Source: Sediminibacterium goheungense (GTDB lineage Bacteria; Bacteroidota; Bacteroidia; Chitinophagales; Chitinophagaceae). Taken from it: a stretch of 64,000 nt of DNA. Shown here in pieces: positions 1-64,000 of the stretch (positions are counted from its first letter, which is position 1; the number at the start of each line of letters is the position of its first letter). Below the pieces are notes generated by a model. It was given only the letters and a program-made list of their open reading frames with translations, had not been told where the DNA came from and searched no databases. The position numbers and the translations under genes were made by a program. The DNA is taken from assembly GCF_004361915.1 (NCBI RefSeq), contig NZ_SNWP01000010.1:310001-374000 (forward strand), in the 5' to 3' direction.

Positions 1-2199
1 GGAAAGCCGATTACACACTTATATATAGACGGAGACAATTTACTGGATGGCCGTTATAATATAGCTACCCGTACCATTCCGTCTGATATGGTAAGTAAGA
101 TTGAGGTCCTGGAAAATCATCAGGCAGTAAAATCATTGAAAGGAATTGTTCCCAGCGATAATCCAGCCATGAACCTGGTACTGAAAGATAAGGCGCGGAT
201 ACGCTTAATCGGCGATGGTAATATCGCTGTTGGCACCCCTTCACTGGTAGACGGCTCAATGAATCTGATGCTGTTTAAAAAGGAAGTGAAGTTTATCAAT
301 TACTACAAATACAATAATACCGGCGTTGATCTGGAAACAGATTTGGTTTCTCATTCGATTGGGTTTTCATCGTTCCGTAACAATGATAATTCGGTTTCTC
401 CTAATTTATTATCGATGGCAACAGCAGGCACACCGGATCTGAGCAGGCGGCGTTATCTCTTTAATAATACAGGCTTATTAAACATCAATAAAATGCTCAG
501 AATAAGCCCGGAAGCTACCTTACGCATCAATGGTTTTTTCCTGCATGATGTGCGTAACCAGTCTTACCGTTACAATGCCACTTACTTTCTACCCGGCGAT
601 ACTATCCGGTACAGTGAATTTCAGGATAACCGTAACACACCCCTTACCTATGTAACGCAGTTGAACCTGAATGTAAACAAAAGCAACTATTTCCTGAATA
701 ACACCCTTTTGCTGGAACATGCCATTACTGATGGGTATGCCCGTATGCAAACCAATGTACAGCCATTGCTTACGCAGCAATTAAAGATGAATACCACCAC
801 ATTCAGCAATGATCTTCGATATAATAAAGTAATCAATGGGAAACATGTGGTTGAAATAGGTTCCTATATCAGTAACAGGAATAATCCGCAGGATCTTACC
901 ATGGTTCCGGGATTGTATAATAATCTTCTGAACAATAGCATTCCTTATGATCAGTTGAAACAGTCTGCTACAGAACCTGTTTTTTACACGGATAACTTTT
1001 TAATGTACAGAAGAAAAATAGGAGCTTTTGCACAAAGTTTACGCGCCGGTTTTAACTGGCAGTCTGTTCAGATGCAGTCTGTACTTCAAACAGTGCAAAC
1101 AAGTGGTGTCATAACAGCTGCTCCCGATAGTTTTTACAATAATTTATCATGGAACAGGTACAAGGTTTATGTTGAAGCAGGTAGTGAATGGAACACCAAG
1201 AACTGGAATATTTCGGTGAACCTGCCGTTCAGTTATCAGGAATTCCGATATAAAAACCAGCTTACCAAACCTTCTGCTGACAATATCAGGTTTATTCCTT
1301 TTACACCGAGTTTCCGGGCATTATGGAAAATGAACAATGACAATGAGGTTTCTGCTTATTATTATCAGACAAATAGCCGTGGTAATGTGAATGAGGCATT
1401 TGAGGGCTATCTGTTACAGAACTACCGGAACTTTATTCGGAATGATGCCACATTGTCTACCAGTATTACAAAAGGAAGCTCTTTATACTATGCCTACAGA
1501 AATGCCATAAAACTATTTTTTCTGAATGCGGGTATTGGCTATATCGTTAATAATGGCAATTCAGGCAATGATGCATTTCTGAGTGATGAGGTACAGATTG
1601 CAAAACGTATTTTATTTGATTATGAAACCCGGAACCTGAATGCTAACCTGCGGTTAAGTAAATACCTTTTTAAGCTGAGAACCACCATTGGTGCAGCCAT
1701 TATGTGGCAGAAAGGGAATAACATACAATTACAAAACGGTAACAGACTCGATTATGAAAGCAGGAATACCGGTTTCACGTTAACGCTCAATTCAAAACTG
1801 AGTAACTGGATGAACCTGGGTTATCAGGGATCGCTGAATCTGATGAGTAACCAGCAAAAGGGGCTTCCGGCCAGTGCAGTGAATCAGCAGTTAAAGATCC
1901 GTCAGCTAAGGCAGAATGCCGAAGTAAATGTTACCCCGGGGAACAAGATGGTGATACGTTTTAAAATTGAGGACTATTTTAATGAAACCAAGAATGTGCC
2001 TTCGATGCATACCCTGTTTCTGGATGCTGCCATTACTTTCAAATTCAAAAAATTGAAATCTGATATTGAATTATCCTGCTTTAACCTGGCGGGTAATGAT
2101 AGTTACGTATTAAGCCGGCTATCGGTAAATAGCCTGGTAGAAAGTAGTTATCCAATACGGCCGAGGATGTTTCTGCTAAAGACCTATTTCCGGTTTTAG
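1..2199 (+). CDS. Outer-membrane beta-barrel protein, TonB-dependent-receptor-like (5' truncated)
   Basis: The frame is open from the first base, so the signal peptide, the regulatory N-domain and part of the plug lie outside the window; the internal ATG at 88 is not the real start. The visible part opens in a plug-like stretch (YIDGDNLLDGRYN, then SKIEVLENHQAVKSLKG, then NLVLKDKAR) that lines up with the same region of the two full-length barrels at 31405 and 35143, so this is a more divergent third member of that family. About 650 residues of aromatic/polar beta-strand pattern follow, and the chain ends in YFRF; a terminal Phe is usual for outer-membrane barrels. Substrate unknown. No GLPGLI gene follows it, unlike the other two copies. 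Confidence 0.85.
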   Translation, partial: GKPITHLYIDGDNLLDGRYNIATRTIPSDMVSKIEVLENHQAVKSLKGIVPSDNPAMNLVLKDKARIRLIGDGNIAVGTPSLVDGSMNLMLFKKEVKFINYYKYNNTGVDLETDLVSHSIGFSSFRNNDNSVSPNLLSMATAGTPDLSRRRYLFNNTGLLNINKMLRISPEATLRINGFFLHDVRNQSYRYNATYFLPGDTIRYSEFQDNRNTPLTYVTQLNLNVNKSNYFLNNTLLLEHAITDGYARMQTNVQPLLTQQLKMNTTTFSNDLRYNKVINGKHVVEIGSYISNRNNPQDLTMVPGLYNNLLNNSIPYDQLKQSATEPVFYTDNFLMYRRKIGAFAQSLRAGFNWQSVQMQSVLQTVQTSGVITAAPDSFYNNLSWNRYKVYVEAGSEWNTKNWNISVNLPFSYQEFRYKNQLTKPSADNIRFIPFTPSFRALWKMNNDNEVSAYYYQTNSRGNVNEAFEGYLLQNYRNFIRNDATLSTSITKGSSLYYAYRNAIKLFFLNAGIGYIVNNGNSGNDAFLSDEVQIAKRILFDYETRNLNANLRLSKYLFKLRTTIGAAIMWQKGNNIQLQNGNRLDYESRNTGFTLTLNSKLSNWMNLGYQGSLNLMSNQQKGLPASAVNQQLKIRQLRQNAEVNVTPGNKMVIRFKIEDYFNETKNVPSMHTLFLDAAITFKFKKLKSDIELSCFNLAGNDSYVLSRLSVNSLVESSYPIRPRMFLLKTYFRF

Positions 2200-2250
2200 A
2201 CAGCGTCGAAGAATATAAAAGACTGAAAATCATTATTTTGCTAAAAAAAG

Positions 2251-2279
2251 CAGGTGTTCTTTTCATATGGGAACACTTG
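2251..2279 (+). terminator. Hairpin after the outer-membrane barrel gene
   Basis: A 9-bp stem (one G-T pair) with an 11-base loop lies 52 bases after the barrel stop codon. The downstream side has only a weak T-rich stretch, so it may be a poor terminator or an mRNA 3' end stabiliser. Confidence 0.4.
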
Positions 2280-2335
2280 CCGAGGGCTTTCTTATATACT
2301 TATCTGGGTTGTGAATAAGATTTATTTCAAAAATC

Positions 2336-2368
2336 TTTGCAAAATCTGCACCCAAATCCCTACCTTTG
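2336..2368 (+). promoter_or_regulatory. rplU-rpmA promoter, Bacteroidota type
   Basis: TTTG (2336-2339), a 21-base spacer and TACCTTTG (2361-2368) give a full match to the TTTG / TAnnTTTG consensus of the Bacteroidota primary sigma factor. It lies 21 bases before the rplU ATG, so the mRNA leader is very short. Confidence 0.75.
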
Positions 2369-2389
2369 CCGTCCTAATTTTGGATAGCT

Positions 2390-2695
2390 ATGTTAGCAGT
2401 TGTAAAAATCGCAGGTCAGCAATTTAAGGTACAGGAAGGACAAAGCCTGTATGTTCCTCACCTGCAGGGTAAAACCGGAGATAAAGTTGAGTTCACCGAT
2501 GTATTGTTTACGGACAATGCCGGTACTGTTGCTTCAGGCAGTAGTGTAAAAGCTACTGTAAAAGCTGAAATCATCAGTGACCTGGTACAGGGTGACAAAG
2601 TGATCGCCTTTAAAATGAAAAGAAGAAAGGGCTTCCGCAAGAAGCATGGTCACAGAACGCATTATACGCGTATCAAAATCGAAAGCATCGCTTAA
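2390..2695 (+). CDS. rplU: 50S ribosomal protein L21
   Basis: 101 residues, the usual length of bL21, a large-subunit protein that binds 23S rRNA. The sequence starts MLAVVKIAGQQFKV and has the basic C-terminal motif KMKRRKGFRKKHGHR followed by HYTRIKIESI, both characteristic of the family. It is first in a two-gene operon with rpmA (56-base gap), the arrangement found in most bacteria. A strong promoter sits directly upstream. Identification is secure. Confidence 0.97.
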   Translation: MLAVVKIAGQQFKVQEGQSLYVPHLQGKTGDKVEFTDVLFTDNAGTVASGSSVKATVKAEIISDLVQGDKVIAFKMKRRKGFRKKHGHRTHYTRIKIESIA

Positions 2696-2751
2696 GTAAA
2701 AAACATACCCGGTTCCAATTTGAGTTGGTCCCGGTTTAAAAACAAATAACC

Positions 2752-3018
2752 ATGGCACACAAAAAAGGTGAAGGTAGTGTAAAGAACGGCCGCGACTCTC
2801 AGAGCAAACGTCTCGGTGTTAAGATATATGGTGGTCAGCCTGCTATCGCCGGTAACATCATCGTTCGTCAGAGAGGAACTGTTTATCATCCTGGTAAGAA
2901 TGTAGGTGTTGGTTCTGACTATACTTTGTTCGCATTATCTGATGGTATCGTTGAATTCAAGAAAGGAAAAAATGATAAAACTACCGTATCGGTAGCGCCG
3001 GTTGCAGAGACCGCATAA
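2752..3018 (+). CDS. rpmA: 50S ribosomal protein L27
   Basis: 88 residues, normal for bL27, the large-subunit protein whose N-terminus reaches the peptidyl-transferase centre. It begins directly with [16 protein letters not shown], so there is no cleavable N-terminal extension of the Firmicutes kind. The family core [22 protein letters not shown] and the following [17 protein letters not shown] are intact. It is co-transcribed with rplU; no separate promoter is evident in the 56-base gap. Confidence 0.97.
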
Positions 3019-3027
3019 AAATTTTTT

Positions 3028-3057
3028 TTTGTAGTTACAAATAAGTTTTTATTTTTA
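3028..3057 (+). promoter_or_regulatory. Possible promoter of the KA-repeat protein gene
   Basis: TTTG (3028-3031), an 18-base spacer and TATTTTTA (3050-3057), which is 7 of 8 to TAnnTTTG. It would let the basic protein be expressed apart from rplU-rpmA. The AT-rich context makes chance matches easy. Confidence 0.4.
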
Positions 3058-3091
3058 ATGTATTATTTACTAACCATTAAATCTAAAAAAC

Positions 3092-3289
3092 ATGGCAACT
3101 GCAAAAAAAGCTGCTAAGAAAGCTGCACCAAAGAAAGCCGCTAAGAAAGCTGCTCCTAAAAAAGCTGCAAAGAAAGCTGCTCCTAAAAAGGCTGCAAAGA
3201 AAGCTGCTCCTAAAAAAGCCGCTAAAAAAGCTGCTCCTAAAAAAGCTGCTAAAAAAGCTGCTCCTAAGAAAGCTGCTAAAAAGAAGTAA
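3092..3289 (+). CDS. Histone-H1-like lysine/alanine-rich repeat protein
   Basis: A 65-residue protein built almost only of Lys, Ala and Pro: MATAK, then six perfect copies of KAAKKAAPK, then KAAKKK. This resembles the C-terminal tail of eukaryotic histone H1 and the Hc1/AlgP-type tails of some bacteria, which bind DNA through charge. A nucleoid-associated role is inferred, not shown. It has no folded domain. The underlying DNA is a 27-bp tandem repeat, so copy number may vary between strains. It sits between rpmA and a strong terminator. The same KKAAPKKAA pattern forms the tail of topoisomerase I at the far end of the window. Confidence 0.8.
   Translation: MATAKKAAKKAAPKKAAKKAAPKKAAKKAAPKKAAKKAAPKKAAKKAAPKKAAKKAAPKKAAKKK
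3107..3268 (+). repeat. 27-bp coding tandem repeat, six copies
   Basis: Six consecutive 27-bp units each encode KAAKKAAPK. The protein repeat is perfect, while synonymous third positions differ between units (AAA/AAG, GCT/GCC/GCA), so the array is not a very recent amplification. Confidence 0.9.
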
Positions 3290-3322
3290 TCTTAGTTTAG
3301 CTTTAGCTAAAATAGATTTGAG

Positions 3323-3350
3323 AGTCCCGCCACATGGCGGGACTTTTTTT
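3323..3350 (+). terminator. Intrinsic terminator
   Basis: A perfect 9-bp GC-rich stem (AGTCCCGCC, loop ACAT, GGCGGGACT) is followed by a run of seven T. It ends the rplU-rpmA-KA-repeat block 33 bases after the last stop codon. Confidence 0.93.
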
Positions 3351-3382
3351 ATGCTAACTTCACCACTCGCTTATTTTCTACT

Positions 3383-5056
3383 ATGACCAACGAAGCCATC
3401 GCCGGGAATTTTTCTCTTCTGTCAAAACTCATGGATATCCATGGGGATAACGCTTTCAAGGCAAAATCATATGCCAGTGCAGCTTTTAGTATCGATAAAC
3501 TGCCTGTAGAACTTTCTACCATGCCCCATGATAAAATATTTATCCAAAAGGGCATTGGGGAGAGTACCGGAAAGAGAATTATTGAACAATTAGAAACCGG
3601 CCGGTTGGCTGTGTTGGATGAATACATTTCAAAAACACCGGAAGGCATTATTGAAATGTTACACATTAAGGGACTCGGTCCGAAAAAAATTGCGACGATC
3701 TGGAAAGAGTTAGAGATAGAAACATTGGGAGAACTTTTATACGCGTGTAATGAAAATCGCCTAACACTTTACAAAGGCTTTGGAGAAAAAACACAGAACA
3801 ATATCCGGGAATCCATTGAATTTTATTTCGGTTCACTGGGCAGTTATCTGTTTCAGCAAATGGAAGATTTTGCCCAAAAAGCATCTGAAAAGCTCCAGGA
3901 AAGCTTCCCGGGTACACTCTTTTTATCCACAGGTTCATACCGAAAACAGGATGAAATTGTGCATATCCTCGAATGGGTTACGAACTGTTCAACAGATCAA
4001 CTGACCCGTTTTTTTACAGCACAACAATTTGAGCTGATTCGTGTAACAGAAGATTATGTAGCTGTAAAATCAGTTGATAATGTAAGTTTAGGTTTCTACT
4101 GTACGCATACAGATCAGTGCTTCTCAAAACTTTTCGAAACCAGTTGCAGTGAAGTTTTCCTGAATGCCTGGAAAACATATTTCGGATGGCACCCAGAAAA
4201 GGCTTATCCAAGTGAAGAAGCTCTTTTTGAAGAAGCAGGTATTACATACATTCCCCCTTACCTGAGAGAAAAAGAAGGGATCATTGAAGAGGCCCGCAAG
4301 AACCAACTGCCGGTAGTAATCCAGTCAACGGATATTAAAGGGATCATTCACAGTCATAGTAAATGGAGCGATGGTAGTAATACACTGGAAGAAATGGCTG
4401 CCGCGGCCATTGAAAGAGGATTCGAATACCTTGTTATCAGCGACCACTCCCGTTCTGCTTTTTATGCCAGCGGTCTGGATATTGACCGCGTATATGCACA
4501 ACACCAACAGATTGAGGAACTGAATGCAAAACTCGCACCTTTCCGCATTTATAAGAGTATTGAGAGTGATATTCTGAATGATGGCAGCCTGGATTATCCT
4601 GATGAGGTACTTGCAGATTTTGATCTGGTTATTGCCTCTATACATTCCAACTTGAAAATGCCCGAAGAAAAAGCCATGATGCGGCTTATCAATGCCATAG
4701 AAAATCCATTTACCAGCATACTCGGACATATGACAGGCCGATTACTTTTAAGTAGAAATGGCTATCCGGTTGATCATGCCAGAATCATTGACGCCTGTGC
4801 GGCCAATGATGTTGTGATTGAACTGAATGCACACCCAAGAAGACTGGACATTGACTGGAGATGGATAGATCGAGCATTGGAAAAAGGAGTACTTATTTCA
4901 ATTGATCCCGATGCTCACCACATTGAAGGCTATGATGATTGCAGGTATGGCGTAATGGCTGCACAGAAAGCGGGGTTAACCAAAGAAAATAACCTCAGCA
5001 GCTTCTCCAGAGAAGATTTTGAAGACTTTCTGGTGCAGCAGCATGCCAAACGTTAA
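3383..5056 (+). CDS. polX: PolX-family protein: HhH and PHP domains, degenerate polymerase site
   Basis: 557 residues with the domain order of bacterial PolX: N-terminal helix-hairpin-helix segments (about 56-68, 94-107, 131-141), a pol-beta-like palm (about 170-290), and a C-terminal PHP phosphoesterase domain (about 318-550). PHP metal ligands look complete: H323-S-H325, D330, SDH at 353-355, then an IHSN, a GHMTGR, an ELNAHP and an IDPDAHH motif. The nucleotidyltransferase site does not: the GS motif remains at 184-185, but the family D-L-D is I195-L196-E197, and the third catalytic Asp position reads V234-S235-L236. By family knowledge it should keep 3'-5' exonuclease or phosphoesterase activity and lack DNA synthesis. 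Single gene after a terminator. Confidence 0.85.
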   Translation: MTNEAIAGNFSLLSKLMDIHGDNAFKAKSYASAAFSIDKLPVELSTMPHDKIFIQKGIGESTGKRIIEQLETGRLAVLDEYISKTPEGIIEMLHIKGLGPKKIATIWKELEIETLGELLYACNENRLTLYKGFGEKTQNNIRESIEFYFGSLGSYLFQQMEDFAQKASEKLQESFPGTLFLSTGSYRKQDEIVHILEWVTNCSTDQLTRFFTAQQFELIRVTEDYVAVKSVDNVSLGFYCTHTDQCFSKLFETSCSEVFLNAWKTYFGWHPEKAYPSEEALFEEAGITYIPPYLREKEGIIEEARKNQLPVVIQSTDIKGIIHSHSKWSDGSNTLEEMAAAAIERGFEYLVISDHSRSAFYASGLDIDRVYAQHQQIEELNAKLAPFRIYKSIESDILNDGSLDYPDEVLADFDLVIASIHSNLKMPEEKAMMRLINAIENPFTSILGHMTGRLLLSRNGYPVDHARIIDACAANDVVIELNAHPRRLDIDWRWIDRALEKGVLISIDPDAHHIEGYDDCRYGVMAAQKAGLTKENNLSSFSREDFEDFLVQQHAKR

Positions 5057-5066
5057 GCGTTACTCA

Positions 5067-8000
5067 TCAGGATTGTACCGGCAGGGCGATGAAGAAACTG
5101 GTACCCTCCCCTTCTGTTGTTTCAAACCAGATGGTTCCATTTGCTTTTTCAACAATGCCTTTACATATTGCCAGTCCCAAACCCGTACCCGAAGATTTGG
5201 TAGTAAAATTCGGAACAAAAATATTGACCTGCATGGATTCAGGTATTCCTCCTGCATCATCCTGAACAACAAGGAGTATGTTCCCCTCTTTTTGTTCAAG
5301 CAGGATATTTACTTGTACTTTTTGTGATTTATCCATCCCTGCTTCTACTGCATTCTGTAATAAGTTGGTCAAAAGCCGATTCATCTGTACCCTATCTGCG
5401 ATAACCGTTGCAGTTGACAGTGTATTATTGAAACTGATTTCCAACTCGGGGTGGGTTGCATATAAGCGTATGACCGATTCGATCACTTCCCGCAAATCTA
5501 TTTTTTCAAGTTTGGCATTACCGATATTAGCAAACTGCGAAAACTCACTGGCTATTTTTGACAACTGATCAATTTGTTCTACCAGTGTCTGCGCCATATT
5601 CGAAGTGAGCTCTTTTACATCCGGAGAGCCTTTCATGATTGCATTTTGCAGGTATTGAATACTGAGCTTCATCGGGGTGAGCGGATTCTTGATTTCATGC
5701 GCCACCTGCCGGGCCATTTCGCGCCAGGCTCCTTCCCGTTCGCTTCTGGCCAATGCAAGGGCACTTTGCTCCAGCTTACGAACCATTTTATTGTATTCTC
5801 CAACCAGCATACCAATTTCATCATTTCGCGACCACACAATCTCCTGATTGCTTTTGCCAATATTCATCTGTCGCATTTTTTCACCGATCAGACTAAATGA
5901 AGCGGTAATTCTGCTGGTTAGAAAAAAAGCAATGGCACCCGCCACAAGGAAGATAAATGCATTCAGGTTGATCAATGTTGCGAGAAAGCCAGATATTTCC
6001 TGGTTTAATTCGTTTTGTGAGTTGAGATAGGGAATATTGAGATACGCATAGTTCTCACCCATTTCATCAGATAATGGTACATAAATACTCAGGTATTCAA
6101 AATCACCTACCCTTTCAGACTGTATATACCTGATACTGTTATCGTAATGCAACTGCTGGAAAGCTTTAGGCTCCATCTGCGTACTGAGCAGGTGCTTATT
6201 ATAAATATAGGGCTGTGTAGATGTAAGCAGACTACCATTGATATCATAAAAATTCACATCCACATTATGCAAATCAGAAATGGCAGCAATATCCTGCTCC
6301 AGTTCACGGGAAAGACCCACATTTTTAAAAGTCAGTACATCATCAAAACTAAACTGGGAACTAAGTTTGCTATTGATCTCGTTCGACATTACCTGTATAG
6401 ACTTTGATAGTCTTTCCTCATTACTCCTGTTAAAGCGTATAATAAAAAAGGAAATAGTGGCGATACCAATTACCAAAAAGGAAAAGACACTCAGAAATAT
6501 AATGGTTGCCTGGATCTGGGTACGGATATTAAAGCGGAAAAGTTTCTTAATTTCTTTCCATTTAAACCTTGCCTTTAATAATTGACTACCCAGATGAAAA
6601 ACAAAAATGATCAGCAAAAAGGAACAAAACAGATAAGCGAATAAAGTGAGAAATTCAACTACCCAGGTATTTCTTTTCACAACTACTACCTGCTTATCGT
6701 TTCCCCCGTTAAACCACAACTCACTATACTCTCCCGAAAGTTTATAAGTAAATTCAAATTGATTGATTTGTTCTTTTTTCAAACGGGAAGGAAAATGATA
6801 GGTATTAAAATGATTAATCAGCTTTCCTTTATTATAAATACCATATGCATAATTGGTATTCAGATCGGATGAAAGGTTTTGCACCTGGTTAAATAACTCA
6901 GGATATAGCGCTTCGCTTTTGTAACGTTTTGATTTGATGATAACAAAAAGATACCCAAGGGTTCCGCCTTTTTGTGTTACTTCTTTCTGGTATAAATAGC
7001 TAAACCCTTCCGATGTATTATCATAACTGTATAAATCAGGAATAATGGTTGGTCTGGCCTGGTTAAGAATAATGGTCTTGATGGCAGCATAATCTGTGGA
7101 ATCTTCATTGTATAAAGGATGATACAAACTATCAAAAGTGTATATCCGCGTATCATATTTATTGAGATAGCCTGAAAAATTCTGGTTGATCAGACTGTCT
7201 TTGATGTATTTGTTTTCAAATTCATTCTGGAAACGATCAAAATTTTTTAAAAGAAACTGATCATCAAAATTTGTGGCAGCGATATTCAAGAGGTTTTCCC
7301 CGGACGGATCAATTTGCAGGGCCAGTTTTTCAGCGATGCGTTTTCTCTGTTCAAATTCTGTAACCCTGTTCTCGTATAGTACCATCCCCGCTATTGAGAA
7401 TGTAAAGAACATAACCCAGAAAATGAAAAATGTAGACCGGAGCAGTGGAAGATCCAGGTCTTTTTTTCGGTAATTAATGATCAGCAGGAATAACAATAAC
7501 CATAAAAGAATAACCAACCCCGCCGGAATTTCACTATTGGAAAAGAATAATAGCAGGCAAATAAAACTGCTAACCACTATTGTAACCGTTTGTTCAAGAA
7601 GGGGAAAATTCCGGTCTATCAACGGCTTTAACAGGATCTGGGAAAGTCCGAAGAAGCTCAATACCAAAAAACAAAGAATCACAAAACTTACCACACTATA
7701 AATATCCAGGCTGAAAAAATTAGTAACATCAGTTGATATTTTCGAATCGTGTACCAGACTTTGAACAATACCTGCTATACCAAAACCAATCAGGCTAAGT
7801 ATAAAAATATTCCCGTAATTCCTGATTTTTAAAGGTAAGGGCTTAGGTAGCCATGTTTTACCATCGGTATGATTTTTATACACTCCAATTAACCAGAATA
7901 ACAAAATAGCATTTACCAATAGATCTCCTAAGGAAGGATGAATGATATTAGAGGCATAAATAGATGGGTTGTATAAAGGTAGCTTGCTATAATCGAAAGG

Positions 8001-8849
8001 AAAATTAAACTGATAAGCAGTTAACCGAAGCAGCAAAACAATACCCGTTAAGATGATAAATCCGGTTTTAAAACCATGTATCAGCATCAGATCCGTTGTA
8101 ACCGAATTCAGAAATATCAATAAAAAAACAATTGACAGGATACGTAAAAGAATCGTAAAACTATCGTAAGAAATAAAAGACTTGCCTGGCTTAAGCTTTA
8201 TACCAAACAATTCTTTCCCGGCACTATTGAATATCGGTAATACATCGTTACCCGCAAGGGTGGTGAGTTCATATTGATCATCCAATCCTTCGAAACCTGC
8301 AAAATCACTATGCAAATATTTGTTTTCAATAAAGTACGACCATCTTATTGGAATCATTCCAATAACAAGTAAGTGTCCATTTTTAATAGGGACACTTGAT
8401 TTCAGTATTTCAAATTCACCATTTCTTTTGACAGAGAACCATGCACTATCCTGCCGGTAAAGATCATCCGGCACAAGATAATAACGGTTAGCATTCCAGT
8501 ATAAGAGTGTGGGCGTGCTTTTTTCAGTAACAGCATATACAAAGAGACCAAATGGTTCTTTTGTAGCTTCTTCCTTTACCTTGTTATTGGTTGATGCAAT
8601 GAGTGCGTGCAGAGAAGCCGTATCATTAACCAGCTCAGCATAACGATTCTCCAGCTTGCTGATATGCTGCTCGAGTTTGGATTTTACTTTCTGTGGTGAT
8701 GCATTATAACTCCAGTAATTGATAAATATAAATGAAAAGGTATAAAGCCAGGCAGCAGTTATGGCCAGGTAACCATGTTTGTAAGCAGCTTTTTTAAGTG
8801 TTCCGATCAAAGGTTTATGTTTTTCGTTTGATCTCGTTCCACAGCGCAT
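5067..8849 (-). CDS. Large membrane histidine kinase, NtrY-like
   Basis: 1260 residues. An N-terminal membrane helix (about 27-48) and a periplasmic part are followed by a block of some eight membrane helices, a second extracytoplasmic domain, two more helices, a third sensing loop (about 830-950), a last helix, HAMP, and a kinase core. The H-box VAHEIKNPLTPMK has His1051; the N-box NLLQNAVEAG, DDAGGIP and GTGLGLAICKGIVEKANG motifs follow. It should autophosphorylate and pass phosphate to a regulator, but no response regulator lies nearby. The ATG overlaps the end of mazG by 35 bases; a TTG 13 codons inside is an alternative start. It is last in a DUF3667-mazG-kinase operon. Signal unknown. 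Confidence 0.85.
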   Translation of the reverse strand: MRCGTRSNEKHKPLIGTLKKAAYKHGYLAITAAWLYTFSFIFINYWSYNASPQKVKSKLEQHISKLENRYAELVNDTASLHALIASTNNKVKEEATKEPFGLFVYAVTEKSTPTLLYWNANRYYLVPDDLYRQDSAWFSVKRNGEFEILKSSVPIKNGHLLVIGMIPIRWSYFIENKYLHSDFAGFEGLDDQYELTTLAGNDVLPIFNSAGKELFGIKLKPGKSFISYDSFTILLRILSIVFLLIFLNSVTTDLMLIHGFKTGFIILTGIVLLLRLTAYQFNFPFDYSKLPLYNPSIYASNIIHPSLGDLLVNAILLFWLIGVYKNHTDGKTWLPKPLPLKIRNYGNIFILSLIGFGIAGIVQSLVHDSKISTDVTNFFSLDIYSVVSFVILCFLVLSFFGLSQILLKPLIDRNFPLLEQTVTIVVSSFICLLLFFSNSEIPAGLVILLWLLLFLLIINYRKKDLDLPLLRSTFFIFWVMFFTFSIAGMVLYENRVTEFEQRKRIAEKLALQIDPSGENLLNIAATNFDDQFLLKNFDRFQNEFENKYIKDSLINQNFSGYLNKYDTRIYTFDSLYHPLYNEDSTDYAAIKTIILNQARPTIIPDLYSYDNTSEGFSYLYQKEVTQKGGTLGYLFVIIKSKRYKSEALYPELFNQVQNLSSDLNTNYAYGIYNKGKLINHFNTYHFPSRLKKEQINQFEFTYKLSGEYSELWFNGGNDKQVVVVKRNTWVVEFLTLFAYLFCSFLLIIFVFHLGSQLLKARFKWKEIKKLFRFNIRTQIQATIIFLSVFSFLVIGIATISFFIIRFNRSNEERLSKSIQVMSNEINSKLSSQFSFDDVLTFKNVGLSRELEQDIAAISDLHNVDVNFYDINGSLLTSTQPYIYNKHLLSTQMEPKAFQQLHYDNSIRYIQSERVGDFEYLSIYVPLSDEMGENYAYLNIPYLNSQNELNQEISGFLATLINLNAFIFLVAGAIAFFLTSRITASFSLIGEKMRQMNIGKSNQEIVWSRNDEIGMLVGEYNKMVRKLEQSALALARSEREGAWREMARQVAHEIKNPLTPMKLSIQYLQNAIMKGSPDVKELTSNMAQTLVEQIDQLSKIASEFSQFANIGNAKLEKIDLREVIESVIRLYATHPELEISFNNTLSTATVIADRVQMNRLLTNLLQNAVEAGMDKSQKVQVNILLEQKEGNILLVVQDDAGGIPESMQVNIFVPNFTTKSSGTGLGLAICKGIVEKANGTIWFETTEGEGTSFFIALPVQS

Positions 8850-9582
8850 CCATTTCAGCCAGGGACATATTTACCAAATTAAGTCCCTTTTCGGCTGCCA
8901 TAGCTTCCATTGCCTGAAAACGATAGATGAATTTTTTATTGGTCTGCTCCAGCGCAGCTTCCGCATCTACCTGCAAAAACCGTGCGTAATTGATCAGACT
9001 GAAGAGCAGGTCGCCAAATTCCTCCTTTATGTCTTCCTGTTTGTTATCCCCTATTGCATCTTTTAGCTCCTGCATCTCCTCTTCTACCTTTTTCCATACA
9101 TCTTCTCTATTATCCCATTCAAACCCCACCTGTTTGGCTTTTTCCTGAATCCGGGCAGCTTTTAACACTGCCGGTAATGACTGAGGAACACCCTGCAATA
9201 CCGACTTTTTGCCTTCTTTCATCTTAATCTGCTCCCAGTTTCTTTTTACATCTTCTTCATTATCCACTTTTACATCACCATAAATATGAGGGTGGCGGGT
9301 TATCAGTTTCTGGGCAATCCCATCGATCACTTCTTTCAGCACAAACTGTTTTTGCTCTGTTCCTATTTTTGTATAAAACAGTATATGTAATAAAAGATCA
9401 CCTAATTCTTCTTTAATTCCTTTCCAGTCTGCCTGATCAATCGCATCTGCCAGTTCATAGGTTTCCTCTAATGTCATAGAACGCAAACTCTGTATGGTTT
9501 GTTTTTTATCCCATGGGCACTGCTCCCTTAATTCATCCATAATCGTTACCAGTGCCAGAAAACTATCTGCGGTTTCTTTCAT
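8815..9582 (-). CDS. mazG: Nucleoside triphosphate pyrophosphohydrolase MazG
   Basis: 255 residues, typical of full-length MazG, which hydrolyses (d)NTPs to NMP and pyrophosphate and helps clear damaged nucleotides. Two MazG repeats are visible: CPWDKKQT...LEETYELADAI...EELGDLLLHILF near the N-terminus, and a second EEFGDLLFSLINYARF near residue 195. The EExxE and ExxD metal-binding motifs are present in the first. The start lies 21 bases after the DUF3667 gene and its 3' end overlaps the histidine kinase start, so the three genes are probably translated from one message. Confidence 0.93.
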   Translation of the reverse strand: MKETADSFLALVTIMDELREQCPWDKKQTIQSLRSMTLEETYELADAIDQADWKGIKEELGDLLLHILFYTKIGTEQKQFVLKEVIDGIAQKLITRHPHIYGDVKVDNEEDVKRNWEQIKMKEGKKSVLQGVPQSLPAVLKAARIQEKAKQVGFEWDNREDVWKKVEEEMQELKDAIGDNKQEDIKEEFGDLLFSLINYARFLQVDAEAALEQTNKKFIYRFQAMEAMAAEKGLNLVNMSLAEMDALWNEIKRKT

Positions 9583-9603
9583 CTTTAATTTTTCAATTTA
9601 CAT

Positions 9604-10728
9604 TTATACAACAAAAGCTGAGAAAAGGAAAAATACAGTAAACAGAAGGATCATTGCCAACATAGAAGCAAATAACAGCAATATATACTTCAGGATTGTT
9701 TTCGCCCTTCGCTGTCCATAAAAATTCCTCATGGACTTATACAGGTAGAAAAAGCCTGCGAATGTAAAAACAGTGCCTATCCAATCCTGTTCTGCATGCG
9801 TAATTTTTGCTGCAATGCTATTAAGCCATAGTCCAGACAGTATAACGATAAAAATGGCACAATAAAGATGTATAGAATAGATAATATGGTTTACATAATA
9901 AAATTGCCTTCTTCTGGCATACATAAGCTGCAGGATTAAAGCAAAAAGCGGCAGGGACACGAATAACATCTGAGGGAAGAAATGAATAAACTTATTGGTA
10001 ATCGCTTTCAGACTAGCTTTTGAATCTCCTTTATATTTTTCCCTGAGATGGAGGTTTTGCCTTATGAAAGCCTTTGCAATAAAACCATCCCTGTCTTTTT
10101 TAGGTAGTAAAGCCTGCAATGAATCGTATTCTTTTACTGTGGCCAAAGTTTTATTAATCGGATTTCTATTGAATGACATTAAGGTAAAGCCCCCCTGGGG
10201 TAAACTTTTAACACTGTCGGCCATTGTACTATCACGCTTCACCATGGCGATATCAGCATCTGTTTGCTTTATCTTGTCTCTAATTTGTGCTGAAGCAAAA
10301 GAAGCCGCCGGTATTTGTAAGGATTTTTTCAGCTGTCTTTTCTGTGTTTCAAGCTTCTCTAAAACTTCACTGGCTGTATCCTTGTTTTCTTTTATCTGGA
10401 TTTCATCTTCTTTCTGATAGAAACTGAAGAAAATAAGAAAGAAAAATGCCGATGTGAATACATACATCCTTATGGGGTGAAGATAATCGGCCCTTCTGCC
10501 TCTCAGGTATTCGTGGGATAAAAAACCGGGACGAAACAAAAGATATTTGAGTGTACTGAAAAACTTTCCATCAAAATGTATAATATCATATACAAAATGG
10601 GTAACCAAGTGCCAGAAGCTATCTTTTGGCGCTATATTCTCCTGTCCGCAATAATGACAAAAACGCCCGTGCAGAGCGGCTCCGCAGTTGAGACATATCT
10701 TTTCCTTTCTTTCCGGTAAATGAGACAC
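9604..10728 (-). CDS. DUF3667 membrane protein with N-terminal zinc ribbon
   Basis: 374 residues. The N-terminus has two CxxC pairs (CLNCGAALHGRFCHYCGQE), a likely zinc ribbon, followed by the DUF3667 core (HFDGKFFSTLKYLLFRPGFLSHEYLRGRR). A membrane helix near 90-110, a charged coiled-coil linker with several EKLE/KRQLKK turns, and four C-terminal membrane helices follow. The family is widespread in Bacteroidota and its function is unknown. Translation starts at GTG; no ATG fits upstream. A good promoter lies 15-45 bases upstream, making this the first gene of the operon with mazG and the histidine kinase. Confidence 0.85.
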   Translation of the reverse strand: MSHLPERKEKICLNCGAALHGRFCHYCGQENIAPKDSFWHLVTHFVYDIIHFDGKFFSTLKYLLFRPGFLSHEYLRGRRADYLHPIRMYVFTSAFFFLIFFSFYQKEDEIQIKENKDTASEVLEKLETQKRQLKKSLQIPAASFASAQIRDKIKQTDADIAMVKRDSTMADSVKSLPQGGFTLMSFNRNPINKTLATVKEYDSLQALLPKKDRDGFIAKAFIRQNLHLREKYKGDSKASLKAITNKFIHFFPQMLFVSLPLFALILQLMYARRRQFYYVNHIIYSIHLYCAIFIVILSGLWLNSIAAKITHAEQDWIGTVFTFAGFFYLYKSMRNFYGQRRAKTILKYILLLFASMLAMILLFTVFFLFSAFVV

Positions 10729-10743
10729 TTGTTAACGTTTGAT

Positions 10744-10774
10744 TAAAAATACACAACTAATCCATTGCCACAAC
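10744..10774 (-). promoter_or_regulatory. Promoter of the DUF3667-mazG-kinase operon
   Basis: On the minus strand: GTTG (10774-10771), a 19-base spacer and TATTTTTA (10751-10744), 7 of 8 to TAnnTTTG. The position fits the GTG start at 10728. Confidence 0.6.
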
Positions 10775-10827
10775 TGTCGTGGGTTGAATGTTGAAAAATG
10801 AACGGGAGGATTGAGTAATTTTACATT

Positions 10828-11661
10828 ATGATGAAAGCAGCGCTCAGTTTCCTGTTTATCGGCTTTACAGGATTTATCAATGCTCAATATTATTTCAATG
10901 ATATTGTTTCTATCCGTCAGGGAAATGAACAATATAAGGTATGGAGGGCTCAGAAAATCGCCGCCATCAAAACCATTTCTTACGAACCCGATAATTCCAT
11001 TACAGAAGGGCTGACTGTAAATCAGGAAATCAGCCGCGATGGTAAAAAAGTTACCATAACCACGGTAAATAATAACCAAACCAGCGTTACTGTAAATACT
11101 TATGACCTGGGGGTTTTAAAACGTACCCAAACCAATAATAAAAATATTAGTAACAAAACAGATTATACCTATGATGCACAAGGACGTATCAGTAAAGTCA
11201 GTCTATCTACCATAGATACATTTATGAACAGCACGCAGGCCGAAATACATGAATGGACCTATGATGAATTTGGCGCTCCGGTATCTATGCTGAAAATTAA
11301 AAATCAATCCGATACCGTTATGGTTCAATTTATAAAAGATGAACAGGGAAATATAGGCGAGGAAAGATGGCAGAAAAAAGGGCGTACGATCGAAAGTTAT
11401 TATTACTATTACAATACCAACAGACAGCTTACTGATATAGTCAGGTATAACAGTAAACTTAAAAAACTCTTACCTGACTTTATCTACGAGTACAATACAG
11501 CCGGTCAACCTTCACAAATGACCCAATTTTCACTTGGCAGCAATAATTATTTCGTCTGGAAGTATACTTACAACGACAAAGGCCTTAAAACACAGGAAAT
11601 TTGCAGTGATAAAAGTAAAATGCAGGTTGGCAGGATTGAATACCAGTATACTATTCAGTAA
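10828..11661 (+). CDS. Secreted protein with YD-repeat-like strands
   Basis: 277 residues. An N-terminal signal peptide (MMKAALSFLFIGFTGFINAQ) predicts export. The body holds several stretches like YTYDAQGRISKV, WTYDEFGAPVSM, YEYNTAGQPSQM and YTYNDKGLKTQE, each with the Y-x-Y-D/N-x-x-G core of YD/RHS-type repeats, here irregular and only about four in number. It lacks the RHS core-associated domain and toxin tip, so it is not an RHS effector. Such short YD-like proteins are common and uncharacterised in Bacteroidota. It stands alone, divergent from the DUF3667 operon and convergent with the next gene, 2 bases away. Confidence 0.7.
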   Translation: MMKAALSFLFIGFTGFINAQYYFNDIVSIRQGNEQYKVWRAQKIAAIKTISYEPDNSITEGLTVNQEISRDGKKVTITTVNNNQTSVTVNTYDLGVLKRTQTNNKNISNKTDYTYDAQGRISKVSLSTIDTFMNSTQAEIHEWTYDEFGAPVSMLKIKNQSDTVMVQFIKDEQGNIGEERWQKKGRTIESYYYYYNTNRQLTDIVRYNSKLKKLLPDFIYEYNTAGQPSQMTQFSLGSNNYFVWKYTYNDKGLKTQEICSDKSKMQVGRIEYQYTIQ

Positions 11662-11663
11662 GC

Positions 11664-12101
11664 CTAATCCAGGTATTTCTTTTTCTTTTCTTCCTTGTAT
11701 TCAAGTTGCTCTACCAATGCTTCGGGATTGGGGTTACTGGTAACTGATATAGCTACCTGAAAAAGCAAAAAACAGAGTATTGAAGATACGACCAATTCAT
11801 CCCAACGCCACCAATAACCCCATCCACTATACAATTGCCCCATTGATGGGTTACCGGTTTCATAAATGACAGTTACCTGCTGACCCGCTTTTATGGTTCG
11901 CAGTGGATAATGCGGATTTATTGCAAACTCCTTTGTTCCAGTATTGAAAACAGCCTTTAATACTGAATCTCCACTGGAAGCGTCGATTTCCATTTGAATG
12001 GTTGCCGGTACTTTTACCCCATCAAAATAATCAGGCTGGCGCGTAAACAAAATATAGCAACCAAAACAAACCACATAAAGTATGAAGATTGACTTATACA
12101 T
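11664..12101 (-). CDS. Small membrane protein, DUF3592-like
   Basis: 145 residues with an N-terminal membrane helix (about 4-19), an extracytoplasmic beta-rich domain (about 25-95) and a second helix (about 103-120), then a short charged tail ending in EEKKKKYLD. The middle (YPLRTIKAGQQVTVIYETGNPS, then a GWGYWWRW turn) resembles DUF3592 proteins, in which a small extracellular domain is held between two helices. The family function is unknown. It is convergent with the YD-like gene, and a heptad palindrome lies just upstream of its start. Confidence 0.6.
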   Translation of the reverse strand: MYKSIFILYVVCFGCYILFTRQPDYFDGVKVPATIQMEIDASSGDSVLKAVFNTGTKEFAINPHYPLRTIKAGQQVTVIYETGNPSMGQLYSGWGYWWRWDELVVSSILCFLLFQVAISVTSNPNPEALVEQLEYKEEKKKKYLD

Positions 12102-12120
12102 GATGAATGGGGGGAAGAAA

Positions 12121-12189
12121 GTGAGTAGTCAGTAGTGAGTAAAAAGATCTAACTCCATAAGTTAACTACTGACTACTCACTACTCACTA
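12121..12189. repeat. Heptad palindrome A (GTSAGTA words)
   Basis: Left: three consecutive 7-base words of the form GTSAGTA (12121-12141). Right: words of the form ACTACTS (12165-12185), the reverse complement. The arms form a perfect 16-bp stem (12121-12136 with 12165-12180). It lies between the smc stop and the start of the next minus-strand gene, with no T-run. Confidence 0.85.
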
Positions 12190-12203
12190 ATACACTGCTT
12201 ATC

Positions 12204-15200
12204 TTAGTTCGATAGACTTCTAAAATCTACGGGAACCAGTTTACTCACGCCGGGTTCCTGCATGGTTACACCATAGATCACATCTACAGCACCCATGGTT
12301 TGTTTATTATGGGTTACTATAATGAATTGTGAGTTATCGCTGAACTTCTTGATCATCTGTGTGAATTTGCCTACGTTGGCATCATCCAGTGGTGCATCCA
12401 CCTCATCGAGGATACAGAAAGGTGCCGGTTTAATAAGGTAGATGGAAAACAGTAAAGCAGTTGCTGTAAGTGTTTTCTCTCCCCCGCTCAATTGTGTAAT
12501 GGACGAAGGACGTTTTCCTTTAGGCTTGGCTATGATTTCTATTCCTGTTTCTGCCAGATTGGTAGGATCTACGAGTACCATATCTGCCGTATCTTCTTCT
12601 GTAAACAAGGCTTTAAAAACTTTCTGGAAGTTCTCACGTACCTGATTAAAGGTATCGAGGAATTGCTGGTTAGCGGTTGCTTCCACTTCCTGAATGGTTT
12701 GCAGCAGGCTTTCTTTCGCTGAAACAAGGTCATTCTTTTGTTCCAGAATGAACTCGTAACGCTTTTTCATTTCCATGAAGGCCTCTATAGCTGTTGGGTT
12801 TACTTCACCCATATTTTCCAATCGCTTCTTCATACGATCGCTGGTAGCCTGCAATTCCTCCAGTGATGTTTCGGTAGTGCGTGCCTGATCCAGAATTTCA
12901 TCCAATTCCACTTTGAACTCTACACTCAGCCTTTCTTTCATACCTGCCAGCTGCAGTTTCAGTTCATTCAACCTGTCTTTGATCTCTGTGACGAGATGGT
13001 CAATCATTTCCTTGCTCTTCACTTTCAGCCTTAACTCACTTTCTTTTTCCTGCAGGGCGTTGCGAAGGTTATAGTATGCCTGATCGGCTTCATTGAGCTT
13101 TTTCTCTTCTTCTTCTTTTTTACGCATCAATTCAATCAACAGCTCTTCCGATCCAATTAAGGCTTTCTCCCCTTCTTCAATATTTCCGCTCGCTTCAGAT
13201 AGCTGTGAGGTATTGCTTTCGATCTGCTGGTGTAATTCACTCAGCTGATTTTCTTTGAACACCATTTCCTGCTTAAGAGCCGTAATCTTGCTCTGCTGAC
13301 GGGTTAACTGAAGATTGGTTTCATTATATTGTACCGATGCATAATTGTATTCCTGTTCAGCAAGTTGATAATCCTGCTCTACCAGTTTCATCTGCTCACC
13401 TGTCTGTAATAACTGATCGTTCAGTTCATGTAATGCCTCTCTGGTAGTAGCAATGGCATCCTGCTCATCCTGAAGGCGGGCTTCAATATCAGCTAAACGT
13501 TGAAAAGCATTTTGTTGTGCTGCCTGCAGGTTCTCAATACGATTTTTAGTAGCAAATAACTGATTGGTAAGCTGGTTAATTTCCTGCTCGGTCTGCTTGA
13601 TGGCGTTTTCCTTCAACTGCTCATTAAATGCAATGACCTCATTGTGTTTTGCCTGAATATCGGCTTTGAGCAGACTTACCACTGATTCTTGATCCTGAAT
13701 TTCTTCAGCCAGTTTTTCCAGGTTTTTGGCACGACCAATTTTCTTTCCTTCAAATAAACCTACACTGCCGCCTGTCAGGGTATACTTTCCTTTCACATAT
13801 TTACCTGTCTTCTCCAATACCACTGCACCATTGCTGTTTGCGATAGCTTCCTCGTTTTCTGCGATGTATACATTACCCAACAGGTATTCTGCCAGTTTGC
13901 GGAATTGCTCGTCTACCTCAATTACATCCATCGCACGGATGGTATTTGATGGCTGGTGTGTTTCCACACGGAGGTCTGCGAATTTCTCCAGCATAAAGAA
14001 ATTGGCTTTCCCTTTGCTGTTGGCATCCAGTAAATGTACTGCCTGTAATCCTTCCTGCAGGTTATTTACCACATAATAGTTCAGGTATGGTTCCAGTACA
14101 TTTTCAACTGCTGCTCTGAATTCTTCTTTTACATATATAATATCAGAAAGTATGGGTGCTGAATGGTTCCAATCCGGATTCTTGTGCAGGAACTTGATGC
14201 TCTCGGGGTATCCTTCCATGGAATCTATCAGACTTTTCAACAGATTGTACTCATTACGCTTGGCATCGAGCTTACGGTTTTCTTCTGCCAGTTCATTGCG
14301 CAATACTTCCAGTTGTGCCTGCGTTTCAAAAATATTTTCGCGGGTACGCTCATGCTGCTCCTGCAATTGCTGAAGGTCTATACGGCGCGCTTCGAGACTT
14401 TCTTCTTTTTCAGCGAGTTCTTTTTGTAATTGCTCAAGCTGCAATTCACGGTTCTGTTTTTCCTCATTTAACTGCGCCTGTGCCCTTTGCAGGTTCTGGA
14501 TAGAAGTATCTGCTACGGCCACTTTCTTTTCCGCATCAAACTGGTTACGCTGGATCTGCTGGTACTGGTTACGTAAAGTATCCACACCACTTCTACGTTC
14601 GTCGAAAAGACGGCGCTTATCTTCTATATCCAGTTTGGCTGTTTCTACCCTATCCTGCAGTTCTATCAATTTAGTCTCTTCTTCGCCAACCTGCATCTGC
14701 GTGTATTCGATTGAGTCGCCGATGGTTTTCAACTGACCAGATGCTTTTTCCAGAAAATCTTTTAAGCTGGTTTCCTTTTCTTTCAGGTAATGTAACTTCT
14801 GGGTAGCCAGGTTTCTTTCATTTTCTTTGCTTCGCAGGTTCTGCAACAGGTCATTAAACTCATGCTGCATACTTTGTAAAGCCCTTTCTTTTTCAATAAA
14901 ACCTACTTTCTCCTGTTCAATAGCGGCTTCCTCAACTGCAATCTCCGCATCGAGCTGTACTTTTTTATTGATCTCCAGTTCCTGCTGCTCATTCAGTTCT
15001 TTATAGGTAATATTAAAACCTTCCAGTGCTGCTTTTGCCAGTTCAACAGATACTTCTTTGTATTCTTTCTTGATTTCGTAATATTTCTCTGCCTTTTTCG
15101 CCTGGTTCTCCAGTGTTTTTAACTGGTTATTGATTTCAAACAGTAAATCTTCAATACGCGCAAGATCCTGTTCAGTTGCATCGAGTTTGTTCTTGGCTTC

Positions 15201-15725
15201 TTTCTTTCTGGTTTTATAGATGGTGATACCAGCTGCCTGCTCTAGCATACGACGACGGCTGTTCTCTTTATCTTTAATAATATCATCCACCATACCCAGT
15301 TCAATGATGGCATAACTATCAGTACTTACACCGGTATCGAGAAAGAGATTATGAATATCCTTCAAACGGCAGGTAACATCGTTCAGGCGATATTCGCTTT
15401 CTCCGTTTTTATAAAAGCGACGGGTTACTGTTACCGTACTGAATTCTGTAGGGAGCAGATTCTTTGTGTTTTCAAAAGTGAGACTTACTTCTGCCAGTCC
15501 GCTTGGACTTCTTGTCTTACTTCCGTTGAAAACCAGTGCTTCCAGGTTTTCACTTCTCAGAGCAGATATTTTTTGTTCACCTATTACCCAGCGAATACTA
15601 TCGATGATATTACTCTTACCGCAACCGTTCGGACCGATGATGCCGGTTATACCTTCATCAAAACTCACTACAGTTTTATCAGCAAAACTTTTGAACCCTT
15701 TGATTTCTAATGATTTTAATCTCAC
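12204..15725 (-). CDS. smc: Chromosome segregation protein SMC
   Basis: 1173 residues, full length for bacterial SMC, the ATPase arm of the condensin complex that organises and segregates chromosomes. The N-terminal Walker A is GPNGCGKSN (31-39) in a FKSFADKTVV context. Two long coiled coils flank a hinge near 500-660 (GYPESIKFLHKNP ... LTGGSVGLFEGKK). The C-terminal head has the signature LSGGEKTLTATALL and Walker B CILDEVDAPLDDAN. Its usual partners ScpA and ScpB are not in the window. It is a single gene; a heptad palindrome follows its stop codon. Confidence 0.97.
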   Translation of the reverse strand: MRLKSLEIKGFKSFADKTVVSFDEGITGIIGPNGCGKSNIIDSIRWVIGEQKISALRSENLEALVFNGSKTRSPSGLAEVSLTFENTKNLLPTEFSTVTVTRRFYKNGESEYRLNDVTCRLKDIHNLFLDTGVSTDSYAIIELGMVDDIIKDKENSRRRMLEQAAGITIYKTRKKEAKNKLDATEQDLARIEDLLFEINNQLKTLENQAKKAEKYYEIKKEYKEVSVELAKAALEGFNITYKELNEQQELEINKKVQLDAEIAVEEAAIEQEKVGFIEKERALQSMQHEFNDLLQNLRSKENERNLATQKLHYLKEKETSLKDFLEKASGQLKTIGDSIEYTQMQVGEEETKLIELQDRVETAKLDIEDKRRLFDERRSGVDTLRNQYQQIQRNQFDAEKKVAVADTSIQNLQRAQAQLNEEKQNRELQLEQLQKELAEKEESLEARRIDLQQLQEQHERTRENIFETQAQLEVLRNELAEENRKLDAKRNEYNLLKSLIDSMEGYPESIKFLHKNPDWNHSAPILSDIIYVKEEFRAAVENVLEPYLNYYVVNNLQEGLQAVHLLDANSKGKANFFMLEKFADLRVETHQPSNTIRAMDVIEVDEQFRKLAEYLLGNVYIAENEEAIANSNGAVVLEKTGKYVKGKYTLTGGSVGLFEGKKIGRAKNLEKLAEEIQDQESVVSLLKADIQAKHNEVIAFNEQLKENAIKQTEQEINQLTNQLFATKNRIENLQAAQQNAFQRLADIEARLQDEQDAIATTREALHELNDQLLQTGEQMKLVEQDYQLAEQEYNYASVQYNETNLQLTRQQSKITALKQEMVFKENQLSELHQQIESNTSQLSEASGNIEEGEKALIGSEELLIELMRKKEEEEKKLNEADQAYYNLRNALQEKESELRLKVKSKEMIDHLVTEIKDRLNELKLQLAGMKERLSVEFKVELDEILDQARTTETSLEELQATSDRMKKRLENMGEVNPTAIEAFMEMKKRYEFILEQKNDLVSAKESLLQTIQEVEATANQQFLDTFNQVRENFQKVFKALFTEEDTADMVLVDPTNLAETGIEIIAKPKGKRPSSITQLSGGEKTLTATALLFSIYLIKPAPFCILDEVDAPLDDANVGKFTQMIKKFSDNSQFIIVTHNKQTMGAVDVIYGVTMQEPGVSKLVPVDFRSLSN

Positions 15726-15916
15726 TTTTCCTCTGTTTAGTACCTGCGAACATACAGGAAAAGGGCTGTATTTTCAGGAAAGATTATGGGGTTGTGTATA
15801 ATAGGTGGAGAAAAAGGATCCGTGAAAAAAAAATCAACGATAAAAATACTGTAATTTATTGACATTCAGCATTTTAAAGAAGTCAAATCGACTAAAATAA
15901 CGCACCAATAAACACC

Positions 15917-15947
15917 GTTGCTACCGTTTATTCAAACAGTATATTTG
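15917..15947 (+). promoter_or_regulatory. Promoter of the glycosyltransferase pair
   Basis: GTTG (15917-15920), a 19-base spacer and TATATTTG (15940-15947), a full TAnnTTTG match, 14 bases before the ATG at 15962. Confidence 0.7.
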
Positions 15948-15961
15948 TTGGATTAGAAGCT

Positions 15962-17047
15962 ATGTTGAAGCGGATCATTTTTACAGTTACCAACGACCTC
16001 TCCTACGACCAGCGGATGCAACGCATTTGTGACACACTGGCCAGCAACGGCTATCAGGTATTACTGGTAGGCAGAAAGCGAAAAGACGCGATTCCTTTAA
16101 CCAAACAGGCTTTTGATCAGCGGCGGATTTTCTGCTTTTGGAACAAAGGCCCCTTGTTTTACGTGGAGTACAATATACGCCTGCTGCTATTTTTACTGAC
16201 TAACAGGGCCGATATTGTTTGTGCCATTGACCTGGATACCGTATTGCCCTGTTATTTCTCTTCCATCATCAAAAAGCAAATAAGGGTATACGATGCGCAT
16301 GAATTGTTTACAGAACAATTTGAAGTTGTCAGGCGCCCAGGTATCCACCGCATATGGTTATGGATTGAAAAGTTTGCCGTAAAAAGATTTAAGTACGGTT
16401 ATACAGTCAATGAGTTTATATCTAACTGGCTTCAACAACAATATGATATTCAGTATGATATTATAAGAAATTTACCAGTTGAATACTCATTGACAGATGT
16501 TGAAAAAAACAAGTTTATATTATACCAGGGGTCTGTAAATGAAGGACGTTGTTTTGATACCCTGGTACCTGCCATGCGTGATGTCATTGCTCCATTGGTT
16601 ATTTGTGGTAAAGGCAACTATTTTGAAGAGACCCAAAAACTGATAAAGCATTATCATCTGGAAAATAAAATCGAATGCAAAGGATATCTTACCCCCCTTG
16701 CACTCCGGGAAACTACACAGCAGGCTTATATTGGACTGACACTTTTCGACCAAAAGGGACTCAATCAATACCAGTCGCTTGCCAACCGCTTTTTTGACTA
16801 TATGATGGCAGGAATCCCTCAAATCTGCGTAAACTATCCTGAATATAAGCGCATCAATGATGAATTTGGCTTTGCCCTTATGATCGACAATACCGATAGC
16901 CAATCAATTGCAGCAGCTCTGAACAATCTACTGGCCGACAGTGTATTATATGAAAAATTACAACAAAACGCCCTGAAAGCACGTTCTGTATTGAACTGGG
17001 AACAGGAATCGCAAAAGCTGATCCGTTTTTACAACTCATTACCCTAA
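15962..17047 (+). CDS. Glycosyltransferase, GT4-like
   Basis: 361 residues with a two-Rossmann GT-B layout. The N-terminal half has TVTNDLSYDQRMQRICDTLASNGY, a DIVCAIDLDTV loop and the DAHELFTE motif seen in acceptor-side domains of Bacteroidota GT4 enzymes. The C-terminal half has LYQGSVNEGRCFDTLVPAM, VICGKGNY and a late FFDYMMAGIPQICVNYPEY region where GT4 enzymes bind the nucleotide sugar. Donor and acceptor are unknown; a role in surface polysaccharide or lipid glycosylation is inferred. Its stop overlaps the next ATG (TAATG), so the two transferases are translationally coupled. Confidence 0.85.
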   Translation: MLKRIIFTVTNDLSYDQRMQRICDTLASNGYQVLLVGRKRKDAIPLTKQAFDQRRIFCFWNKGPLFYVEYNIRLLLFLLTNRADIVCAIDLDTVLPCYFSSIIKKQIRVYDAHELFTEQFEVVRRPGIHRIWLWIEKFAVKRFKYGYTVNEFISNWLQQQYDIQYDIIRNLPVEYSLTDVEKNKFILYQGSVNEGRCFDTLVPAMRDVIAPLVICGKGNYFEETQKLIKHYHLENKIECKGYLTPLALRETTQQAYIGLTLFDQKGLNQYQSLANRFFDYMMAGIPQICVNYPEYKRINDEFGFALMIDNTDSQSIAAALNNLLADSVLYEKLQQNALKARSVLNWEQESQKLIRFYNSLP

Positions 17048-18177
17048 TGGAAAAACATCTTCACATTATTTCTTATACCGTTCCCTTTCCCGTGAACCAG
17101 GGAGGTATCTATGATGTTTTCTATAAGCTGAAGGCATTACATGCACAGGGTATTCATATTCACCTGCATTGTTTTGACTATGGCCGGGGCGAACAACCTG
17201 AGTTAAATCAGTATTGCAGTTCGGTTTATTATTATCAGCGTTTTACAGGGCATAAAGGTATTTCTACCTCTCTGCCCTATATCGTTGCATCCAGAAAAAA
17301 TGAAGAACTGTTACAAAACCTCTTAAAAGATCAGTACCCGATTTTGATGGAAGGCGTACATAGCACTTACCCCATTATGGATGAGCGTTTTAAAAACCGG
17401 GGACTTTTTGTAAGACTTCATAATGTAGAATATCAGTATTACCAGGAACTCTGTCAGCATGCCGGTTCAGCATTCAGGAAACTTTATTATAAAAGAGAAA
17501 GCCTCATGCTGAAAGCCTATGAAAGAAAAATTGCCTCCAAAGGTATTTTCTGGGGTATGACGGAGGCTGATGATGAAGTATATAGAAAGGAACTTGGCGC
17601 TGATATAGAACACTTACCTCTTTATATTCCCGATAACTGGGTAATAGAAGAAAAAAAGGGCATGGGTACTTATTGTCTTTATCATGGCGACCTAAGTGTT
17701 GATACGAATGAAAAAGCTGCCACCTGGTTACTGGAGAAAGTTTTCAGCAAGGCGCAAATTCCATTTGTGATTGCCGGGCAAAATCCATCCCGAAAGCTGG
17801 AAGAACTGGCCCACAGTATGGGACACACCTGTTTGGTTGCCAACCCTTCAGAAAGAGAAATGCAGGATATGATTGCCAAAGCGCAGGTTAATATTTTACC
17901 GTCTTATACAAATACAGGTATTAAAATAAAACTGGTAAATGCCATTTTTAATGGCAGACACTGTCTCGTAAACAAAGCCACGGTTAACCATTCCGGTCTT
18001 GAGCCAGTCTGTCATGTTGCTGAAAGCGCCGATGAATTTATTACGCAAACAGAAAGTCTGTTCTCTACTCCTTTCAGCAAAGAAGCGACTGCACTAAGAA
18101 AAGATATTACATCCCGCCTTTTTAATAATGAAAGAAATGCCAGGAAACAGGTGGGGTGGATTTGGGGGAATACCTAA
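17047..18177 (+). CDS. Glycosyltransferase, GT4-like
   Basis: 376 residues, second of a coupled pair. N-terminal features: SYTVPFPVNQGGIYDVFYKLKAL, with the glycine loop that opens many GT-B enzymes, and VRLHNVEYQYYQEL. The C-terminal domain has CLYHGDLSVDTNEKAATWL, FVIAGQNPSRKL and ILPSYTNTGIKIKLVNAIFNGRHCLVN, the last matching the donor-binding loop of family GT4. No signal peptide or membrane helix, so cytoplasmic. Substrates unknown. It ends exactly at an 8-base-period palindrome (18176-18203) and faces the FtsE-like gene. Confidence 0.82.
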   Translation: MEKHLHIISYTVPFPVNQGGIYDVFYKLKALHAQGIHIHLHCFDYGRGEQPELNQYCSSVYYYQRFTGHKGISTSLPYIVASRKNEELLQNLLKDQYPILMEGVHSTYPIMDERFKNRGLFVRLHNVEYQYYQELCQHAGSAFRKLYYKRESLMLKAYERKIASKGIFWGMTEADDEVYRKELGADIEHLPLYIPDNWVIEEKKGMGTYCLYHGDLSVDTNEKAATWLLEKVFSKAQIPFVIAGQNPSRKLEELAHSMGHTCLVANPSEREMQDMIAKAQVNILPSYTNTGIKIKLVNAIFNGRHCLVNKATVNHSGLEPVCHVAESADEFITQTESLFSTPFSKEATALRKDITSRLFNNERNARKQVGWIWGNT

Positions 18178-18209
18178 TTTTCAAATTTGGAAATTTGAAA
18201 ATTTGAAGA
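18176..18209. repeat. Octad palindrome F (AAATTTGR words)
   Basis: A 13-bp perfect inverted repeat with a 2-base loop (18176-18188 with 18191-18203), built of 8-base units AAATTTGR. It begins inside the stop codon of the second glycosyltransferase, between convergent genes. The rest of the gap to 18303 holds a direct repeat of ATTGGGGTTA (18245 and 18269) and nothing else recognised. Confidence 0.8.
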
Positions 18210-18302
18210 TGAGGGAATGTCTTTCAAGTTCGGTCACTAAAAGTATTGGGGTTACGCTAATAAAGAGAATTGGGGTTATCTGATTTCTGCTATTGAATGG
18301 GT

Positions 18303-18983
18303 TTATACAGCGGCGCTGTCCATTACTTTTCCTTTTTCAGTTTTCAGGATACGTGATGGATAACGGTTGATGACAATGAAATCATGGGTAGCCATAATAA
18401 CAGCGGTACCATAATCACGGGCAATCTGAATAAGTAGTTGCATGATTTCATCACTTGTTTCCGGGTCGAGGTTGCCGGTAGGCTCGTCGGCAAGTATAAG
18501 TTTAGGTGAATTCAACAGGGCCCGGGCAATATCTACACGCTGTTGCTCTCCACCACTCATTTCAAAAGGCATTTTGAAACCCTTGCTTTTCAGTCCTACT
18601 TTGTCAAGAACATCATTGATTTTTTCTTCAATCAGTTTCTCGTCCTGCCAGCCGGTCGCTTTTAATACAAAGCGCAGGTTCTCGTGTACATTTCTGTCTG
18701 TCAGCAGCTGAAAATCCTGGAATACGACACCCAGGTTCCTCCGGAGAAAAGGTACTTTTTTCCAATCCATATCTCGAAGGTTAAAACCAACCACAGAAGC
18801 ACTGCCTTCCGTTAGTGGAAGTTCACCGTATAAAGTTTTTAACAGACTACTTTTACCAGTACCTGTTTTTCCTACGAGGTATACAAATTCGCCTTTATTT
18901 ACCGAGAAATTTACATCATCTAATATGAGACTACCTCCCTGATAAATTTTGGCATTATGGATGGATACGACTGTTTCTGACAT
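18303..18983 (-). CDS. ftsE: ABC transporter ATP-binding protein, FtsE-like
   Basis: 226 residues, the size of FtsE, the ATPase that with FtsX controls peptidoglycan hydrolysis at the septum. Walker [10 protein letters not shown] (38-46), Q-loop FQDFQLL (89-95), signature MSGGEQQR (142-149), Walker B LILADEP (162-168) and H-loop His200 are all present. The [11 protein letters not shown] stretch and overall length favour FtsE over LolD-type ATPases, but the two are close. No ftsX lies beside it, which is often so in Bacteroidota. It follows purM on the same strand (73-base gap). Confidence 0.82.
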
Positions 18984-19026
18984 GGTTCTAAATTACAATT
19001 TCTAAAACGACTTTCTGGTCTAACTC

Positions 19027-19054
19027 AAAAATAAGGATCAACAGGTTTTGATCC
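19027..19054 (-). terminator. Likely terminator of purM
   Basis: On the minus strand a 7-bp stem (GGATCAA with TTGATCC, 19054-19048 and 19041-19035) is followed by TTATTTTT. A competing stem AACAGG / CCTGTT overlaps it, so two mutually exclusive folds are possible. Confidence 0.5.
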
Positions 19055-19056
19055 TG

Positions 19057-20235
19057 TTAATATTCATAAATGATTTCTCCTGCGGATGTATGTAAATGCA
19101 GGCTGGCTTTTTCGGCTGCTTCCACCCTGCCTACTATCTTGGCTTCGATACCCAGTTTTGCGGCTATTTCAATCATAGATGTGGCGGTAACCGCATTTGT
19201 AAAGATTTCGAGACGATGGCCCATGTTGAAAACCTGATACATTTCACGCATATCGGCACCTGAATTTTGCTGTATCAGTTGAAAGATCGGCGGAGCTTCA
19301 AATAAGTTGTCTTTCACAATTTTATATGCCTGTGGCAGGTATTTCATACATTTTGTCTGCCCCCCGCCGCTGCAATGTATCATTCCATGTATCTGATGAA
19401 AATACTGATCGAGCAATTGTTTCACCAACGGAGCATAGGTTCGGGTTGGGCTCAGGAGTAGCTTTCCTACCTGCAAATCTCCAAAACCGGGCACCTCAAT
19501 GGTTTCTGTCATTTTATTTCTACCGATATACACAACTGCTTCAGAGAGTGATGTTTCAAATGTTTCCGGATATTTTTCTGCGTATTCTTTCGACAAAACA
19601 TCGTGGCGGGCACTGGTTAATCCGTTACTACCCAGGCCACTATTGTATTCATGTTCATATAAAGCTTTACCGGCGCTTGCAAAACCAACGATTACGTCGC
19701 CTGATGCAATTTTCTCATTGGTAATCAGTTTTTCCTTGGGCCATCTGCTGGTCATGGTACCATTCACAGCGATGGTTCTCACAACATCTCCCACATCAGC
19801 CGTTTCACCACCCAGGTAATGAATATTAACGCCATAGGTTTTTAGCTGATCAAAGAAAGCCTGTGTACCATTGATTACGGCCTGTAATACCTCACCGGGT
19901 ATGCGTAATTTATTTCTATCGATGGTGGACGAAAATAATAACTGATCTGTTACTCCTATACATAACAGATCATCCAGATTCATGGCCACAGCATCTCGGG
20001 CAATACCTTCCCAAATGGTAATATCTCCTGTTTCTTTCCAGTAGAGATAAGCCAATATACTTTTGGTACCTGCACCATCGGCATGCATAATATTTACATA
20101 AGCATCATCATTACAAAGAAAATCAGGATATATTTTGCAGAAAGCATGTGCATACAAGCCCTGATCGAGTTTTTGTATGGCAGCATGTACTTCTTCTTTT
20201 TGTGCCGAAACACCACGTTGGGAATAGAGCGACAT
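19057..20235 (-). CDS. purM: Phosphoribosylformylglycinamidine cyclo-ligase (AIR synthase)
   Basis: 392 residues. PurM converts FGAM to aminoimidazole ribotide with ATP, the fifth step of purine synthesis. Visible: MHADGAGTKSILAYLYW near the N-terminus, DAVAMNLDDLLCIG (metal/ATP region), YLGGETADVGD, NSGLGSNGLTSARHD and IHCSGGGQTKCMKYL. This long form with its YWKETGD insert is the Bacteroidota type. I place the start at 20235 (MSLYSQRGV); a longer frame to 20346 would translate the octad repeat and cross the promoter box at 20304. A hairpin at 19027-19054 probably ends the transcript. Confidence 0.93.
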   Translation of the reverse strand: MSLYSQRGVSAQKEEVHAAIQKLDQGLYAHAFCKIYPDFLCNDDAYVNIMHADGAGTKSILAYLYWKETGDITIWEGIARDAVAMNLDDLLCIGVTDQLLFSSTIDRNKLRIPGEVLQAVINGTQAFFDQLKTYGVNIHYLGGETADVGDVVRTIAVNGTMTSRWPKEKLITNEKIASGDVIVGFASAGKALYEHEYNSGLGSNGLTSARHDVLSKEYAEKYPETFETSLSEAVVYIGRNKMTETIEVPGFGDLQVGKLLLSPTRTYAPLVKQLLDQYFHQIHGMIHCSGGGQTKCMKYLPQAYKIVKDNLFEAPPIFQLIQQNSGADMREMYQVFNMGHRLEIFTNAVTATSMIEIAAKLGIEAKIVGRVEAAEKASLHLHTSAGEIIYEY

Positions 20236-20240
20236 TGCGA

Positions 20241-20275
20241 ATTTGAAAATTTGGAAATTTGGAAATTTGGAAATG
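20241..20275. repeat. Octad tandem repeat E in the purM leader
   Basis: Four 8-base units, one ATTTGAAA and three ATTTGGAA, stand between the purM promoter box and its ATG, so on the minus strand they form part of the mRNA leader. This is the same word as in elements F and G, here without an inverted partner. Confidence 0.85.
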
Positions 20276-20303
20276 AACGCAGTGGTTCCATTTCTGATAG
20301 GCA

Positions 20304-20311
20304 CAAAGGTA
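20304..20311 (-). promoter_or_regulatory. purM promoter -7 box
   Basis: Minus-strand TACCTTTG, a full match to TAnnTTTG. No good TTTG is found at the expected distance upstream. The box supports the purM start at 20235 and puts the octad repeat in the leader. Confidence 0.5.
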
Positions 20312-20393
20312 AGGTTTGGTGAGGATTTGAGGATTAGGTTTACCACTGCTTATCCGGAGAACTTCAGCCCGGAGCTTACATTGTAGTTTTTCC

Positions 20394-20401
20394 TACCTTT
20401 A
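20394..20401 (+). promoter_or_regulatory. Possible ribF promoter -7 box
   Basis: TACCTTTA, 7 of 8 to TAnnTTTG, 8 bases before the ribF ATG. No clear TTTG partner is seen. It is divergent from the purM box 90 bases away. Confidence 0.35.
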
Positions 20402-20409
20402 CAGTTGTT

Positions 20410-21342
20410 ATGAAAGTACATCGTGAGCTGGCGGGTTCCTTACCTGAATTTAGAAATGCAGTGATTACCATTGGTACTTTTGATGGTGTACACAAAGGAC
20501 ACCAGCAGATATTAAGCCAGTTAAAAGAAGAAGCAACCAAAATAGGTGGAGAAACGGTTATTGTTACTTTTCATCCCCATCCACGTAAAATTGTTTCTTC
20601 GGTTCCGGGTGACGTTAAGCTACTGAATACCCAGGCTGAAAAAAAATTTCTTTTGGAGAAGGCGGGTATTGATCATTTAGTAGTAGTACCATTTGACCAC
20701 CATTTTGCCAATCAGTCTGCCGAAGAATACATTGTCGATTTTTTATATAAATACTTCAACCCTCATACCATCATTATCGGCTACGACCATCGGTTTGGTA
20801 AAGGCAGAACAGGTGATTATCATTTGCTGGAAAAATATGGTCAGGAACTTGGGTTTGCCGTAAAAGAAATTCCGGAGCAACTCTTACATGAGATTGCCGT
20901 TAGTTCTACAAGGATCAGAAAGGCCATTATTGAAAATGATATTGCTACAGCCAATGCAGCACTGGGCTATCCATATTTTTTTGAAGGTCTGGTGGTGGAA
21001 GGTAATCAGCTCGGACGCACCATTGGTTACCCTACTGCCAATCTTCATATTGGGAGCGAGGAAAAACTCATCCCAGGAAATGGCGTATATGCGGTACAGG
21101 TTCAAATAACAGATAAAACCTATGGTGGCATGATGAATATTGGATTACGCCCCACTGTAGACGGTAAAAAAAGAGTAATTGAGGTAAATATCTTTGATTT
21201 TAACGACAATATCTACGGCGAACAGCTACGTATCCATGTACGGCAACAGTTAAGAAACGAAATTAAATTCGACGGGCTGGAAGCGCTAAAAGCACAACTA
21301 GGCAGGGATAAAGCCGATGCAGTTGCTTTACTGAGACTGTGA
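20410..21342 (+). CDS. ribF: Bifunctional riboflavin kinase / FAD synthetase
   Basis: 310 residues, the usual RibF length. The N-terminal nucleotidyltransferase domain has GTFDGVHKGHQ (adenylylation site), FHPHPRK and IGYDHRFGKGRTGDY, then SSTRIRKAI. The C-terminal kinase domain has GRTIGYPTANLHI, GNGVYAV and NIGLRPTVDG. It phosphorylates riboflavin to FMN, then adenylylates FMN to FAD in the cytoplasm. It is a single gene divergent from purM and convergent with holA. Its stop codon is embedded in the first word of palindrome B. Confidence 0.95.
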   Translation: MKVHRELAGSLPEFRNAVITIGTFDGVHKGHQQILSQLKEEATKIGGETVIVTFHPHPRKIVSSVPGDVKLLNTQAEKKFLLEKAGIDHLVVVPFDHHFANQSAEEYIVDFLYKYFNPHTIIIGYDHRFGKGRTGDYHLLEKYGQELGFAVKEIPEQLLHEIAVSSTRIRKAIIENDIATANAALGYPYFFEGLVVEGNQLGRTIGYPTANLHIGSEEKLIPGNGVYAVQVQITDKTYGGMMNIGLRPTVDGKKRVIEVNIFDFNDNIYGEQLRIHVRQQLRNEIKFDGLEALKAQLGRDKADAVALLRL

Positions 21343-21400
21343 GTGAGTAGTGAGTGGTTTTCTTTACTCAGTACTCACTACTGACTACTCACTACTGACT
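21339..21400. repeat. Heptad palindrome B (TACTSAS words)
   Basis: The right side has five consecutive 7-base words TACTSAS (21365-21399). The left side has GTGAGTA and GTGAGTG (21344-21357), the reverse-complement motif, giving stems of about 10-12 bp in alternative registers. It fills the gap between the convergent genes ribF and holA and uses the same word as element A. Confidence 0.88.
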
Positions 21401-21403
21401 CTA

Positions 21404-22402
21404 TCAGTTCATCATTTTCACTACCATTTCTTTCATAAGCCCCGCATCCGAAGTACCAGAATCATAAACGCCAACACTACGGAGATTGTACTGATGAAGT
21501 AGCAATAACACGCGTTCAACGCCTGTATACTCATACTTACGTGCAGAGCTGAGGTAATCTTTAATAAAATATGGATTTACACCAATTGTAGTGGCAGCCG
21601 TCTTTTCGTCGGGATTCTGTAAGCCAAACAGCATATAAACTTTGCTGAAATAATTGTACAGGGCAGGCAATACCTGCTGTATAGGTGCAGCTTTGGGGTT
21701 GGCCTCAAAATATTGAATGATGCGAATGGTTTTTGAAAGATCCTTTCGGCCGATAGCTTCCTGCAATTCAAAAACATTAAACTCTTTACTAATACCGATA
21801 TACTTTTCAATATCGTCTTCGGTTATATTGGTTCTGCCTGCAAGATTTACGGCTAATTTTTCAATTTCATTTTCAATACGGCTTAAGTCATTACCAACAT
21901 GGTCTACCAGTAACATCAATGCTTTCTGGTGAATGGTAAGCCCATGGTTCTTCACAATACCCATTGTCCATTCAGGCAACTGACTTTCATACATTTTTTT
22001 GGTTGTCAGCATTTCCCCTTTTGCCTTCAGGGTTTTGGCGAGTTTTGAACGACCGTCAACCTTTTTATCTTTATAGCTTACCACAAAAACCGTTGAAGTC
22101 AACGGGTTTTCAATATAAGGTTCCAGCTTATCAATATCCCTCATCTGCTGTCCTTCCTTCAGGATAACCACCTGTCTTTCTGCAAACATCGGATAGCGTC
22201 TGCAGGCATTTACAACTGCAGTCCAATCAGCATCTTTCCCATAAAAAACGGTAAGGTTAAATCCGGCCTCAGACTCGGGAAGTATTTTGTGCTCGGCATA
22301 ATTTACCACCTGATCAATAAAGTATGATTCTTCTCCTTCCAACCAGTAAATAGGCTTGAAATTTCCTTTTTTCCACTCTGATATGATCTTTTCGGCCGAC
22401 AT
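21404..22402 (-). CDS. holA: DNA polymerase III subunit delta
   Basis: 332 residues, the size of HolA, which opens the beta clamp within the clamp-loader complex. Recognisable parts are the N-terminal IYWLEGEESYFIDQVVN, LTVFYGKDADW and FAERQVVILKEGQQM (AAA+-like core), a central LLVDHVGNDLSRIENEIEKLA, and a C-terminal helical collar with LLLLHQYNLRSVGV. As in other delta subunits, a working Walker A is missing. Single gene; its 3' end meets palindrome B. Confidence 0.92.
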   Translation of the reverse strand: MSAEKIISEWKKGNFKPIYWLEGEESYFIDQVVNYAEHKILPESEAGFNLTVFYGKDADWTAVVNACRRYPMFAERQVVILKEGQQMRDIDKLEPYIENPLTSTVFVVSYKDKKVDGRSKLAKTLKAKGEMLTTKKMYESQLPEWTMGIVKNHGLTIHQKALMLLVDHVGNDLSRIENEIEKLAVNLAGRTNITEDDIEKYIGISKEFNVFELQEAIGRKDLSKTIRIIQYFEANPKAAPIQQVLPALYNYFSKVYMLFGLQNPDEKTAATTIGVNPYFIKDYLSSARKYEYTGVERVLLLLHQYNLRSVGVYDSGTSDAGLMKEMVVKMMN

Positions 22403-22465
22403 GGGTGCAAAGATGATGGTTGATGAAGGATTTAAAAAAAGATTGAGGGTTTAGTTATGAACATT

Positions 22466-22493
22466 GGTGAATCGTGAATGGCCAATGGTAATA
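22466..22493. repeat. Decayed heptad element L (GGTGAAT-like words)
   Basis: Four 7-base words close to GGTGAAT (22466-22493), with a weak internal stem ATTGG/CCAAT. The word is that of element C but without a full inverted arm. It sits between the holA start and the exonuclease 3' end. Confidence 0.55.
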
Positions 22494-22538
22494 GGGCTTT
22501 GTTGTATTTACAACGAAGATTTTTCACTTAAATTGTTA

Positions 22539-23255
22539 TTAGCTAGTTACCACTACAATATTTTCCTGCTTTAACAGGGGTTGGTGCAGAAATCTGAGTA
22601 TAATATTTGCCGTTACGATCACATCTCTTTCGCAGTACTGTACGATACGTTTGATATCCCTGTCAATATAATATACATCCTGCACCATGCTGCCATCCAT
22701 ATCAGTTTTAGAACTGGGAATGTCGAGCACATGTGCCAGCAGATCGAGCGAAACATAGTTTTTATGGTCGCCGAATTTCCACCAGTTGAGTGTATCAAAC
22801 ATTTTTACCTCCCATGGTTTGCGGTCCTGAATTTGAAAACAGGTGGGTAAATACATATGATTTATCAACATGCGACGGCCAATAAATGGAATATCGAACT
22901 CGCGGATATTATGACCGGCAAACTGAAAATGGGGAGCCGACTGTTGCATTTTTTCGCATAATTGGGTAAAAATCTTCAGTATTTCTACCTCATCATCCCC
23001 ATAAATACTCTTAATTTTCAGGCAGTAGGCTCCTGATTCGTTCTTGTAAAAAAAAGCGGTTGATATGCAAATGACACGTCCGAATTCTGCCAGTATACCT
23101 GCTTTTTTTCGGTAAGATTCTTCAGGTTCCGTACCTTCTGGCACGGTTTTAGATATTTTGTCGCAGAATAGACGTTGCCATACAGGATCCATGCCAGCAA
23201 AGGATGGCAGCATCGGCACCGTTTCAATATCAAGTAATAATACATCCTTGAGCAT
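22539..23255 (-). CDS. 3'-5' exonuclease of the PolB-exo2 type
   Basis: 238 residues forming one DEDD-type exonuclease domain like the proofreading domain of family B polymerases (DNA_pol_B_exo2). The Exo I motif is LLLDIETVP (Asp9, Glu11), Exo II is FAGHNIREFDIPFIGRR, and Exo III is in CERDVIVTANIILRF. No polymerase domain is attached. A role in DNA or RNA processing is inferred; members are common and little studied. It ends 136 bases from holA on the same strand. Confidence 0.85.
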   Translation of the reverse strand: MLKDVLLLDIETVPMLPSFAGMDPVWQRLFCDKISKTVPEGTEPEESYRKKAGILAEFGRVICISTAFFYKNESGAYCLKIKSIYGDDEVEILKIFTQLCEKMQQSAPHFQFAGHNIREFDIPFIGRRMLINHMYLPTCFQIQDRKPWEVKMFDTLNWWKFGDHKNYVSLDLLAHVLDIPSSKTDMDGSMVQDVYYIDRDIKRIVQYCERDVIVTANIILRFLHQPLLKQENIVVVTS

Positions 23256-23297
23256 AGGAAAAGTTTAAAAAATCCGTTAACTGAAAAATTCATTTTT

Positions 23298-24272
23298 ATG
23301 AGTAGCTTCAACACACCAGATCCAAACGCTGCACCACAGCAAAAAGACAACCGTAAAGTAATATACGGTATCCTGATTTTCGCCCTTCTCGGTACATGGG
23401 CCTATATATTCTACGATAAGAGTCAGACCAAAGAAACCATTGGTCAATTGGAAACAAAAATTACCAATGTTGACAGTGCCCGTAATGCTATTCAGCAGGA
23501 GTTTCTGGAAGTATCTGCTAAAGCAGATTCACTTACCCAGAATAATATCCAGCTACAGGGAGCTTTGGCAGACCGTGGTTCTGAAATCCAGAAAATGAAA
23601 AGCAGCATCAGCAATATTTTAAAACGCAAGAATGCTTCTGATGCTGAATTGGCTCAGGCCAAACAAATGATCAGCGAACTGAATGGCAAGATCGACGGAC
23701 TCTTTGCAGAAATCGAGAAACTGCAGGGGGAGAATAAGCAGCTTACAGCTGCTAATGAACAACTGAATACAGAAAAAACACAGTTAACTTCTGATAAAGA
23801 GAACCTTCAGCAGAACCTTACGGCTACTAAAAAAGAGCTGGATGAAAAAGTGGACGTAGCTTCTACGCTTCATGCTTCCAATATTGGCATCACTGCCATT
23901 GATGTACGCAACGGTGGTAAAGAGAAAGCAACCACCACTTCAAAACGCGCAGACCTGATGCGCATTTCATTTGTTCTTGACCCTAACCGTATTGCCCCAA
24001 GTGGTAGTAAAGACATATATGTTTGTGTAACTGCGCCAGACGGAAAAGTAATTTCTGAGGGTGCAAGATTTGTAACCCGCGAAGAAGGTGAAAAAGCCTA
24101 TACCAGCAAGGTAACTGTTAACTATGAGCAGGGCAAAGTAACACCGGTAAGCTTCGACTGGAAACAGTCTGATAAATACCAGACAGGCAATTATAAAATT
24201 GAGATCTATAATAATGGTTTCAAAATTGGCGAAGGTGTAAAAACACTGAAGAAAGGCGGCTTATTCAGCTAA
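23298..24272 (+). CDS. Membrane-anchored coiled-coil protein
   Basis: 324 residues. A short Pro/Gln-rich N-terminus precedes one membrane helix (about 20-39, VIYGILIFALLGTWAYIFYD), then about 150 residues of heptad-type coiled coil rich in Gln, Lys, Glu and Asn (45-195). The C-terminal domain of about 125 residues (NIGITAIDVRNGGKEK ... FKIGEGVKTLKKGGLF) is predicted beta-rich and faces the periplasm if the helix is an uncleaved anchor. I do not recognise the family. It is followed by a strong terminator, so it is a single-gene unit. Confidence 0.75.
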   Translation: MSSFNTPDPNAAPQQKDNRKVIYGILIFALLGTWAYIFYDKSQTKETIGQLETKITNVDSARNAIQQEFLEVSAKADSLTQNNIQLQGALADRGSEIQKMKSSISNILKRKNASDAELAQAKQMISELNGKIDGLFAEIEKLQGENKQLTAANEQLNTEKTQLTSDKENLQQNLTATKKELDEKVDVASTLHASNIGITAIDVRNGGKEKATTTSKRADLMRISFVLDPNRIAPSGSKDIYVCVTAPDGKVISEGARFVTREEGEKAYTSKVTVNYEQGKVTPVSFDWKQSDKYQTGNYKIEIYNNGFKIGEGVKTLKKGGLFS

Positions 24273-24310
24273 GTTTCAAATAAAAATTTTCATAAGCAAG
24301 CAATCAATAC

Positions 24311-24335
24311 AAGGGCTCCGCAAGGGGCCCTTTTT
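24311..24335 (+). terminator. Intrinsic terminator with GCAA tetraloop
   Basis: A 9-bp stem (AAGGGCTCC with GGGGCCCTT, one G-T pair) is closed by a GNRA-type GCAA loop and followed by TTTTT. It lies 38 bases after the coiled-coil gene stop and directly before palindrome C. Confidence 0.92.
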
Positions 24336-24424
24336 GTGAATGGTGAATGGTCAATGGTGAATAGTTTTTTATGGTATTTTTTTCGACTATCCATATTGAC
24401 AATTCACCATTGACCATTCACCAT
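24336..24424. repeat. Heptad palindrome C (GTSAATG words), 23-bp perfect arms
   Basis: Left: four 7-base words GTSAATR (24336-24363). Right: four words TTSACMA (24396-24423). Arms 24340-24362 and 24402-24424 are perfectly complementary over 23 bp with a 39-base loop. It starts exactly at the end of the terminator T-run and lies upstream of the histidine kinase start at 24461. Confidence 0.95.
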
Positions 24425-24460
24425 CCCTCCTTTTCCTTATCTTCAACACAAAAATCATCC

Positions 24461-25612
24461 ATGCGCATAAACTGGCGGATCATATTGGTTGCTATCGCCA
24501 TCATATTGGTGAGCGGTACCATTTTTTATTCGCAGTATGTTGCAGGTAAAATTGCCACAGAAGAAAGAAAATATGTGACTGTTTGGGCCGAGGCCCAGCG
24601 AACCATTTTAAACACGCCAGACACTGCCAGCCTGAACCTGGCTACATTTATTTCTTTTGAAAACAAAGAAATACCCATTCTTGAAACCACTGAAAAAGAT
24701 AGTATTACAGGAAATTACCTGAATCTCGACAGTAGTTTAGTGGAATCTGATCCAGGTTATTTACAAAAAAAACTACATGAATTTAGGCGGTATAATAATA
24801 AACCAATTGTACTCGTAATTAAGGACAGCCCATACACAGCCAATCATTATTATTACGGACAAAGCAAGCTATTGAAAGAGGTAAAATTATACCCGCTGAT
24901 ACAACTGGTTATCGTTGCTCTTTTTATCGCCATTGCTATCATGGCTGTACAGTCACATTACCGGGGTGCACAAAATCAATTATGGGCCTCTATGGCGAGA
25001 GAAACCGCACACCAGTTGGGCACACCAGTTTCCAGTCTCGAAGGGTGGCTGGAAATATTAAAGCAAAAAAAAGAAAATGAAGCCATTATTCCAGAAATAA
25101 CAAAAGATGTTAACCGCCTGTTATTGATCACAGATCGTTTTGGGAAAATAGGAAGTCAACCGAAACTTGAACCAGGGAATCCCTATGATCAGATTGAGCA
25201 AATGATCCTTTACATGAAAAAACGTTCCGGCGCGCAGGTACAGTTCGAATTTTCGCCGGAACCGCTATCAGTTAATCCTTTACTGAGCGCCCCCTTGTTT
25301 GACTGGGTGATAGAAAACCTGATAAAAAATGCATTGGATGCAATGGAGGGAAAAGGCTTGATCCGTATCGAATCTCATATTACCAATGACGGATTGATAA
25401 TTGATGTAACGGATAGCGGAAAAGGCATTCAAAGTACTCATTTAAATAAAGTTTTTAAACCCGGCTTTACCACCAAAAAAAGAGGATGGGGTCTTGGCTT
25501 GCCTTTGAGTAAACGCATCATGGAAGAGTACCACAATGGCAAATTGTTTGTAAAATGGAGCGAACACGGCAAGGGTACCTGTTTCCGGATCATTCTGCCT
25601 CTTCCAGGATAG
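24461..25612 (+). CDS. Sensor histidine kinase of the HQLGTP type
   Basis: 383 residues. Two membrane helices (about 7-24 and 145-165) enclose a periplasmic sensor domain. The kinase core has the H-box ETAHQLGTPVSSLEGW (His184), a variant typical of Bacteroidota, then the N-box ENLIKNALDAMEG, DSGKGI and the glycine-rich GWGLGLPLSKRI. It should autophosphorylate on His184; no response regulator is adjacent. I choose ATG 24461: the longer frame from 24371 would translate the right arm of palindrome C. The 3' end overlaps the convergent small gene by 23 bases. Confidence 0.88.
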   Translation: MRINWRIILVAIAIILVSGTIFYSQYVAGKIATEERKYVTVWAEAQRTILNTPDTASLNLATFISFENKEIPILETTEKDSITGNYLNLDSSLVESDPGYLQKKLHEFRRYNNKPIVLVIKDSPYTANHYYYGQSKLLKEVKLYPLIQLVIVALFIAIAIMAVQSHYRGAQNQLWASMARETAHQLGTPVSSLEGWLEILKQKKENEAIIPEITKDVNRLLLITDRFGKIGSQPKLEPGNPYDQIEQMILYMKKRSGAQVQFEFSPEPLSVNPLLSAPLFDWVIENLIKNALDAMEGKGLIRIESHITNDGLIIDVTDSGKGIQSTHLNKVFKPGFTTKKRGWGLGLPLSKRIMEEYHNGKLFVKWSEHGKGTCFRIILPLPG

Positions 25613-25883
25613 ACATAACCGGCTCTCCAAAACAACTCATGGCAGCATACCATTGATGCAAAGATTGCGGTGTAGCGGTTTCAATAAAAAGATTAGCTTC
25701 CCGGCAATAATTTAATAATTCTTTTTCAACTGAACGTTTTTCTGCTGCCACAAGGGGCTGCATCAGTTTGTGCAGACAACTGCTCATCCGCACAAGTTTC
25801 TCATCAGTTAAATGATCAAATGCATGCTGTTGCAGGAGTTGCCCTGCTGCATTCATCAGCAGACGATATGGTTTTGTTTCCAT
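25590..25883 (-). CDS. Small hypothetical helical protein
   Basis: 97 residues with no signal peptide or membrane helix and a mostly helical composition, with two Cys (LVRMSSCLHKL and LLNYCREAN). I do not recognise a family. Support for a real gene is its ATG start, ordinary codon use, and that it fills an otherwise empty stretch. Its last 23 bases overlap the convergent histidine kinase. It could also be a chance frame. Confidence 0.5.
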   Translation of the reverse strand: METKPYRLLMNAAGQLLQQHAFDHLTDEKLVRMSSCLHKLMQPLVAAEKRSVEKELLNYCREANLFIETATPQSLHQWYAAMSCFGEPVMSILEEAE

Positions 25884-25933
25884 ACAATAATTTATTGCAA
25901 TTGACTACAACTGAATAACCCTTAAATGATTAA

Positions 25934-25964
25934 ATTGTAAAGGAATTGTTACGCCATTTTTTTG
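25934..25964 (+). promoter_or_regulatory. Candidate promoter of the acetyltransferase gene
   Basis: ATTG (25934-25937), a 19-base spacer and TTTTTTTG (25957-25964), 7 of 8 to TAnnTTTG. The start codon is 17 bases downstream. Confidence 0.45.
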
Positions 25965-25981
25965 TGCATAAACTGTGAAAT

Positions 25982-26503
25982 GTGGAAACGCTATACACCT
26001 GCAAAATCTGGGAATCCAATGACCTTCCACACTTGTTATCGTATTTAGACCATCTGGATACTGAAGCCCGTTCACGTTTCGGACCTCATGCATTTACTGC
26101 CGAGACGCTCTTACAACTCTATCATTCATCAGCCTACAAAGGTTTTTTACTGATCGAAAACAGGAGTACTTATATTATAGGTTATGCGATTATCAGGCTG
26201 GGGTATTTTGAACATGATCTCCTGCGATTCCATAGTTATTCGTATTACCCAGATTATAACAGTACTGCCATGTATGCCCCATCGCTGGCCAGTGAATGGC
26301 GGAATAAAGGGTTAGGGAAAACACTTTGGTATAGCGTCGAAGATTATCTGAAACAGCTGCAGGTAAAAAAAGTGTTGTTATGGGGCGGTGTTCAGGAAAA
26401 TAACCTGACAGCGGTTCATTATTACAAAAAGCTGGGATTTGAAACACTCGGTCGTTTCGAAATGAACAGTATGTGGAACCTGGATATGTGCCGATCTTTA
26501 TGA
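25982..26503 (+). CDS. GNAT-family N-acetyltransferase
   Basis: 173 residues with the GNAT fold: AYKGFLLIENRSTYIIGYAIIRLG (beta strands 2-4), the acetyl-CoA loop SEWRNKGLGKTLWYSVEDYL, and the closing VQENNLTAVHYYKKLGFETLG. It transfers acetyl from acetyl-CoA to an unknown amine. The start is GTG: an ATG overlapping it by two bases is in another frame that soon stops. The gene lies upstream of the AraC regulator (69-base gap) and may be independent of it. Confidence 0.82.
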   Translation: METLYTCKIWESNDLPHLLSYLDHLDTEARSRFGPHAFTAETLLQLYHSSAYKGFLLIENRSTYIIGYAIIRLGYFEHDLLRFHSYSYYPDYNSTAMYAPSLASEWRNKGLGKTLWYSVEDYLKQLQVKKVLLWGGVQENNLTAVHYYKKLGFETLGRFEMNSMWNLDMCRSL

Positions 26504-26572
26504 AAAGAATAACCTGCCTGAAAGCTCAACAAATTACCTACCTTGCATATTATTTGAATTTCGCAACATCAC

Positions 26573-27523
26573 ATGGAACCCATTACCATTAAAACATTTT
26601 ACAAGGACATATTTGGAGGAGTATGCCCGGAGATCGATAAAATGCTGGATGCGGATCAGGGAAAAGATATCGGCCTTTTTAATGTTTTCGATATCAGTCA
26701 ACTTCAGCCTACCTGTGCCGCAAAAGCCAAAATGCCTTATAACCGCCGCACTTATTATAAAATCAGCCTGATTAAAGGAAAAAACAAAGTTGAATATGCC
26801 GATCGTGTGGTTGAGATTCAGGAGCATGCCATTCTTTTTGCCACGCCCAAATTACCTTACAGCTATACACCTTACGATACGCATCAGGCTGGTCATTTTT
26901 GTGTGTTTACACGCGAGTTTCTGACCAAATCTAATTCAGGCATACTCCTGGATGAAATACCCATTTTTAAGCCGGGGAGTGATTTTGTGTATGAATTATC
27001 AGCTCATCAGGCCAATGATTTTGAATTGATTTTCAATAAGATGCATCAGGAAATCGGATCAGATTATCCTTTTAAATATGATTTACTGAGAAATTATGTA
27101 ATCGAATTGATCCATAACGGTCAAAAATTAAAACCCCTTACAGCTTCCAGCAACCATATCAATGCCGCCAGCCGTATCTCATCTCTTTTTATCGAATTGC
27201 TAGAACGCCAGTTCCCCATCGAAACACAGAGCCAGGTGCTTAGTCTGAGAACCGCAAAAGACTATGCGGATACTTTACAGGTACATGTAAATCATCTCAA
27301 TAAGGTGCTAAAAGAGTTCACAGGCAGAACAACCAGTGAAATTATATCAAGCCGTATTGCACAGGAGGCTAAACTTCTTTTACGCCAGACCAACTGGAAC
27401 ATTTCTGAAATTGCTATGAGTCTGGGATTTGAAGAAGTGGCCCATTTCTCCAATTTTTTCAAAAAGCATAGTAATATGTCTCCCCTGCATTATCGGGATC
27501 AATTATTTGATATTTACAAATAA
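26573..27523 (+). CDS. AraC-family transcriptional regulator
   Basis: 316 residues. The N-terminal part is a cupin-like sensing domain (about 40-160). The C-terminal 100 residues hold two helix-turn-helix motifs in the AraC arrangement: RTAKDYADTLQVHVNHLNKVLKEFTG and WNISEIAMSLGFEEVAHFSNFFKKHSNMSPLHYR. The ligand is unknown. An SDR oxidoreductase gene follows 69 bases later on the same strand, with a 6-bp dyad just before it, so that gene is the likely target. This is the usual regulator-SDR pairing seen in Bacteroidota. Confidence 0.9.
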   Translation: MEPITIKTFYKDIFGGVCPEIDKMLDADQGKDIGLFNVFDISQLQPTCAAKAKMPYNRRTYYKISLIKGKNKVEYADRVVEIQEHAILFATPKLPYSYTPYDTHQAGHFCVFTREFLTKSNSGILLDEIPIFKPGSDFVYELSAHQANDFELIFNKMHQEIGSDYPFKYDLLRNYVIELIHNGQKLKPLTASSNHINAASRISSLFIELLERQFPIETQSQVLSLRTAKDYADTLQVHVNHLNKVLKEFTGRTTSEIISSRIAQEAKLLLRQTNWNISEIAMSLGFEEVAHFSNFFKKHSNMSPLHYRDQLFDIYK

Positions 27524-27570
27524 TACGCTGATAATCGCAACAACAGATCGCTGAACCGGGGTCAATTTTG

Positions 27571-27589
27571 TGTTGTATTTAAAACAACA
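27571..27589. promoter_or_regulatory. Dyad upstream of the SDR gene
   Basis: TGTTGT, 7 bases, ACAACA: a perfect 6-bp inverted repeat 3 bases before the SDR ATG. CAATTTTG (7 of 8 to TAnnTTTG) lies directly upstream at 27563-27570. Possibly the AraC binding site; the pairing is inferred. Confidence 0.4.
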
Positions 27590-27592
27590 AAA

Positions 27593-28357
27593 ATGACTCC
27601 TACAACAAAAATCGCCCTGGTTACCGGTGGTAGCCGTGGATTGGGCAAAAGCATGGCGATTGAACTGGCCAAAAAAGGACTGGATCTGATCATCACTTAC
27701 CAACAACAAAAAACAGAAGCTGAAAAAGTGGTTGCCGACATTGCTGCAACCGGAAGAAAAGCAGTTGCAGTAGCACTGGATGTTGCAAAAGCTGAAACTT
27801 TCGCAGGATTTACCACCACCATTCAGCAAACATTATTAGCCGAATTTCAAACAGACCGGTTCGATTTTTTGGTGAACAATGCCGGATCTGGTGTTCATGC
27901 TGATTTCGCACAGACTACAGAAGAACAATTCGACAGCATGATGAATATTCACCTCAAAGCCCCCTTCTTTCTAACACAGCATTTGCTGCCACTCATGAAT
28001 GATGGAGGTGGTATTGTGAATATTTCTTCAGGTCTCACCAGGTTTACTTACACCGGATATGATGCTTATTCCACAATGAAAGGCGGTGTAGAAACCCTGA
28101 CAAAATACCAGGCCAAATTCCTTGGCAACAGAAAGATAAGGGTGAATGTAGTAGCTCCCGGGGCTATTGAGACCGATTTTGGTGGAGGTGCTGTAAGAGA
28201 TAACCAGGAACTGAAAGACTATCTATCATCCCTCACTTCACTTGGCCGTGTAGGTGTGCCGGATGATGTTGGAACAGTAGTTGCTTTTCTTTGTTCAGAT
28301 GATGCTAAATGGGTTAACGCTCAGCGCATTGAAGTAGCAGGTGGTATTCATATTTAG
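27593..28357 (+). CDS. Short-chain dehydrogenase/reductase
   Basis: 254 residues, classical SDR. The cofactor loop TGGSRGLGKSM (about 11-21), FLVNNAGSG, catalytic Ser in NISSGLTRF, and YSTMKGG (YxxxK) are all intact, followed by VNVVAPGAIETDF. It is an NAD(P)-dependent oxidoreductase of unknown substrate; the loop is followed by no acidic residue that would fix NAD rather than NADP. Paired with the AraC regulator upstream. Its stop codon runs directly into heptad element H. Confidence 0.9.
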   Translation: MTPTTKIALVTGGSRGLGKSMAIELAKKGLDLIITYQQQKTEAEKVVADIAATGRKAVAVALDVAKAETFAGFTTTIQQTLLAEFQTDRFDFLVNNAGSGVHADFAQTTEEQFDSMMNIHLKAPFFLTQHLLPLMNDGGGIVNISSGLTRFTYTGYDAYSTMKGGVETLTKYQAKFLGNRKIRVNVVAPGAIETDFGGGAVRDNQELKDYLSSLTSLGRVGVPDDVGTVVAFLCSDDAKWVNAQRIEVAGGIHI

Positions 28358-28359
28358 CG

Positions 28360-28488
28360 TATAGCTTATGGGGTATAGCTGCTAGTAAATAGCAGATAGT
28401 TCATGGGTAATAGTCTTTGATCTGGGACAGGAATATTATGCGCTCCCTCGATCAACCATTAGCCATGAACTATTTGCCATAAGCTTAC
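28360..28488. repeat. Heptad palindrome H (NATAGNN / CCATNNN words)
   Basis: Left: eight consecutive 7-base words around an ATAG or ATGG core (28360-28415). Right: four words CCATTAG to CCATAAG (28456-28483). Two nested stems pair the sides: AGCTTATGG 28363-28371 with 28477-28485, and an 11-bp stem 28396-28406 with 28463-28473. It fills the gap between convergent genes and touches the stop codon of the minus-strand gene. Confidence 0.88.
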
Positions 28489-29153
28489 TTATCGCTCTGT
28501 CTTTTAACTGAACCTCCGCTGCTTACATTGATATTGCGTATCAGACCATCTCCTTTAAAACGAACATAGCCTCCACTGCTGGCTTCTGCAGAAATTTCTT
28601 TGTTTACAGTTACCTGTACGCCAGCACCACTGCTCACATCGGCTTTACAATTGGTAACAGCCAGGTCATATCCACGGAAAATGCCCCCGCTACTACCATC
28701 TACAGACAATGCATTTGCAGAACCTGATAATGTAATAGTACCGCCACTGCTAACATCTGCCGTAAGTTTATCGAGGCTCACAGACTTAGCCTGAATAGAA
28801 CCACCACTACTCGCTTCCAGACCATCTAACTGGGTATAGGAAACATATACAACCACTTTCCAGTTTCTTCTTTTCTCCCAGAAGCGCCAGTTATCATTTT
28901 CACGGGTGATACGAAGTACCCCATTACTTACCACTGTTTTGATTTTATCAACCAAATCTGCGTCACTTGCCGTTACCGCCAGTTCTTCTTTACTTCCTTT
29001 TGTAAGAATTACCTGAATACCAGCGGAGGTTTTTACCGCATGAAATGATCCTATATTTCTTTTTTGCGTATTCTCACCAGATACCACTTCCTGCCCGAGT
29101 GCAAAGGAACATAGCATGGTAAGTGCGAATAAACTACTGAATAGCTGTTTCAT
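28485..29153 (-). CDS. DUF2807 (GIN domain) secreted protein
   Basis: 222 residues. The signal peptide MKQLFSSLFALTMLCSFALGQ is followed by a DUF2807 beta-helix domain: FHAVKTSAGIQVILTKG opens it, and Ser/Gly-rich rungs such as LEASSGGSIQAKSVSLDKL, ADVSSGGTITLSGSA and SVDGSSGGIF repeat about every 20 residues. These proteins are called putative auto-transporter adhesins of the GIN family; their function is not established. I use the ATG at 29153 because the longer frame places 20 unrelated residues before a perfect signal peptide. Confidence 0.85.
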   Translation of the reverse strand: MKQLFSSLFALTMLCSFALGQEVVSGENTQKRNIGSFHAVKTSAGIQVILTKGSKEELAVTASDADLVDKIKTVVSNGVLRITRENDNWRFWEKRRNWKVVVYVSYTQLDGLEASSGGSIQAKSVSLDKLTADVSSGGTITLSGSANALSVDGSSGGIFRGYDLAVTNCKADVSSGAGVQVTVNKEISAEASSGGYVRFKGDGLIRNINVSSGGSVKRQSDK

Positions 29154-29258
29154 AATAAGTTTTTTGGTATAACGGCAATCAAATTCAAAAGTTACACCGA
29201 AGAAAAAATACAAGTTGCAGATTTCAGGATACAGTTCAAATTCAATACCCTTTACCCC

Positions 29259-31286
29259 TTATTTGAGAACCACCGCACCCAAGGCCGGGAGATGCACTTT
29301 CAACCTGTAATATTTTGCCTTTTTATCGACTAATAAAGAAGGAATGTCCGGATTGAATACATCACCCGTTCCCCAGAATTCTTTACTGTCGCTATTAAAA
29401 ATTTCCGACCATTTTTCTTTACCCTGCACATCAACTTCCCAATCTCTTCTAACGACAGGAGTTACATTCAATATTACCAGTACATCATCTTTGGCTTTCT
29501 TGCCCTTTCGTTTATATACCATAACCGATTCACTCCGATGGTTCAGATCCACCCATTCAAATCCATCATCAGAAAATTGGTTCTCGTATAATGCGGGTTC
29601 TGACCGGTATAGTTCATTCAGTTTCTGTACACAATATTTCATACCCCCATGACTAACAAACTGGAGCAGTTCCCATGGCAACTCGCTTTTATAGTTCCAT
29701 TCACTGGTTGCGGCAAATTCATTACCCATAAAGAGAAGTTTGGCACCCGGGTGGGTAAACATATAAGTATATAATATGCGCAGATTGGCAAATTTCTGCC
29801 ATTCATCACCGGGCATTTTATATAACATTGGGCTTTTACCGTGTACTACTTCATCATGACTCAGGGGCAGCATAAAGTTTTCATCATAGAAATACATCAT
29901 GCTGAATGAAAATTTATCCTGATGAAACTGACGGTAAATAGGATCCATTTTAAAATAATCAAGTGTATCATGCATCCAGCCCATCATCCACTTCATACCA
30001 AAGCCAAGACCACCTTCAAAAGTGGGTCTGCTGATTTTGGGCCAGTCGGTAGCTTCTTCCGCAATGGTTTGAATATCCGGGAAATCGCGGTAGAGTGTTT
30101 CATTCAGGTCTTTGATAAAGGCAATCGCTTCCAGATTACCATTGCCGCCGAATTCATTGGGTTCCCATTGTCCTTTGTTCCGGCTATAATCCAACCGTAA
30201 CATTGAACTCACGGCATCTACCCTTAGCCCATCCGTATGAAAACGGTCGCACCAGAAACGTGCGCTACTGATCAGAAAAGATTTTACTTCTCCTCGTTTA
30301 TAATTGAAAATATATGAATTCCAGTCTGGGTGATAGCCCTTACGCATATCAGCATACTCATAGGTATGCGTACCATCAAACATAAAAAGTCCATGTGCAT
30401 CATAAGGAAAATGTGAAGGAACCCAATCAAGAATCACACCTATTCCGGCCTGATGAAAGGCATCTACCATTGCAGCATATTCCTGCGGGGAACCGAAACG
30501 GGATGTAGGGGCAAAATAACCGGTACCCTGGTATCCCCAGCTTCCATCAAAGGGATGTTCCATTACGGGCATTAGCTCTACATGGGTAAACCCCATTTCT
30601 TTTATATAGGGGACCAGTCTTTCAGTGATTTGCTGATAGGTATTGTATACTTCCTCATTGTTTTTATCGGGCCGCATCCAGCTCGCCAGATGCACTTCAT
30701 ATACTGACCATGGGGCATTGAGTGAGTTGTGTTTTGACCTTTTTTTCATCCATTCATCATCCTGCCATGGGTAATCGGTTTGCCATGTGATCGAAGCGGT
30801 GTAAGGTCTTTTCTCCCAATAATGCGCATAAGGGTCTCCTTTATCAAGCTTAATACCTTTATATCCATGAATATGATATTTATACGCTTCCCCTTGTTGA
30901 ATACCGGGTATAAAACCTTCCCAGATCCCGGAATTATCGAGCCGAACTTTTAAAGGGTGCGATGATTTGTTCCATTCATTGAAATAACCGGTTACACTTA
31001 CAAATGTGGCATTGGGTGCCCAAACGGCGAAATATGTACCATGGGTATTCAGTACTGCAAGCTGCTTGTTACCAAAAAAATCATATAGCCTGTAATGAGT
31101 GCCGTTTTGAAAATTTCGAATGTCTTCATCAGTAAATAAAGAATAGTTCCAAACAGACTGGTTGGTATCAACAAAATGCAATTCTTCATATTTATTACCC
31201 TCCGGCTTATCCGTTCCGGATGTATTATTCGCTTTATTAGTAATAGCCCCATTACTGTTCTTCGGCTTATTCATTTCATCGCTCAT
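29259..31286 (-). CDS. glgB: 1,4-alpha-glucan branching enzyme
   Basis: 675 residues. The enzyme makes alpha-1,6 branches in glycogen. After a poorly ordered Asn/Lys-rich N-terminus (1-30) comes a CBM48 domain (about 75-165, AVWAPNATFVSVTGYFNEWN) and a GH13 barrel with VELMPVMEHPFDGSWGYQ, the nucleophile region GLRVDAVSSML, acid/base in TIAEEATDWP and LSHDEVVHGKSPM. A C-terminal beta domain ends it. It completes the pathway with glgC and glgA 15 kb away. A possible minus-strand promoter lies at 31301-31334, where it shares sequence with the divergent barrel operon. Confidence 0.95.
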   Translation of the reverse strand: MSDEMNKPKNSNGAITNKANNTSGTDKPEGNKYEELHFVDTNQSVWNYSLFTDEDIRNFQNGTHYRLYDFFGNKQLAVLNTHGTYFAVWAPNATFVSVTGYFNEWNKSSHPLKVRLDNSGIWEGFIPGIQQGEAYKYHIHGYKGIKLDKGDPYAHYWEKRPYTASITWQTDYPWQDDEWMKKRSKHNSLNAPWSVYEVHLASWMRPDKNNEEVYNTYQQITERLVPYIKEMGFTHVELMPVMEHPFDGSWGYQGTGYFAPTSRFGSPQEYAAMVDAFHQAGIGVILDWVPSHFPYDAHGLFMFDGTHTYEYADMRKGYHPDWNSYIFNYKRGEVKSFLISSARFWCDRFHTDGLRVDAVSSMLRLDYSRNKGQWEPNEFGGNGNLEAIAFIKDLNETLYRDFPDIQTIAEEATDWPKISRPTFEGGLGFGMKWMMGWMHDTLDYFKMDPIYRQFHQDKFSFSMMYFYDENFMLPLSHDEVVHGKSPMLYKMPGDEWQKFANLRILYTYMFTHPGAKLLFMGNEFAATSEWNYKSELPWELLQFVSHGGMKYCVQKLNELYRSEPALYENQFSDDGFEWVDLNHRSESVMVYKRKGKKAKDDVLVILNVTPVVRRDWEVDVQGKEKWSEIFNSDSKEFWGTGDVFNPDIPSLLVDKKAKYYRLKVHLPALGAVVLK

Positions 31287-31300
31287 AAGACATTCATAAT

Positions 31301-31334
31301 CAAATTATAAAAAATATTAACATTATTTTTCAAC
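31301..31334 (-). promoter_or_regulatory. Possible glgB promoter overlapping the barrel-operon control block
   Basis: Minus strand: GTTG (31334-31331), a 21-base spacer and TATAATTTG (31309-31301), a TAnnTTTG-like box with one extra base. The GTTG overlaps the dyad shared by the two barrel operons. Confidence 0.4.
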
Positions 31335-31384
31335 TAAAATATTAGTTATTAAGATTTTTTTATGCATTTTTATATTACATGCAT
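31317..31384 (+). promoter_or_regulatory. Conserved upstream block of barrel-GLPGLI operon 1
   Basis: This 68-base stretch aligns without gaps to 35054-35121, about 57 of 68 identical by hand. It contains a dyad AACTAA-N4-TTAGTT (31332-31347) whose arms are identical in both copies while all four loop bases differ, then a conserved ATTTTTTTATG run. Stem conserved and loop free suggests an operator or an RNA hairpin. Confidence 0.7.
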
Positions 31385-31404
31385 CTATAATGCAATTCAC
31401 TTCA

Positions 31405-34173
31405 ATGCGAAAACTGACTGCCCTTTTAGTTGTAATCGGTTTATTGACCATTACAGACTCTTTTGCACAAAACGTCTCCCTTAAAGGTAAGGTTGTTGAC
31501 ACTACCAATAAAGTAAATCTGCGGGATGCTGTTATTACCCTACTTGACCGCAAAGACAGCAGTCTTGTAAAGTTTGTACGCACAGTAGCAGATGGTGCAT
31601 TTACCATGAAAGATCTGCTGCCCGGCAGATATATTATTATGGTTAGCTACCCCGGCTATGTGGAAATGATGGATACCCTCCTGTTAAAAACCAATGATGA
31701 TATAGATTTTAATCAGATCACCTTAAACACACGTGCCCATATTTTACAGGAGGTAATTGTAAAACAAACAATCGCCCCTATTCGCTTCAAGGGCGATACC
31801 CTGATTTTTACTGCAGATAGTTTTAAGGTTAAACCGGGTGCAACGGTTGAAGATTTACTTAAAATATTACCGGGCTTTACAGTTAACAGCAAGGGCGAAA
31901 TAACGGCTCAGGGGCAACAGGTTCAGAAAGTATATGTAGATGGCGAAGAGTTTTTTGGAGACGATCCTACTATGGCCACTCAAAACCTGAACAAGAAAGA
32001 TGTGGCCCAGATTCAGCTATTTGATAAAAAATCAGATCAGGCTACTTTAACCGGTATTGATGATGGTGAAAAACAGAAAGCCATCAATATTGTATTGAAA
32101 GATGATGCCAAAAAAGGATATTTCGGGCGGATAGAAGGCGGTTCTGATTTCAACAAATATTATCAGGGCAAAGCCACTGCCAACCGGTTTACCAGTACCA
32201 TGAAAGCAGGTGGATATATTGGAATTGATAGAACCGGTCGCAACTCCATGACCTGGGAAGACATGGAAAATTTCGGAGGATTTTCACCCGTGGAAGAAAA
32301 TGGCCAGACCTATTTAATGTTCGAAAACGATAGCTACAATTTCTTCAACTCACAGGGTATTCCGGAAAACTTACAGTCTGCTTTCATGCTAAATAAAAAA
32401 TTTGGCCGGTTTAAAAATAGCACAGCCAACAATTACAGTTTCAACAGACAGTTTATTGCAGGTAACAGTTACAATAATTCTCAATATATTTTACCTGATA
32501 CACTTTATTACTATAACCAATTTAACAGTAACAGAAGTACCAGATCAAAACATGGTTTTAGTACCAGGAATGAAATTAACCTTGATTCTTTTAATACCAT
32601 CACCATTAACGCCAGAGCCGGTTTTACCAAAAGCAGTGGATCTTCATTTGGCACTACGGAATATTTATCTGAAGAAAAAACTTTAGTGAATAACAGTGCC
32701 CGGAGTAATAATACCGATGGAACCAACAACCAGACAAGTGCAGATATTTTTTATAAACGAAAATTGAATAAAACAGGAACTAAAGTACTTACCATTAATG
32801 GAGGATATTCGAACACAATTAATGATAATACCGGTTATTTAAAAAACACCATCAACTATTACAGTAATGGACTTTTCGATTCAAGTCAGATCATTGACCA
32901 GTTGAAACTTAACAATAACACCAGTACTTCTTATAAGGGATTGATCAGTTATGTTCATCCGTTTAATACCAAAAGTTCTCTGAACATTAATTATACGCTA
33001 AATGCTTCTACCAGTGACCAGAATATCAGAACACTGGAAAAGATGAGTACTGGCAAATACGATTCTCTCAATACACGTTTCAGTAATCATTTTGCTTTTA
33101 AAAGTAGTTCGCATCGTGGAGGTCTTACCTATACTTACAATACCAAGAAGATATATCTCAGGGCAGGATTAGCTATTCAGGATCTTTCATTAAAACAAAC
33201 CAATCTTATTAATGATTCATCCTATGCACGCGATTTTGTCAACTTTTTTCCCAGTTCGAATCTAAGGTGGAAATTTTCCCAATCAGGCAGTTTCTCCTTT
33301 AGCTATAGTGGCAATACGCAACAACCACAACTTGCCCAATTACAACCCATCCTGAATAATGCCGATCCTTTAAATCTTACTATCGGTAATCAAAATCTGA
33401 AACCTGCTTTTACACATTCTTTCAATTTCGATTTAAGTGATTACAAAGTATTAACCGGTGCCAGCAAGTCTGTTTGGGCTTATTTGAACTTTACTGAAAA
33501 TGCTTTTAGCTCAAAAACAGTAGTGGACAATAAAGGTGTAAGAACTACCCAGACCGTGAACGTAAATGGCAACTATAATTATTACCTGAGTATGGGCTTT
33601 GGAAGAAAGATAAAGGCTTTGGACATGACTTACCGTCTGTCTCCCAGAATCAGCGGAAGCAGGTTCAAGAGCTTTGTAAACGGCAGTGAGAACACGACCC
33701 ATACTCTTTCCCTGACACCTGCCGTAAGTTTTTCGAAAAATATTGAAAAGAAAATGGATGTATATCTGAGCTATAATCCAACTTTTACCAGGTCTAACTC
33801 TACGATCAACCGGGGGCAGCGAACCCAATACTGGATACAAAGTATTTATCTTGATTTCAGTTACACCATTATGCAGGGTTTTCAGTTCAACAATAATATT
33901 CAGGCTAATTACAGACAGAAGCTTTCTCCCAATGACAGAAGTACCAATGCTTTTATATGGAACATCAGTCTTGAGAAAAAAATGTCCAAAAAACAGGATA
34001 TTACCGCACTGGTATCTGTCAATGATCTATTAAATCAGCAGATTGGATTTAACAGAAATGTGAGCAGTAATTTTATTTCAGAAAGTACATATGATATGGT
34101 TCAACGATATACTATGTTCTCTCTCAGGTGGAAATTCAGTAAAAACAGAAAACAAAACAGCGATGAAGAATAA
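31405..34173 (+). CDS. Outer-membrane beta-barrel protein with carboxypeptidase-like regulatory domain
   Basis: 922 residues. Signal peptide (about 1-21, ending SFAQ), a carboxypeptidase-regulatory-like domain (22-105), a plug-like segment (about 110-240, with GDTLIFTADSF, LLKILPGFTVNSKGEI and VYVDGEEFFGDDP) and a large barrel. It is of the outer-membrane barrel type related to TonB-dependent receptors; no obvious TonB box is seen. I choose ATG 31405 because the paralog at 35143 starts at the equivalent MKKLTA and has exactly the same length. The GLPGLI gene overlaps its 3' end by 11 bases. Cargo unknown. Confidence 0.9.
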   Translation: MRKLTALLVVIGLLTITDSFAQNVSLKGKVVDTTNKVNLRDAVITLLDRKDSSLVKFVRTVADGAFTMKDLLPGRYIIMVSYPGYVEMMDTLLLKTNDDIDFNQITLNTRAHILQEVIVKQTIAPIRFKGDTLIFTADSFKVKPGATVEDLLKILPGFTVNSKGEITAQGQQVQKVYVDGEEFFGDDPTMATQNLNKKDVAQIQLFDKKSDQATLTGIDDGEKQKAINIVLKDDAKKGYFGRIEGGSDFNKYYQGKATANRFTSTMKAGGYIGIDRTGRNSMTWEDMENFGGFSPVEENGQTYLMFENDSYNFFNSQGIPENLQSAFMLNKKFGRFKNSTANNYSFNRQFIAGNSYNNSQYILPDTLYYYNQFNSNRSTRSKHGFSTRNEINLDSFNTITINARAGFTKSSGSSFGTTEYLSEEKTLVNNSARSNNTDGTNNQTSADIFYKRKLNKTGTKVLTINGGYSNTINDNTGYLKNTINYYSNGLFDSSQIIDQLKLNNNTSTSYKGLISYVHPFNTKSSLNINYTLNASTSDQNIRTLEKMSTGKYDSLNTRFSNHFAFKSSSHRGGLTYTYNTKKIYLRAGLAIQDLSLKQTNLINDSSYARDFVNFFPSSNLRWKFSQSGSFSFSYSGNTQQPQLAQLQPILNNADPLNLTIGNQNLKPAFTHSFNFDLSDYKVLTGASKSVWAYLNFTENAFSSKTVVDNKGVRTTQTVNVNGNYNYYLSMGFGRKIKALDMTYRLSPRISGSRFKSFVNGSENTTHTLSLTPAVSFSKNIEKKMDVYLSYNPTFTRSNSTINRGQRTQYWIQSIYLDFSYTIMQGFQFNNNIQANYRQKLSPNDRSTNAFIWNISLEKKMSKKQDITALVSVNDLLNQQIGFNRNVSSNFISESTYDMVQRYTMFSLRWKFSKNRKQNSDEE

Positions 34174-34921
34174 ACAGATCTTACAAATTGGTTTTTTAAG
34201 TATCTGCTTATTATTCCTCGGTATACAAACCCGGGGGCAGGTGCAATTTCCCCGTCAGGGGAAAATTGAGTTTGAGAAAAAACTTAACATCCATAAGGAA
34301 ATAGAAGGAGATAGCTTCTATGACAGTTTTAAGGATAAGATATCCAAATTTCAGACAACTTATTTCAATCTTTATTTTAAGGATGGAAAAACCTTGTATG
34401 AAAAAGGAAAAGACCTGAATGAGAAAATCATGTTCTGGAGTGATGATGAAACAACAGATGATATTGTGTATTCAGATTTAGATAATGGCACATTTGTAAA
34501 AAAACAAAAAGTTTTTGAGGAAACATTTCTCATCAGTGATTCTATTCGTTTTATCAAATGGCAGATTACCAGTGAAACAAGAGATATCGCAGGTTTTAAT
34601 TGCCGAAAAGCTACCGGTATCATTCTGGATTCAGTTTACGTTATCGCATTTTATACAGATCAGATACCTGTTAGTGGAGGCCCCCTCTCCTATGCAAAAC
34701 TACCCGGTATGATTATGGGAATCGCTATACCCAGAATGAATCTTACAATTATGGCTACAAAACTCGAAATGATTGAACCCAAACCGGAAAAACTGGTTCC
34801 CCCCGCTCCCGGCAGGGCCAAAAAAGCCAACTATGCGGGCGTCATTGATCAATTGAGAAAATCTTCGCTATCAGGCTGGGGTAGTTATGGACGGAAATAC
34901 CTGCTTAAATCACTTTTGTAA
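34163..34921 (+). CDS. GLPGLI-family protein, copy 1
   Basis: 252 residues. Signal-peptide-like N-terminus (MKNKQILQIGFLSICLLFLG), then a domain with YVIAFYTDQIPVSGGPLSYAKLPGMIMGIAIPRMN, the region that gives the GLPGLI family its name. Function unknown; such genes often stand beside outer-membrane barrel genes of the type found here, suggesting a periplasmic partner. The ATG at 34163 lies inside the last codons of the barrel gene (11-base overlap, other frame), so translation is probably coupled; the longer frame from 34091 lies wholly in barrel coding sequence. Confidence 0.88.
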   Translation: MKNKQILQIGFLSICLLFLGIQTRGQVQFPRQGKIEFEKKLNIHKEIEGDSFYDSFKDKISKFQTTYFNLYFKDGKTLYEKGKDLNEKIMFWSDDETTDDIVYSDLDNGTFVKKQKVFEETFLISDSIRFIKWQITSETRDIAGFNCRKATGIILDSVYVIAFYTDQIPVSGGPLSYAKLPGMIMGIAIPRMNLTIMATKLEMIEPKPEKLVPPAPGRAKKANYAGVIDQLRKSSLSGWGSYGRKYLLKSLL

Positions 34922-35053
34922 AATGATTTCTATCCGGCTTTCCAACCTTTCTTCATCTTATCTCTCCTTTGATAGGATATACAGATTTGACGTTTTTTGA
35001 CTTATTAATTTTATCCATATTTAGAAATTTCTCGACTCAGATTAGGAAAAAAT

Positions 35054-35121
35054 TTAACATTAATTTTCAACTAATCACTTAGTTATTAAAATTTTTTTAT
35101 GGATTTTTCCATAACAGGCAT
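35054..35121 (+). promoter_or_regulatory. Conserved upstream block of barrel-GLPGLI operon 2
   Basis: Counterpart of 31317-31384. The dyad AACTAA-N4-TTAGTT is at 35069-35084, followed by the shared TTATTAAAATTTTTTTATG run. The rest of the 221-base gap (34922-35053) holds no recognised element. Confidence 0.7.
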
Positions 35122-35142
35122 CAAATAAGGCAACCGAACAAA

Positions 35143-37911
35143 ATGAAAAAACTGACTGCGTTTCTATTGTTAATGGGGATTTTCTCTGTTACCCAGATTT
35201 TTGCACAAAACACTTCCTTGAAAGGTACTGTTACCGACACTACCAATAAAGTAAACCTCCAGCATGCTGTAGTTTCACTTTTGAGACCTAAAGATTCGGT
35301 TTTGGTAAAATTTGTAAGAACCGATCAACAGGGTCAATTTAGTTTTACCAACCTCCCTCCTGCAAAATATATCATGATCATTTCATATCCTGATTATGCA
35401 GATTTTGTGGATGATATCGATCTGGTTGCACAACCACAAAAAAATCTTGGCAATGTATCTGTTACTACGAAGGCACACTTACTTGAAGAAGTAATCGTTA
35501 AACAACGCATTGCCGCCATTCGTATGAAGGGCGATACTACCGAATACCGCGCCGATAGTTTTTATGTTGGACCAAATGCCAATGTGCAGGATCTGCTGAA
35601 GAGAATGCCGGGCATACAGGTTAATTCCAAAGGAGAAATCAGTGCCCAGGGACAAAAAGTAGAAAAAATACTGGTGGATGGCGAAGAGTTTTTTAGTGAC
35701 GACCCTGCTGTGGTAACACAGAATCTACGTGCCGATGCGGTAGATAAAGTGCAGGTATTTGATAAAAAAAGTGATCAGGCTGTGTTTACTGGTATTGACG
35801 ATGGTAAAACAGCAAAAACCATCAATCTTCAGCTAAAAGAAGACGCTAAAAAGGGGTACTTCGGAAAACTGGAAGCAGGATCAGACTTTGATCGTTATAA
35901 ATACGGGAAGGGCATGCTGAATGCTTTTAAGGGAAAGAGGAAGCTTGCTGCATATATAACGAATGATAATACAAAATTTGAATCTTTAAACTGGAATGAA
36001 AGAAATAACTATGGCTCTAATAATGATAACATGCAGGTGATGGAGGATGGTGGTATTGCCATTTTTAGTACAGGTGATGAGTTTTCATACGGTCAGGGTT
36101 TACCAACTTCTACTACCGGAGGTTTACTTTTCAGTAATAAGTGGAACCAGGATAAACATAATATCAATACAGCTTATCAATATAACAACCTTAATGTAAA
36201 AGGAAGAATACAAACCACTTCACAAACCATTCTTCCAGATACAAGTTTTACGAATACGCAGGACCAGAATTTTGTGAGTGACAGAAAAAGAAACCGGATT
36301 AATTCAAAATATGAATTACGTATTGATTCAACCAGTACGTTAAAAATGACACTTACCGGATCTATTGTTACCAATAGAAATGCAAATAGTTTTCTGGGGA
36401 AAGCAATCAGTGAAGATGGGAAACTGATTAACCAGTCTGACCGAACCACTACCAATGATGGCGAAGACAGAAACCTGCTGGGCTCATTACAATGGCAAAA
36501 AAGACTGAAGAAAAAAGGGCGTACCTTATCTTTTAATGGCGATTTCTCGGTAATGAATAAAACCAATGATGGCTACCTTCTTGCCAAGAACGATTTCTAC
36601 GATAAAAACGGTTCATTGGTTCGTCAGGATAATCTTGATCAGTTTAAAACAAATGATGAAGCATTATCAAGTATCAACGGAAAAGTGGCTTATACTGAGC
36701 CGCTCTGGAAGAACACGTTCATGGAGTTGAATTACCGTTTTGCATTTAACCGGAACAATGCTGAAAGAAATACGCTTGAACGTACTTCTCCCGGAGGAAA
36801 ATATGAAAACATCATCGATACACTAAGTAACCATTTCATTTATAATTCCAATAATCATATGGGTGGATTTACCCTCAGACTCAATGAAAAGAAATTTAAT
36901 TTGTATGGCGGTGCCTCTCTAGGTTCAGTTAGGTTTAACCTTGATGATATCAATAAAGGGAATAACCGGAATATCAGTTTCACCAACTTTTTACCTAACG
37001 CAGGTATTACATTCAATCCAAAAAAACAAACAAGAATCAATCTCAATTATAATGGCACAACACGCAATCCTACCCTGCAACAGATTCAGCCATTTATTGA
37101 TAATACTGATCCATTAAACATTACGATTGGTAACCCTAACCTGAAGCAGGAATTCAGGCATAATTTCACCTTCAGCTACAGCGATTATAAGGTATTGAAG
37201 AGTAAGAATTTTTACCTCAGTGGAAACTTCTCAACGACTTCCAATGCCATTACCAATGCGAACTTTATCGATAGTATCGGCAGAAGGGTAAATCAGGCTA
37301 TCAATGTAAATGGCAATTATAATGGTTATATATGGAGTCGTTATGGATTTGATGTATTTCCTTCTTATAACCTGAGCTTTGGCTTTAGTCCGAATATCAG
37401 CCGTTTTGTAAACAGGGTTAATGGTTTAGAGAATGTTAGCACCAATAACAGTTATGGATTTGAAGTTAGCCTTGGGCATTGGACAGATAAAAAGTTAAGT
37501 TTCTACCTGAATTTTGAATCCAGATACAACCAATCCAAGTCGTCTATACGTCCGGAAGCTGTAACTAAGTACTGGTCTCATACTTCTTATGCTAACCTGA
37601 GTTTGAAATTACCTGCCAAACTTTTCCTGGAAGTAAACAGTGAAATAAACTTATATCAAAAAACTGCTCTTTTTGCCAATAACAGCAATGTGTACCTTGT
37701 AAATAGCTCATTGAAAAAAACATTCGGTAAAAGTGACAAACTTGAAATGAAAGTCGCTATTAATGACATTTTTAATCAGAATCAGAATATAGATCGTAAT
37801 ATCAGTACCAACTTTATTACTGAAACGATCCGCCAAAACATCCAGCGTTTCTGGATGTTTACCATTGCTTACAATTTCAGCAAAAACGGAAAGCCAACCA
37901 ACGGATTCTAA
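35143..37911 (+). CDS. Outer-membrane beta-barrel protein, paralog of 31405
   Basis: 922 residues, the same length as its paralog and clearly similar along its length (for example DTTNKVNL, LVKFVRT, EEVIVKQ, QVNSKGEISAQGQ, VDGEEFFSDDP, FDKKSDQA, LKEDAKKGYFG in the first 270 residues). Signal peptide ends IFAQ. The barrel part has diverged more than the N-terminal regulatory and plug parts, as expected if the ligand differs. It is followed after 13 bases by a second GLPGLI gene. The tandem pairs arose by duplication of a two-gene unit together with its upstream block. Confidence 0.9.
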   Translation: MKKLTAFLLLMGIFSVTQIFAQNTSLKGTVTDTTNKVNLQHAVVSLLRPKDSVLVKFVRTDQQGQFSFTNLPPAKYIMIISYPDYADFVDDIDLVAQPQKNLGNVSVTTKAHLLEEVIVKQRIAAIRMKGDTTEYRADSFYVGPNANVQDLLKRMPGIQVNSKGEISAQGQKVEKILVDGEEFFSDDPAVVTQNLRADAVDKVQVFDKKSDQAVFTGIDDGKTAKTINLQLKEDAKKGYFGKLEAGSDFDRYKYGKGMLNAFKGKRKLAAYITNDNTKFESLNWNERNNYGSNNDNMQVMEDGGIAIFSTGDEFSYGQGLPTSTTGGLLFSNKWNQDKHNINTAYQYNNLNVKGRIQTTSQTILPDTSFTNTQDQNFVSDRKRNRINSKYELRIDSTSTLKMTLTGSIVTNRNANSFLGKAISEDGKLINQSDRTTTNDGEDRNLLGSLQWQKRLKKKGRTLSFNGDFSVMNKTNDGYLLAKNDFYDKNGSLVRQDNLDQFKTNDEALSSINGKVAYTEPLWKNTFMELNYRFAFNRNNAERNTLERTSPGGKYENIIDTLSNHFIYNSNNHMGGFTLRLNEKKFNLYGGASLGSVRFNLDDINKGNNRNISFTNFLPNAGITFNPKKQTRINLNYNGTTRNPTLQQIQPFIDNTDPLNITIGNPNLKQEFRHNFTFSYSDYKVLKSKNFYLSGNFSTTSNAITNANFIDSIGRRVNQAINVNGNYNGYIWSRYGFDVFPSYNLSFGFSPNISRFVNRVNGLENVSTNNSYGFEVSLGHWTDKKLSFYLNFESRYNQSKSSIRPEAVTKYWSHTSYANLSLKLPAKLFLEVNSEINLYQKTALFANNSNVYLVNSSLKKTFGKSDKLEMKVAINDIFNQNQNIDRNISTNFITETIRQNIQRFWMFTIAYNFSKNGKPTNGF

Positions 37912-37924
37912 AAGAAAATCGATT

Positions 37925-38662
37925 ATGAAAAAACTATTCTTTGCCCTTTTTATATGCTTAGCTGTCAGTGGTTTTTCACAAGCCCGTTTCATCAGTTCCG
38001 GACGTGTTGAATTCGAAAGAAAATACAACCAGCATAGTCAGCTGGAAGGTGAGAATGATGGTCCCTGGATCGCTGAAATGAAAAAAATGTATCCGAAAAT
38101 GCTGACGGATTATTTTGAACTACGTTTCACGAATGACCGTTCCGTTTATCGGTTACTGAAAGAGAATCCAGATAATAAATATCTGTGGATGGGTAAGCCT
38201 TCTGAATCAGATGTATTGATCAAGGATCTAAGCAAGGGAACCATTTCTATGCAGCGGGATGTGTTTGAACAAACCTATCTGGTACAGGATAGTCTTAGAC
38301 AATTAGAGTGGCGCATCACTGATGAAACGAGAAACATTGCAGGTTTTGAATGCAAAAAAGCCGTTACCAAGATCTGCGATTCAGTGTATGTGGTTGCATT
38401 CTATACAGATCAGATCATGGTAAACAGCGGGCCTGAAAGCTTTAGTGGCTTACCGGGCATGATCCTTGGACTGGCCGTTCCAAGATTACACACTACCTGG
38501 TTTGCAACCAAAGTAGAACTTATTGAACCTAGTTCCACGCAGCTTTCCCCTTCGCAAAAAGGTAAAAAAGCAACATGGAATCAGCTTTCCGCTGATTTAA
38601 ATAAAGCCATGAAAGATTGGGGGACAGGAGCGGCACGAATATTGTGGACTTCTTTACTGTAA
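37925..38662 (+). CDS. GLPGLI-family protein, copy 2
   Basis: 245 residues. Signal peptide MKKLFFALFICLAVSGFSQA, then FISSGRVEFERKYNQHSQLEG and the family core YVVAFYTDQIMVNSGPESFSGLPGMILGLAVPRLHTTW. It shares with copy 1 the motifs QTTYF/MLTDYF..LRF, VFEQTYLVQDSLRQLEWRITDETRNIAGFECKKA and a C-terminal IGRK/LWTSLL end. Periplasmic and of unknown function. The ATG at 37925 gives a clean signal peptide; the frame open from 37865 is inside the barrel gene. A nested hairpin follows the stop codon. Confidence 0.88.
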   Translation: MKKLFFALFICLAVSGFSQARFISSGRVEFERKYNQHSQLEGENDGPWIAEMKKMYPKMLTDYFELRFTNDRSVYRLLKENPDNKYLWMGKPSESDVLIKDLSKGTISMQRDVFEQTYLVQDSLRQLEWRITDETRNIAGFECKKAVTKICDSVYVVAFYTDQIMVNSGPESFSGLPGMILGLAVPRLHTTWFATKVELIEPSSTQLSPSQKGKKATWNQLSADLNKAMKDWGTGAARILWTSLL

Positions 38663-38708
38663 CTGAAGTCGGTTTCACTTTCCGACACGTGAGAATGAAA
38701 TAAATACT

Positions 38709-38786
38709 GGGAAGTCCGGGGGTCTTAGAAGCCGCATAGTTTTGGGGGTAATTACTATCGGTTTTCGGCTCACGGACTTCCCTTTT
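38709..38786. terminator. Nested palindrome between convergent genes, terminator-like
   Basis: Outer stem GGGAAGTCCG (38709-38718) with CGGACTTCCC (38773-38782), followed by TTTT on the plus strand. Inside are AGCCG/CGGCT (38730-38734 with 38766-38770) and ATAGT/ACTAT (38736-38740 with 38754-38758). It ends within two bases of the stop codon of the PepSY gene and probably serves both strands. Confidence 0.6.
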
Positions 38787-39354
38787 ACACATGTGCCCGC
38801 ATTCTTTTTGGACCATACCATAACCAAAACCCTGTAATGGTAAATACCAAAAGTGCCAATCCGATAATAGTTGTATAGATGAGTTTAAAGCTGCCTGATG
38901 AAAGATGGAAGTAATGATCTACTATCGAGCCATCATGTACCTTTTCTATGAAATCTGCCCGGCGGATTTCAACACCTAATAATCTACCATTAGAAGCATC
39001 CAGTTGCAAAGCTGTGAAATGATCTGTAAACAAAAATTTCACCATCCCTTTTTCGGGCCTGAAATCAATCCGATCAATCGTCTTAGTAAGACCTGTTTGC
39101 AAGCTATCAAGATAATATACTGCTTTTTTTTCCAGGCTATCAACTGCTAACCAATCATTGAAAGAAGTTGAAACACCCTTTTGTGAGGTAGCTAACAAAT
39201 AACCCTTGCTGTTCTTTTTCCAGCCCAGCAAAAGGCCTGTTATGGCTACAATAGAAAAGAAAATAAATAAGCATGCTCCTGTCACCCTATGTATTTTCCT
39301 GAATACCCGCAGAATTCTGGCCTGCTTTTGTCTGCTTCCCTTTTGGTTTACCAT
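38785..39354 (-). CDS. PepSY-associated membrane protein
   Basis: 189 residues with an N-terminal membrane helix (about 26-47, VTGACLFIFFSIVAITGLLLGW), an extracytoplasmic PepSY-like segment (about 60-145) and a C-terminal helix (about 158-180) ending in WLWYGPKRMR. The RKIHRVTGACLF start and GFWLWYGPKR end are typical of short PepSY_TM proteins, often linked to iron uptake or electron transfer. It lacks the extra helices of full-length siderophore reductases. Nothing nearby identifies its partner. A 9-bp dyad lies upstream. Confidence 0.82.
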   Translation of the reverse strand: MVNQKGSRQKQARILRVFRKIHRVTGACLFIFFSIVAITGLLLGWKKNSKGYLLATSQKGVSTSFNDWLAVDSLEKKAVYYLDSLQTGLTKTIDRIDFRPEKGMVKFLFTDHFTALQLDASNGRLLGVEIRRADFIEKVHDGSIVDHYFHLSSGSFKLIYTTIIGLALLVFTITGFWLWYGPKRMRAHV

Positions 39355-39388
39355 AATACCCTTATTAATCTATGATTAATGGAAAGCA

Positions 39389-39413
39389 CTGAATGTATTT
39401 AATTTACATTCAG
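39389..39413. promoter_or_regulatory. 9-bp dyad upstream of the PepSY gene
   Basis: CTGAATGTA, 7 bases, TACATTCAG: a perfect inverted repeat between the S74-like gene stop and the PepSY start. It could be an operator or a weak terminator without a T-run. Confidence 0.45.
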
Positions 39414-39443
39414 CCAGCGAAGCTTTTATACGACTGGATAAAA

Positions 39444-39857
39444 CTATTTTTTTAACGCCTGGATTTCTGCTTTCAGTTGTAGTATCTGTTCTTGTAATTC
39501 TTTTACCGATGCTACCAATACTGGAATCAAACCTTCCATTTCCACCTCTTTCACATATGCTTGTTTAAAAAAGTTTTTCCCAGCTGTATAGGAAATGGTT
39601 TTGCTTTTAATCAATTGAGGGAAAACGGCTTCTACATTTTCAATTCCAAAACCAAATTGCCGACCAGCCGGTAATTTTAAAGACTTATTATATTCTGCCT
39701 TGTACTCAAAAGCCTGTGGCTTTAGTTTACCTAACTGACTGGTAGCATCATTTACAGGGCGTATATATTTCTTTAGTTCTGTATCGCTCATGTCCTGAGA
39801 TATCCCAACCTGAACAATCAGTAAGGCTGCAAAAAATAATTTTATTTGATTTTTCAT
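39444..39857 (-). CDS. Secreted S74-like (tail-fibre chaperone type) domain protein
   Basis: 137 residues. Signal peptide MKNQIKLFFAALLIVQVGISQ, then a short domain with LGKLKPQAFEYKAEY, QFGFGIENVEAVFPQLI and EMEGLIPVLVASVKELQEQI, the pattern of peptidase S74 / intramolecular chaperone domains at the end of tail fibres and of many Bacteroidota surface proteins. It ends in a coiled coil (about 112-137). Here the domain is alone, without a beta-helical fibre in front, and the Ser-Lys catalytic pair is not evident. Role unknown; a structural or trimerising function is inferred. Confidence 0.7.
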   Translation of the reverse strand: MKNQIKLFFAALLIVQVGISQDMSDTELKKYIRPVNDATSQLGKLKPQAFEYKAEYNKSLKLPAGRQFGFGIENVEAVFPQLIKSKTISYTAGKNFFKQAYVKEVEMEGLIPVLVASVKELQEQILQLKAEIQALKK

Positions 39858-39876
39858 ATTATGGCATTTTTATCAG

Positions 39877-40812
39877 CTAATTGAATCGTTGCAAAGAAAC
39901 GGCTTTAGCGTTCCATTTTTCCAAAATTCCTGTGAAATATATGGTAACCAATTCTTTTGAAGCATAACTCCAACTCACTCCCCAAAGATTTTCCTTGCCA
40001 TCCCCTCCTTCATATTTCAGTTCCCCGTTTTTCGACCAGACTCTCAGTTTATCACTCGCTGTTGCCAGCAGCGTACCGTCATGATTCCATTGCAGGTCAC
40101 GGTATTCCATTTTACTGCCTTTAATGGTTTTAAAGAGTTTACCTTCCGGCGTCCAATATTGGAGTAAAGACGAAACGCCTTCTTCTTCGTGTCCATAATC
40201 ACCCGTAACAAAGAATAATCCTGATGGATGCCATTCTACGGAAAGCACACCTGTAGGTTCTTCCCGATGTTTGATAACTGCTATTTTCTTACCGCTCATT
40301 TCGTACAAACGAACATCATCACCCGATACCAGTAATAGATTTTTGGAAGGATGCCAGTCTATATCAAAATAGCTGGTATTATTTTCTTTGGCGATGGTTC
40401 TGACCAACTGCCCTTTTTCAGTATAGATTTTAATCAAATGGTTATCTGTAACCGCCAGAAACTTTCCATTATAACTCCAGGTGATCCCCCTGCCGCCAAA
40501 TTCAATACCCTGCAGGGAAATTGAATCACCCGTTACCATGTTACGGAGATGCATCTGCTTATCATTGGTAGCTACAGCTAACAACTGCCCATCAGGTTGC
40601 CAGGCCAGCCTTCGTATCATGGAATGCAGTGGAAATGTTTTTAGAAGTTTCATGTCTTTGATCTGATACAAACGTATCAACTTATCATCTCCCCCGGTTA
40701 CTGCCAAACTACCAGAAGGGTCTACCGATACAGTCCATAACCCTTTTCCAGGATTCAGTTCCTTAAAAGAAGTCAGCATTCCATACATAATCAATATCAG
40801 CAGATAGCGCAT
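39877..40812 (-). CDS. WD40-repeat protein, exported
   Basis: 311 residues. A short hydrophobic N-terminus (MRYLLILIMYGMLTSF) suggests export. About seven WD40-like blades follow, for example VSVDPSGSLAVTGGDDKLIRLYQI, LAWQPDGQLLAVATNDKQMHLRN, ITWSYNGKFLAVTDNHLIKIY, VEWHPSGLFFVTGDYG and LQWNHDGTLLATASDKLRVWS, making one propeller. Such domains bind partners rather than catalyse. It lies in an operon-like series with VOC, antiporter and S74-like genes (gaps 12-19 bases), but no shared function is evident. Confidence 0.85.
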   Translation of the reverse strand: MRYLLILIMYGMLTSFKELNPGKGLWTVSVDPSGSLAVTGGDDKLIRLYQIKDMKLLKTFPLHSMIRRLAWQPDGQLLAVATNDKQMHLRNMVTGDSISLQGIEFGGRGITWSYNGKFLAVTDNHLIKIYTEKGQLVRTIAKENNTSYFDIDWHPSKNLLLVSGDDVRLYEMSGKKIAVIKHREEPTGVLSVEWHPSGLFFVTGDYGHEEEGVSSLLQYWTPEGKLFKTIKGSKMEYRDLQWNHDGTLLATASDKLRVWSKNGELKYEGGDGKENLWGVSWSYASKELVTIYFTGILEKWNAKAVSLQRFN

Positions 40813-40827
40813 AGCAAGTGGTTTATG

Positions 40828-41193
40828 TTAAACCTTGAGCCATTCGGGAGAACTGTCGGTAGTTGTATTTACTACTATCTCAATACCATTCGGTAATAAG
40901 AAGCGTACAGCTAGCATTCCAAGATGCGATTCGTATGGGCCTTCGAACAGCAAATGCTTTGTTTGCAACCGTTGAATCACCGTTTGCATATCATCTGTAA
41001 TAAAACTGATGCGCACAGCACCTTCCGGCAAATGATGGGAAATATTCAGATCTATGTCGGGTATACCGGCGTCAAAAACCGTTAAAGCTTCTTGTTGCAG
41101 CTTCACAGATAATCCGAGTACGGACGACAAAATATCAGTAGCAGATGTAAGTGAGGATGCTCCTGTTTCTATTTCATGAAGACGTATTCGCAT
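40828..41193 (-). CDS. VOC-family (glyoxalase-like) protein
   Basis: 121 residues, one vicinal-oxygen-chelate unit with two beta-alpha-beta-beta-beta modules: RIRLHEIETGA...LSSVLGLSVKLQQEALTVFDAG and VRISFITDDMQTVIQRLQTKHLLFEGPYE...FLLPNGIEIVVN. The His near the N-terminus and the terminal Glu are possible metal ligands, but a full set of four is not clear. It could be an enzyme or a binding protein. It follows the antiporter gene by 12 bases. Confidence 0.65.
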   Translation of the reverse strand: MRIRLHEIETGASSLTSATDILSSVLGLSVKLQQEALTVFDAGIPDIDLNISHHLPEGAVRISFITDDMQTVIQRLQTKHLLFEGPYESHLGMLAVRFLLPNGIEIVVNTTTDSSPEWLKV

Positions 41194-41205
41194 CTGTATA
41201 GTTTT

Positions 41206-42378
41206 TTATGGCTTTATTTCTTTTTTTACACCCATCATACCTCCCATCATAATGAGGGCCGTAAGGATAATTACCTGAATGATCAGCGAATTGTTGACCA
41301 AATCAATTTTATCAGCCTGAGAAATGGATAAAAACAAGAGTATGCTGATCAGCCCTCTTGGCGCAATGAATAATAAAGGAAATAGTGGCAAACCAGCTAT
41401 TTTTAATTGAATGGCCCTGGTAATAAAAATAACTGCCACCACAATACCTGCCCATAATAGCGTATCTGTATTTAATAATTCACTGGTTTCAATCAGGTAT
41501 CCGAAAACAAGAAAGAAAAAAGTACGGATTACAAAAGCAGCTTCGGTTGCAATCTCCCTGAATTTATGTACCTCCTTGTTGAGGTCATCGGGTCTAAGTT
41601 TTGCAATCCATTTATTCTGCTTAAGTTCATCCAGGTTACCCAAAAACACCCCAAATAACAATATAAAGAGTAGCGATGGCAAGTGATAAATTTTAGATAC
41701 CATATAAATAAGTATCACCATAACCATAATGGGAATAAACTTGATATGGTGCTGTATCCTCCCGAGCAGATAAGATAAGCCTACTGATGCAAAAAAAGAA
41801 ACAACCAGTATTAAGATGAGTTGCCAGCCAAAATGTAGAAATGCCGTTGCATCAATTACTGCATTCAGCGCCACAAAGTTGAATATAATTACGCCAACAA
41901 TATCCGATAAGCTGCTTTCATAGGTAATAAACTCCCGGTTATAACTATTCAGGTTGCGTGCACTTGGTATGGCAATAGCACTGCTGATGATCGCAAATGG
42001 AAGTACATTTACAAGGGATTGTTTGTAATCATATCCGCCATAAAAACTAAATAGCCAGGCCAGTAATAATCCACTTACAATTAATGGAAAAAAAGAAACA
42101 ATGGCCGCTTTTTTAACCAGTGGAAGTTTTGTTTTATTGAGCTCAAGTTCCAGAGAACCTTCCAATACAATTAAAATCAATCCTACTGTTCCCAATACAG
42201 GTAAAATTGATGTGAGATCGGGTATGCTTATCGAGAAAAACACAGTGAGTTGCCTGATCGCCCACCCCATTAATAATAAGAGAATAACTGTGGGTATCCT
42301 TGTTTTAGCAGAGCTGATATCAAAAAAATAAGCCAGCAATATCAGCACACAGAAAGTTATGATAATGGATGTCGTCAT
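41206..42378 (-). CDS. Cation:proton antiporter
   Basis: 390 residues with about 12 membrane helices of the CPA (Na+/H+ exchanger) fold. The conserved fourth-fifth helix region reads FAIISSAIAIPSARNL...FITYESSLSDIVGVIIFNFVAL, where ESSLSD replaces the more usual ESGLND but keeps the Asp for ion binding. It has no cytoplasmic TrkA-N domain. Inner-membrane exchange of Na+ or K+ for protons is inferred. It leads the minus-strand series antiporter-VOC-WD40-S74. Confidence 0.87.
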   Translation of the reverse strand: MTTSIIITFCVLILLAYFFDISSAKTRIPTVILLLLMGWAIRQLTVFFSISIPDLTSILPVLGTVGLILIVLEGSLELELNKTKLPLVKKAAIVSFFPLIVSGLLLAWLFSFYGGYDYKQSLVNVLPFAIISSAIAIPSARNLNSYNREFITYESSLSDIVGVIIFNFVALNAVIDATAFLHFGWQLILILVVSFFASVGLSYLLGRIQHHIKFIPIMVMVILIYMVSKIYHLPSLLFILLFGVFLGNLDELKQNKWIAKLRPDDLNKEVHKFREIATEAAFVIRTFFFLVFGYLIETSELLNTDTLLWAGIVVAVIFITRAIQLKIAGLPLFPLLFIAPRGLISILLFLSISQADKIDLVNNSLIIQVIILTALIMMGGMMGVKKEIKP

Positions 42379-42480
42379 GATAATTGCAATATAAGTGCTG
42401 AAAGCCGTTTTTCATAATTCCGACAACCATCTTCAAATTAGATTAACACAAGAAATACAGCTATCTCACTACTATTCTCA

Positions 42481-44346
42481 TCACTTCAATTCCACAATCA
42501 TCATTCCTTGTGGAGGCACTTCCATGAAAGTTCCTTTGTTTTCTCCGGTAAATACATCGATAGATTTGGTAAATCCTTTTGTTCGCTCAGGATATTCACT
42601 TAAAGCAATGTTTTTACTTTTATCACTTGTATTAACCACACACATGATGGTTTGTTTTTCATCATACCTAAAATATACATATACTCCTTCTGCTGGTATA
42701 TACTGCATAGTTTTACCAGTTGTTAATGCAGTAGATTTTTTCCGGAACAAAGCTAATTTACTTACAAAATCAAATGCTTCCTGTTCCTGAGATGTTCTGC
42801 CATTTTTATGAAATTTATTGATGGCGTCGCCTTCAAAACCTCCCGGATAATCAAGTCGCACCATGGCATCGCTTGGATTCTTGAAATTTTTCATCAGTAT
42901 TTCTGTACCATAATACATTTGGGGTATTCCACGGAGTGTTAATAATAACCCAATACCCTGCTTGAATTTATGCATACTCTCTCCCGCTACAGAATAAAAG
43001 CGATCCATATCATGGTTATCAAGGAAAATACAGTTATTCAATGGCTGCTGGTATAAAATATCCTGTGCCAGTGTCATATAAAGTTTATTGACGCCCTCTG
43101 TCCATCCGAAAGGCTGGGTTAGTGTTGCCATGATGGCACTATTGAGTGGAAAGTCTGTTACACCTTCTGCATTGTGTTTAAAAGGAACCTTTATATTATT
43201 ACGTGTGAAATAAGCACTACCCGTAACCGTATTGGTCCACGCTTCTCCGAAAATGGTTAGTTTGGGATATTCCTTTAACAGTTCATCATTAATCTTATTC
43301 AGAAAGGCCTCATCACAGTATTTATAGGTATCTACACGCCAGCCATCAACACCAAATTCTTCTGTGCTCCAAATCGCATGCTGTATCAGAAAAGTGGCAA
43401 CAAAGGGGTTTCTTTGGTTTACGTCAGGCAAATGCGGTACAAACCATCCATCAAGCATTTGCTTCTTGTCTTTGGCATTTGCGTATGGACTAAACACTGC
43501 TTCATCTCTATGGTTACTACCGGTATAACTGCTCCATTGGTTAATCCAGTCCGGAGAAGGCGGATCCTGCGCTATCCAGTGCTGTGAACCGATATGATTA
43601 TATACGGCATCCTGTATGAGCTTCATACCATTGGCATGTAAGGCATCTGAAAGCTCATGATAGGCTTTGTTTCCGCCAAGACGCTTGTCTACTTTATAAT
43701 GATCGGTAAACCAATAGCCATGATATCCACTCATCATACCTGCTGATTCTTTATTGAGTGGCATATTGTTTTCGATAACCGGAGTCATCCATACAGTGGT
43801 GACCCCCAGTTCTTTCAGGTATGGCAAATGCTGCTGTACACCTTTTATATCACCTCCATGGCGCAACAATACATCATTACGATTACTGTTTACGTCCTGA
43901 AGATCGGTAAAGCTGTCATTGGAAGTATCTCCATTACTGAACCGGTCGGGCATAATCAGATAAATAAAATCTTTTGAGGTAACGCCCTGCGCAAATGTTT
44001 CTCCTCGGCCTGTTCTTCTGGGTTTAATTTTCCAGGTAAGCTCAATTGTTTTTCCATCCCGCATACCTGTAATTTTTACATCCCCGGGTTTGGCATCTTT
44101 TGCTATGGCTATATCCAGCCCCATATATTTACCATTACTGAAACGATAGGACCGTAATTTCTGCACACCTGGATAAGTGATAGTGAAGCGGTAACGCCAG
44201 AAAGATGTATCACTTCCTTTAAGGATCAATTGCACATTATTGTGTTGCATATTTGCAAACCAGTGGGAAGGATAAATCGTAATATCCTGAGCATACAAGA
44301 TTTTCGATACCAGTAAAAGCAATAATATCTGCAATTTTTTTTTCAT
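42481..44346 (-). CDS. Secreted GH13 alpha-amylase, cyclomaltodextrinase/neopullulanase type
   Basis: 621 residues. Signal peptide MKKKLQILLLLLVSKILYAQ, an N-terminal beta domain (about 21-115), a GH13 barrel (about 125-540) and a C-terminal beta domain. Catalytic motifs: FIYLIMPDRFSNGD, DAVYNHIG, nucleophile in GVDGWRVDTYKY, acid/base in TIFGEAW and FLDNHDMDRF. It resembles SusA-type periplasmic enzymes that cut maltodextrin and cyclodextrin. The ATG at 44346 begins a perfect signal peptide; the longer frame adds six residues. It lies 26 bases after the MFS transporter gene, so export of glucans to the cytoplasm is probably coupled to their cleavage. Confidence 0.92.
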   Translation of the reverse strand: MKKKLQILLLLLVSKILYAQDITIYPSHWFANMQHNNVQLILKGSDTSFWRYRFTITYPGVQKLRSYRFSNGKYMGLDIAIAKDAKPGDVKITGMRDGKTIELTWKIKPRRTGRGETFAQGVTSKDFIYLIMPDRFSNGDTSNDSFTDLQDVNSNRNDVLLRHGGDIKGVQQHLPYLKELGVTTVWMTPVIENNMPLNKESAGMMSGYHGYWFTDHYKVDKRLGGNKAYHELSDALHANGMKLIQDAVYNHIGSQHWIAQDPPSPDWINQWSSYTGSNHRDEAVFSPYANAKDKKQMLDGWFVPHLPDVNQRNPFVATFLIQHAIWSTEEFGVDGWRVDTYKYCDEAFLNKINDELLKEYPKLTIFGEAWTNTVTGSAYFTRNNIKVPFKHNAEGVTDFPLNSAIMATLTQPFGWTEGVNKLYMTLAQDILYQQPLNNCIFLDNHDMDRFYSVAGESMHKFKQGIGLLLTLRGIPQMYYGTEILMKNFKNPSDAMVRLDYPGGFEGDAINKFHKNGRTSQEQEAFDFVSKLALFRKKSTALTTGKTMQYIPAEGVYVYFRYDEKQTIMCVVNTSDKSKNIALSEYPERTKGFTKSIDVFTGENKGTFMEVPPQGMMIVELK

Positions 44347-44372
44347 AAAGTCTGTTTGAAGCAATGAAATTA

Positions 44373-45770
44373 TTATACGCCACCTGCTTTTTCCTGTCTG
44401 ATACGAACAGCACCCGCATCATAAACGAACAATACACTTATTGCAGCACAAAGCATGAAAAAACCTGCCAGCACAATGGCATAGATAGGCTGACCGCCAT
44501 AAATATTTTTAACGATCCATCCACCGCCAATACCATTGATGATCTGGGGTAGTGTTATGAAAAAATTAAAGATGCCCATATAGATACCCAGCTTTCCGGC
44601 AGGAATAGAGCCAGAAAGAATAACATATGGCATAGCCAGAATACTTCCCCATGCAAGACCAACACCAATCATTGAATATTTTAATAGCTGAGGGTCTTTA
44701 ATAAAATAGATGGATATTAATCCGATACCGCCTGCTATTAAAGAGAAAGCATGTGTTCCTTTTCTGCCCAACAATTTTGCCATTACAGGTATCAGCAAAG
44801 CATAGATGGCTGCAACAAGATTATAGGTACCGAATGCTGAACTTACAGTATTCCCAGCTTCATTGTATGCAACAGATCTGGCATCTTCAGGTGAAAGACC
44901 GTATACATGTGTAGCAACAGCATCAGTAGTAAACACCCACATACTGAATAAGGCGAACCATGAAAAGAATTGAACAAGTCCAAGTTGCCTCATGGTTTTA
45001 GGCATCTTTTTAAAGTCTTTCAATATTTCTCCTATGCCTGCTTTTTGTGATGCTTCATCAGGCTTACCATGGTATTGTTCATATTCTGCCGGCGGATATT
45101 CTTTCGACAAAAAGACAGTGATGAGGATGGCTATGATAAATACCGCTGCTCCAATGTAAAAAGCATATTTAATATTATCAGCTACCCCAGACTCACCAGC
45201 TTCCTGTGAAAATCCGTTTCTGGCTAGTAATGAGGGAAGTTCAGATCCTACTACAGCACCTACACCAATAAGAAAAGTCTGAATCGCAAATCCACTCGTT
45301 CTTTGTGAATCAGGTAAATTATCGGCAACCAGTGCCCGGAAGGGTTCCATGGCCACATTGAAAGAAGCGTCCATGATCATTACCACTCCGGCGCCTATCC
45401 ATAAGGCAGGTAAGATAGAAGACATGGCAGCAGAATTAGGAAGGAACACCAATGCTGCAGAAGAAAGCAAGGCGCCTATCAGAAAATAGGGTTTTCTTCT
45501 TCCTACCCTGTTCCAGGTTCTATCGCTGTAATGACCAATTAAAGGCTGAACAATCATGCCCATTAAAGGTGCTACAATCCAGAACATGGGAAGATGTTCT
45601 ACATCAGCACCAAATGAACGAAGTATCCTGCTCGTATTTCCATTTTGCAATGCAAATCCAAACTGAACACCCAGAAAACCAAAACTCATAAAAAATATCT
45701 GGGCAATTGACAATCGTGGTTTGGGTTTTAAACCCGAAGGGCTCGAAGTATGTGGTACAGAGCTGGCCAT
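44373..45770 (-). CDS. MFS transporter, sugar type (maltose/GPH-like)
   Basis: 465 residues with 12 membrane helices. Features: GFALQNGNTSRILRSFGADVEHLPMFWIVAPLMGMIVQPLIGHYSDRTWNRVGRRKPYFLIGAL, where the GHYSDRTWNRVGRRKP loop matches the MFS G-x-x-x-D-R-x-x-R-R-K signature seen in the SLC45/MalY-like sugar carriers of Bacteroidota. Together with the adjacent secreted amylase and glgC it is best read as the importer of maltose or maltodextrin. Substrate is inferred from context. The start is ATG, 119 bases from glgC. Confidence 0.85.
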   Translation of the reverse strand: MASSVPHTSSPSGLKPKPRLSIAQIFFMSFGFLGVQFGFALQNGNTSRILRSFGADVEHLPMFWIVAPLMGMIVQPLIGHYSDRTWNRVGRRKPYFLIGALLSSAALVFLPNSAAMSSILPALWIGAGVVMIMDASFNVAMEPFRALVADNLPDSQRTSGFAIQTFLIGVGAVVGSELPSLLARNGFSQEAGESGVADNIKYAFYIGAAVFIIAILITVFLSKEYPPAEYEQYHGKPDEASQKAGIGEILKDFKKMPKTMRQLGLVQFFSWFALFSMWVFTTDAVATHVYGLSPEDARSVAYNEAGNTVSSAFGTYNLVAAIYALLIPVMAKLLGRKGTHAFSLIAGGIGLISIYFIKDPQLLKYSMIGVGLAWGSILAMPYVILSGSIPAGKLGIYMGIFNFFITLPQIINGIGGGWIVKNIYGGQPIYAIVLAGFFMLCAAISVLFVYDAGAVRIRQEKAGGV

Positions 45771-45889
45771 GGCAATCGTTTTGTAATGTGTATAAATTAC
45801 ATATCCTTAAATGTAGTGTATTTTACCTGTAAACTGCATTATCAGTACAGGTTACTTTTCCTACTATTTGTCTTTACGCCGGATACCTG

Positions 45890-47173
45890 TTAAATAACAA
45901 AGCCATCGGGCAATATGGCCAGTTTTTTTACCACCACAATACCATCTTTCACGGTATACAAAGCGTGATCGGTATTAGCTAAATGAGCACCTCCATTGAT
46001 GCGCACATCATTCCCTATTCTACAGTTTTTATCGATGATGGCATCTTTAATATAGCAACGTTCGCCAATACCTATTTTAGGCAGGCCCTTTGAAGTATTC
46101 ATGGCCATTTCTTCGATGGTTTCGTAATAATCATTCCCCATCAGGTAGCTGTTTACAATGGTAGTACCATGACCGATCCGTGATCTGATTCCCACAACAC
46201 TTTGTTCAATCCTGCTGGCATGTATAATGGACCCTTCTGCAATAATGGTTTTTTCCAAAGTAGTGCCGCTGATTTTGGCAGGCGGGAGCATACGCGCACG
46301 GCTGTATACAGTTTTATTATTATCAAATAAATTAAAAGGTGGTATTTCCTGGGTAAGTGCAAGGTTTGCCTCATAAAAGGAATAAATATTACCGATATCT
46401 GTCCAGTATCCGTCGTACTGAAAGCTTACCACTTTATAATTCTGTATGGAATCAGGAATAATTTCCTTACCGAAGTCTGTTGCATTTGGGTGTACTTCAT
46501 TGAGTAAATGATACAATGCTTTTTTACTGAAAATATAAATACCCATCGATGCCAGGTAATGCCTGCCCGCATGTTGCATTTCTGCTCCTGTATCGCTCAC
46601 CCATTCAGGCAATAATTCTTTATTAGGTTTTTCAATAAAGGAAGTAATAAAATTTTCTTCGTCTGATTTCAATATACCGAATTCGGGTGCATCCCTTTCA
46701 TCAACCGGAATGGTTGCAATGGAAATATCTGCTCTCTTTGAGCGATGGCTTTCCAGCATCTCACTAAAGTCCATCTGGTATAACTGATCACCACTGAGAA
46801 TGAGTATGTATTCAAAATCCATATTCGATATATGGCGGAGCGACTGCCTTACTGCATCTGCCGTACCCTGGTACCAACCAGGATTGTCAGGCGTTTGTTC
46901 AGCTGCGAGTATATCAACAAAACCCGTACTGAACGCGCTGAAATGATAAGTATTCTTTATGTGTTTGTTCAAAGAAGCTGAATTAAACTGCGTTAATACA
47001 AACATTCTGTTGATGTTACTATTGATACAGTTACTGATGGGTATATCAACCAAACGATACTTACCGGCAATGGGAACAGCAGGCTTGGAACGGCTTGCTG
47101 TTAACGGATACAGTCGGGTTCCTGCACCACCACCCAGAATCACTGCTAATACTGATTTTGAAATACTATTCAT
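45890..47173 (-). CDS. glgC: Glucose-1-phosphate adenylyltransferase (ADP-glucose pyrophosphorylase)
   Basis: 427 residues. Makes ADP-glucose from glucose-1-phosphate and ATP, the committed step of glycogen synthesis. The nucleotidyltransferase domain has LAVILGGGAGTRLYPLTASRSKPAVPIAGKYRLVD (13-46), SGDQLYQMDF, and the C-terminal left-handed beta-helix begins near 300 (ARMLPPAKISG...IIAEGSIIHAS). The fructose-1,6-bisphosphate activator Lys of enteric enzymes cannot be judged by eye. It is transcribed after glgA with an 85-base gap holding palindrome K. Confidence 0.95.
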   Translation of the reverse strand: MNSISKSVLAVILGGGAGTRLYPLTASRSKPAVPIAGKYRLVDIPISNCINSNINRMFVLTQFNSASLNKHIKNTYHFSAFSTGFVDILAAEQTPDNPGWYQGTADAVRQSLRHISNMDFEYILILSGDQLYQMDFSEMLESHRSKRADISIATIPVDERDAPEFGILKSDEENFITSFIEKPNKELLPEWVSDTGAEMQHAGRHYLASMGIYIFSKKALYHLLNEVHPNATDFGKEIIPDSIQNYKVVSFQYDGYWTDIGNIYSFYEANLALTQEIPPFNLFDNNKTVYSRARMLPPAKISGTTLEKTIIAEGSIIHASRIEQSVVGIRSRIGHGTTIVNSYLMGNDYYETIEEMAMNTSKGLPKIGIGERCYIKDAIIDKNCRIGNDVRINGGAHLANTDHALYTVKDGIVVVKKLAILPDGFVI

Positions 47174-47203
47174 ATGGCTTGTTGTTTGTCATGATTAATT
47201 TTT

Positions 47204-47260
47204 GATCTCCGATGTCAGATGTGGGCAAATCTGCGATCTGGCATCTGATATCTCACATTC
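47204..47260. repeat. Heptad palindrome K (GATGTSR / NNNATCT words)
   Basis: Left: GATCTCC, GATGTCA and GATGTGG (47204-47224). Right: four 7-base words mostly of the form NNNATCT (47233-47260). A core stem pairs 47211-47221 with 47242-47252 (10 of 11). It lies between glgA and glgC on the same strand and uses the same word as element J. Confidence 0.75.
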
Positions 47261-48674
47261 ATTTCAGGCTTTTATACACATTGGTATATTCATCTACTGT
47301 ACTTTCCCAGCTATGATCTATCTCCATCATTTTTTTTCGCATTTTTTCCATTTGCATACTGTCCTGATATACTGAAACGGCACGATTGATTGAGTATGTA
47401 ATATCGTCGGCGCTGGCGTGATTAAACCTGATACCAAAACCATCAGGGTCGCCCATATCCACTACTGTATCCTGCAACCCCCCTGTACTTCTTACCATCG
47501 GAACGGTTCCATAACGCATCGAGTACATCTGATTTAAACCACAAGGCTCAACCCTGCTTGGCATCAGCAGAAAATCTGCCCCGGCATACATAATATGACT
47601 CAATGTTTCATCATAACCGATTACAACATTGAACACCCCTCTATAAGGTTCTGCCATTTGCTGGAACTCCCATTCAACATTGGTTTCACCACTACCTAAT
47701 ACAAGAAAGCATGCTTCCCCGTTTGTTTGCTCAATAGCCTGACGTATAGCATATGGTAAAACATCAGCAGCTTTCTCACCTACGAGTCTTCCAATAAAAA
47801 TAAAAAGTGGCTTTCCGATATCAAGCCCGAACTTTTCGCATAATATCTTTTTATTCTTTTGCTTTCCTGCTGCTATATCTTTTGTACTATAATGATGTGT
47901 AAGGTATTTATCGGTTGCCGGATTCCATACTTCATTATCTATTCCATTCAGAATTCCAACACATTTTCCCCTTTCATATTCAAATAGCTTTTCCAGTCCA
48001 TTTGAATTCGTTCTGAGTTCATCCATATAACTCCAACTCACTGTTGTGACCTTACTGGCGCATTTAATACCTGAGGCTAGAGGATTGATGGTATCGTTCC
48101 AATCGAGCATCCCTCTTTTCCAGAGGTCCCATCTCGGTATATAACGGCTTTTATCCCAGCCCATCCAACCCTGGTATTGGGCATTGTGAATGGTAAGAAC
48201 AGAAGGAATATGCCTCAGCCTGTTATAATCATAACAATACTGCATCATAAATGGGATCAAACCTGTGTGGTAGTCATGGCAATGAACAATATCCGGCTCA
48301 TGCTCCCAATGCACCATCCAGTTTACAAATGCGATCTGAAAAGCCGTAAATCTTTCCGCATCATCATCATAGCCATAAATTTTCTGTCTGTCGAGTAAGC
48401 CATTGATATCAATCAGATAAAGATCATAACCCAGCTTATTGCTACTTTCTTTGATCACCGTATAATCGAATACCCAGTTGCCCAAATTCGTTTGCCCTTT
48501 AAAGTCTACCGTCCACTCATTATCATACAGGAATTTGGTTCTGTACATGGGCATTACCACTTTGGCTATATGCCCGGCTTTCACCTGGTATTTGGGTAGT
48601 GCCCCAACCACATCCCCCAAGCCGCCAGCCTTGGCAACCGGGTAACATTCAGCACTCACATGAATAATCTCCAT
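47259..48674 (-). CDS. glgA: Glycogen synthase
   Basis: 471 residues, a GT5-family glycogen synthase using ADP-glucose. N-terminal signature AKAGGLGDVVGALPKYQV (14-31) binds ADP-glucose. The acceptor domain has HCHDYHTGLIPFMM and LTIHNAQYQGW, and the C-terminal domain has IFIGRLVGEKAADVL and PSRVEPCGLNQMYSMRYGTVPMVRSTGGLQDTV. All expected motifs are present. It lies divergent to the FucP-type transporter and upstream of glgC. A possible promoter lies 26-56 bases before the ATG. Confidence 0.96.
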   Translation of the reverse strand: MEIIHVSAECYPVAKAGGLGDVVGALPKYQVKAGHIAKVVMPMYRTKFLYDNEWTVDFKGQTNLGNWVFDYTVIKESSNKLGYDLYLIDINGLLDRQKIYGYDDDAERFTAFQIAFVNWMVHWEHEPDIVHCHDYHTGLIPFMMQYCYDYNRLRHIPSVLTIHNAQYQGWMGWDKSRYIPRWDLWKRGMLDWNDTINPLASGIKCASKVTTVSWSYMDELRTNSNGLEKLFEYERGKCVGILNGIDNEVWNPATDKYLTHHYSTKDIAAGKQKNKKILCEKFGLDIGKPLFIFIGRLVGEKAADVLPYAIRQAIEQTNGEACFLVLGSGETNVEWEFQQMAEPYRGVFNVVIGYDETLSHIMYAGADFLLMPSRVEPCGLNQMYSMRYGTVPMVRSTGGLQDTVVDMGDPDGFGIRFNHASADDITYSINRAVSVYQDSMQMEKMRKKMMEIDHSWESTVDEYTNVYKSLK

Positions 48675-48699
48675 GAATCACAGTTTGTCTTGTTTGCTC

Positions 48700-48730
48700 T
48701 CAAGTTAGGAAGTAAAATGGTACCATCAAA
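48700..48730 (-). promoter_or_regulatory. Possible glgA promoter
   Basis: Minus strand: TTTG (48730-48727), a 19-base spacer and TAACTTGA (48707-48700), a poorer match to TAnnTTTG. The spacing is right. Confidence 0.35.
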
Positions 48731-48799
48731 TTCTACTTTAAAATTTTTCCGGCTGATTTTTCTCGTTATTTTACAGCCCATATAAAACGACCGATTGTT

Positions 48800-50491
48800 A
48801 TGACCCAGCCAAAACAACCAACCAATACCGGCGCATTGACCACCCTTGTTGTAGTATTCTTCTTTTGGGGTTTCATTGCAGCCGGCAATAGTGTTTTTAT
48901 TCCCTTCTGTAAACACTACTTCAGTCTTGATCAATTCCAAAGTCAGTTAATTGATTTTGCTTTTTACCTTGCATATTATATTGGGGCACTCGGACTTTTT
49001 GCCTATGGAGCTTTTGGTGGAAAGGATTTAGTAGGAAAATGGGGATATAAGAAAAGTATTGTATATGGTCTTTTATTCTCTGCGATAGGTGCTGCTGCTA
49101 TGATTATTGCAGTGAATGCAAACACTTTTGCCGGTATGCTAGTAGGGCTATTTATCGTTGCACTGGGTTTTTCCCTCCAACAAACGGCAGCACAACCTTT
49201 TTCGATTACCCTTGGTGATCCTTCAACAGGTACCAGCCGGGTGAATCTCGGCGGAGGGGTTAATTCTTTTGGTACCACTATCGGGCCTATTGTGGTTGCA
49301 CTCGCTTTATTTGGCACAACCGCTGCCATTACTGATGAACAGATTAAAGGTTTAAGTCTAAGTAAGGTAATTATTCTTTATAGTTGTGTGGGAGGATTAT
49401 TTATTGCAGCAGCAGCACTGTTTCATTTTTCCAAAAAAGTACCGGCAGGTATTTTAGAAGAAAAAACAGAACCGGCCAATAAAGCACTAACCACACTTAT
49501 TATCATGACCGGCTTACTGGTTGTAATGTTTGTTCCGATTTTTAACAGTTATAAAAACCTCGCACCCGATCTGAGTGCCGCTGCGCAACATGAACTGGAA
49601 ACCTATCGAATGAAATGGTTATTCGGGGCGTTGGCAGTTGTTGTGATTGGGTTGGTTGCAGCAAATTATACCGCTCAGAGAAAATCTGATGGCTGGGGTG
49701 CTATGAAATATCCGCAACTGGTACTTGGCATGCTGGGTATTTTTGTATACGTAGGCGTTGAGGTTTCTATTGGTAGTAATCTGGGAGAATTATTAAAGCA
49801 AGCTGATTTCGGAGGCTACCAATCATCACAAATCGCCCCTTTTATTTCTATGTATTGGGGAAGTCTGATGATTGGTCGCTGGGCTGGCGCAATCAGTGCA
49901 TTTGAACTCAAAAGTTCAACGCACAAAATGATGACCTTTATTGTACCATTAATTGCATTTGGTATTGTTATCGGGGCCAATAGTATTGCACAATATGATA
50001 TGACGCCTTTGTACTGGTACATTATATGTGTACTGATACAAATCGTTGCATTTTTTATCAGTCAGGATAAACCTGCCCGAACCTTACTCATATTCAGTGT
50101 ATTGGGTGTAACAGCAATGGCCATTGGTATTTTTACCAAAGGAACAGTTTCTATTTATGCTTTTTTAAGCGGAGGCCTTTGCTGCTCCATTATGTGGCCA
50201 TGTATATTCTCCCTATCTATCGCAGGACTAGGGAAGTATACAACCCAGGGATCTGCATTTCTCATTATGATGATTTTGGGAGGTGGTATTATTCCTCCTA
50301 TTCAGGGGAAAATGGCAGATTACCTGCAATCATCTAATGCTGAAACTGCCGGTTATGGTATTCATCAGTCCTATTGGGTATGTTTAATTTGCTTTGCTTA
50401 TCTGGTTTTCTTTGCAGTTATTGTAAAAGGTATTCTTCGCAAACAGGGCATCGATTACGAAACCGAAAAAACAACCGGAAGCGGACATTAA
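48800..50491 (+). CDS. Sugar MFS transporter, FucP/GluP type, with enlarged central region
   Basis: 563 residues. The N-terminal half has the FucP-family marks [24 protein letters not shown] and [40 protein letters not shown]; the C-terminal half has [17 protein letters not shown] and [33 protein letters not shown] normal FucP has about 430 residues; here about 90-100 extra residues with two more hydrophobic stretches lie between the halves (about 230-300). Proton-coupled import of glucose, galactose or fucose is inferred; the glucokinase gene 25 bases downstream favours glucose. Confidence 0.88.
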
Positions 50492-50516
50492 TTGTTTGTA
50501 ATTAAAATGATTTTTT

Positions 50517-51494
50517 ATGGCTACCAGTTCTACGGCTTTAGAACCCCTCGCAATAGGCATTGACATTGGCGGTACCGGAACCAAGTTTGGCATTGTTGAC
50601 CGTGTGGGGAATGTTTTATTCTCGAGTGAAATGTCGACACGCAAACATGCAGAAGTAACATCCTTTATAGATGAGTTATATAATTTACTGAACGAACTCA
50701 TCATCAAAGCAGGGGGCATTGGCAGAATGAAAGGTATCGGTGTGGGAGCACCCAATGGTAATTTTTACACGGGTACCATTGAGTATGCCCCTAATCTTCC
50801 CTGGAAGGGCATTATTCCATTGGCAAAGCTGCTGGAAGACAAATTCAAATTACCTGTAACACTTACCAATGATGCCAATGCTGCTGCTATCGGTGAAATG
50901 ATGTATGGTGCCGCAAAAGGTATGAATGATTTTATCATGATTACTTTGGGAACCGGTGTGGGCAGTGGTATTGTAGCCAATGGAAAACTGGTGTACGGCC
51001 ATGATGGTTTTGCCGGTGAACTCGGGCATACCATCATTATCCCGGATGGTCGTTTACATGAGGGCACCGGTAAACGCGGTTCTCTGGAGAGTTATGCATC
51101 TGCTACCGGCGTAAGACTTACCACCCTTGAGCTATTAGAGAAAAGCGACCAGCCCAGTTGGTTGAGAAATGTACCTAAAGACGAAATTGATTCCAGAAAA
51201 GTATACGATGCTGCCATGGAAGGTGATGAACTGGCTAAGGAAATTTTCGAGTACACAGGAAAAATATTGGGTCTTGCCCTCGCGAATTTTGTTATGTTCT
51301 CAAGTCCGGAAGCCATCGTATTATTCGGTGGCCTTACCAAAGCCGGCGATCTAATTCTCAAACCTACCCGCGAAAGCATGGAAGATAACCTGATCCAGGT
51401 ATTTCAAAACAAAGTAAAAATTCTGGTCAGCCACCTGAAAGAATCTGATGCAGCTATTTTAGGTGCTTCAGCGCTTGTGTGGGAGAAAAATTAA
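50517..51494 (+). CDS. ROK-family glucokinase lacking the zinc cysteines
   Basis: 325 residues. ATP site DIGGTGTKFG (16-25), GVGAPN, NDANAAAIGE (118-127), LGTGVGSGIVANG and GELGH (167-171) mark a ROK sugar kinase. In most ROK proteins GELGH is followed by a zinc motif C-x-C-G-x-x-G-C-x-E. Here the aligned segment at 182-191 is E-G-T-G-K-R-G-S-L-E, with Glu, Thr and Ser at the Cys positions, so the zinc is probably not bound. Likely phosphorylates glucose. Co-transcribed with the transporter upstream (25-base gap). Confidence 0.87.
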   Translation: MATSSTALEPLAIGIDIGGTGTKFGIVDRVGNVLFSSEMSTRKHAEVTSFIDELYNLLNELIIKAGGIGRMKGIGVGAPNGNFYTGTIEYAPNLPWKGIIPLAKLLEDKFKLPVTLTNDANAAAIGEMMYGAAKGMNDFIMITLGTGVGSGIVANGKLVYGHDGFAGELGHTIIIPDGRLHEGTGKRGSLESYASATGVRLTTLELLEKSDQPSWLRNVPKDEIDSRKVYDAAMEGDELAKEIFEYTGKILGLALANFVMFSSPEAIVLFGGLTKAGDLILKPTRESMEDNLIQVFQNKVKILVSHLKESDAAILGASALVWEKN

Positions 51495-51522
51495 GAGAGA
51501 AATAGCCACAAATTTCAAGCTG

Positions 51523-51557
51523 TAAGTAGGTTTTTATTAAGCTGATAAACCCACTTA
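51523..51557. terminator. Hairpin after the glucokinase gene
   Basis: TAAGTAGGTTT (51523-51533) pairs with AAACCCACTTA (51547-51557) with one mismatch. It lies 29 bases after the stop, between convergent genes; terminator role inferred. Confidence 0.45.
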
Positions 51558-51633
51558 TAGTTTGAGTCTTTGCTGTTTCTGATCCTACACATGCCATCAG
51601 ACTTTTTTAAGGATATATATTCACCCAGGTAAC

Positions 51634-51676
51634 CATTTCCTGTTTACGCATTTGGATAAATGACTAACAGGAAATG
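51634..51676. terminator. Second hairpin in the same convergent gap
   Basis: CATTTCCTGTT (51634-51644) and AACAGGAAATG (51666-51676) form a perfect 11-bp stem with a 21-base loop, 26 bases from the end of the minus-strand DUF4239 gene. Possibly the terminator of that gene. Confidence 0.5.
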
Positions 51677-51701
51677 AGAAAGAATGACAATAAATCTCCT
51701 T

Positions 51702-52475
51702 TTACTTTTCTTGATTTATCAGCAATGCTTTAAAGTATTGCTGTTGCTCATCCATATTAATAATACCACGTCTTGGTCTGTCAAGATCCAGAATCACATA
51801 AATAACCAATATGGTAAGCACCACAAACCCGAGTATCGTTATTTTCTCCATTTTTTTTCCTGAAGGGATTACATATCCTGCAAAAAATGAACAGGCCATC
51901 GATAGTAAAAACAGCAATACAATAATAGAATCAGGCACACGACTTTTTCCGGCTGCGGTTCTTAATGTGGTTGCATCATACATCGTATTGAGTGCTGGTA
52001 TCATCTGTTGTGTAGCAGTAATATTTTCAGCTTTACGGGAGCCTTGAATGGCTCTGCTCCACAAACTTTTAAATATGATTTCCGTATTTACTTTTGCCTG
52101 GTTAAACAGCATTGTATCTCTGCCTGCATCATAATAAGCTATACGGGCTTTAATATATTCCTGAAAATCTTGTCTGAATGCATTTCGTAAGCTATCCTCA
52201 TACATATCTGCCCTGAGCAAAGCTGTTCCGATGTCATTAGCCTCTTCGACCATAATTGCTTTTCTGGCATCATATCGGCTTGCAGACATACTGAATGTAA
52301 AGGCAAGCAGCAATCCCAATAACCCGAACAAAGAGCCCTCAATTGCGCTTAATGGAGTAGCTTCCTCTTTTCTGTTTCTTAGTATAGCACCAATCCATAC
52401 CATGCCTGTCATTAACAAAAAGAGAATAAGGCATAATAACCATGTATCAGTTTGATAGATCAATGATTCATTCAT
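51702..52475 (-). CDS. DUF4239 (bestrophin-like) membrane protein
   Basis: 257 residues with two N-terminal membrane helices (about 12-31 and 46-65), a long helical cytoplasmic section starting DARKAIMVEEANDIGTALLRADM, and two C-terminal helices (about 188-206 and 213-231). The RYDARKAIMVEEANDIGTA segment is typical of DUF4239, called bestrophin-like for its shape. Function unknown; an ion channel role is only an analogy. A strong terminator separates it from lipA upstream. Confidence 0.82.
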   Translation of the reverse strand: MNESLIYQTDTWLLCLILFLLMTGMVWIGAILRNRKEEATPLSAIEGSLFGLLGLLLAFTFSMSASRYDARKAIMVEEANDIGTALLRADMYEDSLRNAFRQDFQEYIKARIAYYDAGRDTMLFNQAKVNTEIIFKSLWSRAIQGSRKAENITATQQMIPALNTMYDATTLRTAAGKSRVPDSIIVLLFLLSMACSFFAGYVIPSGKKMEKITILGFVVLTILVIYVILDLDRPRRGIINMDEQQQYFKALLINQEK

Positions 52476-52484
52476 AAGAGAAAA

Positions 52485-52527
52485 TTAATTAAAAACGCCG
52501 GATAAATTATCCGGCGTTTTTAATTAA
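52485..52527. terminator. Bidirectional terminator at the end of lipA
   Basis: Perfect 21-bp inverted repeat (52485-52505 with 52507-52527) around one central base, with a GC core CGCCGGATAA and A/T runs on both outer sides. It overlaps the lipA stop codon at 52524. The best-formed terminator in the window. Confidence 0.95.
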
Positions 52528-53462
52528 AGATGTATCATTTGTGCTTTTTCTTCCATCCACTTATTCCTTCCCCATCCCTTTATCACATGTTTTTCACTAT
52601 GGTAGGAAGAACGCACCAGCGGACCGCTTTCTACATAATCAAAACCAAGTTCATAACCTATTTCGCGTAATTCAGCGAACTCATCAGGATGCACAAAACG
52701 CTGAACAGTTAAATGTTTTTTGGTTGGTTGCAGGTATTGGCCGAGTGTCAGTACATCACATCCTACATTCACTAAATCTCTCATACTCTGTACCACTTCT
52801 TCCTTGGTTTCTCCCAATCCAAGCATCATCCCGGTTTTGGTACGCATTCCTCCTTTTTTCAGAAGGTTCAATACTTCAAGACTTCTATGGTATTTGGCCT
52901 GTACACGGACCTGACGGGTTAAACGCTCAACAGTTTCCATATTATGGCTCACTACCTCGGGTGCTGCCTCAATAATGCGTTGTACCTGATCTGCATTCCC
53001 TTTAAAATCCGGTATCAGCGTTTCTAGTGTGGTATCCGGATTGAGGTTTTTTACAGCTTTGATGGTATTGTACCAGATAATGGAACCTCCGTCTTTCAAT
53101 TCATCCCTATCCACGCTTGTCAGTACCGCATGTTTCACTTTCATCAGGTGAATGGCTTCGGCCACGCGCTGTGGTTCGTCCCAGTCAACCGGCTCCGGGC
53201 GGCCGGTAGCTACGGCACAAAAGCCACAACTACGGGTACATACATTACCTAGTATCATGAAAGTGGCTGTTCCCTCACCCCAGCACTCACCCATATTCGG
53301 GCAATTGCCACTTTCGCAGATGGTATGTAGTTTATGGGTATCAACAAGCCCTCTCACATGTTTATAGCTTTCACCTATAGGCAATTTAACCCTTAACCAG
53401 GAAGGTTTTTGTATTTTGGAACTGGTAGCATCCACTTTTGACACAACTGGTAACTCTTGCAT
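52524..53462 (-). CDS. lipA: Lipoyl synthase
   Basis: 312 residues. A radical-SAM enzyme that inserts two sulfurs into protein-bound octanoate to make lipoate. Both iron-sulfur sites are intact: the auxiliary cluster Cys49, Cys54 and Cys60 ([12 protein letters not shown]) and the radical-SAM Cys75, Cys79 and Cys82 (CTRSCGFC). The closing VRSSYHSE motif supplies the Ser ligand of the auxiliary cluster. It is transcribed alone; lipB is not in the window. Heptad element I lies upstream of the start. Confidence 0.97.
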
Positions 53463-53475
53463 GTAAATCCTTTTT

Positions 53476-53609
53476 AGTCCGTAAGACAGAAGACCGAAAG
53501 TCCGTAAATGGAAAAATGAATAAATTACTAGTTATAACAGATTCACAGACCCTTTGTTCCCGAACGAATCATCTCGCGGTCTTTCGGTCTTCCGGCTTTC
53601 GGACTTTCC
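53476..53609. repeat. Palindrome I (AGWCCGNA words, period 7-8)
   Basis: Left arm 53476-53504 and right arm 53577-53605 (29 bases each) are complementary with about five mismatches and a 72-base loop. Each arm is built of 7-8-base words around AGTCCG or AGACCG. It lies between the lipA start and the end of the next minus-strand gene. Confidence 0.78.
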
Positions 53610-53622
53610 CTGCAAAAATAGG

Positions 53623-54450
53623 TCACTTTCGCTTACCAAATGTGAGGGCCACATAAGCGTTGAAAAAGAGGCGTTTTTCCTTATTTAGTAACAAAATAGG
53701 CATCTTTTGGGTATAATACTCCGCATTCAGACCTACTTCAAGGGCTGATACCACTTCATTGTATCGGCCATAGTCAAAGCGGAGTGCAGTTCTTACATGT
53801 GCACCAGGCACAAATTTCATTTCACCAAAACCTTTGGTGAGCCCACCCCTACCAAGAATGATCGTAGGATCAAGGAAGAGGTTATCGTTATTATCGTATT
53901 TAATCTGCTCTTGTTTATTGGTAGTAGGGTTCTGTATCTCGATATAATAAGGTTTCAGCAAGCCTGCTGTGATACCACCGCCATAGATGGCAGATACAGC
54001 TACGCCATTTTTATTCCCTTTTCCACCAATCAGCTTTTGTTGGCCAAAACCCAGTTTCAGGTTATAAAAATTATTCCGTTTACCATAGATATAACTGGAA
54101 ACAATCAGAAAGCCACCTGAGGCGCTGATGGTGGGCACTTTTTCTTCTTTTGGATGCTTGTGTTCACCCAGTTCGATCCACCAGAGGTTGGTTTTAGTGA
54201 CCGTTTTATATTTACCACGTTCATAGAACATTCCCCAGCCATCGGTATTAAATTTGAAGCTGAATGATCCCTGCTTATTGAAAACAAGGGCACCCTCTTC
54301 TTCCTGCTTGATCATCTGATTGATCTTTTCTTTTCTTTCTTCCTTTTTCCGGGCTTTCTCCAGTTGAGCCGGCGTTTGTGTTTTCTGCTGTGCAGAAACA
54401 GCTACTGACCCGAGGAGACTTGCAATGATAAATAGCTTCTTCACTTCCAT
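53623..54450 (-). CDS. Probable outer-membrane or periplasmic beta-rich protein
   Basis: 275 residues. Signal peptide MEVKKLFIIASLLGSVAVSAQ (a GTG two codons in would also fit), a charged helical linker (about 25-52, AQLEKARKKEERKEKINQMIKQEE), then alternating beta strands with aromatic ends such as SFSFKFNTDGWGMFYERGKYK, FYNLKLGFGQQKLIGG and EVGLNAEYYTQKMPILL, ending FNAYVALTFGKRK. The terminal strand suggests a small outer-membrane barrel. I recognise no named family. It is divergent from the OsmC gene. Confidence 0.68.
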   Translation of the reverse strand: MEVKKLFIIASLLGSVAVSAQQKTQTPAQLEKARKKEERKEKINQMIKQEEEGALVFNKQGSFSFKFNTDGWGMFYERGKYKTVTKTNLWWIELGEHKHPKEEKVPTISASGGFLIVSSYIYGKRNNFYNLKLGFGQQKLIGGKGNKNGVAVSAIYGGGITAGLLKPYYIEIQNPTTNKQEQIKYDNNDNLFLDPTIILGRGGLTKGFGEMKFVPGAHVRTALRFDYGRYNEVVSALEVGLNAEYYTQKMPILLLNKEKRLFFNAYVALTFGKRK

Positions 54451-54489
54451 TAGATTTGTTACTTGTAAATTTATAGCAAAATTGACGCA

Positions 54490-54897
54490 ATGACTTCACA
54501 AATTATTTATAAAGGTGAATTGCGAACCATCGCCACTCATCTTCAGAGCGGAACCAGTATTGAAACCGATGCTCCTACCGACAATCAGGGTAAGGGTGAA
54601 CGTTTTTCCCCTACCGATCTTGTAGCTACGGCACTTGGCGCCTGTATGGTTACCACCATGGCCATTAAAGCCCGTACTATGAACATTGACCTTGATGGCA
54701 CCCGTGTAGATACCACGAAAATTATGTTGAGCGATCCCCGCCGAATTGGCAAGATCATCGTCCATGTATATTTTCCGCCTACACTGCAACCTGATGACAA
54801 AACCAAAGAACTGCTGGAACGTACCGCCCGAACCTGCCCCGTAGAAAGAAGCCTCCACCCCGATATGGAACTGGATATGGCTTTCTTCTGGCAATAA
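54490..54897 (+). CDS. OsmC-family peroxiredoxin-like protein
   Basis: 135 residues. OsmC fold with the two conserved cysteines: Cys52 in ATALGACMVTTMAIKA and Cys116 in RTCPVERSL. OsmC/Ohr proteins reduce organic hydroperoxides through this pair, usually with lipoylated or thiol partners; here the neighbour lipA (about 1 kb away) makes a lipoyl link possible but unproven. Cytoplasmic, no signal. It is a single gene ending at palindrome J. Confidence 0.87.
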   Translation: MTSQIIYKGELRTIATHLQSGTSIETDAPTDNQGKGERFSPTDLVATALGACMVTTMAIKARTMNIDLDGTRVDTTKIMLSDPRRIGKIIVHVYFPPTLQPDDKTKELLERTARTCPVERSLHPDMELDMAFFWQ

Positions 54898-54904
54898 CAT
54901 ACGA

Positions 54905-54984
54905 TCTCAGATGTAAGACGGCAGATGTAAGATTTGATGTATGTTCTCTTACATCTGCCATCTGATATCTGCCATCTTACATCC
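54905..54984. repeat. Heptad palindrome J (AGATGTA / NNNATCT words)
   Basis: Left: 7-base words AGATGTA, AGACGGC, AGATGTA (54909-54929) and two weaker ones. Right: five words of the form NNNATCY (54950-54984). A 17-bp stem with one G-T pair joins 54916-54932 and 54947-54963. It fills the gap between convergent genes OsmC and DUF2851. Confidence 0.9.
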
Positions 54985-54990
54985 AATGAC

Positions 54991-56259
54991 TCATTGTCTG
55001 AGCAATCTGTTGCCTATGGCGCAATCGAGGCATCTTTTATTAACACAATATTGCGTATTGAGTTCTATCAGCGATTGAGAATCGAGTGCACAACGGTTAT
55101 GTATGCCGGCAGACTGCCAGTAACGTGTAATTCTGTTTTGTTCAGCCTCCAAAGCATACAACCATTGTATTGCTTTGTCTTTATATGGCTGCAGGTTGCG
55201 TTCCAGTCCATAACTAAACACCATCGGGATCACCGAATTAATCAGGAGATGAACCGTCATTTGTCTACCAATCCATTTTAAAGACAGACTTGCAGGTTCA
55301 TCAAACCGATAATGCTGATTCCAGTACTGACTTGCTTTTACGTGAAAAATCTGTATCAGGTTGTCTATGCTTTCTGTATTTCTGACCATATCAAACAGGT
55401 TTTCCCGGTAGTGCAGTAGCATGGCTAACTGTGAGAGACGGATGGTAGGAAACGATGCCGGACGCATTCTTAAAAAAGCGGGTTGTCCGACAGGACTCAT
55501 TAACTGGTATTTTCGTTTCAGATGTTGGTATGTTTTGGACAGGGTTTGATGATAAGCATCTGTTCTTTTCTTTTGTAATAGTTGTGCCTGTCCCAGTAGA
55601 AGTGCTTCCAGTTCAATGGGCATATTTCTATGTCTTTGTAAGATGGTAAAAGAAAGTGTTTTCGCTATCTGTTCAAAAAAAGCAGCATTGGTTTTCGACC
55701 CAAATCCACTGGACAGTTGCTGCCAGAAAACCTCATCCCAATGGTTGCCTGTTTGCTGAAGTTGTTTAATAATACCTGCTGATTTTCGTTCGAGCCTCTC
55801 TATCATTAATCTTTCTTTCCAGGCATACCAGATGAGCTCACTTGCTCCGGGTAAAAAATGATGACAAGGTACCTGCCTTACCGTATCCATCATCTGGGCA
55901 TATCGATCCATTAAAACACCCGGTATTTTTCCTGTTAATACCAGTGTAGGTATAATATGTCCTGAAACGTCTCTAATCATTTCATCTTCCTGCCATACTA
56001 CATGCAGAATAATATTCTGGTAATTAGGATCTCCATCATGTGCGTGTTTATACCAGTCTGAAGCGAGTACATGTATCTCAATATTACCCGCCCAGAGTGT
56101 ATCTCCTATTTTGATTCTTGCGGAAGAGAAATCAGGCCCCTGATGGTGGTTCCATGTACCCGGATGAATGATCTGAAGGGATTCGCCGGAAGATAGTATG
56201 AGCGACCGTGTATTAAAATGTTGAAACTGCCAGATAAACTGCAATAGTCTTTCGTTCAT
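54991..56259 (-). CDS. DUF2851-family protein
   Basis: 422 residues, the usual length of DUF2851, a family found almost only in Bacteroidota. Typical segments are ERLLQFIWQFQHF, HPGTWNHHQGPDFSSARIKIGDTLWAGNIEIHV, DWYKHAHDGDPNYQNIILHVVWQED and a Cys-rich end CVNKRCLDCAIGNRLL that may bind a metal. No function is established. A 7-bp dyad lies immediately before its ATG. Its 3' end meets palindrome J. Confidence 0.9.
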   Translation of the reverse strand: MNERLLQFIWQFQHFNTRSLILSSGESLQIIHPGTWNHHQGPDFSSARIKIGDTLWAGNIEIHVLASDWYKHAHDGDPNYQNIILHVVWQEDEMIRDVSGHIIPTLVLTGKIPGVLMDRYAQMMDTVRQVPCHHFLPGASELIWYAWKERLMIERLERKSAGIIKQLQQTGNHWDEVFWQQLSSGFGSKTNAAFFEQIAKTLSFTILQRHRNMPIELEALLLGQAQLLQKKRTDAYHQTLSKTYQHLKRKYQLMSPVGQPAFLRMRPASFPTIRLSQLAMLLHYRENLFDMVRNTESIDNLIQIFHVKASQYWNQHYRFDEPASLSLKWIGRQMTVHLLINSVIPMVFSYGLERNLQPYKDKAIQWLYALEAEQNRITRYWQSAGIHNRCALDSQSLIELNTQYCVNKRCLDCAIGNRLLRQ

Positions 56260-56260
56260 A

Positions 56261-56281
56261 TTCGGAATTTGATTTTCCGAA
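56261..56281. promoter_or_regulatory. 7-bp dyad at the DUF2851 start
   Basis: TTCGGAA, 7 bases, TTCCGAA: a perfect inverted repeat directly upstream of the ATG at 56259. In the mRNA leader it could form a hairpin just before the start codon, or it could be an operator. Confidence 0.4.
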
Positions 56282-56318
56282 AACTACCCAGAACCTGATT
56301 GCGGTTTTTACCTGATTT

Positions 56319-56906
56319 TCAGGAATGCAATGCCTGTAGCGCTTTTACTACCCTGCTAACGGGCAATCCCATTACATTATAAAAATCACCTTTAACAGAC
56401 TGAATACCCACCACTCCGATCCATTCCTGTATGGCATAAGCACCAGCTTTATCGTAGGGATGGTATTTATCTACATAAAAACTTATCTGCTCATCGGTAA
56501 GTGAATAAAACTGCACTTCGGTGATATCAGCAAATTGAACAACGATTTCTCCTGATAATATCACAACACCCGTTATTACCTGATGCACCTGCCCGGACAG
56601 TTTTTTCAAGATAGTTATTGCATGATCCCTGTCATTCGGCTTGCCAATGATTTCTCCATTTAGCACTACTACGGTATCCGCAGCCAGAATGGGTCTCCCT
56701 GCATATTGGTCATCCCCTGTTTGCTGTATGTGGTTGCGCACTGTTACTGCTTTTTCTTTTGCAATAAAGATGGGAACTTCTTCAATAGGAAGTTCAGCAG
56801 GAAATGATTCATCGGTTGGTTTTACCACAATTTCAAATGAAAGCTCTGCCCATTCAAGCAGCATTTTTCGGCGCGGCGATTGAGAAGCCAGGATGATGGG
56901 GATCAT
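56319..56906 (-). CDS. maf: Maf-family nucleotide pyrophosphatase
   Basis: 195 residues. Maf proteins hydrolyse non-canonical or modified NTPs (dTTP/UTP or m7GTP types). Motifs: IILASQSPRRKMLL (3-16), ILAADTVVVLNG, TGVVILSGE and YDKAGAYAIQ. The start is ATG 56906. A frame continuing upstream to a TTG would translate the TCAAAAA array into five extra residues and is rejected. The 7-base tandem array begins 1 base before the ATG and therefore fills the leader. The stop codon lies in a 5-bp CCTGA/TCAGG hairpin. Confidence 0.93.
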   Translation of the reverse strand: MIPIILASQSPRRKMLLEWAELSFEIVVKPTDESFPAELPIEEVPIFIAKEKAVTVRNHIQQTGDDQYAGRPILAADTVVVLNGEIIGKPNDRDHAITILKKLSGQVHQVITGVVILSGEIVVQFADITEVQFYSLTDEQISFYVDKYHPYDKAGAYAIQEWIGVVGIQSVKGDFYNVMGLPVSRVVKALQALHS

Positions 56907-56998
56907 AAAATCAAAAATCAAAAATCAAAAATCAAAAATCAAAAATCAAAAATCAAAAATCAAAAATCAAAAATCAAAAATCAAAAATCAAAAATCAA
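56907..56998. repeat. Tandem heptad array D (TCAAAAA)
   Basis: Thirteen TC dinucleotides at exact 7-base spacing from 56911 to 56995, about 13 copies of TCAAAAA with no mismatch. On the minus strand this is TTTTTGA repeated, directly upstream of maf, and supplies a TTTG every 7 bases. Copy number is likely unstable. Confidence 0.97.
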
Positions 56999-57047
56999 GT
57001 AAAGAATAACTCAACCACAACTATCGATATTGTTTGCCACAAAAATA

Positions 57048-57061
57048 TTGACCATTCACCA
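57048..57061. repeat. Half-copy of the element C word
   Basis: TTGACCA and TTCACCA, two adjacent 7-base words identical to those in the right arm of element C, 33 kb away. No inverted arm is present. It lies 50 bases from the TCAAAAA array and just before the end of the UbiA gene. Confidence 0.7.
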
Positions 57062-57067
57062 CACATA

Positions 57068-57994
57068 TCACTGATATATCCTGAAAAACACCATCGATAA
57101 AATACCTGTAAGCATGACCCATTTTATAGCTGTACTTAACCGGTGAAAATCTGCAGGTGTTGATGCTTTAAAGAGTTGTGTAAAAATCCAGATGAGAGGT
57201 GCAATGATCGCGATTACGCAATACAGGGCACTGTGCCACCAACCGAGAGGCAGTACATACAATTGTAATATTATCAAGGTTGCAATCAATACTACCAACC
57301 ATACAGCAACAAATATTTTGGCTGCTTGTACACCCCACACTATAGGGAGTGTTTTGCATCCATATTTTCTGTCGCCTTCCATATCTTCCACATCTTTTAC
57401 CACTTCTCTGATCAGCGAGATGACAAAGGCGAAACCCGCGTATAACATAGCCAGTCTGAAAAATCGGATTTCGTTGTGTCCGGTAGACAATAAATATTTG
57501 ATCTGTAATGGTTGTTTAGCAAAAAAAAGAACCAGTATTACCCAAGCTGTAAGTACAGATATAACTACATTACCAACCAGTAACTGCTTTTTAAAATTGG
57601 TAGAATACAACCAAAGCAAAACCACACTTCCCAGATTAGCCAGTACCAGGTGCCAGTACAAGGATACCGGCAGTGCCATTACTGTAAAAAAAAGCCCGAG
57701 CATACTCAATAGCATATGCCAGAAAATAACCCATCGTCTATTAATGACTACATTAACCACCACCTTATCCGGTTTATTTATCTGGTCAATATTCAGGTCG
57801 AAATAATCGTTGATAATATTACCTGCGGCAGCTATAAAAACAGAAGCAACTACGATCAGCCAAAACTGATACTGATTAGTCCCCCCCCCATAAATACGCG
57901 CATAAATGCAATACTCAAACAAAAATTGCGTAAGTATAATAAATATGAGGTTGGGCCATCGCACCAACCGGAGAAATGCACTAAGTAATTTCAA
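57068..57994 (-). CDS. UbiA-family prenyltransferase
   Basis: 308 residues with 8-9 membrane helices. Two Asp-rich motifs define the family: NDYFDLNID (62-70) and VKDVEDMEGDRKYGCKTLP (about 207-225). The arrangement resembles geranylgeranylglycerol-phosphate geranylgeranyltransferase-like proteins of Bacteroidota rather than MenA or UbiA proper, but the acceptor cannot be told by eye. Inner-membrane transfer of a prenyl chain is certain only at family level. Single gene between maf and kdsC on the same strand. Confidence 0.87.
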   Translation of the reverse strand: MKLLSAFLRLVRWPNLIFIILTQFLFEYCIYARIYGGGTNQYQFWLIVVASVFIAAAGNIINDYFDLNIDQINKPDKVVVNVVINRRWVIFWHMLLSMLGLFFTVMALPVSLYWHLVLANLGSVVLLWLYSTNFKKQLLVGNVVISVLTAWVILVLFFAKQPLQIKYLLSTGHNEIRFFRLAMLYAGFAFVISLIREVVKDVEDMEGDRKYGCKTLPIVWGVQAAKIFVAVWLVVLIATLIILQLYVLPLGWWHSALYCVIAIIAPLIWIFTQLFKASTPADFHRLSTAIKWVMLTGILSMVFFRIYQ

Positions 57995-58052
57995 AATAAA
58001 AATTATGCTTCAAGATAAATAATGCGTCAATACAAGGGAGATTAATTCAATA

Positions 58053-58568
58053 TTACCTCGCCCGAACGGTCGTATCCTCGTTCCAGTCTCCACGGAGTTT
58101 CATCACTTTTTCAATCACATCTCTCACACAACCGGCTCCTCCTCCAACATGAGATATATATACTGCTTTGTCTTTTATTTCCTGTACAGCATCAGCGGGG
58201 CAACAAGGCAAACCGGCGAGCTCAATTACACCAAGATCAGGAATATCATCTCCCATATACAGCACCTGTTCTTTTGGAATATTATGTTGCAAAAGGTATT
58301 CAGCCAGCACTTGTTTTTTTTGATGGGTTTTCATCCACACTTCCTTTACACCCAGTTTCTGCAACCTGTCTTTTACTTCAGGCGAATCGCCACCGGAAAT
58401 AACCAATACCCTGTACCCTTTTTTAACGGCCAATTGTAAAGCATAGCCATCTTTAATATTCATCCGGCGAACCATTACACCATCCGGCAAAACCAACAGG
58501 CTGCCGTCGGTCATAACACCATCTACATCAAAAACAAAGGTGCTGATATGATTAAAGGATGCTAACAT
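58053..58568 (-). CDS. kdsC: 3-deoxy-D-manno-octulosonate 8-phosphate phosphatase, KdsC type
   Basis: 171 residues, HAD phosphatase of the KdsC/YrbI type. Nucleophile motif FVFDVDGVMTDGSL (Asp14, Asp16), ISGGDS (motif II), KTHQKKQVLAEYL with Lys, and GDDIPDLGVIELAG (motif IV). No cap domain, as in KdsC. It removes phosphate from KDO-8-phosphate on the way to lipid A/KDO core. The ATG at 58568 is 7 bases after the iscX stop; the longer frame (to 58613) would overlap iscX. Last gene of fdx-iscX-kdsC. Confidence 0.88.
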   Translation of the reverse strand: MLASFNHISTFVFDVDGVMTDGSLLVLPDGVMVRRMNIKDGYALQLAVKKGYRVLVISGGDSPEVKDRLQKLGVKEVWMKTHQKKQVLAEYLLQHNIPKEQVLYMGDDIPDLGVIELAGLPCCPADAVQEIKDKAVYISHVGGGAGCVRDVIEKVMKLRGDWNEDTTVRAR

Positions 58569-58575
58569 GAAGATT

Positions 58576-58815
58576 TTATTTCTGATTATCTCTCCATTCA
58601 TATACCCAGGCACTCTGAATCATTTCAAGGTGCCCTTCATTACTTTCTTCTCTTTTGCCCTCAAAATTGGGTATCTGGAGTATCCATTCCAGCAAATCGG
58701 TAAAACGTATGCGGTAAATTTTACTCTCGGTAAAATCATCCCCAAAACGCTCATAAAGCTTCATGGCTATGTCTTCGTGATCTGCCCAGTGAATGGGGGG
58801 TTCGAAATGGTTCAT
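58576..58815 (-). CDS. iscX: IscX-like protein (Fe-S cluster assembly)
   Basis: 79 residues. The pattern HWADHEDIAMKLYERFGDDF, then IRFTDLLEWILQIPNFEG, SNEGHLEMIQSAWVYEW follows IscX: the acidic surface, RFTDL and W-I-x(3)-F motifs and the closing SNE-x(2)-LE-x-IQ-x-AW. In E. coli IscX binds the desulfurase IscS and regulates cluster assembly. No iscS, iscU or hsc gene is in the window; the ferredoxin gene is 189 bases upstream. Identified by pattern, moderately sure. Confidence 0.78.
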   Translation of the reverse strand: MNHFEPPIHWADHEDIAMKLYERFGDDFTESKIYRIRFTDLLEWILQIPNFEGKREESNEGHLEMIQSAWVYEWRDNQK

Positions 58816-58818
58816 ATT

Positions 58819-58991
58819 AATTTGAAAATTTGGTCCGCCTAAGGCGGATGAAAATTTGGAAATGAGACCTGAAAACCTGAGAACCTTAAATAAAGAGTAC
58901 TATACTTGTTTATTAAGCTGAAATTTAAAAATGTATCATGCGAAGCATGCCCCTACATTTTTAAATTTCCAAATTCACAGATTTTCAAATT
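58819..58991. repeat. Nested palindrome G (AAATTTGG words) between ferredoxin and iscX
   Basis: Three nested arms: AATTTGAAAAT 58819-58829 with 58981-58991; AATTTGGAAAT 58853-58863 with 58965-58975; a perfect 15-bp arm 58921-58935 with 58954-58968, capped by CATGC-GAA-GCATG (58937-58949). A GC hairpin TCCGCC/GGCGGA also lies at 58834-58848. The word is that of E and F. It lies between two genes on the same strand. Confidence 0.88.
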
Positions 58992-59004
58992 ATCTACTCT
59001 TTAT

Positions 59005-59340
59005 CTACTCTCCTAAAAACTGTGTCTGATCAGGCAATGTCACTTCAACTTCACCCGAACCATCCTGTAATACACACTGACAACCTAATCTTGAATTGAG
59101 TCTTGGATTCACTGCACGATCTATGAAATCCTCTTCTTTATCGCTGAGTTCCTCCAGATGCTCCATCCCTTTTTCTACATACAGGTGGCAGGTGCTACAA
59201 GCACATACAGCACCGCAGTTATGGTGTAATTCAATGCCATTGTCTAAACAAACTTCCAGTAAACTCTGGTCGGGTTCTATGGCGGTTAAAGTAACCGGCT
59301 CCATTCCTTTCTGTTCAAACTTTACTTTAATCGTATACAT
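59005..59340 (-). CDS. fdx: 2Fe-2S ferredoxin, adrenodoxin/ISC type
   Basis: 111 residues. Ligands Cys42, Cys48 and Cys51 (C-x5-C-x2-C in NCGAVCACSTCHLYV) and Cys87 in LGCQC form the 2Fe-2S site of vertebrate-type/ISC ferredoxins. It passes single electrons, in E. coli to the ISC assembly machinery. The ATG 59340 is preferred: the longer frame to 59379 would run through the promoter box TACTTTTG at 59360-59367. First gene before iscX and kdsC, though palindrome G separates it from iscX. Confidence 0.93.
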   Translation of the reverse strand: MYTIKVKFEQKGMEPVTLTAIEPDQSLLEVCLDNGIELHHNCGAVCACSTCHLYVEKGMEHLEELSDKEEDFIDRAVNPRLNSRLGCQCVLQDGSGEVEVTLPDQTQFLGE

Positions 59341-59359
59341 ATCGGTTCCGTTTGGAGTG

Positions 59360-59367
59360 CAAAAGTA
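59360..59367 (-). promoter_or_regulatory. Ferredoxin gene promoter -7 box
   Basis: Minus-strand TACTTTTG, a full match to TAnnTTTG, 19 bases before the ATG at 59340. No clear TTTG at the expected distance upstream. Confidence 0.45.
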
Positions 59368-59440
59368 TTCCAAAACCATCTCTTTCCAGTCATCTATTCA
59401 GGGTTTTAGCTTCGGAACACGGAATTTTATCAAATTCTGC

Positions 59441-60205
59441 CTATCGGTCGAATTTTTTCCGGATACTGGCTGTTATTTCATCATACAGGTGCAAAAGAGC
59501 CTCATTGTCGCTTAGTAATTCCCTGTGACGTTCGAGGGTCCCCTTATCTCCCCGGAAAGCCGGTCCAGCCTGTACATCGCCTGGATAAGCCGTTTGAATT
59601 TGTAAGGCGGTGGACGCTATTAATGGATAAAACAAAGAAAAATCAATACCGGTTTCTTTGCAATAATCCGCCGCCAGGTGATACATATGATTGGTAAAAT
59701 TAGAGCCAATGGCTGCTATCAGGTGCATTTTCTGTCTTTTTAAATCATCAGCAACGGTTACCCGCCCAACCAATTGCCCGGCCAGTTCAAACAGTAACCG
59801 TCTGGTAGCTTCATCATTCCCATCAATTACCATGGTACAGTCGCCAAGTTCATTCATAGATGACCTGAGCATTTTCATGGGCCATAACACCCCATACTGC
59901 TTTGCTGACTGGCTGAGTATCCCGATACCCACTGTACCAGCATTATGGATCAGTATACCTTTACTGATGGAAAGCATTGGTAACAATTCAGCAATGGCAT
60001 GATCACTGACAGCTAAAATGTAAATGTCTGCATCATCAGGTAACTCCTCGGGTTGTTCAACAGCTTTGGCTGATAACTCTCCGGCCAGTAAAACTGCCTT
60101 TGCTGGGTCCCTGTTCCATATCGACACAATGGTATGACCTGCTTTTTTGAGAGTACGTCCCAATACATGCGCTACATTCCCTGCCCCTATCATTACTACG
60201 TCCAT
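59441..60205 (-). CDS. Rossmann-fold oxidoreductase, DUF2520 type
   Basis: 254 residues. N-terminal NADP site MIGAGNVAHVLGRTLKKAGH (5-24) followed by SIWNRD, as in F420-dependent oxidoreductase-like proteins. The C-terminal DUF2520 helical domain contains HLIAAIGSNFTNHMYHLAADY and AGPAFRGDKGTLERHRELL, typical of that family. Substrate unknown. Its gene is divergent from the hydrolase with only 11 bases between the start codons. Confidence 0.85.
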   Translation of the reverse strand: MDVVMIGAGNVAHVLGRTLKKAGHTIVSIWNRDPAKAVLLAGELSAKAVEQPEELPDDADIYILAVSDHAIAELLPMLSISKGILIHNAGTVGIGILSQSAKQYGVLWPMKMLRSSMNELGDCTMVIDGNDEATRRLLFELAGQLVGRVTVADDLKRQKMHLIAAIGSNFTNHMYHLAADYCKETGIDFSLFYPLIASTALQIQTAYPGDVQAGPAFRGDKGTLERHRELLSDNEALLHLYDEITASIRKKFDR

Positions 60206-60216
60206 ATCTTTATATT

Positions 60217-61092
60217 ATGAAAATGAAATTAGCACAAAGAGTTGTGATTGGTTATTACAAGACAAAACTACGCACCATTGCCATGGTATCTCCACGCAAG
60301 GCTGCCGAACAGGCTTTTCAGATTTTTTGCACCCCTTACAGCAAAGGAGTAAAACAAAAAGAACCAATGGTTTTTCATAAAGCTATCAGATTAGAGCTGG
60401 TATTCGAAGGAATGGTAACAAAAGGATATCAGTGGAAACCAGAACGCACCAACGGACAGAAACTACTGATTGTTCATGGTTTCAGCAGTTACAGTTATAA
60501 GTTTGAAAAATACGTTCTTCCCCTGCTGAAAGAAGGCTTCGAAGTGATGGCTTTTGATGCCCCTGCGCATGGACTTAGTGAAGGCAAAATGATCAACGCC
60601 CTTATTTATAAGCGCTTTTTGCAGCAACTGGAAGCAAAATATGGTCCGATCAACGGGTTTATTGCGCATTCCTTAGGCGGCCTGGCCGTTGCACTGCTTG
60701 CAGAAGATTTGCCCCCACAGGTACCCCGTAAAATAGTGCTGATTGCACCTGCTACGGAAACAAGATCGGCCATAGCAGGATTTTATACCATGTTCAGGAT
60801 CAAAGAAACCGTGCAAACCGCTTTTGAGCAATTGATTGAGGAAATGACAGGAAAATCGGTTGATTATTTCTCTGTAAAACGAGTTGTTGAATCTACTCAT
60901 CTTCCCATACTCTGGATACATGATACGGGAGACAGGATTTGTCCTTATAAAGATACGCTTTCTGTACAATCCCTGCAACTGCCCCATGTCAGGTTTTTGG
61001 TTACCGAAGGGTTGGGACATAATAAAATATACCGCGATAAACAGGTACTGTCGGCCGTTTTTGATTTTTTTAAAGCACCATCATGTTTTTAA
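60217..61092 (+). CDS. Alpha/beta hydrolase
   Basis: 291 residues. Alpha/beta-hydrolase fold: oxyanion loop IVHGFSSYSYKF, nucleophile Ser in IAHSLGGLAV, Asp in WIHDTGDRICPYKD, and catalytic His in GLGHNKIY. The first 60 residues (MKMKLAQRVVIGYYKTKLRT...) form an N-terminal extension found in Bacteroidota relatives. No signal peptide, so cytoplasmic. Substrate unknown; an esterase or thioesterase is inferred. Single gene divergent from DUF2520. Confidence 0.85.
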   Translation: MKMKLAQRVVIGYYKTKLRTIAMVSPRKAAEQAFQIFCTPYSKGVKQKEPMVFHKAIRLELVFEGMVTKGYQWKPERTNGQKLLIVHGFSSYSYKFEKYVLPLLKEGFEVMAFDAPAHGLSEGKMINALIYKRFLQQLEAKYGPINGFIAHSLGGLAVALLAEDLPPQVPRKIVLIAPATETRSAIAGFYTMFRIKETVQTAFEQLIEEMTGKSVDYFSVKRVVESTHLPILWIHDTGDRICPYKDTLSVQSLQLPHVRFLVTEGLGHNKIYRDKQVLSAVFDFFKAPSCF

Positions 61093-61214
61093 GCTTACAA
61101 AAATAATATAACTAACTCATTTTCAATAAGTAATGCGCTAATCAGAAGACTTTCAGTGGATGCAAGCACCCTGCGGTTTATACGTAGAAATTCTTACCCG
61201 ATTGGTCAACATTT

Positions 61215-61244
61215 TTTGTGTTTTGATCGTTTCGCCTAATATTG
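61215..61244 (+). promoter_or_regulatory. topA promoter
   Basis: TTTG (61215-61218), an 18-base spacer and TAATATTG (61237-61244), 7 of 8 to TAnnTTTG. The ATG is at 61352, so the leader is about 100 bases, long for this genome. Confidence 0.6.
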
Positions 61245-61351
61245 CAGGGTAGCATACCATTTTTTTACCGCATATATATATGTATGAAAGCGATGAAAAA
61301 ATGACTTGAAAAGCAATCAAAAAGCTGTTATAAACAGCAAGCAAAAGCTAG
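61245..61351 (+). promoter_or_regulatory. topA mRNA leader with hairpin near the start
   Basis: About 100 bases of AT-rich leader, including GCTGTT-ATA-AACAGC (61324-61338), a 6-bp stem 13 bases before the ATG. It could modulate translation. No known riboswitch is recognised. The rest of the gap back to 61093 holds no gene. Confidence 0.4.
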
Positions 61352-63928
61352 ATGGCAAAGAATTTATTGATAGTTGAGTCTCCGGCAAAAGCCAAAACAA
61401 TTGAAAAGATCCTGGGAAGCGATTTCGAGGTTAAGAGTTGTTATGGGCATATCCGTGATCTGGAAAAAGATGATATGGGTATTGATGTAAACAATCAGTA
61501 CCAGCCCCGTTATATTGTACCGGACGATAAGGAAAGAGTGGTTAAAGAACTGCGTCAGTTAGCCAAAAAAGCGGATGAAGTATGGCTTGCATCGGATGAG
61601 GACCGTGAAGGAGAAAGCATCAGCTGGCACCTGTCAGAAGTATTGGGTCTGGATCCAAAAACCACCAAAAGAATTGTTTTTCATGAGATTACAGCTCCGG
61701 CCATTAAAAAAGCCGTTGCACAACCCAGGCTCATTAATATGAACCTTGTAAATGCCCAACAGGCCCGCAGGGTTTTGGACAGACTGGTAGGCTTTGAATT
61801 GAGTCCGGTTTTATGGCGAAAAATCGGCATGCAACGAAGTCTGAGTGCCGGAAGGGTTCAGAGCGTAGCTGTTAGACTGATTGTTGAACGTGAACGCGAG
61901 ATCAATCATTTTATCCCGGAAAGCAGTTATAAGATAGAGGCTCTTTTTGCAGCCAAAGACATTCATAACAGGGCTGTATCCTTTAAGGCTGAGGGTCCCT
62001 CCAAACTGAATACCCAGGAAGCAGCTGCTAGCTTTTTAAACAGCTGTAAAAACGCTGCTTATAAAGTACTGGATGTAACGGTGAAACCTGCCAAACGTTC
62101 TCCGGCAGCCCCCTTTACCACTTCTACCCTTCAACAGGAAGCTTCCCGTAAACTGGGTTATGGTGTAAGCAAAACCATGTTACTGGCGCAAAAACTATAC
62201 GAAAGTGGTAAGATCACTTATATGCGTACAGACAGTATTAACCTGAGTGATACTGCCATGGCCGATATTCGTAAAGAAATAGATAGCAGTTACGGTAACA
62301 ATTATTACCAGCCACGCAAATACAAAAACAAGAATGAGAGTGCCCAGGAAGCGCACGAAGCAATACGTCCTACTTATATGAATAACCGGACGGTGGCCGA
62401 TGAAGATACCCGCAAACTATATGAACTGATCTGGAGAAGAACCATTGCCTCTCAAATGAGCGACGCTGAGTTTGAGAAAACAGTGGCTAAAATTGATATC
62501 TCCACCAATAAAGAAACCCTTACGGCTACCGGAGAAGTCATGAAGTTTGATGGATTTCTGAAAGTATACCTCGAAGGAAAAGATGAGGAAGATGAAGAAG
62601 ACAATGAAGGTATGCTGCCTCCGTTATCAGCCGGTCAGGTGCTCGATTTCAGGGAAATGATGGCGACTGAAAAATTTACCCGTGCTGCACCAAGATACAC
62701 GGAAGCATCATTGGTAAAAAAGCTGGAAGAACTGGGTATCGGTCGTCCTTCGACCTATGCTCCTACTATTTCAACTATTATCAAAAGAAATTATGTTGAA
62801 AAGCGTGATAAAGAAGGTACCAAAAGACAGGTAAATATTTTACGCCTCAATGCCCAACAGGAGGTTTCGAAGGAAATACTCACTGAAAATACCGGTGCTG
62901 AAAAAGCCAAACTATTCCCTACCGATCTTGGTATGGTGGTAACGGATTTTTTAAAACAACATTTCAGCAAGGTGATGGATTTTGGCTTTACTGCCCGTAT
63001 CGAGGAAGAGTTTGATGAGATTGCCGAAGGAAAGACCCGCTGGAGCAGTATGATCGATCAATTTTACAAACCTTTTCACGAAAATATTGAGCATACCCTT
63101 GAAAATGCAGAAAGAGCAAAAGGCGAAAGAGAACTGGGCATAGATGAGGCCTCCGGCAAAAAAGTTATTGCCAGAATGGGTCGTTATGGTCCAATGGTAC
63201 AGATCGGGCATGTTGAAGATGAGGAGAAACCAAGATTTGCTAAACTCAAAGCAGATCAAAGTATTGAAACCATCACCATGGAAGAAGCCATGGAACTCTT
63301 TGCCCTGCCCCGTGTACTGGGTACGTATGAGGATCAGGAATTATCTGTGAATGTGGGTCGTTTTGGCCCCTATATCAAGCTGGGTGATCAGTTTATATCT
63401 ATCCCAAAAGGTGAAGACCTGCATACTATAGAACTGGACCGCGCCATTGAATTATTACAGGAGAAGCAACAGGCTGATGCACCGGTTGCTTTTTATAATG
63501 AGTTACCTGTAACAAAGGGTAAAGGACGTTTCGGACCATTTATTAAATGGAACGATATGTTTATCAATATTCCAAGGGCCTATAATTTTGATACACTTTC
63601 TCAACAGGACATCAATGAGTTGATTGAAAAGAAAATGGAGAAAGAAGCTAATCGTTTTATCAAACAATGGCCTGCTGAAAAAATCAATATTGAAAATGGC
63701 CGATGGGGCCCTTTTATCCGCTTCAACAAAAAAATGCTGAAGATGGGCCGTAAGGCCGATGGGGGTAAGTACACGGCTGAAGAGCTTACAGATATTGATA
63801 TTGAACTGGTAAAAAAGATGATTGAAGAGCAGGTGCCCAATGCATTCGCCAAAAAAACAAAAGCGCCGGCCAAAAAAGCGGCTACTAAAAAAGCTGCCCC
63901 TAAAAAAGCCGCAGCTAAAAAGAAATAA
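61352..63928 (+). CDS. topA: DNA topoisomerase I
   Basis: 858 residues. Type IA topoisomerase that relaxes negative supercoils. Toprim motif SDEDREGE (81-88) follows IVESPAKAKTIEKIL (7-21); the catalytic Tyr290 is in ITYMRTDS. The C-terminal part has no zinc fingers but several repeat-type domains marked by MGRYGPMVQIG, VGRFGPYIKLG, KGRFGPFIKW and NGRWGPFIRF (about 610-820), as in Bacteroidota. It ends in a Lys/Ala-rich tail of about 25 residues (KAPAKKAATKKAAPKKAA...) like the repeat protein at 3092, probably a nonspecific DNA grip. Followed by a strong terminator. Confidence 0.96.
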   Translation: MAKNLLIVESPAKAKTIEKILGSDFEVKSCYGHIRDLEKDDMGIDVNNQYQPRYIVPDDKERVVKELRQLAKKADEVWLASDEDREGESISWHLSEVLGLDPKTTKRIVFHEITAPAIKKAVAQPRLINMNLVNAQQARRVLDRLVGFELSPVLWRKIGMQRSLSAGRVQSVAVRLIVEREREINHFIPESSYKIEALFAAKDIHNRAVSFKAEGPSKLNTQEAAASFLNSCKNAAYKVLDVTVKPAKRSPAAPFTTSTLQQEASRKLGYGVSKTMLLAQKLYESGKITYMRTDSINLSDTAMADIRKEIDSSYGNNYYQPRKYKNKNESAQEAHEAIRPTYMNNRTVADEDTRKLYELIWRRTIASQMSDAEFEKTVAKIDISTNKETLTATGEVMKFDGFLKVYLEGKDEEDEEDNEGMLPPLSAGQVLDFREMMATEKFTRAAPRYTEASLVKKLEELGIGRPSTYAPTISTIIKRNYVEKRDKEGTKRQVNILRLNAQQEVSKEILTENTGAEKAKLFPTDLGMVVTDFLKQHFSKVMDFGFTARIEEEFDEIAEGKTRWSSMIDQFYKPFHENIEHTLENAERAKGERELGIDEASGKKVIARMGRYGPMVQIGHVEDEEKPRFAKLKADQSIETITMEEAMELFALPRVLGTYEDQELSVNVGRFGPYIKLGDQFISIPKGEDLHTIELDRAIELLQEKQQADAPVAFYNELPVTKGKGRFGPFIKWNDMFINIPRAYNFDTLSQQDINELIEKKMEKEANRFIKQWPAEKINIENGRWGPFIRFNKKMLKMGRKADGGKYTAEELTDIDIELVKKMIEEQVPNAFAKKTKAPAKKAATKKAAPKKAAAKKK

Positions 63929-63940
63929 CAGTTATTTATA

Positions 63941-63988
63941 GATAGGAAAAGCCCCTGAAACATACCGTTTCAGGGGCTTTTTCCTATC
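63941..63988. terminator. Terminator after topA
   Basis: A near-perfect 21-bp stem (63941-63961 with 63967-63988, one bulged T) with loop ATACC and a GCCCCTGAAAC core, flanked by A and T runs. Effective on both strands by sequence. Confidence 0.93.
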
Positions 63989-64000
63989 AAATAAAACTTC

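Follow-up and report, generated by a model that had tools for sequence, protein, structure and literature searches.

What does a long palindrome built of seven-nucleotide words do in a spacer that already contains a terminator? The question is raised by nucleotides 24336-24424 of the window, the whole stretch of 64,000 nucleotides of Sediminibacterium goheungense DNA analysed here. The original prediction had described at this place perfect 23-bp arms around a 39-nt loop, with four heptads on each side, directly behind an intrinsic terminator. The sequence and a repeat finder both bear out the arms (24340-24362 and 24402-24424, with 39 nt between them), which reach 26 nt if one mismatch is allowed (24340-24365 and 24399-24424). 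The left arm reads GTGAATG, GTGAATG, GTCAATG and GTGAATA (24336-24363), the right arm TTGACAA, TTCACCA, TTGACCA and TTCACCA (24396-24423), and the head-to-tail arrangement of 7-nt units is that of a heptanucleotide tandem repeat (STRR / LSSR). The RNA fold of the element has a predicted energy of -44.9 kcal/mol compared with -17.5 +/- 2.7 in 200 shuffles (z -10.2).

The position behind the terminator is equally plain. The first word abuts the last T (24335) of AAGGGCTCC-GCAA-GGGGCCCTT-TTT, a terminator at whose place orthologues also form a stem, with changed bases, and which is absent from the consensus-scan listing. It had been argued that termination does not explain the element, and for this copy we agree: a normal terminator precedes it and is also present in relatives without the element. 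Behind the right arm comes CCCTCCTTTTCC; the layout of an intrinsic terminator, a GC-rich stem with a T run immediately after it, is not found here, and the consensus scan does not list the element. The right-hand end lies 36 nt upstream of the start codon of a histidine kinase gene (Table 1). No Rfam family reaches its gathering score between 24200 and 24500, where 18 sub-threshold hairpin-like hits were obtained; with this result and a location between two protein genes, the element does not belong to a group I intron. Among 72,556 plasmid records, no match to the element was found.

Table 1. The element, its neighbours and further hairpins of the same class in the window
Feature	Position	Strand	Remarks
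Upstream gene, coiled-coil protein	23298..24272	+	best Pfam ZapB, 34.3 bits, cut-off 31.5
Intrinsic terminator of upstream gene	24311..24335	+	stem AAGGGCTCC / GGGGCCCTT, loop GCAA, T run; read from sequence
Left arm, four GTSAATR heptads	24336..24363	+	perfectly paired stretch 24340-24362
Loop, T-rich, 39 nt	24363..24401		repeat finder and fold
Right arm, four ATTSACM heptads	24395..24424	+	perfectly paired stretch 24402-24424
TATCTTCA at right-hand border of the slot	24438..24445	+	present in own genome and L236-L241
Downstream gene, histidine kinase	24461..25612	+	HATPase_c above its cut-off; HisKA under it
Other member, GTSAGTA heptads, hairpin	12120..12188		in the window
Other member, GTSAGTA heptads, hairpin	21341..21401		under thresholds of the 400-kb survey
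Other member, ATAGNNN-type heptads, hairpin	28389..28480		absent from 400-kb survey list
Other member, AGTCCGN words of 7-8 nt, hairpin	53476..53605		in the window
Other member, CAGATGTAAGACGG words, hairpin	54900..54983		AGCTTGT words at the same slot of the sister

Different words at the same slot

We compared 30 loci, all readable between the two flanking genes (L numbers denote loci, G numbers genomes). The same genomes apparently stand under two handles in two cases (G060/G496 and G061/G487), so that L236 repeats L009 and L239 repeats L010. A clearly periodic stretch is present in this spacer at 14 of the 30 loci (at most 1 of 100 shuffles as good) and absent from the other 16. GTSAATG words occupy the slot in our genome, L236 and L237. 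Here the two arms vary together, which the original prediction had put forward as its check: one pair of the stem shared by these three species is G-C in one, A-T in another and C-G in the third. That the arms were recently copied from one another, as had been proposed from their perfect match, is one possible reading of such arms; selection for pairing would look alike.

Elsewhere the slot contains GTGAAAN words (L239, L240 and L241), ATRGYCN words (L238), direct arrays with CACTCATT octads (L246, L247 and L253) or GTTTCTC heptads in 38-nt arms (L258). In several congeners nothing lies between terminator and start region, and in G010 and similar species the start region follows the terminator at once. 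Word labels on the tree were set by eye: L242 and L244 are labelled as having none despite a periodic stretch, L254 is labelled with a word despite a non-significant period, and L237 was omitted as too short. Two distant relatives (L011 and L012) carry another palindrome-like insert, of the GTCACTCTGAGGCTCTCGAAGAGTG type, behind the same terminator and between the flanking genes.

Both flanks of L238 are 0.83-0.90 identical to those of L239, L240 and L241, whereas the elements between them are 0.61-0.63 identical, which is the shuffled value (mean 0.62). As the elements are unalike between flanks that are alike, the whole element was replaced in one of the two lineages; L238 is the clearest case of this. 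L239 and L240 keep 0.95 of the aligned element bases, though the kinase gene is equally diverged (0.833 against 0.835). Words are also gained or lost by a 7-nt step: the elements of L240 and L241 measure 81 and 74 nt. In the periodicity scan, the best stretch of L238 lies upstream of the terminator and outside the element, and the comparison of L235 with L236 was left out because the L235 element split came out at 3 nt.

The location ahead of the kinase gene suggests a regulatory DNA or RNA site, an operator or attenuator of this gene. Between the right arm and TATCTTCA are 13 nt, and a further 15 nt separate TATCTTCA from the start codon. This motif also occurs in L236-L241; we take it to resemble the Bacteroidota -7 box, a putative assignment. 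However, near relatives hold different words at the slot, several congeners hold nothing, and other members of the class described below are found mostly at 3' ends, and we regard kinase regulation as highly improbable. For a promoter role, reading of the slot's 30 loci gave no constant -33 spacing.

A genome-wide class of hairpins behind stop codons

The original prediction overlooked that the element belongs to a genome-wide class, whose members lie mostly behind stop codons. With our own script (arms of at least 16 nt, 85% pairing, loops of 5-110 nt) we surveyed 400 kb of the own contig, window included, taking longest-ATG ORFs as genes. The survey gave 32 hairpins, 29 of them with a period (20 of 7 nt and 9 of 8 nt), compared with no hairpin (arm of at least 16, loop of at least 5) in five order-1 resamples of the same 400 kb. 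The element occupies one of these intergenic hairpin slots, which are spread genome-wide and number 29 in the sampled 400 kb.

The sister species G060, the nearest one found, has 50 hairpins in 400 kb, 33 with a 7- or 8-nt period. In 200 kb each, from stretches picked on contigs with listed hits, 14 of 19 hairpins are periodic in G443 and 14 of 20 in G352, a member of another genus, with partly different words in both. No 7- or 8-periodic hairpin was found in 200 kb each of G010 (0 of 4, one having period 11) and G017 (0 of 0). The 978 kb of loci L011-L118 contain 19 hairpins, five with period 7 or 8 and one with period 11. Judging by these counts, such hairpins abound in some of the surveyed lineages but are rare or lacking in others close to them.

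A stop codon faces 25 of the 29 own elements at a distance of at most 35 nt (median 8 nt), compared with 21.8% of random intergenic placements. Hairpins were found in 13 of 58 convergent gene pairs, in 7 of 98 and 6 of 101 tandem pairs and in 2 of 58 divergent pairs. A convergent and post-stop preference is described for bacterial stem-loops generally in the accessible part of PMC1590033. The copy at 24336-24424, between a terminator and a start codon, is atypical of the class.

This distribution could reflect selected bidirectional terminators, with a sequence free to drift while the stem stays. Both stop codons lie at most 20 nt from the hairpin in 11 of the 13 convergent members, leaving no room for another terminator, and the hairpins persist in the sister species. 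However, a T-rich stretch (at least 5 T in 8 nt behind the stem, either strand) accompanies only 4 of the 13 convergent hairpins, and predicted hairpin energies vary widely between the species (-51.1 against -16.6 in one case). A canonical terminator already precedes the window copy, three orthologous convergent gaps of 10-19 nt in G010 are without a hairpin, and drift cannot produce words that are shared between slots. We therefore consider selected terminators to be very unlikely.

Grouped by eye, the words fall into families that include GTSAGTA, GTSAATG, GATGTCA, ATAGTCC, AATAAGA, AAGTCAA, AGCTTGT and AATATTG and the octads AGTCCGGA, AATTTGGA and TTTGATTT; AGTGAGT is the commonest word in the class. 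Slot pairs with at least four common 12-mers number 43 in the own genome, where most fall into a single cluster of nine, and 39 in the sister; one random intergenic draw for each gave 0 and 1, respectively. Composite elements, with one word outside another, are found at 506785 and 477287 in the own genome and at 92978 in G352. Two candidate reasons behind the words were rejected. Stop codons in all six frames occur in 14 of the 29 elements of the own genome and in 18 of the 33 of the sister; as shuffling predicts 10.4 and 10.7, the excess is weak. A core common to all heptads reaches 4.79 bits (40 permutations: mean 4.17, maximum 4.63), again a weak signal.

The window and the surveyed stretches contain further repeats. 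A direct array of the ATCAAAA heptad with 13.7 copies extends over 56902-56998, with no complementary arm in the repeat listing. Octad repeats of AAATTTGA and AATTTGGA are located at 18173-18214 and 20240-20274, and this 8-nt word family also occurs elsewhere in the genome. Tandem repeats of 27 and 15 nt (AAAAAAGCTGCT... and AAAAAAGCCGCAACT) at 3104-3283 and 63872-63921 possibly belong to a lysine/alanine-rich protein tail. The contig of the window (L193, G000:C1:1-84) starts within a direct (GTCAATG)n array, where the assembly seems to break. The G352 stretches L225-L234 contain long hairpins of ACACAGAG octads and CTTTGTGCC nonads, plus a separate repeat family, CTGTGCGAGACCTCTGGTCTCGCAC.

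Word abundance and dispersal

Word matches were counted on both strands, with at most 40 scored candidates per genome. GTSAATG gives at least 107 matches in the own genome, at least 61 in G060, at least 32 in G061 and 3 in G033, and none in six further genomes among the matches listed. GTGAAAN is found at least 86 times in G487, 82 in G486, 75 in G482, 14 in G496 and 10 in G515 (all lower bounds) and not in the own genome. For ATRGYCN the counts are at least 25 in G482, at least 16 in G515, at least 13 in G486, at least 10 in G487 and at least 6 in G496; one query gave 0 in the own genome, which does hold ATAG-type words (window 28389-28480 and 506785). The ATRGYCN words of L238 are not special to its genome, and in each of four genomes the word at this slot is the commoner one of GTGAAAN and ATRGYCN. 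An entire word set can be replaced by a family that is also found elsewhere in the same genome.

At the level of the phylum, three consecutive GTSARTR words are found in 45 of 395 genomes. This survey says little outside a few genomes, because a reversed control pattern likewise hits 45. At least 20 hits above control were obtained for the own genome (299+347 vs 0), G352 (95+89 vs 4), G443 (54+67 vs 18), G116 (44 vs 0) and G313 (24 vs 0).

The element itself has at least 107 BLAST matches in the own genome, with 40 scored out of 141 candidates, at fewer places than that since both strands are counted; dispersal over many places of one genome is again a property of STRR / LSSR repeats. Verbatim repetition of the 89 bases at many loci had been named as the mark of an ordinary REP/MITE. 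The full 89 bases are not repeated: among the matches listed, only the locus itself is full length at 100%, and those that span the greater part of the query reach 71-78% identity. Stretches about as long as an arm (27-31 nt), however, recur at 100% in ten of the listed matches. A REP is a single conserved palindrome of 20-40 bp with a high copy number.

Ordinary miniature mobile palindromes (REP/REPIN or MITE type) could have been moved by a RAYT or some other transposase into an ancestral genome, with decay of the copies afterwards. Such palindromes would be dispersed, intergenic and palindromic with lineage-specific copy number, as observed, and would fit the verbatim arm pieces and the outgroup slots without an element. 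One Y1_Tnp gene above cut-off is present in each of G000 (the own genome), G060, G061, G010 and G035. Against mobility, slots are mostly common to the own and the sister species while words differ, where active transposition should give many species-specific sites. In addition, other, REP-like palindromes stand beside the gene at four of the five RAYT loci and none at the fifth (L160), the heptad or octad hairpins of three loci (L162-L164) are about 1-1.4 kb away from the RAYT, and G010 has a RAYT, yet no 7- or 8-periodic hairpin in 200 kb. The RAYT gene is not flanked by the same repeats as the element. Mobile palindromes appear quite unlikely to us. RAYT as the mover was rejected as not likely, with Y1_Tnp above cut-off in 5 of 10 genomes searched and other palindromes at 4 of 5 loci.

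The Y1_Tnp (RAYT) loci L161-L164 carry REP-like palindromes of their own (CCTCAGGCTGAAGCCTGAGG, CCGGACTGAAGTCCGG and similar). A separate candidate, loss of the hairpin nuclease SbcCD, was rejected: none of 14 genomes has a hit above the curated cut-off of the SbcD model, and heptad-rich genomes are not set apart from the others by it.

Slots in the sister species

At fourfold-degenerate sites, the own and the sister species G060 are 0.444 identical (33,004 sites in 254 reciprocal best pairs). With an identity of only 0.444, arms that are not maintained should have decayed. By both flanks, 28 of the 29 own slots can be anchored in the sister. A loose search finds hairpins in 27 of these 28 anchored slots compared with 278 of 1000 random sister spacers, a strict search in 18 of 28 compared with 72 of 1000. 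At the 28th slot, where the loose search finds no hairpin, words are still visible by reading. Read in this way, the sister slots carry words or a hairpin, slot 368920 only in weakly word-like form. In the opposite direction, 23 of 33 sister slots are anchored in the own genome; 16 contain strict hairpins, 6 more contain words by reading and 1 contains an ordinary terminator. The comparison demonstrates that slots with palindromes of 7- or 8-nt words are inherited together with their gene neighbours and that the hairpin is usually still present in the sister.

The same arm is 0.729/0.743 identical between the two species over 27 slots (shuffled 0.42). Judged by eye, the word family has changed at 7 of 28 slots (246741, 271996, 364908, 442434, 489027, 490265 and 506785 in the own genome). 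The arm complementarity of 0.95 in slots carries no weight because the finder gives 0.956 for hairpins in random spacers. A column-wise count of pairs between the two species gave 406 unchanged, 25 compensatory, 15 one-sided, 65 broken and 125 gapped pairs; in repeats, a gapped alignment can shift by entire words, which may account for some of the 65. With slots that keep hairpins far above random spacers while their arms diverge, co-variation of arms throughout the genome is suggested indirectly.

A purely local process could in principle renew each hairpin in place, by 7-nt slippage and quasi-palindrome correction and with no exchange between slots. The 7-nt difference between L240 and L241, the three-way pair (G-C, A-T and C-G) at the window slot and the weak common word core (4.79 bits; permutation maximum 4.63) are all in line with it. 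Such a process leaves unexplained that the same words are present at separate slots of one genome, that dominant words differ by lineage and that the L238 element is cleanly replaced between intact flanks. On balance, local renewal seems unlikely to us.

A proposed scheme of inherited slots with exchangeable words

Our tentative preference, close to an even call, is for inherited intergenic hairpin slots in which resident words are overwritten by others from the library of the same genome; both the function and the copying mechanism in this scheme are what we infer. The hairpin would be part of transcripts, either at mRNA 3' ends or within spacers, and would work as a structure and not as a sequence, possibly as a barrier to 3' exonucleases or to read-through. 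Such a barrier has been proposed for REP sequences. The arms would stay matched via hairpin-templated repair (quasi-palindrome correction), selection for pairing or both, and slippage would alter the number of words. New words may be copied in from other slots by template switching of the nascent strand between heptad arrays, a step suggested by word sharing. Alternatively, a new hairpin may be inserted into the loop of an old one, which the composite elements (506785 and 477287 in the own genome, 92978 in G352) would fit. Words common in a lineage would then overwrite resident ones, largely without creating new slots.

The broken pairs (65) outnumber the compensatory ones (25), which speaks against the preferred scheme. 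So do the ATRGYCN counts outside the genome of L238, the convergent and post-stop preference of bacterial stem-loops at large, and the atypical position of the window copy. The function, if any, is probably that of an RNA stem-loop at 3' ends. It cannot be general or essential, because G010 and G017 are without periodic hairpins and convergent gaps of G010 are hairpin-free. Since congeners exist without the hairpins, an origin that is largely selfish or mutational is just as plausible.

Relation to described repeats

The comparisons with cited work below refer to the accessible parts of the respective papers. The closest described parallel is the heptanucleotide P6b stem-loop of the group I intron in the trnL (tRNA-Leu UAA) gene of Nostoc, with repeats of Class I (TDNGATT) and Class II (NNTGAGT) (PMC4476775, PMC3488679). 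There, one class is reported to have replaced the other several times independently, while the structure stayed similar (PMC4476775). As in P6b, a single stem is formed here by degenerate 7-nt words on both arms, words come and go in a 7-nt step, and the word class is swapped at the same site with structure kept; AGTGAGT, our commonest word, fits the Class II motif NNTGAGT. In contrast to P6b, which as described is a single cyanobacterial intron site with two classes, we find many intergenic slots in Bacteroidota, a library of heptads and octads, and no intron.

TAACTGA heptamer repeats are described for Beggiatoaceae, Cyanobacteria and five Bacteroidetes (PMC4679880). They share with our class the mostly intergenic 7-nt words, some intergenic regions containing several heptamers, the sporadic distribution and indels between related strains that are mostly 7-nt steps (PMC4679880). 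Unlike our class, they are mostly direct, with one indirect repeat in the Guaymas genome, and mostly located just upstream of start codons (PMC4679880), whereas the repeats described here are palindromes, lie mostly behind stop codons and show word replacement at slots. Long simple sequence repeats (LSSR; Mrazek et al. 2007 as cited in PMC4679880) likewise have tandem 7-nt units and are patchy among genomes; that citation mentions neither a complementary second arm nor slot conservation.

REP/BIME sequences with RAYT are likewise intergenic palindromes present in many copies, most of them located downstream of genes and in the gaps of unidirectional or convergent gene pairs (PMC3733652). Most REPs, as described in that text, bear a GTAG or CGTC tag (PMC3733652), whereas our arms consist of 7-mers in tandem that belong to several word families, and in 24336-24424, the element read for this purpose, no such tag is found at the stem foot. 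Among open-licence PubMed Central titles and abstracts we found none that describes, for Bacteroidota, heptad hairpins spread over a genome whose words are replaced at fixed slots, and a query with the element's words returned one unrelated paper.

Beyond the preferred scheme, we consider a bolder idea possible, though doubtful: the 7-8 nt words may be self-spreading hairpin DNA that overwrites resident hairpins at inherited slots by copy-in, with no need for new insertion sites. Positions would then behave like genes and words like competing replicators. If true, position and sequence of a repeat would follow different inheritance, slots being transmitted vertically and words by spread within the genome. 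The 7-nt repeats of cyanobacteria and Bacteroidota would also gain a testable model, one that extends to the class replacements of the Nostoc trnL intron, and the many natural replacements that preserve structure could be used to probe the function of 3'-end hairpins.
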